Positions 1 to 64,000 of a stretch of 64,000 nucleotides of DNA are shown here, one piece after another. This DNA comes from Acorus gramineus. Lineage: Eukaryota > Streptophyta > Magnoliopsida > Acorales > Acoraceae. The first letter of the stretch is position 1. Every line of letters begins with the position of its first letter. A program made the position numbers and the translations under genes. The stretch lies in assembly GCA_030737835.1 (NCBI GenBank), contig CM060856.1, positions 19,651,941 to 19,715,940 of the forward strand, written 5' to 3'. The notes beneath the pieces are model-generated. The model worked only from the letters and a program-made list of their open reading frames with translations. It ran no database searches and was not told where the DNA came from.

Positions 1-2930
1 CTAGTCTCCGATGATCTAAATCAAATCCCTAGATGATATCGGTCATATGTCCTAAACTTCTTGAAAGTTGGGCCGGACAAAATAGGGGTCTCTTTCCTTA
101 TCATCGATCGAAGTCTTTCTGCTTCGCACAAAGACTCCGTCCGATGAGGGACAATTCTAGATACCCCAATTTTAACCACCCAAAGAAATGAAAATACTTC
201 AAGTAATATTTAGAAATTATCACATTTGAAATCTAAGAGAAAACACTTTTAGAAAAGAAACCGGAAGGAGAAACCCTGGCCCCCAACACTTAGAAAATTT
301 TCAAGGGGCAGGAACAGGGCGGCTACTTCAAAGTAGCCACCCCTCCTTGGGCGGCTATTTTGCACTAGCCGCCCCCCAACCGCTTCCTGGAGATGGGACA
401 TAAAGCAGCATTTAATGCTGATGATTGCGACGGTTTCTTCTATTTTGATGTTCCTTCTCTAACGGCTTACACCTAGTAACCACCTCAAGCCACTGCTTGT
501 CAGAGATTGAACGTTTGGCAGATCATCATGAGGGCGGCATCTTGAAAGTAGCCACCCCTAACTGGGTGGCTACTTACAACTAGCCGCTCCTCACAAGAAA
601 AAATTGTCAGAAACAACGATCTAATGGGAGGTCAAATCAATCACCCTATTATCCAATTTGATCTATTGTCTAGTAGACACTCCCCTGCCCCATTTTTTAC
701 TATAAATAGGGGGCACCCAAACTCTTCTTCTACTCATCAACCATCATCAATTATCCACATTTTCACACAACAAACTCAATCAAACATTACTTTATCCCCA
801 CACCCACTATTTGAAACCCTTGAGAGAGAGAAAGAGTTCTATTTCGAGAGAAGGAAACCCATTTCCTACATAAATCCACTCTCCAAAAACCCTCTCTGAA
901 ACCCTAGTTAAACCTAGTTTAACGTCAGCCAAAGCTCAAAACCAAAACCTATCCAGGCTCTGCCCAAATAGAGCCAGATCCTAGGTGGCTAATCACAACT
1001 AGCCGTCCCCTTTTAGGCAGCTAATTTGCACTAGCCGTCCCTCATCCACCCCCTGTCTTTTAAACCTCCCTTTGTCAAGTCTCGGAAGTAGAAAATGATT
1101 CCCCATTTTCACCTCTATGTACGGCTAGCCATGTCTCAGAGCAGAGAATCCACAAACCCCCCACGAAGGCAATCAACGGTCACTACAAGAAAACTAGCCT
1201 ATAACTGCGGTTTTCAACAGTCACTAAAACCATCAAACCGCTGCTATAACATTTACCAACGGTTTGAAACCCGTCTTTGTAAATACTGTCGTTTTAAGTT
1301 TTAGCGACGGTCTGTGAACTTATAGATGCAGTTCATGTAGTGGCGGATTTAGAAACTGTCACTAATAGTTCCCCAAGCTTTTTGTTTTAATTTTGATTCT
1401 TGAGGGAGGATTAACGACATTTTTGAAAACATAGCCAAATGCACACTTATAAATGCCCCTAAATTTCTGCTTTTATTATTTTTGTCAGTTACGTCGTGCA
1501 TTAACTAAAAGGTGTACAAAATATTTTTTAAAATATGTTTATGTTGCATTTATTTAAAAAAATAAAACACAATTTAAATTTATAATTCTAAATAGTGTTG
1601 GGGTGCAAGAAAATTGAACTTTAGATATAAAATATAAAAGTCTAAAACTAAAAAACATCTGAATTTACAAAAAAAATGAAATTACAAAACAAAAGTAAAG
1701 ATCACTATGTAAAACAAAAAAAATTATATATTCTGAAAAAATTGATTATTGTTCTTCCATCTCTTGCATCTTTTACTGCATCTTCTCCTCCTTTTGATCC
1801 TACAGCTTTTTTTTGCATTTGTTACATACATCTGTTGTGTATTCCACTGCTCCATGCAATCGATCCTCTCATATAACTGATATAGTATCCAAGCTTAAGG
1901 TTTTGATCCTTATCCAGGTGTATTCTGAAAAACTACAAAAAAAAAATGATTCTATTTCAAAGATCATATTTTTCACGTAATCATAAAAATAAACTTCAAC
2001 AAATTATAAGATCAAAAATATAATTGCTGATCCATACTCTAGAATCTAAAAAAAAAAAAAAAACCTTGGTAATTCAAACCCTAAAAGTATAAAAAAAATA
2101 TCGCACAAGGAAAAAATAGAGGGATCTTACTAATTCTATGGATTCAAAGGGAATATGATCCGAGCTGGTTTCATTGTTCTTCACGGAGTTAAGTGGAAGA
2201 TGATGGGAACGACTTGATCAATGGAGTTCAAAGAGGACCTATGGAGCTTTATGGCGATGAGTAATTTTTCCAATGGGAAGATATTTTTCGGAGATTGAAG
2301 GATATAAAAAAATTGCAATGGAGAAGGAGGATTCACAACCATAAATGGTTCTTGATTGCAGCAATTTTTAAAAATTTGCCCGCATTAATTAATTTACTTG
2401 TTATGGTTTCTAGAAAAGACAACATTAAATTAATTACATTACTACGGTTTCTAAAAAATCGCAGGCATATATATCACCATAACTCAAACCATAACCCATA
2501 GATTTTGCACCTAATTAATTTTTTTATATATAACTACCGTTTTTGCTTATAAAAAAAATTATTTGGGGAGCATTCAAAATAATGCTATGATTTTCTTTAA
2601 ACCGCAGTTATATCATGTATATACCTGCGGTTCACAAAACTGTAGCAAAAAAAAACACCACCATAACCCATATTTCTTGTAGTGAGTAACACCAACTTTT
2701 CCTGCTTTTTGAGAAAGCAGATGGCGATCACAACCACCCCTGAATCCTCTTGAGGAGCTGTCGGGTACCTCAGCAAGGAACCACACGCCAAACATTAATT
2801 AATTAATTTGCGGGAGACGATCCAACCAAGCCTGCAAAGCGCATTCGGACCAAAATCCCTAGAAAACCCCCACACACACCAAAACCTGGGAGCGAAAAAG
2901 GAACCGGAAACCAATACTGACATTATTGTA
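1..2930. mobile_element. LTR-retroelement-like sequence (fossil), entering from the left edge
   Basis: The stretch carries repeated short motifs such as GTAGCCACCCCT, GGGCGGCTA and CTAGCCGCC at about 320-380, 545-590 and 985-1040. A TATA-like site, TATAAATAGGGGG, lies at 701-713 and is followed by an A/C-rich leader, as in plant LTR promoters. No paired LTR is visible because the left side lies outside the window. A CACTA element at 1181-2684 interrupts it. No coding domain is recognised, so the family is unresolved. The right limit is approximate. Confidence 0.35.
1181..2684. mobile_element. Non-autonomous CACTA (En/Spm-type) element
   Basis: The left end reads CACTACAAGAAAAC and the right end TTTCTTGTAGTG, the inverted ends typical of plant CACTA elements. 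Subterminal repeats containing CTGCGGTT or its complement occur near both ends, for example at about 1205 and at 2600-2640. The flanking trinucleotides are GGT and AGT, an imperfect 3-bp target duplication. The 1.5-kb interior is AT-rich with several A/T runs and no transposase frame, so the element depends on a transposase supplied elsewhere. It sits inside LTR-like sequence and is therefore younger than its host repeat. Confidence 0.8.
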
Positions 2931-3795
2931 ATGAGGTATATATAACTTAGTTGAAATTTTTTTAGCATACATTATAAATGAGTTCACACTTGAACGGGGG
3001 CTGAATCTAAAATTTCCCAGAAAAAAGTAAGACATAATTTCAACGGTTCATCTTGCTTTCATAGTATTGTATTTGAGTTTGAAATGATGTTTACTATAAT
3101 ATAAGGCCCTGTTGGATTTAGATTATACACGCATAAATTATGACTAATACAGCCAATGTGGGCAATGTTTTTCAAATGCTTCATGAACCAATTTTGAACC
3201 TTCAAGGTTATCTTGATTTCCACGTTTGTTTTTCTTTTAGATATCCATACGAGTGTACATGAGAAACTCTTAATACAACCACATGTAACCGTATTTAAAA
3301 AAAAACGAAACATATATTGCAATGAATTATATAAAAAAAAAAAATACTTGTTTTACTGTAATGGCATGACATGGTTCATACTCTCTTAAAATCATGGTTA
3401 ATCAGCCAAAACTACTTAATAGAAGAGGATCGCCCACGGAAAAGGGATCTATTTATAGTAGAGCAGGAAGTCAATTCCACACCATGAGCTTTATGAACAA
3501 TGGGATTTGAGTATTAATACACTTAGTACATTTTATAGTCCTGTTTGTATTTCGATGTGGTCTCCTAACCTTAAGTACACCGCGATAATATAGTATATTA
3601 CATTTACAATGTATGGAAATTAAAAAAATTAGAGAAAAATACATGTATACTTCAATTTTATAATTATATGTATTTAGTGGACAAGTACATATTTTTATTA
3701 AAAAATCAGTGAGATTTGAGAACAGGATTGTACACGTGGCTAGATATATCTTTTCTATGGAATTTATTAAATCAATCAAATGAAGTTTGGGAAAC

Positions 3796-4556
3796 TTAAT
3801 TAGAGGTCCCTGGACTTGTTTTTATTTTCTTTAGGTCCCTCAGTTAGTGGTAGTATTATATTTAGATCCTTCCATCGAACCTAATTTTTTTCCTTCCTCT
3901 TTTACCCCCAACTCAATATGTTTTTCTTTTTCTCCCCAGACAAATAAAAATGTGAGACCACCTCCGCCAGAACCACCTCTCCCCCCACTGCGCCCCCCTC
4001 CAACAACCCCCCACCAGCCGATCTCGCCTCCACCAGCGCTCCCAATTGCACCCCCGACCTCCTCCCACCGGAGCCTGACCGCCTCCCGCGACCCCATCGC
4101 CGCCCACACCCCCTCCTGCTAACCATCCGCAACATCCTAGATCCCGACCTCCCCCAAGCCCCAATCTCGCCCATCGATATCGGTGTGCAAACTGCGAATA
4201 ACAGTGTACACAGTAAAACACACAGAACCTGTAACAGGTATAAGAGTGTACACACTGCAGATAACAGTGTACACAGTGAAACACACAAAACCTTGTAACA
4301 GATAAAAGAGTGTACACACTACGCATAACAGTGTACACAGTGTAAGACACAGAACCCGTAACAGGTATAAGAGTGTATACATTGCGCATAACAGTGTACA
4401 TACTTAGGGTATAACGGGAAGAATACGCACAAAATGAAATGGCAGTTAGTGCCAAGGACCAAAAAAAATAGCTCAACCACTTTAAGGACCTAAAGAAAAT
4501 AAAAAAAATATAAAAATCTATTGTTATTACAGAGGTATCTCCAGGGACCTCTAATT
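3796..4556. mobile_element. MITE with TTAATTAGAGGTCCCTGG inverted ends
   Basis: The left end TTAATTAGAGGTCCCTGG and the right end CCAGGGACCTCTAATTAA are near-perfect inverted repeats about 760 bp apart. The interior has two unusual parts: a C-rich, proline-coding-like block at 3955-4150 and a four-copy tandem array at 4190-4410. No transposase is seen. The C-rich block could be captured genic DNA, but it matches no family I know. Confidence 0.65.
4190..4410. repeat. Tandem array, unit about 63 bp, about 3.5 copies
   Basis: ATAACAGTGTACACAGT recurs at about 4198, 4261, 4326 and, shortened, at 4387. Between copies come a degenerate ACACAGAACC(T)GTAACAG block and GTATAAGAGTGTACACAC. The copies differ by several substitutions, so the array is not very recent. 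It is wholly inside the MITE at 3796-4556. Confidence 0.75.
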
Positions 4557-4865
4557 AATTTATCCGTGAAGTTTTTACTCATTGATTAATCATATATTTG
4601 CTCCAGTAAGTCTCGGTGGCTGACACTTTGTTCTTTATATATATAGGTTATAGAGAGAAGTGTTCAAATCTTCTTTCCCCAAGTCAATCCAAAGTAGCCT
4701 GCTCTACGTTGCTGACAAGAGACCCTTCCCAACACAATGGTCCTCTGTTTTTTAGGTTGATCATGAAAAACAAACACTTCTCAACCACTATAACCATTGG
4801 GTATCATGTATAGAATGACCAATCTGATGGTCCACAGGTGGTGCATACACCATACTTTAATGTTT

Positions 4866-5321
4866 CATTTGGATAGTGATATAAGTTATTCTGGATTTAT
4901 GACTATATTCTAGGAATAAATTATTATACTAATAGAATAAGTTATTTTTTATTTGGTTGTGATTTTATTTATTTTTGTTGAGAAACATAATAATGAAGCT
5001 TTTGTTGTTCGGTTGACCATAGATAAAATGTGGATAAAATGTAAATAAGATATGGATAAAGATTTATAAAAGGTGAAGCATTGATTTGATTTGTGAGCCC
5101 TCTAATTTATAAGAAGTGATGACAATTGATTTGATAGCATGGTCCCTAGCTTTATACCAGTGGAATGGATTGGGTGGAATAATGGGAGTCTTAAAATTAA
5201 AATATCAATTTATTCTCACATATTCTGGCATGGTTATACCTACTTATTCCTTGCACAAACAACTCTTTAGGCGTATTCTCCCATATCCTCTCTATTTCTC
5301 TCCTATTTTGTGATCCAAACG
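4866..5321. mobile_element. MITE family A, copy 1
   Basis: The inverted ends are CATTTGGATA (left) and ATCCAAACG (right). The interior matches, on the opposite strand, the copy at 25679-26661: an AAATGTAAATAAGATATGGA-type segment next to TTTATAAAAGGTGA, and a Tourist/hAT-like 'GTTTGG' terminus. There is no coding potential. Related copies lie near 42120, 47000 and 53640. Confidence 0.6.
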
Positions 5322-6335
5322 ATAAGTGTATGTACAACTTTAGTAGTGGTGTGTCTCTTTACGTGACACAGCATAAGACTTGTCACAAGGGTTTTCCTTG
5401 TGGTAAACCACAAATGATCTTAACGTGTATAAGACCATATTTCCTGACTAAATATCACAAACCATTACCAAACTTATTTGATGTCCTAGACATCAGTATT
5501 TCCCTTGAAATGATAATTTTGATTTATTATAGTTATCCCGAATCGTATTCTTATCAAATCTTACAACTCCATTGACCTATTGGGTAAAAGAATGTTATCC
5601 AACCATCTTATCATGTCTCATAAATCGTTAATGTGAAACTAACATCTAACTAAAAATGTTACAAATCTCACGTGTTAAATATATGAGATTTCATATATCA
5701 GTTCGATGTTGTCGCAATAGTTCTCATGAATTATGATTCATATGGATGGTCCTCTACCGCATACATAAGAAGTTTTTATGTCCATTGTGTCTTGATCATG
5801 AAATCGATCAATCCCTCTGTATATAATATGAATACCATAATTATTTGATCGAACAAGGAAGCTAAACTGAAAAACATCGATGACGACAACTATAATTGGG
5901 ATGCTCTAGAGCTGAATGAAGAACATCCTGTGTTTGCTTGGATGAAGGTTTGCCTACTGAAGATTTGACCACTTCCTACTAGCATAGCTAGATGAAGCTT
6001 CACTCTTAACACTTTCTTTCGCCAAACTTAATTTCATTGAGTTGGTTTCTTCATGTCGCGGGCTCACAGTCGGCGGTTGGTCTCACCCGAGTCGAGTAAG
6101 GATAAACCTTTGAGAGTCTAGATTCTTTGGTTTTTCATGGCAGGAATAATTTTTCTTATATTTAAGCAATCGTCACACAGGGTTTGTATGACGAGTCTGG
6201 ATCTTCTGTTGTGCAATTTGTGCTGTGATCGTGTTGTTGTTTGTCCATGGCCCCGCCAGGTCTCACCCAATAATCCAACGGTGCAAACCCAAGTTTATTT
6301 ATATGTTGGACCCCACCCTTTTTCTTTTTCTTTAA
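5322..6335. other. Intergenic, no gene seen
   Basis: AT-rich sequence with only short, unconvincing reading frames. A short GC-richer patch near 6050-6110 contains GCGGGCTCACAGTCGGCGG, but I could not assign it. Confidence 0.6.
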
Positions 6336-6342
6336 ATGCAAG

Positions 6343-6452
6343 TCTTGCACTCTCGAGAACAACTCATACAAATCTTTTTGTTTGCTTTTAATTTGTTGTC
6401 TTGCTCTCTCGAAAACAACTCATACAAGTCTTTTTGTTTGCTTTTAATTTGC
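6343..6452. repeat. Direct duplication, unit about 55 bp
   Basis: Two adjacent copies share CTCTCGA(G/A)AACAACTC and TTTTTGTTTGCTTTTAATTTG, with few differences. A third partial copy, CTTGCTTTTAATTTGTTTA, is found at 8496-8514 on the far side of the element at 6456-8490. That fits insertion of the element into this array. Confidence 0.7.
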
Positions 6453-6705
6453 TTAGGCTGCGTTTGGTTCCACTTAAATTCAGTGCTTATTGGACTGAAA
6501 CCGGAAATTTTCAGTACTTTTGTGTTTATTGTCTGTTTGGTAGAGACCCAAATAAGTGCTCAATTGTATCCGCTTTTCACACAAATATCCGGATTTTTTC
6601 AGCCCCGGAGACGTTACTTTATTTTTCCGCTCTCGTGTTACGCCTATTACTCCCCCACGTGAAAAGACCTGGATACCCCTGCTACTTTGATTTATTTACG
6701 ACCGG

Positions 6706-6713
6706 TATATAAG
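6706..6713 (+). promoter_or_regulatory. TATA-like box upstream of the LRR frame
   Basis: TATATAAG lies 137 bp before the ATG at 6850. It is followed by a CT-rich, leader-like stretch (TTCTCTCTCTCTCCTCAC) and repeated AGAGAAACCCTAA, both common in plant 5' leaders. This suggests the fragment carried a promoter and 5' UTR with it. Confidence 0.45.
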
Positions 6714-6849
6714 CCCCATTTCGACCTGTTCTCTCTCTCTCCTCACACATTTCTCATTCCCATCTAGTCGACTCGTCCGAGAGAAACCCTAATAAAATGT
6801 GATTGGTTTCAGATCGAATTCGAACCTCCGACGATCAGAGAAACCCTAA

Positions 6850-7950
6850 ATGCGAGACCCTCTCCACCTCGTGATCCTCCTCTCCCTCCTCGTCCGATCG
6901 GTGTCCGTCGCCGCGTCGGCTCCGCTCAACGACGACGTCCTCGGCCTGATCGTCTTCAAGGCGGACCTCCTCGACCCCGCCTCGGAACTCGCGTCCTGGG
7001 ACGACGAGGACGCCGACAGCCCGTGCGGCTGGGCCGGGGTCACCTGCGACCCGCGGTCGGGCCGGGTCACCGACCTCGCCCTCGACTCGCGCTCCCTCTC
7101 AGGCCGGGTCGGCCCGCGCGGGCTCCTCCAGCTCCGCTACCTTCGCCTCCTCTCCCTCTCCAACAACAACTTCACGGGGACCCTCTCCGCCGACCTCGCC
7201 GGGCTCGACGGCCTCCGCGTGGTGGACCTCAGCAGCAACGCCTTGTCGGGTCCGATCCCCGACGAGTTATTCCACAAATGCGGGTCGCTTCGGTCAGTTT
7301 CGTTGGCGAACAATGCCTTCGAAGGGGAGCTCCCGCCGAGCCTCGGATCCTGCGCGGGCCTCTCGTACCTCAACCTCTCGTCGAACGGGATCTCCGGTCC
7401 GTTACCCGCCGGGGTCTGGTCACTGAACGGGTTGCGGTCGCTTGACCTCTCCGATAATTCTCTCGTTGGGGAGATTCCGAGTGGGATCGAGAGCCTGTAC
7501 AATCTCCGAACGATCAGTTTGAGACGGAATTCGCTTTCGGGGAAGGTCCCGGAAGGGATTGGGGGTTGTCTTCTGTTGAAATCGATCGATCTTAGTGAGA
7601 ATTCGCTCTCCGGTGGGCTCCCGGACTCAATGCGGAACCTCACGATGTGCGGTTCTTTGAGCCTGAGCTCGAATTCGTTCGTCGGAGAGTTGCCCGATTG
7701 GATTGGGGAGATGAGCAGTCTGCAAACCTTGGATTTGTCGAGGAACAGATTCATTGGACACATCCCGGGATCGATTGGGAACCTTCGAATGCTGAAGGAA
7801 CTCAATCTATCACGAAATGGGTTCACCGGAGCCTTGCCGGAATCAATGGAGGGTTGCAAGGGCCTCACGAACGTCGACTTGAGTAGGAATTCCTTGACGG
7901 GCGATGTCCCGTCGTGGGTTTTCGAATTGGGGGTGCAGAGGATCTGTTGA
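6850..7950 (+). CDS. Truncated LRR receptor-like kinase, ectodomain only (PXC2/IRK type)
   Basis: The 366-residue frame begins with a hydrophobic signal peptide (about residues 5-25, likely cut near AASA). An LRR N-terminal cap follows with DDVLGLIVFKADLLDP and the paired-cysteine motif SPCGWAGVTCDP (about 58-69). After that come about eleven plant-type leucine-rich repeats with LSGxIP-like cores. The order and wording match the PXC2/IRK subfamily of plasma-membrane receptor kinases, which run to roughly 960-1,000 residues. Here the frame stops after WVFELGVQRIC, so the later repeats, the transmembrane segment and the kinase are absent. No kinase motif is found downstream. The frame has no internal stop and is far richer in GC than its surroundings. 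It may be a recent, dead gene capture, or it could encode a secreted LRR protein. The neighbouring inverted ends favour capture. Confidence 0.8.
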   Translation: MRDPLHLVILLSLLVRSVSVAASAPLNDDVLGLIVFKADLLDPASELASWDDEDADSPCGWAGVTCDPRSGRVTDLALDSRSLSGRVGPRGLLQLRYLRLLSLSNNNFTGTLSADLAGLDGLRVVDLSSNALSGPIPDELFHKCGSLRSVSLANNAFEGELPPSLGSCAGLSYLNLSSNGISGPLPAGVWSLNGLRSLDLSDNSLVGEIPSGIESLYNLRTISLRRNSLSGKVPEGIGGCLLLKSIDLSENSLSGGLPDSMRNLTMCGSLSLSSNSFVGELPDWIGEMSSLQTLDLSRNRFIGHIPGSIGNLRMLKELNLSRNGFTGALPESMEGCKGLTNVDLSRNSLTGDVPSWVFELGVQRIC

Positions 7951-7963
7951 CGGGCGATGTCCC
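7894..7963 (+). repeat. 17-bp direct repeat at the LRR breakpoint
   Basis: TTGACGGGCGATGTCCC occurs at 7894-7910 inside the coding frame and again at 7947-7963, where it creates the TGA stop and ends the LRR homology. The 53-bp spacing suggests a templated or slippage duplication when the fragment was broken or captured. Confidence 0.85.
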
Positions 7964-8490
7964 TCCTCCACTGTTGCAGAACAAGATATGATATGCAGCT
8001 CTTAACACGGAAATGTTATGTTTGTCAAATATTCAATTCTTTCATGCTATGGATATATGTGGTTACCAAGTTTTCAAACATGGTTGATGTAGATTGCATA
8101 TTTAACACGGCATAAATAGACATATGTCTCATTTATTTATTTTTAAATCTGTATAGGCTTCCATTTGGTTCTCCTAAGTAATTAAATTGCAGTGGTGTAG
8201 TACATGTATTTTAATCACCATACCAAAATATTTTTTTTTTATAAATAGAAAAAATAAGCAAATCTTCATGTTTTTAACCAAACATCAAATAACAATCAAC
8301 ACTTATTAAATGGACCAAAATACCCTTCTAATAAGCTCTACTGTTCAGTGGTGAACCAAACAAACTTATCTATATAAGTGCTTATAATTTCTGTTGAACC
8401 AAACAGTTTTTTTTTCTAAACTGATTAAAACTTATCAGAACTTATATAATCTGCACTTAAAATCAACATTTCGCTGAACCAAACGGCCCC

Positions 8491-9853
8491 TTATACTTGC
8501 TTTTAATTTGTTTATACTTGGATCCATACCATGGGCCCCACAATTTTTTGTTTTTTTGTTTTTGTTTTTTGTTTGCTTTCACATGGTTACAAAAGTTTGT
8601 CTAGGGTTCTTCATTTTTAGTGATTAGAGTTTCTTACGGCAGGTTGTTTTTTTTTGGTGTCCAATTTTTTTCATTGCAGAAACTATCTCTTGCAATTGCT
8701 GGTTGTTCGAGATGAGAGACATTTTGTGTAACCATGCTATTAGAGTCATAAGAGATAAATTAAATATTATAAAAATTGATAGTCAATATATATATTAAAA
8801 AGATTGACAAGAAAAACAAAATATGAAATTGTGCAAGACATGCTGGCATAACATTGAGGTGGATCACTAGATCCAAAGTTGCAACATACCTATCAATATA
8901 AGTTTCTATGCTCCAAGTTTAACAAGATATCAAACTCAGTTTAATTTGAAAGTGATGAACATTTAATTTTTCTATTAAACATGTTGATGAATTAAGCAAC
9001 ATTCTTGAAAGCATGTTAAATTTGCAAATGGATGGTTAAGTACATGATAAGGACAATCACAACAATGTTTCTATTACATGTGAGGATAATGTCCATACAG
9101 ATTATTTAGACAAATCAAATGTCATTCAAGCAAAGAGCATCGAGGAAAACAAATAATCAAAAGTAATCTGGAGAAAGCCTTAGCAAATAACAAGAAGACA
9201 TCAAATCCTCAATCATTAAAGGTAAAAAAATTAAGGAATTTTTTTTTTAATTGACTTACCATTTACAAAACCAAAAAATAGTTCATCTAGAATTTATATA
9301 TTCTTTTATCCGAAAATGGCAACCATGTCAAACGCATCTATTAAACTCCCCAGTATAAAAGATATTCATTATATCACAAGTCACTCTCCTCTACCGAGCA
9401 ATTCTTACAAAGCGTATGGTACTCTCTTCTGCTGATTTGATCAACCTTCACTTTCGAAGGGGTGTGAGATCTGCAAGCTCCAACGACATTGTTAATTCTT
9501 TGTAAAGAATACCAGGACGATGAGCTTCTATGTAATTGATATTCCACCAAGAATAAAAAAACGATAGTAATAATAAAGAAAACAAAAGTAAATTATCCAA
9601 GTTTAAACTAATTTTATGATTATAGAGTTTATTTATAGATTAAATAATCTTAACAAATTAAGATTTCAATTCTTAACAAATCTTTTAAATTAAATACAAA
9701 AAATAACTTACAACCATCGATTTGACTTTCAAGACGATCCTCTGAACTATAGAGTTGGTCTATACAAACACGTGGATATAAAAATAGTGATTCTAATCTC
9801 TGTTTTTTCTCTTAAGTGCCCACATACATATATAAATATCTGCATCAAATCCC
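8491..9853. other. Intergenic, no gene seen
   Basis: AT-rich sequence with T runs at about 8540-8670 and no convincing reading frame. The last 100 bp or so would be the 3' flank of the minus-strand P450. Confidence 0.6.
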
Positions 9854-11314
9854 TCACGCTCTCGGAACGATCTTCACTTTGAGAGGGTTCTTCATAGCCA
9901 CAGTAAACTCAACCTTCTCTGACAACAAATCGATCTCCTCTCCCTCCGCAGCCTCCCATTCAAACTCCCTCACCAAATTTGCCACAAAGTACTCCAAATG
10001 AAGCAACGCGAGCCCCAACCCGGGGCAAATCCTCCTCCCCACCCCGAACGGCATCATCTTTATCTCCCGACTCCCCGTTATATCCACCCCTTCCGCTTCC
10101 CCGCCTCTCATGAACCTCTCCGGCCTAAACTCCATCGGCTCCTCCCACACTTTCTCATCCCACCCAATATCAGCAACCATGACATTTAGCGACGCATTCT
10201 TCGGTATAACATACCCATCAATGCAGACCTCCTCCATCACAGCGTGCGGCAGCACAAAGTGCCCGGGAGGGTGCCTCCGCAGCCCCTCCATCACCACTGC
10301 CTTCACGTACGGCATCCTTTGCAAGTCCTCCTCCACCGCCTCCTCTGCTTCTTCCCCAACCACACCCTTAATCTCTTCCAAGATCTTTGCCTGCACGTGT
10401 CGGTGCTTCACGACGTTCGCCATGATCCATTGGAGCGTCGTCGATGTAGTGTCGGTCCCCGCGTTGAGAAACTCCGAGCACAGGTTCACCATCTCATCGT
10501 CATTGAGACCCCTGTCATCGAGTCTCAGCTTGAGCAGAGAATCCGCGTAACTGAACACATTCTGTTCTTTCTTTGCCTTCATAAGGGGAAGGAACATCCC
10601 CTTCTGCCGCCGTCGAATGTCCACGAGCCTGTCCCACCTCTTCTTGAAGACCAGCCTCGTCAGCCTCGGCATGAAAGTGAAGACGCTGAGCTTCCCGGAG
10701 TACAAGAGTAGCTCCCGCTGGACGTCCTCAATGTCCCTAATGACCTTCTCTTCAAGTTTCCCTCCGAAGCACATCAGCGAGAGGAGCGCGAACATGGAGT
10801 ACCGGAAGCTCTCGACAGGGACGACGACGCGCGCGTCGTGCGCCTGGTTCATGAGGTCCTGCGCGAGGACGCCGAGGACCCACTTGCGCGCGGGGCCGTA
10901 GGAGCGGACGCGCGAGGGGTGGAGGATCTCCGAAGTGAGGTTGCGGCGGAGGAGGCGCCATTGCGGGCCGTATTGGGAGGCGATGATGGTGCAGCTCGGG
11001 ACGCTCGGGGGAGGGCGGTCCGCGAAGGTGGCGCCGTTGTTGACGAAGAGTTTGTGGGCTAGGTCGCGTTGGGTGATGAAGATGAACGGGCGGGAGCCGA
11101 TTGGGATTGTTATGATTGGGCCGTACTTGATGTGGAGGCGGCGGATGGTTGGTAGGAGGTCGGACAGGGAGATGAAGAACCAGGAGAGGTTGCCTATGAT
11201 GGGTAGAGTGGGCGGGCCTGGTGGGAGCTTGCGTTTTGAGTTGTAGTGGATGAAAAGCAATGTGAGGATTATAGGGAGGGAGATGGTGAGGGTGATGAGA
11301 AGCCAGTCTTCCAT
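9854..11314 (-). CDS. CYP89A: Cytochrome P450, CYP89A type
   Basis: The frame is a 486-residue intronless P450 with every landmark in place. It has an N-terminal membrane anchor (about residues 4-23), the proline hinge LPPGPP (30-35), C-helix WRLLR (119-123), I-helix AGTDTT (285-290), K-helix EGLR (343-346), FRPERF (396-401) and the haem loop PFGVGRRICPG with ligand Cys430. Length and wording fit the CYP89A subfamily of A-type microsomal P450s. Members act on the ER surface with NADPH-P450 reductase; Arabidopsis CYP89A9 oxidises chlorophyll catabolites, but the substrate here cannot be read from sequence. The start Met is followed directly by the anchor, and a TATA-like site lies about 105 bp upstream. 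I see no break, so it is probably functional. It stands alone, with no cluster partner. It is unrelated to the broken P450 piece at 20-24 kb, which is a different subfamily. Confidence 0.95.
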   Translation of the reverse strand: MEDWLLITLTISLPIILTLLFIHYNSKRKLPPGPPTLPIIGNLSWFFISLSDLLPTIRRLHIKYGPIITIPIGSRPFIFITQRDLAHKLFVNNGATFADRPPPSVPSCTIIASQYGPQWRLLRRNLTSEILHPSRVRSYGPARKWVLGVLAQDLMNQAHDARVVVPVESFRYSMFALLSLMCFGGKLEEKVIRDIEDVQRELLLYSGKLSVFTFMPRLTRLVFKKRWDRLVDIRRRQKGMFLPLMKAKKEQNVFSYADSLLKLRLDDRGLNDDEMVNLCSEFLNAGTDTTSTTLQWIMANVVKHRHVQAKILEEIKGVVGEEAEEAVEEDLQRMPYVKAVVMEGLRRHPPGHFVLPHAVMEEVCIDGYVIPKNASLNVMVADIGWDEKVWEEPMEFRPERFMRGGEAEGVDITGSREIKMMPFGVGRRICPGLGLALLHLEYFVANLVREFEWEAAEGEEIDLLSEKVEFTVAMKNPLKVKIVPRA

Positions 11315-11413
11315 TGTTTTTATTGGGTTTCTTCACAAAGTTTGGTTTTTGTTGTTGACTTGTTGTAGATAGCTGGGGGTGGTCTGAGATTATAGAGGTT
11401 GCGTATCTGTAGG

Positions 11414-11428
11414 TCATATATATATAGA
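11414..11428 (-). promoter_or_regulatory. TATA-like box for the CYP89A-type gene
   Basis: The minus strand reads TATATATATATGACC about 105 bp before the ATG. Position and composition fit a core promoter. It is also a simple TA run, so the call is tentative. Confidence 0.4.
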
Positions 11429-11450
11429 TTTTTAGAGTTGAGTGTATCAT

Positions 11451-12540
11451 TTCTTATGGAATATTATGTTTGAAAAAAATTACGAAAAACGTTGTGATAG
11501 AAGTTCTAGAAAACAGACAAATGGAAGAATAGAAAAAGCAAAACTTTGAATTGGTAACCTTTTAGTCTGGGATGAGGTATGCAGTGCTGTGTCATCTCCC
11601 CTGAGTCCCCTACTTCACCTTGTTGTTGTGGGAGACGTGTTAGAATAAATAAGTGACCCGCGTAAACTGATACTACGTGTATTTTTTATTTTAAATATTA
11701 GATTTATAATTTATGAATGTCATCACCTAAACTGGATAAAAAATAAACTCCTCTCATAATTGATTTAGTGATTGGATTGCATCCTCTCTCCACCTTATAA
11801 ATAAAACACACATCCTATCAATTGTGTATCATAAATAACAAGCACGTACTAAATTTATCTAATGTTAGAAGAAAGAAACTTTATTGCATAATTGAATACT
11901 CAATGCATCAATATAATGGAGTCAGGTATGTTGTTATATTATTTCCTATTGTAAATATCATAAAAGTTTAAAACTTATGACATCGACAAGAGGGACATCT
12001 TTAAGCTTGTCATCAGTTTGGTATGTTTGTATTGAATTCAGATCTGAATTTGTTCAAATTTGTTTTTTTAGTTTTGCATCTATGAAATATCAACAAAGTT
12101 GAATGTTTTCATTTGGATTCATATAATTATCGGAATCATATTATTATTTTACATCAAAATAATTTATATAACATATCTTTATAACTATAACTCAAATTAT
12201 TTATATCATATATGATATAATATTCTTTGAATATAAATATTTTTATTACAGATATTGCAATATCTAAATATATGATTTTCTAAAGAAAAATAAAGAAAAG
12301 AAATATATGATTTTCAAAATCAAAATTCAAATAATTTATCCAATTTCTTTTTTCTTTTTGGATTACAACATGTTATGGGGGCATTTGGAAACACATTTGT
12401 GAGGTGATTAATGATTAATTGGAAAGGTGGATTCATTTTTTAAGTTATAAGGGTCACATTAAAGTTGTTTTTTTGGAAAGCATAAAATGTAGGAAAATGA
12501 TATATCAAGCCTCATTGGAGTCTCATTTGATGTCTAGGCT
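11451..12540. other. Intergenic, upstream of the CYP89A-type gene; nothing recognised
   Basis: AT-rich sequence with no usable reading frame. GGGGGCATTTGGAAACAC at about 12376 resembles a MITE end, but I could not find its partner. Confidence 0.5.
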
Positions 12541-12544
12541 TTTC

Positions 12545-12790
12545 TTTTCTTTTTTAAATTATACATTCTTCCATTGAATTATATACTTATATATGAAATG
12601 AAATATATACTAAAACACAATAGTGTATTTTTTTCATTTAAAAAAAAATCAATTCATATATTATGATAGAATCTCATATACTATAATAACGCAATATATA
12701 CTATACTATCACAATGTATAGAATTGTAAAACAGACTAATTGTATCAGAGCTCTAAAATGTATCATTGTTACAACCTTCCAAGTGGTTTC
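12545..12790. repeat. MITE family B, copy 1
   Basis: The segment contains TATATACTATACTATCACAA preceded by a poly-A/T stretch, then AATTGTAAAACAGACTAATTG. The same order (an AAATxATACATTC block, a T run, ATACTATGATA-like words, TATATACTATA, TATCACAA or TATCATAG) recurs at about 28060-28135 and 59930-60150. The family is AT-rich and non-coding, and its class is unresolved. Confidence 0.5.
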
Positions 12791-13280
12791 ACATGACTTT
12801 TTTTTTTTTTTTTTTTCTAGTGAGAGGGTTGGTTATCTTTGAGACAACCAATTTGTAAGGTACTTTGAATAAGGGACATTGACCCATTTAGGACAAGAAA
12901 AACTTGCGGTGTCCCAAGTTGAATCCATGGACGTTGAATCCAATGGTCTCGTTAGCCTTCCAAGATGGTGTCCCACTACTTGTGATTAGTTCCAAGGGCG
13001 GACTTCAAAATAATTTTTATTTTGCACACAAAATCATTTGATTATATTATAAATAATAGTTGTGTATTTTTGTTACATATTTATATGATCATTTTTTTAT
13101 TTTTAAAATTTAAAAGGTACCATGCTATTTACAAAACAAAAAATAGTTTATAGTTTCCAATAAACATCTACTATTGTTTATTTGTTATTTTTTTATCAGT
13201 TACAACAAATGTCTATTAAAAAAGTTAAAATTTATAATATATAAATTATAAATATATACGCTTTAACTTGCCAATATATA

Positions 13281-13617
13281 AGAGCATATCCCATCATGCT
13301 CCACAAATGTCTCCATTTTGTGGAGAATGACATATATACCGAGTTAGAGAGTTTTGGTTAGAGTATCCACTCCAACCATACTCTTTGAATGACTCCTATA
13401 GTAATATTTTATTAATATTTAAGAGCTACAATAATATTTTATTAATATTAGAGTGCCCACCATATATGAGATTTTTTTTTAATGAGCCTCCCAGCCCCCC
13501 CCCCCCCCCCCCCCAATTTGTTGAGGGGCAAAGAGCCCGTTGGAGGAAGTTTTTATCTTTCACTCAACAAAATTGGTGAAGGAGGCCAATATCCCCCCCC
13601 CCCCCCATAGATGCTCT
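13281..13617. mobile_element. Small MITE with AGAGCAT ends, containing long C runs
   Basis: The left edge AGAGCATATCCCATCATGC and the right edge AGATGCTCT resemble the widespread plant MITEs whose ends read GAGCATCTCCAAC. Two runs of C (about 13494-13514 and 13592-13606) sit inside. These homopolymers may be mis-sized in the assembly. Confidence 0.45.
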
Positions 13618-13739
13618 AACTAATTTCCTTGTTCCATGTAATGTGAACGCGATAGAGATTTTGGAGAGGAGAGAGAGAGGAGAGAGACGAACACAACTAT
13701 ATCCTTCAACATGAAAGATACAGTTGGAGGGGAATTCTA

Positions 13740-14577
13740 TCTTTGTCTCAAGAGTTTGAAGGGCCAATTGGTTGGAAGGTACGATCTGGTAATGGTGTCG
13801 TGCTTAGGCATGCACACTGGTTGGATGACGACCCCCTGAAGCAAGCGTTCAGTACGATTTTCACCATTGTCAGAAAAAAAATTTGCCTGGTGCAACAATG
13901 CTGGGCGGAGGATGGGGAGGAGCCTCATTGGACTATCCTAGTCTCTCTTGTGCTTTATCCCCTGGTAAGTGAGACGAAATGTCCAACCTTCTGAGACCTA
14001 GCAATGACCGGGCGTTCACGGTGTAGCGGAAATGTTCCCCATCACCGTGTGTTCTTGTGGCTTCTGGCACAGATAAAACTCACCAAAGTTCAGCGCTCGA
14101 AATGGTCACATCAGACAAATACTCAGTGTTGCTTGTGCCAGGGTGATGAAGAAACGGTCAGCCATTTGTTTGCTGCCTGTCCTTTATCCAGGCTTATTTG
14201 GGGAAGATGGTAGTGGCGTCGGGCTTGGGCATCAACTTTGGGGATCTAGAGGGCATGTGGGAGACCGAGCAAAGGATGAGGAAGAAGGGTGACCACAGTC
14301 TTTGTGTGCCAAGCACTTGTTATCCGTTATCCCAACGGTCACGTGGGTGATCTGGTTAACCCACAACCATGCCTCTTTAGGGTTCAACGCCATACGTAGA
14401 GAACGCTTGGGATTCGATGGTTTGTTCAGTTAAAAATTGGGGTGTTTTCAGTACAGAGGCTCCAACGGTGGAGTTTGTAAACAACAAAATCATTCTTTAA
14501 TGTTGCTTGATCTTTGGTTGGTGCTATAGTTGGATCCTCTCAGCATTGTGCAAGGCATCCAACTATATAATAAAAAA
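13740..14577 (+). mobile_element. LINE 3' end (zf-RVT region), degenerate
   Basis: A frame at 13743-13990 has WKVRSGNGVVLRHAHW, the W-x-G-N-G block that follows reverse transcriptase in plant L1-type LINEs. The next frame (14004-14213) holds the zinc-binding zf-RVT module: FLWLLAQIKLTKVQRSKW, then CCLCQGDEETVSHLFAACPL with its C-x2-C...H-x4-C pattern. Further on, WVIWLTHNHA matches the usual C-terminal WxIWxxRN motif. The frames are shifted relative to each other, so the copy is dead. It ends with an AATAAAAAA-like tail at about 14565-14577. The reverse transcriptase itself is missing, typical 5' truncation. Confidence 0.8.
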
Positions 14578-15827
14578 GTAATAGATTATTAGTCAATTAA
14601 AGACTAAAGATTAACTAAAAATACAACCAAGTGTAAAGCGTTGTGGACTGGGCGGGGGATTGATGAGCGCCTATAATTGATTTTTAAAACACTGTTAAAA
14701 TCAGTATTACTACATGATTTTCTTTGTTGACTTTGAGATACTTCGATCATTTTTGTAGTCACTTTAACATATATCACATCACTAGCAAAATATATAAAAT
14801 TTTAAGTCAATATATACTCTACTACCAAAATATATAAAAATATAAATTCATACGAATAATTACTTTACTTCATTATTTTATAAAAAGAATATACTTCATT
14901 AGCAAAGTATATACTTAAAAAAATTCAAACTATTGTGGCCCAGAAAAAAAGACCAAGCATAACATTTTAAAAAAAAATAATTCTTCTCCACGAGACAAAC
15001 CAATGAAATTAATTAAGGCGAGGCAAAATCTTTAACTAAATGATATCTCATTATAAAAAAATTAAGAGTTCCTATTTTTATGGACCCCATAATGCCAATA
15101 TATAGTTAGTCAAGCAATACATGACATCTGCTTCATTTGAACCTCACTTGAACAAACCGACTAGTTCAACCGGTTCAGATCAGGTCCGGTAATTGGATTG
15201 TCCAGTTCAACTGGCTCGTAGATTTGATTGGCTCAATAGGTTAGCCAGAATCAACCCATAATTTTTATAGTCAAGTGTCTGATCGGTATAATTTTTTAAA
15301 ACTATGTACTGAATCAATCTGATTGATTATATAATATGAAAATTACTGAAATATTGGTACCTTCTCCCTCCCCTTGCAGAACTTCAGTTGGAGAACAACT
15401 CTGCATCTTTCATATATACCCATGGTTGCACAAAAGATTTGGCTGCTTCAAAAAATTTGCCTGCCACAGAATTCTGAACCAGATATCAAAAGAGAAGTTA
15501 AGATATATGAAGACATGAAAAGGAAAATGATATGGGGCCTTGGGAGTCAGTATTTGATTCAACAATTCAATTACTTTTACATGTGAAACACAAGAAATGC
15601 CATTCTATTATCAAGCTGAAAGAAGAAGTACAATGAACCGTAACATATTGCCAAGCTTACAATTCCATTGAACATACACGTAACAATAAAAACACTTTAC
15701 ACGTATAAATTAAAAGTTATTCAACTTTAGTAGTACACACCTTTCAATCTCCAGATGTTACCCTCTCTCAATCATGATACTGCACACCAGGCAAAACAAG
15801 GTAAGGGAAATTTAAATCCTCCATAAA
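14578..15827. other. Intergenic, no firm gene
   Basis: AT-rich sequence downstream of the BPS1-like gene. It holds an AGTTCAACCGGTTCAGATC repeat-like patch at 15160-15240 and one exon-like stretch at 15379-15548. The last 150 bp are the probable 3' UTR of the minus-strand gene. Confidence 0.5.
15379..15548 (+). other. Exon-like open stretch, not recognised
   Basis: A splice-acceptor-like CTCCCCTTGCAG at 15367-15378 is followed by an open frame reading NFSWRTTLHLSYIPMVAQKI and, further on, PQNSEPDIKREVKIYEDMKR. I do not recognise the family. No neighbouring exon was found, so this may be an orphan exon fragment or chance. Confidence 0.2.
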
Positions 15828-16829
15828 TCAACTCATAACCTGCGCTTCCAGATCATTGTCTTGCTTTATATCAGACACTCGAAGATTACTGAGTAAAGCA
15901 TCTCGCCCCATCAAAACAATTTGGAAAAAGATTCCAACTTGTTTTGAGAGAAGATCAAGCCCACTGGACAGCTTTTCTGCACTCTCACCCAATTCTGATA
16001 CTGACTTCTGTAACAAATCTATTTCATCATGGCCCGCACCATCAGTCAATGCATAAAACTTCTCTGCACATTTATCCACCTCTTCAAGCTCTTTCAATGT
16101 TACAACTCTACCAGAAAGTAACAACATTCTCATCTCCCCATTAATTGTCACTTGCAAATCATTGAAGACCTTGGACCACAAAAACTTGTTCGGAACATCC
16201 AGGTCCATCAACATCTTAGGAGAACTCAAAATCGCTGCAATAAAGGTGCTACAGACAAATATAGTCTGAACCTTTACCCCGTACATTTCTCTCATGAGTA
16301 CCTTTCCTTTTGCTGAATTCCTAGACTTCACCATATGAAGGGAAGAATGAAGACCTTGTAAGATTGAAGAACAATTCTCAAGCTTTGGACTTGTTGAGTG
16401 AATTTTATGTAATTTCCAATCATCGAGAGAGGCACGAGCTTGGATGAGCTGTCCGGATGAAGGGGAGCCGCTTGAGAAGTCCAGAACATGCAAAACATAT
16501 TGGAGCAGTAGTTGACCTTGGTCAAGCTGGGAGAGTTCAGAACTAAATGCAATGCAAATATCAAGCAACTTCACGGAGTTGTCCAAATACATGTCCATCC
16601 ACTTGTCCTCCCAGTCAGAGATAGGAAACTGGAGATCAGTTATCAAGACTTTGATGTCATTGTGTGTTTCAGACAGGGATTCCATCGCACACCTCAACCA
16701 TGATAAACTGATGACATCACAGCTATTCTTTGGCTTAAGCCTCTTCAGCCTCTCAGTCAAAGTTTCCTCGAAAGAATTTAACAGAGAAAGAAGCCTTGGA
16801 GACAGGTAAGAAACCTTGGGAAAGATCAT
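15828..16829 (-). CDS. BPS1: BPS1-like protein with a premature upstream stop
   Basis: The 333-residue frame matches the BYPASS1 family, plant proteins known to restrain production of a mobile root-derived signal. Family landmarks include the SPRLLSLLNSFEETL start, DVISLSWLRCAMESLSETH, the SVKLLDICIAFSSELSQLDQ block, NSAKGKVLMREMYGVKVQT (about residues 170-188) and the C-terminal FFQIVLMGRDALLSNLR. Family members begin about 18 residues earlier, with a MARP...PFGNPF-type leader. That leader is present here: an ATG at 16884-16886 opens MSRPHDGHRPSFPFGNPF in the same frame. It is followed by TGA (16830-16832), where relatives have Arg (CGA is one substitution away), and then by the conserved Met at 16827-16829. 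The rest is intact. Either translation starts at the internal Met, or the gene is a new pseudogene, or the base is a sequencing or assembly error. Confidence 0.88.
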   Translation of the reverse strand: MIFPKVSYLSPRLLSLLNSFEETLTERLKRLKPKNSCDVISLSWLRCAMESLSETHNDIKVLITDLQFPISDWEDKWMDMYLDNSVKLLDICIAFSSELSQLDQGQLLLQYVLHVLDFSSGSPSSGQLIQARASLDDWKLHKIHSTSPKLENCSSILQGLHSSLHMVKSRNSAKGKVLMREMYGVKVQTIFVCSTFIAAILSSPKMLMDLDVPNKFLWSKVFNDLQVTINGEMRMLLLSGRVVTLKELEEVDKCAEKFYALTDGAGHDEIDLLQKSVSELGESAEKLSSGLDLLSKQVGIFFQIVLMGRDALLSNLRVSDIKQDNDLEAQVMS

Positions 16830-16886
16830 TCAAAAGGGATTTCCAAAAGGGAAAGAAGGACGATGGCCATCATGTGGACGACTCAT
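16830..16886 (-). other. Original N-terminal leader of the BPS1-like gene, ending in TGA
   Basis: Eighteen codons encode MSRPHDGHRPSFPFGNPF, close to the conserved BPS1 leader, then TGA. The stop abuts the ATG of the main frame with no gap, an arrangement that could permit reinitiation. The leader is well kept apart from the stop, so the nonsense change looks recent. Confidence 0.85.
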
Positions 16887-16896
16887 TTTGATTCAA

Positions 16897-18850
16897 CTGT
16901 TAATATAAAAAAGAAAACATTAGCAAAGGCAAAGGTAATTTTTTTCGAAGCAAAAGGGAATAGTTTGAGTAGCATAAGAGAAGTAAATAGGTAATACTTT
17001 ATGTGTCATCCATACTAATAAGCATTAAAAACAAGCCCCATATATACTTATAGAATGATTAATCAACCACGTAATAAGACACAATTATAAAATTATTAAT
17101 GCTCATAAGATTTGCATAACCATAGTGTTTCAAAAACCTCATTAAATTATCAGAATTTCAAAGTAAACTAAAAACTAACCAACTAAAGTTCAACCTCCAA
17201 ATGATTTCACATGCGGCAAGTATAAGGGAGATTGCATACAAATGATTACCCATGCCATCTATTAGTGAATTTGGTGGTCAAGGACTGGGCGGAAAAAATC
17301 CAGGGCTGTGCGTGTGTGTATGTGTTATGCAGAAAAAGTTAGGGACTACTTAAAATGTCTAGAGGCATGAGGTCACAGTATTTTGGAGTGAAATGTGTAA
17401 ATTTTGGACAAGGATCTCATCCCTCCTTTTCACCAATAATGTTCACCAATTTTTAATAAATTAGGTAGCCATTCCACCCTTTTCCTCCAAAGAAAAAAGA
17501 ATAAGAGTTATCAGATTAAAAAATCATATATATGCGTTTGTAGTGATGCATGTGGAATATAAACATTGTATTAGAGTTCTCCAATGCGTATTGGCACTTT
17601 TAAGTTTTAACCAAAAATGCTCAAATGTTTTATACCTCCAATCTTATTTAAATCCGCCATGTTATGAACATAAGTTTAAATTTCCAATTGATTAAATTAG
17701 AATAATGGGGCGATGTAGCTATAAATCCGTTGCCCACTCAAACAACCATGCTTAAAATATGAATTTGAATAGGAATTATATATGACCCACTAAAAATATT
17801 TCAAGTCATTGAAATAGGAACACTAGTGTCAAAGAAACCCAACTTAGTACAAGAAACATATAGAAGAAAATAACATGATACATTGAATGCCAAATGTCCC
17901 AACAATATCATACATTGCATGCAAGGTGTATTGAGTGGAAAAGTGAATAATACAAAATCAAGGAACAAAAAAGGAAAGGCAAAGCAATTTTCATTGACAC
18001 AGATACAACAATAGATAGAACAAAAAAAAAATACAGTTTGAATTGCCAAACAAAATTAATTCCATCACCCAGAAGCCCATTCTCATTTGCATCAACAAAT
18101 ATCTGATCTATCATATTCCATATGAATATGACTCATAAAGCAAATAATTCCTACATATTTATCTGAAATTTTTTTCTAATAACTTCCTCAATTACAGGTT
18201 TCTACAAGACGAATAACAAAACATTCAAATACTCAACAGTGCTACCAATAGAGTCTTAAAATTTCACACAAGGTTGATCAAGCATTCAAAATCCCTCCAA
18301 AATAATAAAAACCCATCGAAACCCAGTTCAAACAAATCAAATCCCAGTCTACTTTACAGAACTCTTTAGCACCTTCACCCTCAAATCCCAAAAACGAAAG
18401 TGACCAAACAAACATAACAATTAATCAAAATCATTTTTTTTTCCAAATAAAACATCTTCAGGTAAATACCTTCAATTTTCTCCCAACATAAGTCACAATA
18501 ATCCCCAAAATCAAGAACAAAAGCCAACCCATCTCCTCAAAATCCCCCCAAAAAAGCCCATATTAGCCAAAGACCCAAAGATCAACCAATCAAAGAAACC
18601 AAAAACCAAAGATGAAAATAAACCGAAATTTCCACATCTAGATCGTGAACTGGTTGTCCAAACCCTAGCTAGAGAAAAAGGCGATGACTTTGTTCATCCA
18701 ATTCTGGAAACGTAGAGGGAAAAGTCGATGGACATCGTACCTGAAGCGGTACTCTGTCTGAAATCACGGGAAAGAATCACCGTCGCTTCACACAAACAAA
18801 ATCCACAGCTTTTCTGGTCTCCTTCAAACTCTTCTATCTTATTGATGTGT
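16897..18850 (-). other. Probable 5'-UTR intron and first exon of the BPS1-like gene
   Basis: On the minus strand, CCGCTTCAG|GTACGATG at 18741/18740 is a good donor and TTAACAG|TTGAATC at 16897/16896 a good acceptor. The acceptor lies 10 bp before the original ATG. Together they give a 1.84-kb intron in the 5' UTR, a layout known for BPS1 genes. The proposed first exon (about 18741-18850) lacks ATGs that would compete strongly. The intron shows no coding potential. The start of transcription is a guess. Confidence 0.5.
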
Positions 18851-19023
18851 TTGGACCTTTCGAACTTCAATGATGGTTTTGGTTAATGATAACGGCTATG
18901 ACGTGCGTGTTGTAGGCCGTCGATTTTAGGAATCGACGGTCATTAGATGGTGTGGAAGACGCGTAGGAGTGGAAGGTGTTATTTGGTGCATATGTACTTT
19001 GTGGTATCTTATTTTGGAAACGT

Positions 19024-19830
19024 ATACTCCCACAACCTATTTTTCAATTCCCACTACCTTGTTAACCCCACAACCTACATTTTATAAGAATGTCAACCCC
19101 CCCCCCCCCATTATATATATACAATTTTTCTAAACTTTCAATTCCACCACCTCTCTCTTCTCTTCTCCCTCTCCTCCACCCTCTTTTGTTGTTGTCACAT
19201 ATCATCGGACCACCACACCATACCCACTGCGTCACCACCACCACAGCCATTGCGGCAACCGCACCACCAAACTTTCATAGCACTGTAGCCACCATAGCCA
19301 CTGCCCTTGGTGGCCCTCCTCGAGTCAATCAAAGAATCGGCCCTCGGTGGCCTTCCTCGTGTCATCGAAGTTGATGGCCCTTCTTCTTCATCATCGACAT
19401 CTTTTGGGTTGGACCATTGGTTGAGCAGGTGGAGGCCATTAGGATTTGTTGTGGTCGGAGAAAGGGAAATGTTGTGGAGGTTCTTTGGAGAGTGAACCTT
19501 GAACACCATGTTTGTAACCTCAAGAGCTCAAGCAGCCTATCGCGACCATGTTAGAAAAGCAGTCAATGAAGAGTGGTTGTCAATGGAGATCACCAGACTG
19601 TTGATGTGAGTGGCCGGTGTCGATAGGGAAGAAATGTACGCAAGGGGGGGAGAGAAAGGGAGGGTGGGAGCTTTTGTTATTTTGAGTTGGGTGGTGGGTA
19701 TAAAATTTGATGTGTTAGAGGGAGGTGGAAATGGTTTCGGTGGTGGTTTTAATGGCAACGAAACTAAAAAATACATAGGGGTTTTTGGTAATTAAAGGAG
19801 GTGGATTTGAATAAGTAGGTGGTGGGAATA
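19024..19830. mobile_element. MITE-like element with coding-like, GC-richer interior
   Basis: The left edge TACTCCCACAACCTATTTTT and the complement of the right edge, TATTCCCACCACCTACTTAT, are imperfect inverted repeats that stay similar for about 40 bp. The interior (19140-19760) is rich in CACCAC and TGG codon-like words with open frames in several phases, but no family is recognised. This looks like a gene-fragment-bearing MITE. Confidence 0.4.
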
Positions 19831-20375
19831 TCCACCCCTTGTATTTTGTGCATTAAAAAAGAGGATGGTATTTCCTATATGAAAGTACAGTACACCAAAA
19901 GAGTTCGGTTTAGGTGACACGTGTAATTAGTTGTTACAGCTTATGAAAAGCAATGTAATGTGTTGAGTACAATTATATGCACCCCATTTAGTGGAAGGGG
20001 GCCTATATACCCACCCTATAAAGCAAGAACCCCAGGCCACAAAAACAAAAAAATTATGTTCTTTCAAAGGAAGTAAACCGCACCACCATGGAGTTCCCAT
20101 AAGTGAAGCAGAGTCTCAGGCAAGTGGAGACAATGACGGACTTCAGGACTGAATGGGGATTCGGGGAGGTGGAGCTGATCATTGTGAGGAGGAATTTGGA
20201 GAGGGACGAGACGGCCATCGAAGTGCAGCTTGAAGAAGAACTAAGTAGGTGTGGGAGGTGAAGTGGATGGAGTCGGAGACGATGGCGGAGGGGATGCTAG
20301 GTGTGGGAGTCAGAGAGATTGAAGAAGGCAATGGTCGGATTGGAGGGGTTGTGGTGGCCAGAGATGAGGAGGGGA
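19831..20375. other. Sequence flanking the broken P450; one coding-like stretch
   Basis: At 20106-20270 the plus strand is open and reads QVETMTDFRTEWGFGEVEL and, further on, RRNLERDETAIEVQLEEEL. I do not recognise it. It begins after ATGGAGTTCCCATAA at 20089, so no long intact start is present. Confidence 0.25.
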
Positions 20376-20543
20376 GAAATCCTTCACCTTCTCCTTCTTG
20401 GGTTGGGCAACGATGCGGTCAAGGAAGTCATCAAACCTCCTCGCGTCGAGCTTCATCTTATGGACCACCTCTTGCGGGTCCAACCAATCCAAGGAGGAGA
20501 TGAAGTCACCGAGCACGAACGCACCCATGAGTGTGGTGAGCTT
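20376..20543 (-). pseudogene. P450 exon fragment, downstream half (A-type, CYP71 clan)
   Basis: The minus strand encodes KLTTLMGAFVLGDFISSLDW followed by LDPQEVVHKMKLDARRFDDF and LDRIVAQPKKEKVKDF. This is the F-to-G-helix region of A-type P450s such as CYP75/CYP71 relatives, which read roughly '[29 protein letters not shown]'. After KVKDF the similarity ends. Neither a haem loop nor an I-helix is found nearby, so this is a fragment of a dead gene. Its upstream half lies at 24042-24169, beyond the hAT insertion. Confidence 0.8.
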
Positions 20544-23500
20544 AGGGATCTTCAAAATGCCCGAAGCCCGAAAACCCGGCCCGTCGGCCCCGGCCCAGGC
20601 CCGTTTGTGGCCTGGCCTAGCCCGGCCAGTTTTCAGGGCGGGTCAGGCTTGGACCTGATTCTGGGGCCCAAGCCTGGGCCCGGCCCGCAAGCCCACTCGA
20701 ACTGGGCCCGTTTGGGCTGGCCCGCAGGCCCGCCCGTGGACCCATCTTGTAGGCCCATGGGGGTAATCCAATAAATGAGTCACATTTAATTTTATGTAGT
20801 TTTTATTTGAATTGTAGTTGAATTATACAAATTATTGACATTTATGTAGGTGCTAATTTAGTTAGTTACATGTAGTTATTTAGTTTTTTAAATAATTAAT
20901 TCATTTAATATTTTTATTGTTGAAAATTCAATAGATATAAATATTTTTTCTACATTATACTTAAAATTTTTATATTATTTTAACATTATATACAAATGAA
21001 CGACTTAACATTTAAAAATCAAAGAAATTGTATGTTTAAAATCTGGGCCCGTATGCCCGAAGCCTAGGGCCGGCCCTTTAGGCCCGTTCAGGCCGGGACT
21101 ATGGGCAGGGCCTGGGCCCTCTTTTTTTGCCATGGGCCAGCCTAGCCCGGGCTCGCTCGTTATGTTTGTGTCACTTTTGAGTGATTAAATATTATGTTTT
21201 TATTTCTTTTTAGAGTTCAGGCGCTTAATTTAAAAATATAACCGCATATCGGTGATCCTAGTATCTGCTTTGACTTACTTGTAAATTTTCATCGCGTTCT
21301 GACATCGTTTTAAAAATTATACAATTCCAAATGGTATCCGTGTTTAGCTGTTACTGGGTTTTGGTTGGTTCTTTGATTGGGTGAGTGGTGACTCTAGGCA
21401 AGTATCACCCCATTCTCCAACCCTTGATTCTTAATGTGTCTATTAGAGGTGAGTGTAAGCCTAAGTATACCCCCCTCCTTATCTCATCACACCAAGCACA
21501 TTTGTACCTTTTTTGCCCCCATCTCATACTCAAAACCCTAAATTGAGTTTAATCTCTTTCTCTCTCTCCCTTTCATTCTCTCTAGGGAAACCCCCTTTGT
21601 GTGTAATTTTTGGTGGTGCAAGTGAAGATGAAGAGAATAAAATGAAGGAAGAGTGAAAAGGATGGTGAGTATATATGTAAAACTTATATTTCCCCCCACC
21701 TCCCTCTTCTTCTCCATGGCATTCTTCTCATTGTTTGTTTGGCTTATGTGAGGGTGTTGATGTAGTAGTGGTTATGGCTATGCATGTGTGGCTATCCATG
21801 TGTGATGGATTGATTGTTTGTGGTGGTGATGGAATCCCTTATATGCATCATTTTCCCCTCTTCTTCTTATGGTATGTTTGTTTCCCCTTTTGTGTCATGT
21901 AGGTGTTTGTGTTTATGCTTCAATGAAATATGAGTGTTGTTATCTAGTGCTTTGGATGGTCAGCAAGGATGCATAGGTGTTGTTGTATGTGTTTTTCCCA
22001 TTTTCTTGTTGTTGGGAATTTTGTGTTAAAATATGGCAGATTTATGTCCTGTAACAATCCTCGTGAAACTAGTACTTAGAGACATATTTTTAGGATTGTG
22101 TCTTCATATGATATGATCATCCATATGTCTAGATTCTATATATGAAATTTGGTATCATAATATTATCTGTGTTGTAAGTTAGAACCTGATTTGCATGGAC
22201 TATTCAGATTCGCGTAGGAAATGACTAGTTTCTGGAAATATTTTATTCCGACAATGTAGAGACCAAATCAGATTATGATAACTCACGGATTATGATCCTG
22301 ACATGTCAAAGAACGTGTATAATTTATTTCAGAATTATTGAATGTGTATTTGGTGCTGTGGAGATCAAATTGTAGTATTGGTTGTAGTAGATGTATCAGT
22401 TTTACTTGATTGTGTGTCAAAGAGCTATTATGCATGATGTGAGAACCATCAAGAGTTAGTGTCTTCATGAAGTTGGCTTGTATGTGTGTCAGGAGACTTC
22501 ATATTTTAATTGAGCATCATTGATTGTGTTTTGCAGCTTTCATTGACAGAACTCGTGATGATCCAGATAACGGTGAGTGGTTCGATCCACCCACTTAGGA
22601 AGCGCGTAATACACGTAGCCATGCTCCGTGTATTCTAAGAGCGCCGTAGTTATGTAGTATTTGTATAATGGACGTATTATTAGGATTATAACTTATCATG
22701 TTAGATAATACATACATATATTTATAAATTGTATTTTGCGTGGACAACTTATATTGCACCCATTGCTTGTTTGTACACCATAATACACACATAAATAACC
22801 GTAGTTTTATACAACTATTGCTAGCATGATATTGTATCTTATGTATCTAATATCGTAGAATATGGTATGCCATAGGTGGTTCATGTATCGAATTTGCTCC
22901 ATGATTAGTTAAATATGTGGTATGCTATTTATGATTAAGTTTGTATAGCTTCATATTTAGCTTTGATATATTATGGCATGTTAAAACTAAATACTTGAAT
23001 ACTAAACTTTACCTATCAGTTATAGGTATGTGTAGGACCCGCCTTTGGGGTCATGCTAGGACATTATTCAGTTGTGAATATAGTTAATCTTTCCGCATCC
23101 GAAGGATGCAACTTTATGGGAATTCACGGGAATTCGACAGCGTATCGGTAATGGCTAACCAATGGTGGAGGATTTATAAGGGTTATATTGTGAGTGTAGA
23201 GTATTTCATTTACACATCATCGTGCGTTGAAGCTGTCAAGCGTTGAAGCTTTTCTGCGTGGTGCCATCATGATGTTGGAAGGCCGCCAAGAAGAGGGCTA
23301 CCAGATGATATAGGGCGTTAGCGTATTGATTTCTCCCAAAAGATTTTGTCATCCCTATGGGCAAGAGTGAGGGCGTAGTGAGGGCACGTCATTGCGTGAT
23401 GTTCTGTTATTATAGGTTATTCTATGTCTTGGTTGGAACTATTATTGTACTATTGATGTGATATAGATGCGGTGTGTGGCTTCTTACCATTCACTGAGCT

Positions 23501-24041
23501 TGTAGCTCACCCCTCGTGTATTGTTTCTCCACCAGGGGCTGAGTTGATCTTGAAGGAGGAGCTTCGTGAGGTGGGATTCCAGTAATTGTTGCAGCGTTTG
23601 GTCTTTTGGTTCAACGAGCGTGAGGCCGTCAGCATTCCTCTTACCTGTATGTTATGGTATTCATGCTTGAGGCACATGTAGTTATTTTTAGTTGATTTTT
23701 ACTAGACTTGGTTCTCACAAGACAGTAATTGTGTTAATTGGATCTGTAATATTACTTTGGATTACAGATTTATGTCATTTTACGCTTCCGCACTTTCTGA
23801 TAAGCTATCTATTATTATTACTTTGTTAAACCAGATATGTCATATGTTGGATCATCGATGTATCCCTTAGAGTCATTATTGACCTCTTGTATTGATCACC
23901 TAATATTTATACATATTGCTACAATCCAGGGACGGCCGCTCCGGGGCGTAACACCGCTGGAAGAGCAGGCGTAGGCCTAGGGCAGGGCCTGGGCCTTGTT
24001 TCAACGGGCCAGGCCGGGCTGGCCCATTGCCGACCCCTACG
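20544..24041. mobile_element. Non-autonomous hAT-type element inserted in a P450 exon
   Basis: GTGAGCTT is present on both sides (20536-20543 and 24042-24049), an 8-bp target duplication; a G before each copy would make it nine. The right end, complemented, reads TAGGGGTCGGCAATGGGCC, and the left end is AGGGATCTTCAAAATGCCCG. These are typical of the plant hAT-derived repeats full of GGCCCG/CGGGCC words, abundant here at 20555-20760, 21045-21160 and 23955-24030. No transposase is seen. The solo LTR at 21169-23953 accounts for most of its length; the element itself is about 0.7 kb. Confidence 0.85.
21169..23953. mobile_element. Solo LTR, Ty3/Gypsy (Tekay/Del-like) fossil
   Basis: The block starts TGTCACTTTTGAG and ends CGCTCCGGGGCGTAACA, the TG...CA form with the GGGGCGT(A/G)ACA ending common in long chromovirus-type LTRs. 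CACTGAGCTTGTAGCTCACC at about 23497 resembles a conserved stretch of those LTRs. It is about 2.8 kb with no coding region beside it, so it reads as a solo LTR inside the GC-rich hAT element. A clear 5-bp target duplication was not found, so the limits are approximate. Confidence 0.6.
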
Positions 24042-24169
24042 GTGAGCTTGACCACCATTTCCTTGAACTTAGTCACTTCCTTCTCCCCATACCGAAAGAC
24101 CCACCCCCACCTCCTCATGTGCGACCTGTTTTGCTCCTCCTCGTTCTTCGCCAACTCCTTCCTCCACAT
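24042..24169 (-). pseudogene. P450 exon fragment, upstream half
   Basis: The minus strand reads YGEKEVTKFKEMVVKLT, which runs straight into the KLTTLMGAFVLGDF frame at 20543. The shared KLT is the target duplication. Upstream of about 24169 the P450 similarity fades (NEEEQNRSHMRRWGWVFR is only plausibly P450). The exon was therefore intact across this point before the transposon entered. No start codon, membrane anchor or second exon is found, so the locus was at best a partial gene. Confidence 0.75.
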
Positions 24170-24613
24170 TTACTCCACCTGCAAAGTTTCCATCGAAGAG
24201 GTCCATAGACTGTTCGATGAAATGCCTACCTTCTCTCAAAACACCCTCATCGACTTCTTCTCCCACTCTGGCTACCTCGTCGAACAGTCTTAGCCTTCCA
24301 CAGCCAGGCGAACTATTGAGTCACACACCTGACATGGAAGGATGGTTATGCACGGTGTGTGAGCCATCCATCCCGACGAGCTTCGTAGTCGAGGCGGAGA
24401 AGGAGCTTGAGGAAGGGGAGAGAAGCCAAAAAAGAGAGAAAGAAAGGGTTGGGGTGAAAATGGGGTGAAAATAATGGTCCCCTTAGTGGAAACAAACCCC
24501 TATAGGAAACTCACCGTTCTTATTATTTGAGACTTACAAAATACAAACCCCACCCAATCATAAAGATTAGAGCTTGGACATTGTAAACCCACCCCCACCC
24601 ATTAAGAGACTTG

Positions 24614-24659
<46 letters not shown>

Positions 24660-25678
24660 TCAGTCCAACCCCATGCCTCTCCACGGGTTGCCGTCCACGC
24701 CCTCTGATCACCGCCCCGATTTCCCTCTGATCAGCTTCTCCTCTTCCACCATATTTCCTCATGTCATGGCCACCTCATGTTGATGTTGAAAGTAAATACA
24801 TTTTTCATCTTCTTCCTCCTCTTCTACCTTTTTTTCTTTTGGTTGGAAACCCTAGCTAATGAAGAGATTTAGGTTGTTCATGAATGAGTTTTACATAGGT
24901 TTGTGTGAGTATTTTTAAATTAGGGTTAGAATATATACCCATGAAAACTATTTAATTCAAGCATGTGATTTTTTGTATGTTGATAAACATTGTCCTATTG
25001 TTGTTTTGGGTAATATATACAAAAATTTTATCTTGTGTGGGAATTCATATGTGTGGGTATAAGAAACATTACCCTTATTTTGTTCAAAAATGTGATAGTG
25101 TTTAAATATATAGACATGTGTGATGTATATCCATCATGACATCCCCCAATTTAGGTTCATATGAATTGGTTGGGGGCACATATTTGATTGAATTAGAAAA
25201 ATTTGAGTTATTGGCTATCATTTACAATATCGGTTGCATTGAAATTTGAATTAGCATGTGTTTGATGAAGATGAAATTTTGTGTACCTAGTTTAAGAGGT
25301 TGGAACATAATCTCATTGAAGTTTTCTTCATATACGAGTGCATAGCATTGAATGAAGATTGAAGATGACATGTTTAAATACAATTCAAACAAATATGTGT
25401 GTGTGTGTGTGTGTGTGGGGTGAACTTTGCTTGTACATTGGTGTGTGGTGATCAATGAAAATTAATTGTCACTTTTTTGTGAGTATATAATCTACTAAAA
25501 AATATAAAATCGTATGCATTCAATTCATTGGAGTACCATGTAATTCATTTTGTTGTAAAAAATATTACTTTATTAAATAAATATATATTTTAAGAAAATT
25601 AAACTGTACTTAGACAACAAAAATGAATGCACGAATTATTAAGCGTAACAATTTCCAATGCTATCATACGTCCATTGC
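24170..25678. other. Intergenic with microsatellites
   Basis: A (CT)n run of about 20 units lies at 24616-24657 and a (TG)n run at about 25396-25418. The C-rich stretch at 24060-24290 shows overlapping frames, but none is recognisable beyond the P450 piece. From about 24800 to 25678 the sequence is AT-rich and empty. Confidence 0.6.
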
Positions 25679-26661
25679 GCCCCCGTTTGGAAAGGGAATA
25701 AGCCCCCGGATAATCTGGTATTAACTGGAATAGGGGTTTTAACCTGTTTGTTTACCTGGTATATCCTTAATATCTTATGCAGAATAAACTGGTACAAAGT
25801 GGTATATGAATTCTAACCAACCCCTAGACTTAAAGTTATCCTAGGTTATTCCACCCAAAGAATATGTGGGGCCCACTATCAAATCAACTATCATCACCTC
25901 TTATAAATCATCTGTCAAATCAACTATCATTATTTTTTCACCTTTTATAAATTCTTATCTATATTTTATTTACATTTTACCCAAACAACAAAACATTTAT
26001 TCTTACATTTACCAACGAGAATAATTCAAAACACAACTAAACACAAACCCCCGTATGGCGTGGAACATAAGGCAAAAATAATGAAGAATAGATGAGAATA
26101 GCTAAAAAAAGTTGTTTGTTTTGATAGAATAAACCCCGATAGTTATGTCTGGATAAGCTAGGATAAGGCCTGATAACTATTCTAAGGAAATTGTGGAATT
26201 GCTTATCAAGGTTTATCTATACCAATGGATAAAAATACCCTTCTCTGTCATTTTAAAAAATTTATCTCACCTAACAGACTCACACAGATTCCAAAAACTG
26301 TCACATCTATCAAATCAATCATATATCTCTCACATTATTCTCAGGGGTATAATTATCATTTAAAAAATCATAAACTCTTATTCATCCCTTATCAACCATT
26401 TATCATCATTTTATCCAAGGTGAACCAAACAACAAAAAAGTCATTTTTACGTTTCCCAATGAGAATAACAAAAAAAAAACCAAACAAAAAGTTGCTTATT
26501 CAGCCTGGATTGTTATCTATCCCAATATAGCTATCGGGAGCGAATAACCTAAGTCACACCCCATACGGGAGGAAAATCATTTTATCCTTATTTATATTCA
26601 CTTATGCCGGAATAAATGTATACCCAAAAATAAATCTTATTCCCGTTTCCAAACTGGGGCT
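25679..26661. mobile_element. MITE family A, copy 2, with a nested insertion
   Basis: The left end GCCCCCGTTTGGAAAGGGAA and the right end TTCCCGTTTCCAAACTGGGGC are inverted repeats. A second inverted pair, CCCCCGTATGGCGTG (about 26047) and CACACCCCATACGGGAGG (about 26553), marks a nested element of about 520 bp. The two interiors resemble each other (repeats of CAAATCAACTATCAT-like and CCAAACAACAAAA words), so one relative seems to have inserted into another. No coding region. Confidence 0.7.
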
Positions 26662-28055
26662 TAGGATTGGAACAAGGATTTATCATATGACATTATGACC
26701 CAAGATATCAACAAGGTATAGTATACAGCCTCAACTAGCAATAATAGGTGGGGTTTTCATTGTCTGGGCCTTGCCATACAGCCCAAGAAGTGTTGTCTAG
26801 ACAGGCCAATACCTACAACGAGCTTGGCTCGGACACAGCATCAATATCCTTTGCTCCTTGTAGACCACTCCTCTACCATGGTTGTTCTTCACGTCACAAA
26901 TCATTTTGACATAGATCTTAATATTCAAATTAAGATCTTTTTAAATTCATAGCAGCTATATGTATCTTTTAAATAATTGATATATTCAAATATGAATAAT
27001 AGTTTGAGTGATGACAGATGATGTGATATATTAGAGGTACGAGATAATAAAGTAGACATTTGAGAATTTGTCTTTTCTTTCAAACATAATAGATAGAGAA
27101 TTAGCTATTTTAATTTTTAAAATTATAATTAATCATGTAGATAATAAATCTAATCATTTTATGTTACAAATATATATTCTCAACGGCGGTTTGGTTGCAT
27201 ACATTCTCAAAAGGCCAGTTTCTCATCGTCATTCAATGCGGAGGCATGTCAGTTAATGTGAATATGATTCATGAGTGTTGATAATATTAACCATATTAGA
27301 TTGTGAGGAATTTTTTATACACATACACCGTGCACCCAATGATCCTTGTATTCATGTATAACAATTTAGATCTTCAATATGGAACTCCTCATGCAACTTG
27401 CAAAGTTTTTTCTTTTTTTGAGGTAAATTATAGACATATCTATTTCATTAAAATAACCAAATAGACAATATTTGAATAGGGAATGAGAGAAACAGATAGA
27501 AAATAAAAAAAAAAAAAAAAAGAGTCTCGAGAACCTTGGATTCTCGGTAGATAAGATATCTGACTAAAGCACTTTCGATGCAAAGAGGGGTGATAACTAA
27601 ACAGTAAATAAGAATGGTTAGTTTTGTGGAGGAATAGATTTTGCAAAATTACCTAGCTCAATAAAATTGAAATAATCAACTGTCAAATGAATTTTAATTT
27701 GATTTTACAGAATCAGTTTTAGATAATCGGTTACGACTAGTTCACCTGTCTTGGCATCGCTATTACATGGTAAGCTAACTAATTGTCGTTACTAATGCAA
27801 GTACAGTTTACACATGAAATTTAACAATGAAATATCCTTATATGATTTATTTATATGACCTTACAACTAAAAAAAAAAACAATACATTCTTACAATGTGA
27901 TTACATTTTGCATGTGAGTATTGTGAAAAGAAAATTGATATGTCTCAACCCTGTGTGTAATCCCATTTGCATCCTTCATTGTTTTTTTTAATTAAAAATA
28001 TATGTTCGTCTATTAATAAAGATTGTTATACAAAGTGAAGTATAAACTAAGATTT
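26662..28055. other. Intergenic, no gene seen
   Basis: AT-rich sequence. A GC-neutral patch at 26750-26890 (GTCTGGGCCTTGCCATACAG and on) was read in all frames without a match. Confidence 0.5.
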
Positions 28056-28135
28056 ATTAGTTTTTTTTTAAAATAAAAAAAAATAATTTTTATACTCTAT
28101 AATAATACAGTATATACTATACTATCACAATCAAT

Positions 28136-29249
28136 CAGGGGTAGAGCTAGGGGCATGGGAATCGGATGGGGCTCGGCCCCAATCCATGGTTCGTAATGCA
28201 TGGATGTGAATAATTGAAATGTATTTTTGGCGTATGGACCACTCAAATTTTTTTATTGTTAATAAGTCCCTTTTGAAATTCAATTTCCACCAACAAAAAT
28301 GTTTAGATTTTGCATGAATGCCCTTTTGAAGGTATTTGATACAATATAAATTTTTTAAGTTTCACTGGATTACCTTTCAAAAGGCATTCATACACAATTA
28401 AAACCCTTTTGAGAGTTATATCTGCAGAAACCCTATTTGAATGACTATGTTTAAAATTCAAAAAATGTTATGTGCAGTCCCATTTGCATCCGGTTAGCAT
28501 ACACACATTTGATTATTTTTTAAGTATATGCCTTTCTAATGAAGTATATTTATTTTTTATAGAAATGAAGTACATACACATATAAAGTAAATGCATATAT
28601 TTTATTTACATTTTCTGTAATAGTGTAACATGTATTGCATTAACCAATTTTATATATTACATTAAACATGTCAAATACAAATTGGGTTACAAAAAAAACT
28701 GAGTGTGCCCATTAAAGATTTGGAATCGTAGGTCATTTTTTAAAAAAAAATTGTGAAAAGCTTTGTTGATATATGATTTTGAGGGGTTGAAAAATCACCA
28801 ATTTAGATATTTTAGTGATTTTTTTTATTTTTTTTATTTTTAATCATTATTATATTGAGTCTCTCAGGTTTTTTGAAGTGAAGTTTTAAATTTTCTTTTC
28901 AAAATATAAGCTTAAATGATATCTTGTATGTTTTTGTGGTCAATTATTTTTTTCATATTGAATTTTTCAATTTTGGAAGCTTCATTTTTTTTATATTCGT
29001 TGTGATGGGAATAATGATTTTTCAATATTTTTTCCTAGATCTTCTATAAATTATTTCAGATCACTAAATACAGAAAAAGAAGTACAAAAATAACTTTCGA
29101 TCTAAATTGTCATTACTTCAAGAACTCGGTCATTATTCAACTGTTTTAATTTTGTTTTAATTTATCATATGTCTATAATTATTCTTTTTATTTTCATCCG
29201 TCTCTTGACCCTCTAGTCCCCCTTGCTCTAATTCTTGGCTCCACCCTTG
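28136..29249. mobile_element. Non-autonomous hAT element with CAGGGGTAGAGC ends
   Basis: The left end CAGGGGTAGAGCTAGGGGCA and the complement of the right end, CAAGGGTGGAGCCAAGAATT, match the common plant hAT terminus CAGGGGCGGAGCCAGG. The flanks ATCACAAT (just left, before a CAAT) and ATTACAAT (right) form a near-perfect 8-bp duplication. The element sits inside a MITE family B copy whose pieces remain at about 27985-28135 and 29320-29400. No transposase is visible. Confidence 0.7.
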
Positions 29250-29252
29250 ATT

Positions 29253-29255
<3 letters not shown>

Positions 29256-29320
<65 letters not shown>
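29256..29320. repeat. (TA)n microsatellite
   Basis: About 32 TA units immediately right of the hAT element, within the remains of MITE family B. Confidence 0.95.
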
Positions 29321-29323
<3 letters not shown>

Positions 29324-29407
29324 TTTAAAAAATAAAAAAATTAATTTTTGTACACTGTATTGGTATAGTATATATAAGGTTATCACAATATATATGTTAC
29401 ACTGTTG

Positions 29408-30240
29408 TAGGGATGGCAATGGGTCGGGTTGGAGTTGGATTTAAGATAATCCAAACCCAACCCATCTCCCCAATGTTAGACTCCATATCTGCCCCACCCC
29501 ACCTTAGGTTTTACAATTTGAAATTCATATCCACTCCATTACATTTCGGGTTTTATATCTTGAATCCATATCCACCCCACCCTACCTCGTTTAAAGTGAG
29601 TTGTATTATTCCATCCCTATAGTTAATATAATAAATATATATATATATATAACAAATTAAATTAATTTTCACACGAATGCGGACTACATTCATAAAAAAA
29701 AAAAACTTCAATTTGTTCTTACATAAAAATACTAATCTAAAAATACATAAAAAATAAATAGTTCATTACATCCATTAGATACAATATTTGAAAGTTAATT
29801 AAAACATTTTTAATACATAATAGAAATAGTTCATTGAAAATTACAAATATGGCCAAATAAATAAATTTTTTGAATTATAGTTTAAAAGGAAAAATAAAAT
29901 ACTATAAAACATCAAATATCTTTTATTTTTAGATTGACGATTGATTTTATTAAGGCGTATATTTTGAATTTTCTTTATGAGATTAATGCGAATGAATAGA
30001 TAGAGAGAAAAAAAATGATAATAGTTGAGTTTTAATTTTTAACTATATTTAGAATTAATTTTTATTTACAGTTTATAAATCACCCAATATAGGTCGGGTT
30101 AGTGGATTGAGTCGGGTTTTGAACATAAAACTCAAATTCAACCCATGTATTATACTGATCGGGGTAGGTTGAAACGGATCTGAAAAACATGGAATTCAAA
30201 TCCACTCCAATAGAGACAGATCGGGTCAACTTACCAATAA
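29408..30240. mobile_element. hAT-like MITE with TAGGGATGGCAATGGGTCGG end
   Basis: The left end TAGGGATGGCAATGGGTCGG is a widespread plant hAT MITE terminus. GGGTCGGGTT- and CCAACCC-type words recur at 29420-29600 and 30090-30240. CCATCCCTA at 29612-29620 could be an internal or alternative right end. The far right boundary is approximate and no clean target duplication was found. Confidence 0.5.
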
Positions 30241-31739
30241 AATCAATCCTTTTTTAACTATAAATCGAATTGAATGTGTCGGTGCTCTTTTTAAAAATTA
30301 TGACTTCTTCCATCATTGTTATTATCATTAATATTCCAACTAGGGGCACATCCACTCAATACCTTGAGAATAAATTACGTTTAACTATTTTATATGCACT
30401 GATATTTAATGAATGTATCCGGCCTGTCTGATTGGAATTTTTTTTTTTTTTGGCAATCACGGGCATTACAATCCATAGACTTGTTAATTAGTCCTCCACT
30501 TCCTTGAACTTTATTTATTTCTAAAAAAAAAATGGATGCTCAATCTCTGCATTTTGGCTATATATTAATTTTCGCCAACCCCCCTTCCACGATCAAACCA
30601 CTTCAGCACAAATAAAGCACATTTATTAAATTCCCTTTTTTTTTCTCTTTTATGAAAGTGCAAGTTTGTGCCTTGGAACAAGTCACAACAAACTTTTTTT
30701 TTAATTGTACACTAATATTGCAGTGTGCAATATTTCAATTTTTAATTCTCAATTATATGAGGCTAAAAAATAAACAGAATGTATCTTTATTCTATTAAAA
30801 AGAAAAAAAAATTAGACTTCCAAAGTTTCCAATTGCTTTGTAGACACACTGTAGATACACTACACAACCCCTCACATGGGGAATTTTCCAAACTATTACA
30901 ATAATTGCAAGCTAATCAAAGAATGTGATACCTTGAAAGAGGAGAGGTTAAGGGCATCCTAAACCCTATAATAATACATACATAGAGAGGGAGAATAATT
31001 TTAAAGGACCCTCCATGGAATTGGGTGGTGGTGGTTGCTTGCATTGAGAGATTGTGTTGGTTGAGTCTGATGATTCTTTCAAAGATCCAAGGCCACCCTT
31101 TAAAAGAAATGGATGGTTTGGAGTGAAGCAGGGCCCAGATAGCTTTATTGAGTTTCCATCATTGAATTAAGCACCTAGAGAGGGACATCCACAAGAGAGA
31201 CTGTCCTTTTGAAGAAAAAGAACCATCAGAATCAGATGTCTTATTGCATGTTTATTGTATTCATATATTCTTTTGTGATCTTCCACACCTTCCCTCCCAT
31301 GCTTGTCTGCCATGTGACACCCCCCCCCCCCCCCTTCCCCCAACCCTTTTTTCTTTTGAGGTATTGAAGAGCAGTAGCTGAAGCTGTACAGAAAAGGAAA
31401 GAATCCATTCAGATTGTAGTGGGAAGAATTGAGAACACCATAGCAGTTGAATGACTGTAGTTTGGAAAATGATGATACACTGACCAATTGTGCGTGGTAG
31501 ATCGCATTCATTGTTAATTAACCAAATCGACATAATCTAACATTGTATGATTATTGTAGTTTATGATTGAAGGTCGATATATCACGTCAACTTGCGTTCG
31601 ATGTTAGGAAATGAAAGTGATGTGGAAATTGTTGATTGTGAGCATGATTTTGATGTATGATCAATGTTATTCAATTCAACGGTGTTAAGAATGCAGCTTT
31701 TGGTAATGTGAACTTGCTCCAGGTCTTAGAGGTGGAGTG
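30241..31739. other. Intergenic, no gene seen
   Basis: AT-rich sequence. A less AT-rich part at 30940-31500 contains a C run (31320-31334) and GA-rich patches but no supportable frame. Confidence 0.5.
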
Positions 31740-32710
31740 ATGAGTGTTAGAATTAGAAATAAGAGAATGAATCAAAAATATTATTAAGGTTTGTACCCAA
31801 TATTTATAGTACAAAAAGGAAAATAAAGGAAAAGACTAATATACCCTTAACCTTAACATATTTACACATTTAACACCCCCCCTCAAACTCAGGGTAGATC
31901 ATACACCGAGAGTTTGCTCAAAAGAAAGACATGGCGCTGGAGTGTATGGGATTTCGTGAAGAAGTCAGACAATTGAAGAGCAGAAGAAATATATGGTAAG
32001 GACAATGTGCCAACAAGAAAGTGATGCCGAACAAAGTGACAATCGATCTCGATGTGTTTTGTTCACTCATGAAAAACTGTATTATTGGCAATCTGAATGG
32101 CGCTCTTGTTGTCACAATACAACAGAGTAAGCGCATACATTACAACACCCATATCACCCAAAAGATGTTGAAGCCAAACAACCTCAGCAGTAGTGGAAGC
32201 CATGGCACGGTATTCCGCCTCAGCACTAGAGCGAGAAACAATATCTTGTTTCTTGACCTTCCAGAAAATAAGAGAGTCAGCAAGAAACACACAAAAACAT
32301 GTCGTGGAACAACGATCAATAACATCACCACCCCAATCAGCATCAGCATAAGCATGCAACTCAAGAGCGAAAGAAGAAGGGAGGAACAAAGCACGAGATA
32401 TAGTACCACGAAGATAACGAATGATCCGAAGAACCGCAGAGTAATGTGTGGTGCGAGGCGCAGTGACAAACTGGATGACAACATGTACAGCACAAGCAAT
32501 ATCAGGACGAGTAATGGTGAGATACACAAGACTGCCCACGAGTTGTCCATAATGAGTGACATCTGTAAGAGGATCACCATCATCGAGCCGGAGTTTGGCA
32601 TTAAGCTCAATGGGAGTAGTAGAAGTGCGATCATCAGTCAGACAAGCGCGATCGATCAAGTCTGAAGTGTATATGCGCTGAGAGAGAAGATAACAACGGG
32701 GAGCATAAGC

Positions 32711-33464
32711 TGTAAAATAAATCATAATAGCACTTAGAATCTTGATTAACATGTTTGCGAATACTATAATCATATATTTCTGTCATGCGGAATCATTATA
32801 GTATATATACATATATATATACACACACACACATATACAAACCTTTCTCCATGGTAAGTAGTCTTCTTTTGGTACAAGGACTTGAAGAAGAATAGAAGGA
32901 TTCTTCACTCTCCTATCTCTCTATGGAGTGGACTTACTCTTGCTTGTGCAAACACAAGATGTTGTGAGACATGACAAATGGGTTGGGAGTCCACTCCCTT
33001 TTATAGATGGAGAGGGGGAACCCTCCCACACTCAAACATAAATTGGATTCTTAAAACCCATTGAAGAATCCAATGAACCTACTAAATGTTTTTGGGAATG
33101 TATCTAATAATGGGTGGGTGTTGGGAATACAAAGACATTGAATATTTTCCTCATTCCAATGGCTGTGCATGTACACAATTATTCCATACATTGTGTACCA
33201 CTTTAAAGAGATGTATATACATTGTCTATCACTTAATGAAAATGTACATACATTATGTACCACTTAATGGGATACACACAATTACTCTTTATACATTGTA
33301 TATTATTCAATGGATAGTCATGGGAATTGAACCACATAAAAACTTAATTAATTTATACTTAATTGATTTACTCTTCCAATGTACCCTTTTATGAACCAAA
33401 TAATGAAATGGAACATTGATCATTACATGTCCATATTCATTTCTTAATGGGTCACATTCTTACA
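32711..33464. mobile_element. Solo LTR nested in the Copia fossil
   Basis: The 754-bp block starts TGTAAAATAA and ends CATTCTTACA. It is flanked by TAAGC on both sides (32706-32710 and 33465-33469), a 5-bp target duplication. It has no coding region and repeated GTGTACCACTTAATGG-type words in its middle. It therefore looks like an LTR left after recombination of a later, different element. Family unresolved. Confidence 0.8.
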
Positions 33465-36399
33465 TAAGCGACCTCCAAAGCTAGAAAATATCGAAGAAGT
33501 CCGAGGTCCTTCATCTCAAACTGATGCTGAAGATGCTGCTTGACTAACTGAATATGAGAGGAATCATCACTGGTGATAATCATGTCATCAACATAAAGTA
33601 ACAGAATGGTACGGTGGCAACCCGAAGTATGAACAAACATAGCCGGATCTGAAGCACTCGGAACAAACACAACAGAGTGAATGGCCTTAGTGAATCGAGC
33701 AAACCAAGCTCGAGGAGCCTGTTTGAGACCATAGAGAGCCCGTCGAAGATGACATACGTGTCCAGATGGATGAGAAAGACCTGGAGGGGGAGACATATAT
33801 ACCTCCTCTGATAAATCACCATGAAGAAATGCATTCTTGACATCGAGCTGGTAAATAGACCATTGACGGACAGAAGCGACAGAAATTAAGGTGCGAACAA
33901 TAGTCATCTTGGCCACAAAAGCGAAAGTCTCATCATAATCAATCCCATGCCGCTGAGTAAAACCGCGAGCGACTAAACGAGCTTTATGACGCTCAATCGA
34001 ACCATCCGAGTGAGTCTTGATCTTGTAGACCCACTTACAACCAATGGGAACCTTACCTGCAGAAGAGGGACAAGATCCCAAGTATGAGTGCGTTGTAACG
34101 CACTAAGTTCCTCTATCATAGCATGGTCCCATTCAGGAATACCAACTGTCTCGTAATATGATTGGGGCTCATAATGAGATGAAACAGCTGCAAGAAAGCT
34201 CTGAAAATGGGGAGAAAATGAGTCAGAAGAAACTAGACTTAGCCTCTGAGGAGGACGACGATCACGAGGTGGATTGCGGCGAGGAGCTGGTGCAGGGTCG
34301 ACTGCGGGTGCATTGTCGACTGCCGGTCAAACAACATCAGGCACAAAAGCAACAATAGGGGAACTTGGCTCACATGAATCGTCTGCAGGAGGAGATGGCA
34401 AGGTCATAGATGGGACAGATGAGGGACTATATGCAGGTGGGACAGACGATGGCAAGGTCGTAGATGGGATAGGTGAGGGATTGAATGCAGGTAGGACAGA
34501 CGATGGCAAGATCGTAGATGGGATAGGTGAGGGACTGGATGTAGGTGGGACAAACGATAGAGAGGACTCAGGAGTCGAGAAATCCAGAAAAATAAGGTCA
34601 TCAACAGTAGACGGAGGAAGTGGAGCCGGAGGTGATGGAAGAGCATAATAAGGAAAATGCTCCCAAAAGGTGACATGACAAGAAATGCAAAGACGTCGTA
34701 CAATAGGATCGTAACACTTGTAACCCTTATGGTGAATACTATATCCAAAGAAAACACACATAGCAGAACGAGGAGAAAGCTTGGTGCGTTCAGTGGGAGG
34801 AAGAAGAACAAAACATGTGCAACCAAAAACACGAAGACGGGAATAATCAGGAGGCTGATTGTGAAGTCGCTCAGATGGTGAGATACCACCAGTAACGGAT
34901 GATGGAGTGCGATTAATGAGATACACACTTGTGAGAACAGCCTCACCCCAAAACTCAACAGGGACCGATGCAGAAAGAAGTAAAGATTGAGTCATCTCAA
35001 GAATGTGACGATGTTTTTGCTCAGCAACTCCATTTTGTTGATGAGCATATAAGGAGTGGAGAACTGAGGAAGAGTGCCTTGGGATGCCAAAAATTCACGA
35101 AAAGTCTTAGAACAATATTCACCACCACAATCAGAGCGTAGCACCTTCATACGACGAGAAAATTGGGTCTCAACCATGGTAGCAAAAGAAGTATAAATAC
35201 ACAATAAATCCGAACGACTAGACAGAAGATAAAGCCAAGTGAAACGAGAATAGTCGTTAACAAAAATAACATAATATCGATTTTCCCCTTTTAAAAAAAT
35301 AGGAGATGGACCACAAATATCATAATGTATTAAATCAAAGGGAGACTTGAAAATATGCGAACTTGAAGGGAAGGGGAGAGCCACAGGCTTACCCAATTTA
35401 CACCCCACACATGGTTGAAGATCCGTACGAGAAAATGATCCTAATGCACCGGTGCTAACAAGATATCGGAGTCTAGGTTGAGACAAATGGTCAAGACGAC
35501 GATGCCAAAGATCAAAAGGGGAAAGGGAAGAGGAAGTTGTATCTAACCGAACGGAGGCAACGGAAGGCTGAGGAATATAAAGCTAATCCATGTAATAGAG
35601 TCTACCATGTCGTCGTCCAGTCCCAATCTGTCTCCCAGTAAGTTGATCCTGAATAGAACAAGATGATGAATCAAATGTGATCGTATAACCAAGGTCTGCA
35701 AGCTGACTGACAGAAAACAAACTCATAGAAAGTTTAGGAACGTGCAAAACATTTGGCATACTAAATCGATGAGAATGATTGGAAAGAATGCCAGAGCTCC
35801 AGACAGGCATAGAGAACCATCAGCAGTGCGAATAAGTGAAGGAGAATGTGGTGGTGTACAATTAACAAGAATCGATGCATCCGATGTCATATGATGGGAA
35901 GCCCCAGAATCAAGAACCCATGAGGTAATCAGTATACCTCGTACGAGAGTAGAAGTAGACTGAACGGAACCAGAAAGATCTATACCAATCAATGATCGTA
36001 ATATAACATAAAGCTGTTGATATTGATCTCGTAGCCCTTTAAATGTGCAATAAGTTGAGCTGTGGTAACCTGTGACTGAGCAGAAGCAATGCGAGGTTCA
36101 ATTGATGTACAAATCTGATCCTGACAAAGAGAAGATTGAGCAGACGACTTGATTGACAAGGAGAAAGCGGCATCTTGAGCATGTTTTCTAGCCAACTTGC
36201 GGCAATCGAGAGTCACATGACCAGAGACGTAACAATATCTGTGATCCATAGTACTTGCACAACAATAGATCCAAATAAACAGTATCTGATGGATCCAAAA
36301 CAGTCACAGATGCGTAGATCACGAAAAGATGATCAAAATGTGTACCAATATGACTATATTCAGAGTCCGAATGAGCCCGTAGCGGTCAGATAAAGAAAG

Positions 36400-37160
36400 T
36401 ACCGAAGAGATCGACGATGGGTCGCGGATCTAGGTCGGGTCACAGATTCGGGTCGGGCGCAGGGGCCAGGTCGGGCAGCTGGGCAGGGCGCGCAGTAGTG
36501 CTGGGCAGTTGGGCAGGGCGTGAACGGTGCCTGGCGTGAGCGGACGTGACCGAGATGCGGACCAGATCTCGCAGACGCGCCCTCGAACAAGCTGGGCTAG
36601 CGAACCCAGACAAAACCAAAAAAACCGAGCACGCGCGAACAAGCACGTGGACGGGGCGCTTGCGGGGGGCGCACAGGCGTCGCGGGCGAGGCACACGTGG
36701 ATGACTGGGTGCAGCAGGGCGGCGGTGGGCAGCGCTGTAGGGTGGTAGGGCGGATCTGGGCGGCACGGCCGGGCGGATCTGGGCGGTGCGGCAGTGCATA
36801 GCAGCGGCGGCAGGGCGGATCTGGGCGGCTCGGCAAGGCAGAGCAGCGGCTGCACAATGGCACGACGGCGCAACAGGGCAGCAGGACAGCAAGAGATCTG
36901 CATGAGGGCAGCGGCGGGGCTACCGGGGGGGGCTGCAACAGGGGCAGTGGCGAGGCTCGGAGGCGCGGATCTGAGCGCGGGGGAGCGGCGGGGCTGGCGC
37001 GCGTGTGCGGCGATGCACAGTAGCGGCGCGGGAGGTGCGGCGACGCACAGTAACAGCGCGGCAGGAACACGGACTGAGCGACGGACGTCGGAATGTCGAC
37101 AATCACGTGAACAGAAAGAAATGTCAAACAAAAAATCAAAGAAATGAAAAGATGGATCCA
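36400..37160. repeat. GC-rich short-repeat block in the Copia leader
   Basis: Words such as GGGCGGATCTGGGCGG and GCAGCGGCGG recur many times, and composition is strikingly GC-rich against the AT-rich rest of the element. Long frames run through it in all phases, as expected from composition alone. It directly follows the primer-binding site in element order. Confidence 0.7.
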
Positions 37161-38484
37161 AGCTCTGATACCAAGTTAGAATAAAAAATAAGAGAATGAA
37201 TCAAAAATATTATTAGGGTTTATATCCAATATTTATAGTACAAAAAAAAAAAAAAAAAGACTAATATACCCTTAACCCTAACATATATACACATTTAACA
37301 ATGAGATCATCCGTGTTGCAGAATTAAGAATTCACCTGTGGGTAAATGAAGATGTCACATAGACGTTACAAAACTGTTTAAATGGAACATTTTTCTATGT
37401 TAATGTAACTTGAAGTAATTGTATTCCATTATAATGATTATTTTGTTAATTATGTGACATTCATAAAAATTTAATTTCTATATCTGTGAGTCACACTGAG
37501 GATCCGGACTCGCTTGTGGGAATGGTGAGGGTTTGTTGTATATAGATTATAGAGGGATTAATTGCAAAAATAAAGGGTGTAAAAAGCGGTGTAGGCTCTC
37601 AGTACATCATTTGATATGAAATCATGTATTGTTGACGAAGTCTATACATTAAAAAGGAAGTCTATACAATAGAAAGTATTATGACATATGAATACAATTT
37701 TATATTTTTATCTTATCTGTATTATTTTGTGCTAAGAAATAGTGTTGCGAATCAAATTGGAGATCACACAAAGGAGGGTTACGTGATGATTCATCAGAAA
37801 AATTGTTCACATACATGGAATGGAACATTTTTTATTATTATTATTTTTTTAATACTAACTCTATGTAAGGGAACCACAAATCGGACTCTCCATCTTTTCT
37901 CTCCATCTTTTCATCACAATAATAAAAAAAATCTTTATTCATAAAGGAATATATATATATATGGATAGATATATCATCATAATGTTGCCACTGACGCATA
38001 AATTACACAATCGTCATCACACATAACATTACTATTATGAGGAACACTATGGCTTTTAGAGGCTTATTATGTTAGACAATGAAGTCGATCAAGTTTTTTT
38101 TTTTTTTAAGAATTAAAAGCAAAACGCATGCTTAATAATGCCAAACTAAAGGTGATTTGATTTGGCTGACCACAAAAATGAAGGCCCCTCACTTGGACAA
38201 ACAATGACAAATGCCCTCTGACATTTCTTTATCTGGCGTCCCATCATAACACGTCATTTCATTTCAAGTAAACTCTCGTGAGATCCTTCCGAAGCCATTT
38301 AAAAAACAGAAGGAATACGAGAAAAGGGATCTCTCTGATAGGCTGACAGTGAAAGATGAATTATATTATTAACTAAACACTTCATTAGACAATATAAGTA
38401 TTTTATTGAGCAAGGGAAAGAATGGGAGAGGTACATGGAGGTTCTAGTCCTTGACATTGAAATGGGAAAGCTTCAAATGTAATA

Positions 38485-38620
38485 ACATGAAATAATTAGG
38501 TTGTCATGAAATTTATTTCATCAAAGGAAGTCTTAATAAGTTTTTTTTTTTCTTTTATTTTTGGGTGAAATAATTAGGTTGTCATGAAATCTATTTCATC
38601 AAAGGAAGTTTTAATAAGTT
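38485..38620. repeat. Direct duplication, unit about 77 bp
   Basis: GAAATAATTAGGTTGTCATG followed by AAATxTATTTCATCAAAGG occurs at about 38489 and again at about 38566, separated by a T-rich stretch. Confidence 0.85.
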
Positions 38621-39897
38621 GCACAATATAAAGTAATTTATGATATTCAATATATATGCAATCGAGTCCTGGACCTCCTGGTCACCATACGCGGTGGCAA
38701 GGTTAAAAATTCAACTTTGGAACCCGAGAGAAGCAATGAATGGAAAAAATTCAGTCAAATTGGCTTGTGTTGCAAGGGGGATGCATCATTGCATTTTTTT
38801 TTATTTATGACGTGTTGTTTTTTTGATGGTTTAGGTGGGATGTAATTCTCATATTTATGTGATTAAATTTGGCCTGTGACTCAAAACTGTTTTGAAGAAG
38901 AAAAATGGTGATTCGGAATTATGAAGCTTGATGTCAACCCATCAATCTCTTTCCAACAAACAAACATACAATATTTTATATATTTGTGAAGTTCAAATTC
39001 TACGTATTTTTCAACATGATTAAATGCCCACATTCTCTCTCAAAAAGAAAAAAAAAGGAGGGGGGGGGGGTGGTGGTTGTGAATTGTTCAAATATCATTT
39101 GATTAAGAGTCTAATTTTTTTCTACCCTAAAATTTTATTTATTTATTATTTATTTTTGAAATCTGGTCTTTTTTTTTTTTCCTGACCTGTGTCACCTCAT
39201 TTTTTATATCTAAGTAATCCCCATTTGTAAATTAGTATTATATTTCTGTAATTGATCGTTACATTTCTGTAATCAGTTATAACATTTCTGCAATTTACAT
39301 ATTCTTAGTTTAGTTCTATGTATGATTACATATTTGTTCTGTAAATTATAGTTTTTGTAATTTCTGTTATAATTGTTATAAGAATAATAGAAAATATTAT
39401 ATTTCTATTATGTAAATAGTAAATTGTGTCATTGGACATCACATTGGTAGTTTTTATTGTAGTTGTTATGTAAATGTTTGTTTCCATAAATGTTAAATAC
39501 ATGGATCAAAAAGTAATTTTACTAAAATATTACATTTGTTCATAAATTTTCAGTTGAAATTCATGCTATTACTAATTTTGTTCATATTGTTAAATAAAAA
39601 TTTATTTAAGTTTTTTATTGCTGTATTTTTTATATAGCTTGGAAAGCTCGTTCTTCGTTATGAAGTACATTGAATGTCTAGCTCGATAATCTTGTTTCAT
39701 TTTACCTAAGAGGACATGAAGAGGATTAAGGGGAGATAACAATTAATCATTAAGATCTGAAGAAAACGTCGTAATTCAAACAATTGATGTATCTATTTTA
39801 ACGAAACTTTGATATTGTATCTATAACAATTTTGTGTACATTGAGTGCATTTACAGATGATAATGTAATAACACTGAGAATTAAATATAAACATTAA

Positions 39898-40010
39898 ACA
39901 TTTTTGCGTACTTTAATATTTTTTGTGTATAAACATCTTTGCGTACTTTAATATTTTTTGTGTATAAACATCTTTGCGTACTTTAATATTTTTTGTACAT
40001 AACTATTAAA
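39898..40010. repeat. Tandem repeat, unit about 39 bp, three copies
   Basis: TTTGCGTACTTTAATATTTT followed by TTGTGTATAAACATC is repeated almost exactly three times, implying recent expansion. Confidence 0.9.
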
Positions 40011-41469
40011 TATTTGTAACTATATGTATAATTTTTATATGTATCACATTATATTTCTGTAACTCTGTCTATAAAGGATAGTTCAGATATTATAAAAATT
40101 TAAAAAAAAAATTGGACTAAATTTCAAGAGTAAATAAAAAATAAAAGAAGTCTAAAGACCAAAAAAAAAAAAAAAATAACTAAGGGGTATTTGAACAATT
40201 AAAAAAAAAAAAAGTTCCAAGACATGACGGTACTGACAGGCAGATCAACTGACAATCAGGATGAACAGTCCATTTCAAGAACTGACAAAGAATGCGAAAA
40301 CGAGTCAAATTGTCCATTTAGAAGCATCGATGAAGCCAAACAGCCTAAACTTAGTCTGATATAGGGGCTGCTGAAGAAGCAAAGTACCAGAGGACATGTT
40401 GATCCTAATAATATGAAAAAGCTTATGAAAACAAGGGACAGGAAAAATCAACCATAGAGTTCCAAAGATGACGACAACCTGTTACATTCAAATAATTTGA
40501 TATATATATATATATAATCAAACGAATTTGTCGACCATAAAGTCATCTTCTTCCTGTGAAACCAAAAGAATAAATAAAGTTTTCTTCTTGGTTTGCTTAC
40601 TTTCCAATCATCTGTGTTCAATTGAACTTCTCTGCCTTCCTTCGTCAGCGAACACCAATGAAAACTATCTAGTTTTTTTTAAATGACTATACAAGGTCGG
40701 GAAGTAATTTATGATTTATCTTTAATTGTGCATCAGGTAAGTTCAGAGTACCCCAATTGGATACATATAAGGAACAAACTCATGATCATGTCTAGAGAGC
40801 CAACTACGCGTGGATTGTTAAAATATAGATCTAAGAATCAAATTAAAAAAGAAAAACAATTAACAGACCACATGAAAGATGAAACGATTTAAGTAAAATA
40901 AAAGATTCTCCATATCTTCATTGAGTGAACAGATAAATTTTCTTTATTTTCTAGAATATATGATTGTGTGGATGAGCTTGCACTAAATTTTCCCTTTCAC
41001 GGCCTTAAAGTCAACCGCAGGTCATCTCTATATATACGACATATCTTCGTTCGGAAAAGATTATATATACAGCTCATGCATTGGCATAATATCTTTTAGA
41101 TTACATATGTGCTAATGTGCTATTTTAGATAACATGTGTATTTTGTTATAGTTTGATATGGTGTTGCATGTGCAACAATAACTAACTTGTAAGGGTTTGA
41201 GTCTCTCTCTAATAAAATTAGATCTCATATTATTTTCTTCTCTTTCTAATTTCAGATCTAATTTTAGCAATATCCTGCCACCACAAAATATAGATGTCAC
41301 CACACATGTGTCAAGTCAGGACTCTCGCCCCAAACTACAAAATAAACAAGAAAGATAAGTGAGGAATTCATATGCTTTATCATAATCCCTCCACATAACC
41401 AAAGAATCCCGAACACCCCCCCCCCCCAAAACTAAGTGTGTATAATTCTCTTTTATGTGTACTTCTTTC

Positions 41470-41765
41470 GAGACCAGATCTAGTCCGGTCAGTTCGGTTA
41501 GTATCGAACTGGATAACGTGAAAATTGAACTACACCACATATAAATCAAACTGCACAACCAATTGTTGGGTATATATTTCACTCTCCTATTGAATACTGA
41601 TGACACTTAGGAATTCATATTTCCTCCAATAGTTGATTGGATCCAATAAGAGAGTGAAATATATACTCAACAATTGGTTGTGCAGTTCGATTTATAAGTG
41701 GTGCAATTCGATTTTCACATCGTTCAATTCAGTACTAACCGAACTGACCAGATCCAGTCCTGATA
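41470..41765. repeat. Long inverted repeat (foldback), arms about 120 bp
   Basis: GAGAGTGAAATATATACTCA and CAACAATTGGTTGTGCAGTT on the right side pair with their complements on the left (about 41545-41590). The pairing continues outward through AAAATxGAACTxCACCAC and GGTCAGTTCGGTTAGTA to the words around GATCxAGTCC. The spacer between arms is about 45-60 bp. Both arms encode nearly the same short peptide, which explains two look-alike reading frames. It could be a foldback MITE, and a transcript through it would make a long hairpin. Confidence 0.85.
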
Positions 41766-42119
41766 GGATCCGGTCCCACTTCTCTCTCACCCTTCTTTTG
41801 GGACAAACTAAGAGCAACTTCAATGAGAGTCTTTATTTTTGAAGTTAGCTATTAGAAATTTATTTAAACATATCATGATTAAAATATATCCCAATAAAAT
41901 AGGATTAAAGAAAAATAAATAAACAAGAAATAGATAATTAATTAAGCTTTAAAATAACAAATTAAAAAAAACAAAAATAAATCCAAATAATATAAGAAAT
42001 AAAATATTATTTTTTTTGGGATTTTGGGACCCTCCATAGATTGGGCTCTAGGCGACCATCTTTTCACCTATATTTAGGGCCGACCATGTCCAAGAATAAA
42101 AGTGAAATATGCAAAAGAA

Positions 42120-42490
42120 AAATGATTTGTTTTGTAAGAACAAATCATTTTAGAGGGATTGGAATTATGTTTTAGGATTTTATCAATGACAATGAAAAAA
42201 AATACACTTCTATCATTTAAAAAAATTTCATCTTACCTAACACTTTCACATACATATATCCCAATAACATGGCACATCTATCATATCATACACTATTCTC
42301 TCACACATATTCTCAAACACAACTAATTTATCTAGAATTGTCATTTAAAAGTCATAAACTCTTATAAATTTCTTATCCACCATTTATCTTTATTTTATCA
42401 TTGTAAACCAAATAAAAAAAAGTTCACTTTTACATTTTCTAATGAAAATAACCAAACAAAAAAACTAAACAACAAATCGTTTATTCTTCA
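42120..42490. mobile_element. MITE family A, partial copy
   Basis: ATAAACTCTTATAAATTTCT, CCACCATTTATC and AATGAAAATAACCAAAC match the interior of the copy at 26235-26490 in the same order. Its right side is cut by the Copia LTR starting at 42491. Confidence 0.7.
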
Positions 42491-44170
42491 TGTTACAATC
42501 AAAGAGAAAGAATGGCATTCATTGTATCCCTCTTATGGTCTAAGCCCTTTATATATACAAGTACATGGGAGTTACACGTGTAATACACAATATATGCAAT
42601 GACATAATTAAATGTATAATCTAACAGCCCCCCTAAAACTCACAATCATACAAAGTGAGTTTACGAATGAGAAACTGAAATCGAGGAATTGGATGTGACT
42701 TCGTAAAGAAATCAGCAAGCTGTTCAACAGAGGAAATTAATATGAGGAAGCGATAGTGTTTCTGCAAGAAAGTATTGACGAACGAAGTGACAATCGATCT
42801 CAATGTGTTTAGTCCTCTCGTGAAAGACCGGATTGCTGACAATCTGAATAGCAGACTGGTTATCACAATGAAGAGGAGTAAGACCAGTCATAGCAACTCC
42901 TAGATTCACCAAGAGACGTCTAAGATGAAAATCTTCTTGGTGGTAATGGCCACGGCTTGATACTCAGCCTCGGTGCTGGAAAGGAAAACAACCTCCCATT
43001 TTTTGCTGCGCCAGGAGATGATGAAATCTCCAAGAAATATGCAGAACTCAGTGATGGAGCGTCAATTGGTCGAATCTCCAACCCAATTAGCATCAGTGTT
43101 AACCCTTAGAACCAAAGTTGAAGAAGATGACATATAGATCAATCTGGTGATAGTACCACATAAATATCTAAGAATTCGCATAAGACCACCATAATGAACT
43201 AATCGAGGAGCCGAGACAAATTGACTGACAATACTGATGGAATGAGCAATATCTGGTCTGGTGATGCAGAGATACACAAGATGACCCACGATCTGTCTAT
43301 ATCGAATAGGGTCTGGAAGGAGCTCATCATCCGTAGAACGAAGCTTCACATGAAGCTCAAGAGGGGTACCTACACTACAGGTAACTAAAAGGGCAGCTCG
43401 CTCTAGAATGTCAGTTGTGTACTTCTGCTGAGAAAGTAGAATCCCACAATCACTTTGTGCAATCTCGAGACCAAAGAAGTAGCGAAGAGTATTGAAATCT
43501 TTCATTTGAAATTCTCGACTGAGGTGATTCTTGACCAGAGTAATACCGGTGGAGTTATCGCCATTGATAATCATGTTATCAACGTATAGAAGAAGGATAA
43601 CCCGACCCTGCGAGGAGGATCACACAAACATAGAGTAGTCCTGAAGGCTCTCAATAAAATCAGTTGCCATAATGACAGTGCTAAACACTCAAATCAGGCA
43701 TGGGGAGCCTGTTTGAGACCATATATAGCGCACTGAAAATGACAAACATACTAAGAGGGAGTGCGGAAACCTAGAGGTAGCTGCATATAAACAACCTCAG
43801 ATAAATTATCATGAAGAAGAGCATTCTTCACATCCATCTGAAAGAGATGCCAACAACGAACAGCAGCAACAGCAAGGAGGGTGCGAACAATAGTCATCTG
43901 AGCAACTAAAGCGAAGGTCTCATAGTCAATACCATACTATTGTGTGAAACCTCTTACAATAAGACGAGTCTTATGTCGGTCAATGGATATATCAGGGCAA
44001 TGTTTGATCTTGAAGATCCATTTGCAACTAATAGGTGTAACACCATCCGGAAGGAGAACAACATCCCAGGTCTGTGTCTGCTCAAACGTCAAAAACTCAA
44101 CCAAGGCCTGCTCCCACTCAGGGTACTCGACTGCCTCTTAGTAAGATTGGGGCTCACAGTAGGCATGTAT
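42491..44170 (-). mobile_element. Ty1/Copia fragment (fossil) with one LTR
   Basis: One LTR of 136 bp (42491-42626, TGTTACAATC...ATCTAACA) lies next to a G-rich polypurine tract. Beyond it on the minus strand come RNase H and reverse-transcriptase regions (for example MKDFNTLRYFFGLEIAQSD), ending near 44170. The other LTR and the upstream parts are not in the window. It is a separate copy from the 31.7-37.3 kb element but of similar build. It is broken in several places and appears older. Confidence 0.9.
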
Positions 44171-44948
44171 AATTGTGGGATAGGCATAGAACTGTGGAGA
44201 ATAGGTATTAACGGATGCAAAATCATATAGATATTTTGTCAATAGACTAATAAAGAAATGACATTTGAAGTTGGGGACTTAAAATGAAACATAAAGAAGG
44301 GATGAACTGATCAATAATAACATAATTTACAGGGACTTAAAAATTAAAATCATTTTTCACAAACTGACGGTATATAGACGCACGTTTGGCTGAGGAACTA
44401 AAAACAAAATAGGCGGTTCAAGTTGAGGACTTAAAAAGAAATATGAATAATTAATGGAGGGAGCAATTCCTAAATAGACATGTTTACATGAACTTAAAAC
44501 TAAAAAATCTAAAAAAATAAAAAAACATGGTAAGTTAGGAAACAAGAAAGTTAAGTTAATTAGGAACCAAATCTCTTCAGGGATTTTCAAACAAATTTTT
44601 TTTTTAAAAAAAAAATCTCTTCACCGATTTGAAAAAATAAAAAGATGCACTGCTCAATTGTTTATTGTGCATGCTTAATGCTCTTCGTTTTTTTTTTAAA
44701 TACAAACACTGAAACACCTCAAACAAGGAACGACGAAGAGTGTATAATCCTCATTTACGGGTAGTTCTTCATTTATGTCTAGTCACTGGAGTATAACACA
44801 TCAACTCAACAAGGGTTACTTTGCATTTGTTCTTTGTGATTTTTCTTCATTACTCGTCTTGTCTAAATGATTAAATTAAATAAACCCATTACCAATGAGT
44901 TATTGCTTAAAACAATTTAACAAAAAAATGAATAAACAAAAAGGTAAG
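44171..44948. other. Intergenic, no gene seen
   Basis: AT-rich sequence with repeated GGGGACTTAAAA- and GAGGACTTAAAA-type words at 44265-44440, probably an old repeat. It includes the left copy of a short duplication (44635-44740). Confidence 0.5.
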
Positions 44949-45480
44949 TTTTTTTTTTTTTTTTAAGAAGGATAGATGTTTGCTACCCGATTTCATTAAT
45001 GATTTCGAATTACAAACTTCGAAATGAGGGTGATTAGATAGCATTAAAGACATGAAATAAAATAAAACCTCATCGCTCTCCGGGGTTAGAAAAGACGTCT
45101 AACCCGAATGGGAAGGAAGGGGGGGGTGGAGGTGCCAACCCATGGCTACCCTGTGACACATATCCTCCCGCCTCTGAAGGCCACCTCCTCCGCCTTCGCA
45201 ATGAAGCGTCCCCCGTCCCTTATGCACACTCAAAACATGTCCCACATGTTCTATTTGTACACCCTCGCACCTTGAAAGATAGCCTTGTTCCGCATCCGCC
45301 AAATAGTCCACGTCCCCACCAGTATGATGGTTCGCGCAATCATCGCCTCCAATCTGCTGTCGATCGAGTTTCTCATCCCAGGCTGAGCTGCCCACAGCTC
45401 TTCTAGCGACGTAAAGGATGTCCGAAATCCGGTCTGCCCCCCCACCTCATCCCAAAATTCTTTTGTCACCGAGCAAGTGC
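44949..45480 (-). mobile_element. LINE 3' fragment, degenerate
   Basis: On the minus strand LVGTWTIWRMRNKAIFQGA is the C-terminal WxIWxxRN motif that follows the zf-RVT module in plant LINEs. It is preceded by FWDEVGGQTGFRTSFTSLEE. The fragment ends in a poly-A tail (T run at 44949-44964 on the plus strand). It is heavily 5'-truncated. Confidence 0.75.
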
Positions 45481-45810
45481 AGAATAAGGGCTTGTTTCGA
45501 TACTGTGCAAATTGGAGTGAGTTTTCATTTACACTGGGTAAAACACAAAATCTTGTTTGGTTATGATAATTAAGTATAACAAATAAAATCTCAGGGTTCT
45601 CATTTGCTCAATCAAATAAGACAATCAAAATCCCAACCAACTCCATGTGTTGTTATTTGTAACAGTTTTTATTTCCTCACCTCTCAAGTCTATGTAACGT
45701 AATTTTACATTTTTACACTCTAACAAATTTATTAAAATCAATATTTTCCAAAATAAATATTTCGTCTCCTAATCTTATCTTAAGAATTAAAATAGATAAT
45801 TACATTTTAC

Positions 45811-46376
45811 AAATTTATATAACTTAGAATAATATAATTGTGTGGATTATAACTATTAATGTCGCATAAAAAATTATAAATGTTATTATATTAAAATATA
45901 CCAATAAATCTTAACTAACTATCGTAGATATTATTCAACAAAATTGTTATTTATAAAATATAAAAAAAACCTTGTGGGATTTTTTGTTAGTTGAAACCAG
46001 ATTTTTTTTTTATATTCTATTTATATTAGAACCATTTTTTTAACCAAATTGACTAATATATGCAATATTTAAATTTTTTAAATTTATGTAACTTAGAATA
46101 ATATAATTGTGTGGATTATAAATATTAATGTGGCATAAAAAAATTAAATTTGTTATTATATTAAAATATACCAAGAAATCTTAACTAACTATCATAGATA
46201 TTATCCAACAAAATTGTTATTTATAAAATATAAAAAACCTTGTGGGATTATTTGTTAGTTGAAATCAGATTTATTTTTTTTATATGTTATTTATATTAGA
46301 ACTATTTTTTTTAACCAAATTGACTTATATATAGATTAAAAAACTAATATATGCAATATTTAAATTTTTTTTTTTT
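45811..46376. repeat. Tandem duplication, unit about 270 bp
   Basis: AACTTAGAATAATATAATTG starts both copies (45821 and 46090). Both continue through ATATACCAA(T/G)AAATCTTAACT, CAACAAAATTGTTATTTATA and CCTTGTGGGAT to ATATGCAATATTTAAATTTT. The second copy has a small insertion near its end. Non-coding. Confidence 0.9.
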
Positions 46377-46999
46377 ATATATAATATATTGTTCATATAT
46401 TTTTTGGTTTTTAAAAAAAAAACATATTTGATAATCATTTGACAAAAAATATTTTATCTATTTATAATATTATTATATTTTAACATAATAAATTGACACA
46501 TATACAAACAATTTCACATATGTGAGACAAACAATTATTAACAAAAACATATATGTAAATGATAGCGCAACATTAAAACAGACAAACTTGTGCAAACAGT
46601 GTACAAATTTTCCTTGCACCTGCGATGTAAAATTTATAAGTGTAAAAAAATATATATAAATAATTACTGCATCCAAAAGTACCCTAAATACTTGATTATT
46701 TCCAACGGCTCCATACAAAGCGGACACGCCGTAAAAACAGTTGGGGAACCAATTTCTACAGAGATTTGAAAAGATGCACGGCTCAACTGTTTATTGTGCA
46801 TGCTTACCCTTTTTTTTAAGCACCTCAAACAAGAAACGATGTAGACATGGCCCTTGTTTGTTTTCACTTAAAATTTTACTTCAAAAACACACGAAGGGAA
46901 AAAGTTAACAGTGGCAATATCACGTACTGACGTACATGAATAGTGCACCTTCAATCTTTGTTATATGTCAGAGATGCTTGATTCTTTAATATTATATAT

Positions 47000-47310
47000 A
47001 AAATCTGTCTATTTGATTATAATTATAAAACAATTTTTTTTTTTACATAAAACATTTTTAATATTGTGAAAATAAAAGATGAATAAGAGTTTATAAATTT
47101 TTAAATGATGAGATATATATATAATATGATAGATGTGACATATTTTGAAATGATGTAAGATTGTTACGTGATATAATTTTTTTTATAATGATATATAAGA
47201 GTATTTTTATCTATTAGCATTAATAAATCCTGAAAAACAATTCTAACAGCCCTAAAATAGTTCTCGGGTCTATTCCTACCTTATCCAAACATAACTATTG
47301 AGATTAATTA
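47000..47310. mobile_element. MITE family A, partial copy
   Basis: AAGATGAATAAGAGTTTATA, ATATGATAGATGTGACA and TTATCTATTAGCATTAATAA match, on the opposite strand, the family copies near 26300 and 42300, and match the 53.8-kb copy directly. CTTATCCAAACATAACTA marks the end. Confidence 0.65.
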
Positions 47311-50000
47311 ATTATTTATTTTCTTGAAGCAAATAGTTTTTTTTTCTCCTTTATTCTCCGTTACTCTCTCTTTATTTTTCACCACAAACAGGGGTTAATG
47401 AATAATTCCTTTATCATAACTCAATTTTTTTCCTCCTCGCTTCTTCTTATGTCCTTTTTTCTTTTACTTTCTCTTCCCAACTAGCTTGAGAGCTTTTGTA
47501 TAAATCTTTTACACAAACCTTTCTTTCAGCCTGCTTTTATAAGCACATACTCCTTTTCAATACCAAAACCAATAACGGGCCTTGATAAAATCATTTTTAA
47601 GTTTTTTTTTAAAGAATGTTGCTTTTAAGATTTGATCCTTTGACCTTTTTCACGGAGGTGAGATGTGATTGTCGACTTAACCAAAGCTCATTTAAGTTGA
47701 AGTACTGTAATTATTCAAAAGGCGGCATTTTTTTAGTGTTAAGCAGACAGTAACGTAGCTGAGCTAATCCAATTAAAATAATAAAAGCTTAGCACATTTT
47801 ATAATACAATGGTATCTATTATGAACATTCTATAATAATATGTATTTAGAACTATCCTGGGCAGGTGAGCAGCCCAAACACAGGTAAATCCAGGGTGTCT
47901 GCATGTGTGTTATATCCCCTTAGTGGGATTTGTTTTTCAATAATTATTATTTTTTGTTGGTTTTTTAGTTAATTAAATGTAAAATATTCAGTTCAATGGA
48001 TAATTAAATAATTAGAGTATCATGTACTTTACTATTTTGATTTGAAGCAGTCGGTTTTAACAGGAGATTAAAGTATCTGGTACCAAAAGAAAGTTTCACA
48101 TGAGATGCTCAATATTGAAACTTATAGAATCCATGTGTACACCAGTGAGATGCACCAGAAATGTCACGTAGATGGAACAAAACTGTACAAATTAAAGTAA
48201 GCATTGATGTAAATCTATCAATCATTTGTAAAATATGGGTGCATTATTTGAATCTAATAAAAAATAAAAAATTAATTATTCAAAATTCAAAAATATGGAA
48301 TGATTTAGAAGAGAATATCAATATCAATATATCATTCTAAAAAATAACTAATTTGATATATATGATGAAATATATGAATATCAGAATACCAACGTATGTT
48401 TGTATTATATATTGTTAAAATCAATTATATCTCAAAATTTAAACATTTAAATATATTTATTACATCATTTCTTATGATTACATCTCTAATATGTCATATT
48501 ATCACCCAACTATTATTCATATGTAGACATATCAATCATCTAAAAAAATGTGTATCTGCTCTAAATCTGAAATTGTTGGAATTCAATATTTCTTTTATTT
48601 ATTCAAATTCAAATATCAGTAGCCGTCTGAATAATTTTGGGAATGATGTATGGATAGTAAAGTACTAATGCATATATATCTCATCGATTCACATACTTAC
48701 ATACCTAGGTTTTTCATATAAATATCAATTAAAATGTTTATGTTTTCATACAAAATTCTCTGTGTCAGCTATGCAGTGAATCTGAACCCAACCCCTTTAG
48801 ACCCCATACCATAAAAAAGAAGATTAAATCATTGTCCAACTATATGAGTCAGTTTGGATTTACTTCTGTGGTGGTTTTTTGCATACTTGAACTTGTGCAA
48901 AAATAACAATGGGCCAAGCCCCAAAAGGAAGACCAAGCATTTCCAAACCTCATCAAGCATCAGAAAAGTCTCAAGATGGGATGTTCTCTCAATATTGTAA
49001 TGTGGGATGATGCATGCAGTTGAAAGCAACCCTACAGCATCCAACAATTGGAGTGGTTCAATGTTCTCATTTTGATAAACTAATTAATAAATAAGCTACC
49101 ATGCAACAATAATTTTTTTTTAAAAAAAAACTAAAGCTATTATTTCCCATCTTCACTTCGGTTTTTCCAAAGACAAAGAGTAAAAAAAAAAATTATGATT
49201 AATTTCTCTAACATCATCATCTGATGCTGCTTCTTCTGGTCCTATTCATGACATAAGCTATACATGTCACAGGTAAAGATAATCCTAATTATCATATGAT
49301 TGTCTCCTCTATTCTTATCCAATCAATGTTCCATTTGAATTTGGATTATGATTAATTAAGACAATTCTTCCCTGTTTACATACTTTTGGTTTTATATAGT
49401 TCCATTTTTTTTTTGTTGGTTAAATTTTATCTTATTAACAGAAATACAATGAAACCAAGTATTGATCAGTGAAGAAGTACCCTTGACAACCTGCCAAGAG
49501 ATAATTTAGTGATCAACATACACATGTTTGGCGAACTGATCTGTGTTAGTCGGCTAACACCTCTTTTCATAAAAGAGGTCAGAAGATCAAACCCAGGATT
49601 ATCAATCTTCTAATAAAACAAGAAGAAGAAAAAAAAAAGACACAGTGTTTATAATATTATTTTGGCTATCTATTTTTATTGATAAACAAACTAGATCTTT
49701 CTTTACAAGAGGAATAATAGAAAGCAACATCTTGGACAAATTACCAAACTCCATGTTACACATCACTTTTTGAGGGATTAATTAATTGTGTGAATTTTTT
49801 AAAATTAAGTATACATGGTACAATACGACATAATGAGAAAAGATGGGTTGTGGCATTGTGGGGTACCCCGGAAGTTTCATGTAGTCGTATAGTATACACA
49901 TCATTGTAACATATTCAATAGTATTAAGCTCTCTCTTTTTTTATTTCTTTTATGGTATGATATTAGCTGTGATCCGAAGTCATTGATTGACCTTCACTTT
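47311..50000. other. Intergenic upstream of the NIP gene, no gene seen
   Basis: AT-rich sequence. A minus-strand frame at 48829-49047 (LDEVWKCLVFLLGLGPLLF) was read but not recognised. The final few hundred bases would include the distal promoter of the NIP gene. Confidence 0.5.
49405..49600 (-). mobile_element. Possible SINE/LINE tail remnant
   Basis: On the minus strand the stretch ends TCTGTTAATAAGATAAAATT followed by an A run, as many plant retroposon tails do. CCTGGGTTTGATCTTCTGAC upstream resembles a polymerase III B box. The evidence is weak and the family unresolved. Confidence 0.3.
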
Positions 50001-50324
50001 TTCTCCCCCATATATCTCCTCGAACCACCCTTCACTGCCTCCTGCCCTTCTCATACAACACCCACATCTTTCTCTCCCTCAGCTTCTCTCTTTGTCCTCT
50101 GGTTTTATTGATTCTTGTTGAAGTTCATATGGTTCTTGTTGTTTTTGAAAAAATCATTTGAAGAGTGGTTTTTCCAAAAGAATTTCTAAAGCATTTGAAT
50201 CATCTGGGTCATTCTGTTTTTTCAATGTTCTGTTCTGGAAATCAGTGATCAGTACTTTGTGTTTCTGAAACTGGATACCATCTTTGTTGTTCCTTGAAAA
50301 CACCTCAAAAAAAATCCTTGCAGT

Positions 50325-50330
50325 ATGTAA
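50325..50330 (+). promoter_or_regulatory. AUG-stop element 1 (ATGTAA)
   Basis: A start codon is followed directly by TAA in the context CCTTGCAGTATGTAATCTGG, 464 bp before the main ATG. In Arabidopsis NIP5;1, AUGUAA in the leader mediates boron-dependent ribosome stalling and mRNA decay. The role here is inferred. Confidence 0.55.
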
Positions 50331-50498
50331 TCTGGTTCTACTCTTTCAAACACTCCAAAAAAACAAAAAAAAAAAAATCTTTTTTTGGTTCATTTGGTAG
50401 TTTTGGGTGCTAATTTTAATCTCATTTTGGTAGTCTATAAACTGGCTTGTTTTTTGCATTTCATTCCTTAGGGAAAAATATATAAAAACCTTCAAATC

Positions 50499-50504
50499 AT
50501 GTAA
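50499..50504 (+). promoter_or_regulatory. AUG-stop element 2 (ATGTAA)
   Basis: The element lies in CCTTCAAATCATGTAATTAA, 290 bp before the main ATG. Together with element 3 it is part of a duplicated segment of about 24 bp, so the repeat arose by copying rather than chance. Confidence 0.6.
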
Positions 50505-50670
50505 TTAAGTTCCCCTGCATTGTTGTTCCTTCAAAAAATCAAAAAAAAAAAAAATTGAATCCTTGTTTTTCATCAATGCATCATTGTTAAGAAAAACACA
50601 GACAGTGTTTTCTATCCTGTCCAAAATTCATAGATCAGTGTAGTCAAACCTTTATAAAAACCTTCAAATC

Positions 50671-50676
50671 ATGTAA
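50671..50676 (+). promoter_or_regulatory. AUG-stop element 3 (ATGTAA)
   Basis: The element lies in CCTTCAAATCATGTAAATCA, 118 bp before the main ATG. It is the one nearest the coding start and the most likely to be in the mature leader whatever the upstream splicing. Confidence 0.65.
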
Positions 50677-50793
50677 ATCAGCCCTTTTTATATCCATCCT
50701 ATAACCACCCAAAAAAAAAAAAAAAAAAAATGTTGGTCACATTAGTACTCTAGCTACCAAGTTATCAATTACAACAAAAAAATCAATCCAACA

Positions 50794-53700
50794 ATGCCAG
50801 GACCAGAAAATGGAACGTTAGAATCAGCCCCAGCGACGCCAGGAACGCCTGCTCCTCTGTTCCCACCCGATCGGATCGATTCTTTATCGTATGAACGCAA
50901 TTCATATGATCGAAATTCGATGCCGAGGGGCAAATGCGCCCCATTCGATTCATGGGGGCCGAATCAGGCCTGCCTCACCGATATCCCGATGCCCGATGTC
51001 TCTCTCACTCGAAAGGTACACACAATTCCATCCATTCTCCATTAGAATTCAAGGTTTCAAGGATTATATGTGACTGGTTATTGTAGTATAGTTTGAGTCA
51101 ATGAATCAATGCGGTTGTATATATGTCTTTTATAATAGTGTAATTTAGTTCTCGATCTTTAGCTATCCAATTGTGTTGTTTATTTTGATATGAATTTCTG
51201 AGGCAACTATGTATTATTAAACGCGTTGTTTAGTTAATTGGATCACGTGAAATGACAAAATTAGTGATGCAAACTAAGTATATATAAAAAGATGGGCAAG
51301 ACAGGGCCCGGTCTACAAATTTTATGAATATATTGTACAAGTAAAAGTGTTTGTCGTATTGTATTATTGATATTAGGTGGGGGTTTTTGTTTATTGTGTG
51401 TTACACACTTTTGTGTATTAAAAAATTCATCCGATTGATAATTGTTTATTTATTAAAAAAAAAATCTCTAAACAAAAACTGGAATAGCAGCAATGCTTGT
51501 TTGACTTGTATAGAAGAGCATCTCTGGTAGGCATTATTTAGTATTATATTATTATTATTATTATTTTGGGGAACTCCAACAGTCCAACCCCCATTAATAC
51601 ACAAGTGGGGTTTGAATTATGATCTCTCTTTTGTTCCATGAAATTGTTATGGATTTTTTTGCCATTTCTGGTGGCAGTTTTGATTTGTATTCCACCTGCC
51701 ACTCATCACCACTTCTTGTTCACACCTTTCCCATGTACCCCTCATCCCATCCTTCTTTTTCTTTTTGACACATGAAACAAATTCTTCACGAAAAGCCAGT
51801 AGTGTTGAATCCCATTTAGTGTGATCAATCTTTACTGTCACAAATCAATCTTTCAATGGAGACCCACTCAAAAATTGAGAGAACCATTCATAATTGGATC
51901 TCATCTCTACAATAATTATGCAATTTTATATTACATATGTTTCACAAGAAAACATACCTATACATTATACAACCGTTTAAATAAAATTCATTATTTTTTT
52001 TATTATATATATATATATAATTTAAACAAAATGCATAATTCATTGCACAAGTATTTTAAAACAAGAACTTTACACCTAGTCTAAAAAATCGTCTTAAAAA
52101 TTGTCTCCCAATCACATTCATTTATTTAGAGGTGACATGAACTTTAAAAATATATAAAAAAAAATCATCAAGTGTATAATCTCAATGAGCACATAGCAGT
52201 TTTGGATGATTTTTGGTATTATTTTGAGATTAAATGTTTCATTTTAAAAAAAAAACAATGCACATGTAAAATTTTCGATTATGTATGTTATGTGATTGAA
52301 TTTTTTTTTTTCTTTTTTTGATAAATGCACATTGTTTGTAGTCTTATAGCCTTATACTGGCCAATCGGCCAGGCGCCCATTCGTTCAGTAACGGGTCCCT
52401 GAAATTGAGTTGTTTATTATACTGAACGAGTCCCTGAAATTGAGTTGTTTATTATACTGAACGAGTCCCTGAAATTGAGTTGTTTATTATTATTATTATT
52501 ATTATTATTATAGAGTTTATTATTATTATTATTATTATTAAAAAGGTGATTGTGTGTGACTGGTTACATTCATGTCGACGTAGATCAGGACAATGTCAAC
52601 GTTAGAGTCTATTCACTCTTTTCGTGCATTAATCCATGGGCCCACATGATGAATGAATAATAACGGACAAAACTCTTTAGCCTAAATTTATATAAAACAG
52701 AAAGGTCGGTAGTCTTTTAAATTGTGAAGATAATATGATGGAGTCTAATTATGCAACTAAAATAAAATATTTAGTTACCTCTTCATAGAGGTTAAAAACA
52801 GGCAAAATTGAACACTATTATAAGAAAAATAATAGATGTTAATTAGTCGAGAAACTATTTACAAATTAAATCCAGTCGTGAGTGTGTATACACACAATTT
52901 AATGTGCTAAACAGTAAAAGTAATTACTCAATTTCTCTGCTGCTAAACTCTAACCCCTTTTTGAGGGGGGGGGGGGGGTTTAAGAGATGGATAAGGTGAA
53001 AGGGATCAGGGGTAAAATATTATTTTCTGAATTTTTAACACATTGTAAGGAGTTTGTCAGATCCTTAACACGTTGTAAGCAATTTTTGATATACTGTGTT
53101 TTCAATCAGCGTTAACTTAACGAAATATTTAAAGTATAAATTCTTCATTTGTTAATATGTAAATTCAATTTAAAGGATTATTTAGATTTTTATATGTGTT
53201 TGAAGGAGGTTATATAGACTTTCGAAAAAGTCTAAAGATTATATAGATATCAAGCAGTATATGAATTTTTCCCAGTTTGTACAAGTATAGTGCATGACAT
53301 ATAAAAGTGAGGAAAGAGCATTTGTGAATGAAAGCATGTGTTGGAGGCGACTAACTGCACCACTCAAATCTTGACTCCCCAACAACTTCACCTTTGTATG
53401 CCTGGTTTATATAAACTTTTTGATGTGTAAGCTTTTGATTTACATGAGAAATGGGACCCAGACCTGGCTTTCACTATCTATGGTTCACTTCAACTGAGGG
53501 TCCACCATCCCAGAGACCCCAACCTGATAGAAAGAGGTCATCGATTTCCCTTGTGTTCTTTTAACCAAACCCCAACACACCCCCCCCCCCCCCCCAAAAA
53601 AAAAAAAAAAAGTGACATAAGGTTATTCGCTGGTCCATGATAACTATACTAGGATAAATAAATTTTTGTTTCGTTGCCTTTTATGTTATTTTCTTTTGTT

Positions 53701-56700
53701 TCGTTGCCTTTTATGTTATTTTCATTAGGAAACGTAAAAAATGATATTTTTGTTGTTTGATTTATCTTAGATAAAGTGATGATAAGTTGTGGATAAGAGA
53801 TAGATAAGAGAGTTTATAATTTTTAAAATAACAACTGTACCCCTACATAAATTATTTATGTTTTATAATAAGAATGAAAGATGCATGTGATATATGATAG
53901 ATGTGACAGTTTTTAGAATGTGTATAAGAGGTTTAGGTGAAACAAATATTTTAAAATGATAAAAATGATATTTTTATTTATTGGCATTGATAAGCCATAA
54001 TAAGCAATTCTAGCAACCCCTTAAAATAGTTATTAAACTTAATCATAACTTTTTCAGACATAACTACATACATGTTTGTTAAAACTTATAAGCTGCAGAT
54101 TAATTATAGCTTTTAGCTTAACATAAGTAGTTATTTCATGTTTGTTTAAACTTATTGGAACTTATTTAAATTAAAAACAGCTTAAAAAGTCTCTAAGCTG
54201 TAAAAGGAATGCTTTTGATATTATAACTTATAAAATGCATTAATTTTTTTTGTTTTGAACACTCGTGCCCTCGATCATTTTTACTAATAACACGTATATC
54301 TATTTTTTTACTATTACACCAAAAATCACTAAACCATATTTCATCTTCTCAATGTTTTTACTATTACAAAAAATACATTATCAATTTTTTTTTAATTGCA
54401 TTTGTCACTCAGTCAATTAAAATTCTATAATGTAATATTTGAAAAATATTATAGTGATTTTAAAATATTATTTATGTTAATTTAATTTCCTTTTAAATAT
54501 TTATAAAATTAATTTTATAAGTAAAAATCAACTTATTTAATCAAATATGAATCAATTTTTTTACTTTTACAGTGCAAGGGTATTTTTGACAATTGTACAG
54601 CAAAAGACTCTCTTACAACTTATTAAACAAACATCTACTGCTGCTTATTCACTGCTTTTAAACAATTATAACAAACATGTCTACAACTTATCAAAAAAGT
54701 TATAATCTATAATCTATAAGTTATAATCTATAATTTGTAAATTTAAGCTGTAACAAACATGGCCTACGAGGGTTTATAAAACAAACAATTTTAATTCATT
54801 ATTCTCATGTATTCCCCCTTATTCTGGGTTTATGTTTCACCCCAAACGGGGTTAAGATGGGTATCCCTAAATCTAGCAAATTTAATTGAATTTGAAATCA
54901 TAGTTTCATTGGAATCTTATAGAATTTGGATTGTTTTGGATTAGATTAAGTATATATAGGAATATGTTCGGAATTAAAATTACAATTATGTGAGTTGTCA
55001 TAATCACCTATACAGATGAGAATTGAAAATGAATACTTGGATTTTTTTTTTGTTATTTCAGTTTATCCTAGATTTTATACTCCACTAATTAAATTGGGTC
55101 GAGTGCAATTAAAAATTATAATTCCAATTTTAATTAATTTCTCATAATCAAACATGCTAAATATGTAATGATGTGACACTATTTTAACTTTTTGTGAAAT
55201 GTCCATTCAAGATTACATAGTAAGATATTATCTGTTTTATCTTTTAATAGAGTTACATCTTTAAAACGCGTATTGATGTGTAGGAGTTGTGTTCACATGT
55301 AAACAACAAACTATCTTTCCTCAATTAGACTTTGTGGGACTAAATCGTGGTGTGGGTTATAACCTAACTTCTCATCCAACATGAGTCTACTGGGATCTTA
55401 GCTAGCCCAGTCCACCACCTTAAATGGACCACATGTGACAACCAATCACTTCTAACATGTTTGGAAAAAAAGTTAATTTTATAAGATTTAGTAATATAAT
55501 CAACAACTCACTTGAGTGATGGGATCTAAAGTTATGATTGAATTCTATTCTATCAAGTCTGACATGTATGTGAAGCATGTGAGATTTCGATAGCTTTACA
55601 CGAACAGTCTACTTGAAAATTAATACAAATATGGTTGGATTGAGCCCTGAATATTTTAAATCTCCCCCACTTTACTTTTCTTGATACCTCTGATAAGGGG
55701 CTAGTCAAAACACTACAATCCGCCCCTTCTTTTGGCCCATTTTATCAATCCAAGTATATATGCACTCAAAATAAAAATACATGAATTTTAAGTAAGCTTG
55801 TCACTATACCTCATTTGTAACCATTATATTGTACCATGTAACATATCAAATGGATCCCTACACAATCGCCACTCATTATTATACATGTTCTCCTCGATCT
55901 GCTCCTCTCATTCACAATTCAAATATGTTCTTTTGATTTTTATCAAAATGAAGATGCCTACAATTTCCTTATAAAAAAAACACAGGTTGGCGCGGAGTTC
56001 TTTGGCACATTCATACTCATATTCGGGGCCACGGCCGCGCCCATCGTGAACCAGAAGTACAACGGAGCCGAGACTCTCATAGGCAACGCCGCCAGCGCCG
56101 GACTCGCCATCATGCTCGTCATTCTCTCAACGGGTCACATCTCCGGCGCTCACGTCAATCCCTCCATCACCATCGCCTTCGCCGTCCTCCGCCACTTCCC
56201 CTGGATCCAAGTCCCCGCATACATCGCCGCACAGGTCTCCGCCTCCATCTGCGCCTCATTCGCGCTCAAGGGCATCTACCACCCCTTCATGTCGGGAGGG
56301 GTCACCGTCCCCTCCATTCCCACCGGGCAGGCGTTCGCGCTCGAGTTCATGATCTCGTTCAATCTCTTGTTCGTCGTCACCGCCGTCGCCACCGACACTC
56401 GTGCGGTGAGTGTAGAGATTGAGTTCAGTCAGTGCTCCATTCATCCGTTCATGTTTAAGACTTTCATTGGAGATGGGCTTTGATTTAATAATAACTTAAT
56501 TACAACGGATGATATTTCAAATTTAGGTTGGGGAGTTGGCGGGACTTGCAGTTGGGGCTACCGTTATGTTGAACATACTCATCGCCGGGTACGTTATATA
56601 TTTATGTTTATGCATGTGCGCTCAGTTCACTCCAATAAAAGGATCCTTTTAATTCAATCACATTGTTCAGTTTAATATAATGCCACAAACATTAAGTTCA

Positions 56701-57076
56701 TTTCATTGTTACATTATTTAGTTAAACTCATTGATCATTCAGTCTCTTTTAGTTCAATTCATGAATTGTTTAGTTCGTTGATTCATTAATTGATCAGTAT
56801 AATTTAATACACAAAAGTTAATCTTCTCTCAAATAATGTTTCACGTGTCAGTCCCCAATAAAGAATTGATCTGATGTGAACAGACCATTGACCGGCGGTT
56901 CGATGAACCCTGTGCGCACGCTCGGACCCGCCATCGCGGCCGGAAACTACAAGAAGATATGGCTTTATCTGTTGGCTCCGACCGCCGGGGGGATAACGGG
57001 GGCGGCCATCTACACTGTAGTGAAGCTGAGAGGGGACAAGGATGGCACTCGGCCCCCGCCAAGCTTCCGCCGCTAG
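50794..57076 (+). CDS. NIP5;1: Boric-acid channel, aquaporin NIP5;1 type (four coding exons)
   Basis: The coding exons are 50794-51015, 55986-56405, 56527-56588 and 56884-57076, joined by GT-AG introns of 4,970, 121 and 295 bp, for 298 residues. The protein is a six-helix MIP channel. It has an N-terminal tail with TPGTP (residues 15-19), the first pore motif NPS (132-134), the second NPV (243-245) followed by the filter Arg246, and the family ending PPSFRR. NPS/NPV in place of NPA/NPA, the wording GAETLIGNAASAGLAIML, ALKGIYHPFMSGGVTVPS, and TGGSMNPVRTLGPAIAAGNY point to NIP5;1 rather than NIP6;1. Known NIP5;1 proteins import boric acid across the outward plasma membrane of root cells, and their TPG repeat directs polar placement. 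The three AUG-stop elements upstream support boron control. All splice sites and frames are intact, so I consider the gene functional. Confidence 0.94.
52392..52545. repeat. 35-bp tandem repeat (three copies) and (ATT)n
   Basis: GAGTCCCTGAAATTGAGTTG followed by TTTATTATACTGAAC repeats three times (the first copy has GGGTCCC), then runs into ATT repeats at about 52485-52540. The copies are nearly identical, so expansion is recent. Confidence 0.9.
53640..54860. mobile_element. MITE family A copy in the NIP intron, split by another MITE
   Basis: TGATAGATGTGACAGTTTTT, GATAAGAGAGTTTATAATTT and TTATTGGCATTGATAAGC match the other family A copies. The right end reads TTCACCCCAAACGGGG. A different MITE (54071-54761) sits within it. 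A short stretch, TTTCGTTGCCTTTTATGTTA, is duplicated in tandem at about 53670-53720. Confidence 0.65.
54071..54761. mobile_element. MITE with CATGTTTGTTA ends, nested
   Basis: The left end CATGTTTGTTAAAACTTATA and the right end AGCTGTAACAAACATG are inverted repeats. Internal AACTTAT/ATAAGTT words recur. Flanks ACTACATA and GCCTACGA are at best a weak 8-bp duplication, so the class (possibly hAT) is open. Confidence 0.65.
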
Positions 57077-57540
57077 ATGCCGGTGGAATTGGATCAGACA
57101 GACCTCCTACCGCCCCCACTACATCATCTTTATCTAAAGGTACTAATATATAGTCATGGCCTTGGCTGATATGGCATATCATAAACCATTAAGTTAATAG
57201 GATACAAGGAGTTGTGTGTCTAAATAAGAGTCAGCAATGGCAGATCTCCATTGTGTGGTTTGTCCTGGAACTGATGGATTGTGTGTATTGTGTGATGTGT
57301 GGAATAAAAGCGATGCCTATATGTAGGCTTCGGTTTGTAATAGATGGGAACTCGAGTGGTTTTATATATGTAATGCTTGGTTGCGTGTGTTCTTCTATTG
57401 GTGTCTGGATGTGTTTCTCTGGTTGGAAATCAAAGGTTTTGTTCATGGAATTATGGGGTGGTACAGTTGGTGTTTCTTTTTGTTGGAAAAAATATCAAGC
57501 GAATCGAATTATAAATGACCATCGAATATAAACACATAGC
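57077..57540 (+). other. Probable 3' UTR of the NIP gene
   Basis: TG-rich sequence following the stop, with GGAATAAAAG at about 57300 as a possible polyadenylation signal. The open frame at 57214-57531 lies here and resembles no family. Confidence 0.5.
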
Positions 57541-58492
57541 CACAAAAAAAAAAAAAAGATTTATGTAGTTCCGTAAATATTGATTATATCCCAAAAAAAA
57601 TATATAATTTTTTTAATTAAATATGTGAATTACAAACTTTGTGTGATGAGACTAATATCTTAATCTTCTTTTTCAAATTCTAGGTCGGTCTCTTAATAGT
57701 ATGAGAATAAATAACTCACGAAATAGTATATATAGTCTCATGTATGATCATAATGTCCCTTAATAATATAGAATTACAACATTTTCACTATACATACGTG
57801 ACCTGTAATGTTTTTTATGCAGCGATGCTTCAACCCCTAACATTTTCAGTCACAGAATAAACTATATTTGATTATATATTTAAGTACCGTTACTACAAAT
57901 CAACTTTGATGACCCACAAACAAGAATGCAAGACTAAATAATACTTTTCAGTAATCCTGAGGGATGTAAAAATAAAAAAGAAAAAACTATGCCCCATCTA
58001 TTCATATTCATTCCCAGAGCCAACGTATCAAACAAAAAGAAAATAAACTAGAATCGGTAGAAAAGCCAAGTTTGTTCACATAGACAATTAATGGAGTCAT
58101 TGCATAGACAAAAAAAAAAAACCAGTTTGTTCACATAGACAAAAAAAAGCCAGTTTGTTCACATAGACAAAAAAAAAAAGAATAAGACAATTAATGGAGT
58201 CATTGCATCCACAGGTCCGGATCTTCTCCTTGACTCGACTTGTATTTTACTAAGATCTATTTGACTTATTGTGCAAAGAAGCCACATATCCATTTTTATA
58301 TCTCTTCGTCGGTGAATTGCATTCGACCTTTTTTCTACAATGATAAAAGAAAGAGTAGTCAGTGAAAAACTTTTGCTTTGGCATGTATACCTTTGGGAGT
58401 GAAAATCATGACATGAGCTCGGCGAAAAACCAGGCGCCTCCCTTTGGCAAAGATAATGGACTCGATCGCTTATTTACTCAGTGCGATGGAGA
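57541..58492. other. Intergenic with a local direct repeat
   Basis: CAGTTTGTTCACATAGACAA occurs at 58122 and 58152, with a close relative at 58069, and ACAATTAATGGAGTCATTGC occurs at 58085 and 58187, interleaved with A runs. The rest is AT-rich and empty. Confidence 0.7.
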
Positions 58493-58942
58493 CTTAGGAG
58501 TGGTAAACCAGTTGAACGAGTCGAATTTTGACATGTTCAAACTCGACTCGTTTATAAACGAGTTGAGCCGAGCCGAGCCGAGCTCACGAGCTTCAACGAG
58601 CTTGGTGTTTTTCTTTATTATAGGGTTTTTAGGGGTTAAAAAAAAAATTTAACCTAAATGAGGCAAGTTCATGAATATAAATGAATATAACTTTGTATTG
58701 ATTTAATGTTTTGATTTTACAAAGGAATTGAGCTAAACTTCAACTAAGTTTTTTATAACACAAATGAGCCGAATTTGAATACAAAATGAAGCTTGATCCA
58801 AGTCCCGAGCCTAACCAAGTTTTAAAAAATGTTCAAGCTCGCTCATTTATCTAATTGAACGAGCCTGAACGAGCTTAAATCGAACTGAATCCGAGCAGAG
58901 TCTGAGCTGAGCCTGAAGGATTTTATTCATTTACCAGCTCTA
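58493..58942. mobile_element. Short hAT-type MITE rich in GAGC words
   Basis: GATGGAG(A/C) flanks both sides (58485-58492 and 58943-58950), an 8-bp duplication with one mismatch. The ends CTTAGGAGTGGTAAACC and TTTACCAGCTCTA are inverted. Interior words CGAGCCGAGC and CGAACTC are typical of the plant hAT MITEs built from 'GAGCTCGAGC' repeats. Length 450 bp. Confidence 0.8.
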
Positions 58943-58959
58943 GATGGAGCAGCGAGTTG

Positions 58960-59068
58960 GGTCAAAAATTAACTATTCGTGGATCCCATGATTTTTTATT
59001 TTTACCGTCCGATATAAACAAGGAAATGTGGCAGCCAAGAAACCCAAATAACAAAATCCGCAGTGTCA

Positions 59069-59151
<83 letters not shown>

Positions 59152-59703
59152 AGTCGATGGGGTGCGACCGTGCGCACGGTGCACCCCATCGTGCGCCCAG
59201 ATCGTGGACCGTCCGATCGATGGACCTCGCGATCGGACGGTCCACGTTTTAAAAAAAAAAACAAAAACGAAAACGAAGGGGGTCGGAAGGGCGTCGTCGG
59301 CAGGGGGTCGAGGGGGTCGGAAGGGCGTCGATGGGGTCGGAAGGGGGTCGAGGGGGTCGGAAGGGCGTCGTCGGCAGGGGGTCGAGGGGGTCGGAAGGGC
59401 GTCGTCGGCAGGGGGTCACTGTCGTCCGATCGAGAGAGAGAGACAGCGAGAGAGGTCGAGATTGAGAGAGAGAGAGAGAGAGAGCGAGAGAGTTCGAGAG
59501 ACAGCGAGAGAGAGAGAGACGGGGATTTCGAGGTGATTTTTTTTTTTAATTGACCGTCCGATCGCGAGGTCCATCGATCGGACGGTCTTTAAACGGGGCG
59601 CACGATGGGGTGCACCGTGCGCACGGTCGCACCCCATCGACTCCCTATATCTATATATATATATATATATATCTTGGAACCCACAACAGTTAATTTTTGA
59701 CCA
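58960..59703. mobile_element. Outer MITE split by (TA)n and a palindromic element
   Basis: GGTCAAAAATTAACTATTCG on the left pairs with GAACCCACAACAGTTAATTT plus TTGACC on the right, after complementing, over about 28 bp. Between them lie (TA)n tracts (59073-59148 and 59650-59672) and the foldback element at 59144-59650. Confidence 0.55.
59144..59650. mobile_element. Foldback element with about 100-bp GC-rich inverted ends
   Basis: ATATAGGGAGTCGATGGGGT then GCGACCGTGCGCACGGTGCA on the left is repeated exactly in reverse on the right, and GACCGTCCGATCGATGGACC then TCGCGATCGGACGGTC also pair, apart from a short mismatched stretch. The loop (59248-59551) holds a GGGGTCGGAAGGGCGTCG tandem array (59275-59415) and GAGAGA repeats. 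The arms also contain smaller palindromes (CCGTGCGCACGG; GACCGTCCGATCG...CGATCGGACGGTC). Long inverted ends without a transposase suggest a Mutator-like or foldback MITE. The TA-repeat target hides the duplication. Confidence 0.8.
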
Positions 59704-59929
59704 TACAATTTAAAAAAGGAAAAGGGGCAGCCTTGCACAGTAAGTCCAGCAGGTCCCAATAAAATATGAGTGAAGTAGAGGATCCAAATTGTGCATCCAC
59801 TCTCACATTTCAATAGAGTCCATCCATGAGACATACATAATCTGGCTTGAGAAGGCCTTTCAAGATTATAAATTTTATGGAAAAAGATATACTCAATCTC
59901 CATTGCAGTCCTAATTGTAGCCTATTCTA

Positions 59930-60150
59930 TTATTTTTATTTTAAATCATACATTCACCTTTTAAAGTGTATGCTATTATATGAAATTAAGTATATACTGA
60001 GATACATTAGTGTTTTTTTTTCATGGTAAAAAAATAAAAAAAAAATTGGGTCATATACTATGATAAGACCCATACATTATGATAGTGCAGTATATACTAT
60101 ATTATCATAGCGTACGAGGCTGCAAAAAAGATTGCGTGTATCAGCACTCA
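59930..60150. repeat. MITE family B, copy 3
   Basis: AAATCATACATTCACC, a T run, ATACTATGATAAGACCC, CAGTATATACTATATTATCA and GCAAAAAAGATTGCGTGTAT follow the same order as the copy at 12545-12790. Confidence 0.5.
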
Positions 60151-60882
60151 AATTTTATTGTCCACCATCAACCATGGGTCTAAACCTTAACGTTAGATTA
60201 GACAAATTATTACACTTTTTAATTCTTTCTTTCTTTTTCTTTCATTTGTGCAAATGAGCTCTAAGGTCAATTCGATTATGTATAAGCCTCCAATGCAATT
60301 GGATGAGAGATTTAATCAAATTGCATAGACTAGTTCACAGTTGATAGGTGAGTAAATACACACCCTTAAACATTGAATAGTATTGATGTGTAACATTATT
60401 GCACGTCGAATATGGAGGTCGAGGAATGCTGTGATCATCAAAGGGTCTGCTTTCTATTTCAAGAACTCGTGAGAGATAACGCGGCTTACCATCAAAGACC
60501 GGGACAAATGGATTTGTGATATTGCTAACATCCATAGTAGTTATCACATTTTACATATCACTGTGTAGCAGCATGGATCCAGGGGTTTGGATAGAAAGAA
60601 GCTTTTTCTATATACTCATTTTGTTTTGATGAATGCGTGTAGCTCTTGTCGAGAGGTTATATTTTTTCTTTTTATTTTACTCTATTCTCTCTCACCACCA
60701 ATTCAGACATGTTCTATCTTAAACTATTTGAAAATAGAATATGACCACATTTTCTCAAAAAAACACTATTGCACGTCAATTTCTAATTTAAAGACTCTGG
60801 ACTTTCTTAACAATGGGCGATATATATTTTATTACGTGTAAGTGTCTTCTTCTGAAAGAAAGAAAAAAAAAAAAATTTGATG
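60151..60882. other. Intergenic, no gene seen
   Basis: AT-rich sequence. A minus-strand frame at 60335-60547 (SRVLEIESRPFDDHSIPRPP) is open but not recognised. Confidence 0.45.
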
Positions 60883-61583
60883 CACTACTACAAAAATTGT
60901 AATAACCCACGATACTAAAGATCACGGTTAGCATTAAATCGTGATAATAGCTACTAAAGATCACGGTTTTTATTAAACCGTGATCGTTGACTGCATAAAA
61001 CCAATTTTAAGTTTTTTGACATTAACATTTTATCACGGTTACTACAAAAAGCATGATTAAATCTACTCTATTATCACGGTTTTAATGGACCGTGATCAAC
61101 TGACCATATTTGATCACGGTTTGTATAACTTACAATTATGGTGACATTCAAACCGTGATTAAAAATTATACTCATAATTATGAAGAAATAAAAAATCACG
61201 ATTTATATAATTATATGATCGAATAAATTATTTTTAACTAAAATATTTAAAATGAATAAATTAGCTAGGACATTTGATAACGGTTTTCTGCATTTCATAT
61301 TCATAATTTATTTTTTTATATTATTAATTGATAACGTCTCTATGATATGTGATAAAAAGTCATCATAAGATCACGGTTTAAAATATACCGAGATCAAATA
61401 GTTTTGAGTTAATCCCTAATACCCACCAAAACACAGTATCAAAACCCTAATACCCATCCCCACATTAAAAGATCACGGTTTAAAGCCCAACCGTCCCCAC
61501 CACTGTTAACAAAAAAAAAAAAACACTGTTACCAAGAATAAAAAAAAGAATAGACCCAACCCCACCGTCCCCACCAAATCAAA

Positions 61584-62120
61584 CGGGGTGCGCCAGGCCG
61601 GCCCATTTAAACGGGCTGGGCCGGGCCGGGCCATTTAAACGGGCTGTACCGTGTCGGCCCGTTAATTTTGACGGGCCGTGCTGTGCCTGGCCCCACCAGG
61701 CCAACGCCTCCACGGGCCTAGTGGGCCAGCCCATGATTTTTAAAAAAATAGATTTTTTAATTTTTTTAATTTTAAACTTTATTTTTCTTAATATTATACG
61801 CACAAAAATTATATAAATGTATTACATATACATATATACACACAAAAACATTCTATATATACTTGATAAAACAATGAGATGAGACACTTATTCAACATAT
61901 CATATGCTCTATCTACTATAAATTGTCATGCTGTGCCATGCTTATCGTGCCGTGCTCATTAACGTGCTGTGTCGAAAATGGCCCAAGTGTCACAAAGTTG
62001 ACCCGACACAGCCCATAAGCCTTTTTCTGCCGTTAATGTGCCGTGTCTTATTGTGTCTGTTTCTTAATGTGCTGTGCTTCATGCCGTGCTGTGCCGGCAC
62101 GGGCCGTTTTACACCTCTAC
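61584..62120. mobile_element. hAT-type GGCCCG/CCGTGC repeat
   Basis: GGGTGCGCCAGGCCGGCCCA at the left and GGCACGGGCCGTTTTACACC at the right frame an AT-rich centre. The complement of the right end, TAGAGGTGTAAAACGGCCCG, is a known type of plant hAT MITE end. Many CGGGCC and GTGCCGTG words. No clean target duplication was found. Confidence 0.55.
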
Positions 62121-62312
62121 ACGGTGAAATCTCCACCATCTATGGGCCGTATCTCCACCGCCGGATCTCCATCCCGTAGCCCACCATCGGATCTCCTCCC
62201 CGTGTGCTCTCTAATCTCTTATCTTGTTGTTTTTTATTTTTTTCTTTATTCTTTAATTGATTGATTGGATCTATGACATAAAAGAGGAAAATCTGGAAAG
62301 GTAGATAAGATC

Positions 62313-62331
62313 AGAGAGAGAGAGAGAGAGA
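62313..62331. repeat. (GA)n microsatellite
   Basis: About nine GA units in otherwise AT-rich sequence. From here to the right edge the sequence is AT-rich with a short tandem TTTAATGATAATCATTTATA (63027 and 63071) and no supportable gene. Confidence 0.9.
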
Positions 62332-64000
62332 GCATTTACATGTGTTTGGGGAGAGATGTTGCGGATTCGAAAGTGAAAGGGGTTGGGGAAAGATTTAGAT
62401 ATGGTGAGGGGTTAGAGGTTTGGACTGAAAATATTAAAGAGTTGGTGAGTGTATGTTTTCTTGTTGTCTGGTCCTCCTGCAGCAGTTCTAATTTTGGGGG
62501 TTTCTATTAGGGAATTATTTGATAAGAGTTGTTATGTTGTAAACTTTGTAGGCTTTTATTTAAATTTTCCATATAACATTATCATTTATTTTGAGATGTT
62601 CTATGTGGTGTAGGAATGGAAAAAATTTCATGTGTATGTACTAATGAGATTTCTATATGATAGTGTTCTACGAAAGAGAATTGATGAGGTTTTCATTTAT
62701 AGTTTTCTATTTATATGAAGATAAATATTGATTATAATAATTCTATAATGTGAACACTGAAGAAAAAAATTATTATAAATTTTTTAAAGCTTGATTCAAT
62801 TAGGTGTTATTGATGTGGAAAAAAACATTTGATTTTATATAATTTAATTACTCATAACATCTTTGTATTCCTTTTAATGCTTGTTTGTGTGAAAAGAAAT
62901 AGCAGGAATTTAGTCCCATTTTTAGTCGGAAACATAGTCTGTCCATATTTTCAAAATTTTAAAATTATATATATATATTATCTACTGATATATGTATTTT
63001 TATAAGATGTAAAATATATATTTTAATAAGTTTAATGATAATCATTTATAGAAAATGTTTTTTTTATATATTTAATGATAATCATTTATAGAAAATGTTT
63101 GTTTTATATATTTAATGATAATATATAATTTATATATATTATATATTTTAATATATAGTTGTACCCATAAATTTTGAGCTTTCATCATTGGTTTCATTAA
63201 TGTTTTTTTCTATTTCTTTGGGAAAATCTAATCTTTTACTTTTTTATCTTTAATTCCATATGTATTTGAATTTGGATTCTGGGTGTCCAATAAAAGAATG
63301 ATCTTTATCCAAAATTATTGAGAATTTAATCCTTGTCAGTTTCATATAAGAATTTTTATGCAAAATAAGATACTCTTCTAATTTTACTGTTCTTGTTATG
63401 AAACTGTTCTTTTAGGCCCTTTATGATCTTGTTTGCTATTTCATCACTCATGCTGATCTAAAGATGTTTGCTTGTTTGCCTCAACTATTTATAGAAGGTG
63501 AATGCAAATTTTAGTTATTGATTTATCAATCCTACATCTATGTCTGCCTCAAAATAATTAATAGTTGTGCGAGATCTGATTGATAGATTTGGGAATGCTC
63601 CCCATGTCGATCTATTTCTATTGCCTTATAATCCGGGGTGATTTTCTAAATTTCATAAGTTATTTATAATATTATGTTCATTAAATTTTTAACAATCTCA
63701 TGTTTTAATTATTGAAAATGTTTAGCCAACATTGGATCTTATTGATCGTGAGCCCCAAAGAACATATTGTTTACTATTTGGATCCATTGGCGAATTTAAT
63801 TTGTAAAGAAATCAAAACTATGATAAACCTGTAAGTATTTTGATGTTCATGTATCCTCATATATATTACAACACAACTCTTAATCTCAAAATTGTTTCTT
63901 TGTAAGACATTGAAAACATACCACATGAGTATTAGAAGCAAGTAAAAAAAAATTACCTCTTAGATTCAAGTCTCGGTATGATTATTGTATCTTATAATTT

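Follow-up and report, generated by a model that had tools for sequence, protein, structure and literature searches.

How does the beginning of a receptor-kinase gene come to lie between the ends of a transposon, and what kind of transposon carries it? The question is raised by positions 6456-8490 of a 64,000-nucleotide stretch of Acorus gramineus DNA (C10:19651941-19715940; called the window in what follows), for which a first-pass annotation had proposed a Pack-Harbinger element carrying the 5' third of an LRR receptor-kinase gene. The assembly in which we searched has 398.6 Mb. Several other frames are found in the window: an uninterrupted cytochrome P450 frame of 486 amino acids lies about 1.4 kb beyond the element (9854-11314, minus strand), a ROH1-like/BPS1 frame is located at 15828-16829 (minus strand), and a partial aquaporin (MIP) frame at 56046-56483 (plus strand). 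Moreover, there are two RVT_2 reverse-transcriptase pieces on the minus strand (33452-34081 and 43062-43574), which we take to come from Copia-type retroelements.

Ends, second copy and host site of the unit

The DNA from 6456 to 8490 is one mobile unit of 2035 bp: it has inverted ends, it is bordered by TTA on both sides, and a near-identical copy is present on C7 between unrelated flanks. The left terminal inverted repeat (TIR) GGCTGCGTTTGGTTC (6456-6470, plus strand) and the right one (8476-8490, minus strand; reverse complement GGGGCCGTTTGGTTC) agree at 12 of 15 bases when the two ends are compared pairwise, and both fit the G(N)5GTT motif of PIF-like TIRs (PMC2213677). The target-site duplication TTA stands directly outside, at 6453-6455 and 8491-8493. 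The inverted ends and the outer TTA had thus been placed correctly in the first-pass annotation, and so had the flanks, which it regarded as a single tandem array that had been split: if they are rejoined over a single TTA, two 21-bp units are restored that are alike at 20 of 21 positions. Of the 21 pairs, 18 lie across the join (17 alike), and the remaining three fall within the right flank. When the score was restricted to the pairs across the join, a value at least as high as the observed one occurred in 4 of 5000 random TTA pairs, and among the 6422 local TTA pairs the only one as good was the observed pair itself. Matching triplets on both sides are found in 8 of the 11 elements that were inspected with both ends: TTA in the window element, L016, L017, L024 and L028, TAA in L014 and L029, and TTC in L025. 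The triplets do not match in two cases (the C7 copy and L015), and one case is ambiguous (L013).

When the genome was searched with the whole unit, 44 matches were obtained (the best 40 of 856 candidates were scored). Among the matches listed, the best after the unit itself is C7:16460749-16462785, which covers query positions 1-2034 of 2035 with 98.6% identity. It is a further copy with the same termini, as the first-pass annotation had suggested looking for. The two copies differ by four substitutions and by gaps of 1, 11 and 14 bp, and their 3-kb flanks have no long similarity in common. The C10 and C7 copies in their distinct surroundings indicate that the gene piece and both ends have moved as a unit, as expected of a Pack-TYPE element. 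The outer triplets of the C7 copy are TTA on the left and, depending on how the end is placed, TCA or GTC on the right, and the duplication is therefore imperfect. The gaps bear on the history of the two copies: 14 bp that the window copy lacks occur in the C7 copy and, with little change, in L012, L020 and L021, and 11 bp that are absent from the C7 copy belong to a piece of leader that is also found in L013 and L026. Because relatives carry each of the two missing stretches, neither present copy is, judged by these gaps, the ancestor of the other, and the capture predates their split.

The unit sits in a dispersed host repeat, the left half of which extends from 6194 to 6455 (plus strand) and contains a 56-bp local duplication (6342-6451), and the right half from 8497 to 8689 (plus strand). 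A search with the left flank (5900-6455), which lies partly in this repeat, gave 12 matches (11 candidates, all 11 scored). In five of the eight relatives of the host repeat that were fetched (L033, L034, L035, L036 and L038), the two flanks are found together without the element: their matches overlap or are at most about 41 bp apart, as compared to 2 kb in the window. In the other three (L032, L037 and L039), the right flank was not found beside the left flank, and these were not counted. The main left-flank matches stop at 6340-6396; owing to the 56-bp duplication, L035 and L036 have a second placement, which reaches 6451. The related repeats were read from BLAST placements, since the local duplication blurred the MAFFT alignment. 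They show that the left and right flanks are parts of one repeat, but locate the insertion only approximately, short of the exact base. They are related sites without the element rather than alleles, and to that extent they bear out the check for an empty site that the first-pass annotation had suggested.

The same observations speak to the idea that two independent MITEs lie on either side of a plain, truncated duplication of the receptor gene. The first-pass annotation had considered that a MITE at 8156-8490, if shown to be an independent insertion with its own target duplication, would undermine its proposal. There is indeed a TIR-like motif at 8156, and the stretch is partly self-complementary (half against half, it scores 26, the top of 500 shuffles being 25). 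However, 8156 is not a boundary: similarity runs unbroken across this position in L012, L021, L022 and L023, and the stretch belongs to a right arm of 509 bp. An own duplication is absent, the triplet being ATA on the 8156 side and TTA on the right. Since the repetition of the whole unit on C7 with other flanks and the joint occurrence of the flanks in the related repeats contradict two separate insertions, we rejected this very improbable reading.

Two arms and the superfamily

The left arm (6456-6798, plus strand) comprises the transposon 5' end, a TATA-like site TATATAAG (6706-6713, identified by eye) and a leader, and it is shared with relatives. Its first 338 bp are found with at least 94% identity in at least eight places, the window element and the C7 copy included, with weaker relatives beyond (42 matches in the 338-bp search; the best 40 of 142 candidates were scored), and the run 6760-6798 is exactly common to the window, L015 and L016. 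Because the left end recurs in the genome, and the leader up to 6798 in L015 and L016, the TATA-like site and the leader are, by this comparison, those of the transposon rather than of the gene. The first-pass annotation had attributed both to the enclosed gene fragment; the LRR gene fragment itself does lie inside the element, whereas the site and the leader to 6798 are transposon DNA.

The right arm (7982-8490, plus strand) has a different affinity. It is 95.6% identical to L012 over query positions 1527-2034 and 82-86% identical to L021, L022 and L023, but only 77-81% identical to the right ends of L013-L017. From this pattern of similarity, the element is a chimera of two Harbinger subfamilies.

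To which superfamily the chimera belongs is indicated by L024 and L025, which share both ends with it at 75-78% identity and encode DDE_Tnp_4; L025 additionally encodes Myb_DNA-bind_3, a Myb/SANT protein. The evidence from these two domains comes from relatives at that distance rather than from those with closer left ends. DDE_Tnp_4 is matched at least 150 times in the genome (150 of 410 candidates scored). The Pfam domains in the main inner frame of the element are of the LRR type only, with no transposase among them. Because relatives that share both ends encode DDE_Tnp_4, and one of them the Myb/SANT protein as well, we assign the element to the non-autonomous PIF/Harbinger transposons, i.e. 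as a Pack-PIF, with a probability of about 0.94. Two observations count against this identity: the right triplet of the C7 copy is TCA or GTC rather than TTA, and the TIRs are imperfect, with 12 of 15 bases in agreement.

The best known gene carriers in plants are the Pack-MULEs, and a Pack-MULE or hAT element would accordingly be the first alternative to come to mind. Pack-MULEs make target duplications of about 9-11 bp. No duplication of 8 to 11 bp is present here, where 3 of 8, 5 of 9, 2 of 10 and 3 of 11 flank bases agree, and target duplications of MULE or hAT length were therefore rejected. As the relatives with both ends encode DDE_Tnp_4, in one case with Myb/SANT, and the flanking triplets are mostly TTA or TAA, the probability of such a carrier is close to nil. 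The Harbinger assignment is paralleled by the PIF/Harbinger element MtPH-A6 of Medicago, which has the TIR GGGTCCGTTTGGTTC, as compared to GGGGCCGTTTGGTTC in the window element, and a 3-bp duplication (PMC2213677). MtPH-A6 belongs to another species, and its likeness to the window element is known from these two features of the published description.

The receptor gene piece and its acquisition

Parent-gene DNA occupies 6796-7945 (plus strand): 54 bp of leader, the first three of which are common with the transposon, followed by exon 1 sequence of 365 codons plus one base. It is 98.78% identical to C8:5513383-5514532 over 1150 bp. The uninterrupted open frame at 6850-7950 (plus strand) encodes 366 amino acids, with an N-terminal segment, an LRRNT_2 domain and LRRs (by Pfam), and ends one codon past the parent DNA; the frame of the C7 copy has 366 amino acids as well and likewise extends a single codon beyond the gene DNA. 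On C8, a complete LRR receptor-kinase gene with two exons was found, just as the first-pass annotation had suggested searching for: a 485-aa LRR frame runs into a GTAAGT splice donor and is separated by about 1 kb from a second frame of 480 amino acids with a kinase domain (Pfam). Together, the two frames align to residues 24-954 of a 964-aa IRK-type protein, and a paralogue on C5 is 83% identical to the parent. The captured piece lies wholly within exon 1 and its 54-bp leader. The window element thus has what defines a Pack-TYPE element, host-gene DNA between TIRs and an intact parent with LRRs and kinase elsewhere. For the receptor we use the name PXC2/IRK-type, which we presume from the first-pass annotation and from comparison with an unreferenced IRK-type protein sequence, not from a database. 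In tblastn, this protein is 58% identical to the window over 361 amino acids; at E values up to 1, it matched the window only within 6922-7944, and no kinase was found. A PDB sequence search also pointed to kinship with LRR receptors. Taken together, the C8 parent, the C7 copy and the relatives with both ends and DDE_Tnp_4 bear out the initial proposal of a Pack-Harbinger element with an LRR gene piece.

The joins between gene and transposon retain a scar. On the left, the transposon leader reaches to 6798 and the parent DNA starts at 6796, with AAT (6796-6798) present in both templates; one base is changed at 6799. On the right, parent DNA up to 7945 is followed by a single base, a 17-bp filler (7947-7963, plus strand), a 23-bp filler (7961-7983, plus strand) and the right arm. 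The first filler is an exact second copy of 7894-7910, suggesting a back-slip in the parent template. The second stems from the transposon leader, is exact in L013 and L026, and overlaps the first by CCC. With the L026 leader, 23 consecutive bases agree; when 7946-7990 was shuffled 5000 times, not a single shuffle reached a run of 14 bp against that leader. The right arm begins at 7982, CA being common to the arm and the 23-bp filler.

We consider it quite probable, judging from this scar, that the gene piece was acquired by template-switching repair synthesis, because switching accounts for the order of the scar, whereas plain fusion of neighbouring elements leaves the two fillers unexplained. 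Copying would start on the transposon leader, switch at the 3-bp match AAT into the 5' leader of the receptor gene and run for 1150 bp. It would then slip back within the parent template, recopy 17 bp, and switch at CCC to 23 bp of transposon leader. Another Harbinger element would contribute the right arm, attached through an overlap of 2 bp (CA), and a transposase acting in trans, from relatives such as L024 or L025, would have moved the chimera at least once. The overlaps of 2-3 bp at the joins are weak evidence if taken alone.

For the capture step, a fusion of neighbours has been proposed for Pack-TYPE elements and is favoured in the Pack-PIF section of the same paper (PMC8903248): two Harbinger elements would flank the 5' part of the receptor gene, lose their inner ends and move together. 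Arms from two different subfamilies are also expected from such a fusion, and the published maize Pack-PIF examples lend it further weight. However, it predicts contiguous native DNA as far as the second element, and the right join of the window element holds the 17-bp recopy of the gene and the 23-bp leader of the left-arm type, a filler of the kind that template switching leaves. Moreover, the 9.15 kb that were read around the C8 gene are free of transposon arms, which disfavours a scenario in which two elements enclosed the gene and mobilised it, and the sister subfamily has a different gene piece in its interior, together with a short filler. We therefore regard fusion as unlikely.

This second capture is seen in L014, L015, L016 and L041, which carry 1.34 kb of another gene, L014-L016 with the left end of the family of the window element; in the stretch that was read of L041 (C2:32796963), the left end was not found. 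The carriers of this Zein-binding-domain gene sit on C32 and C2. Its parent, L040 on C9, is 98% identical and has the Zein-binding domain, and in L017 and L026 this place is occupied by a different stretch of about 140-150 bp. The right join of the second capture contains a 10-bp filler, and the same 10 bp come again after another 23 bp; taken alone, this filler is again weak evidence for template switching. Two other elements were rejected as gene captures: the middle of L013 (36 of 13499 candidates scored) and most of the interior of L018 (40 of 109 candidates scored) match repeats in many places rather than a single gene. In the Harbinger-family element L013, a repeat of about 3 kb that is common elsewhere in the genome occupies about 3900-6956.

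The first-pass annotation had considered a Harbinger carrier of such a fragment unusual. Carriers of gene fragments as a class do have precedents in this superfamily: Pack-PIF gene fragments have been published for maize and rice (PMC8903248), and PIF transduplications are known in grapevine (PMC2528002). As in the maize and rice Pack-PIFs, the window element combines PIF/Harbinger TIRs, TTA/TAA duplications, captured host-gene DNA, several copies and DNA gained inside the element, but unlike the two captures reported for maize cluster 18 (163 and 58 bp; PMC8903248), its gene piece is 1150 bp long and includes the start codon of the gene. Similarly, the account of Pifvine-3 of grapevine describes PIF elements with genomic sequence including exons and introns, sometimes common to several copies, the extra DNA being located in the long 5' region of PIF-family elements (PMC2528002). 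In contrast, the main frame of the window element has no transposase domain, and the gene piece stands directly behind the transposon leader. With the Pack-TIRs of animals, the element shares microhomology at breakpoints, fillers and later transposition that makes copies (PMC8277862). Gap-filling and FoSTeST models have been put forward for these animal elements, with gap filling proposed for Pack-MULEs too; the published text, which concerns animals, calls the applicability of both models to plant Pack-MULEs worth exploring (PMC8277862). For the capture of a receptor kinase by Pack elements, no published case was found in a limited literature search judged by titles, which does not establish that there is none.

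A predicted receptor fragment and its meaning

Transcription from the promoter-like region of the transposon, if it takes place, would yield a message for an LRR protein that has neither a membrane anchor nor a kinase, its frame being preceded by a start-stop frame. The hydrophobic N-terminus of the predicted product looks, by eye, like a signal peptide. It is tempting to speculate that the element makes a putative soluble receptor decoy under the control of a transposon promoter, and we consider this quite unlikely. It is true that the 366-aa frame is intact in both copies, that the parent's start codon has been kept with the TATA-like site upstream, and that the captured lineage has acquired four nonsynonymous and three synonymous derived changes on about 815:280 sites and no stop. 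These changes are, however, far too few to show selection, and given how little the element has diverged from the parent, an open frame is expected by default. The C7 copy has one further nonsynonymous change, and the start-stop upstream frame ATGTGA (6797-6802, plus strand) lies at the capture join, the parent having no ATG there. Between the captured piece and the parent, three further changes are without polarity, and two nonsynonymous changes fall on the parent's side. Alternatively, RNA of the element could feed small-RNA silencing, possibly against the parent. The widest claim, that the Harbinger family repeatedly captures host genes by template-switching repair and here gives rise to a decoy of the PXC2/IRK-type receptor that could antagonise its parent, is in our view just as doubtful as the decoy itself.

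According to a 2026 review, it may be by a mechanism yet to be discovered that DNA transposons capture unlinked genes (PMC13317346). In one plant transposon family, the captures of two genes can be read in a single genome together with the parents, capture-free relatives and scars, and the repair-synthesis model thereby becomes directly testable in a plant superfamily other than the MULEs.
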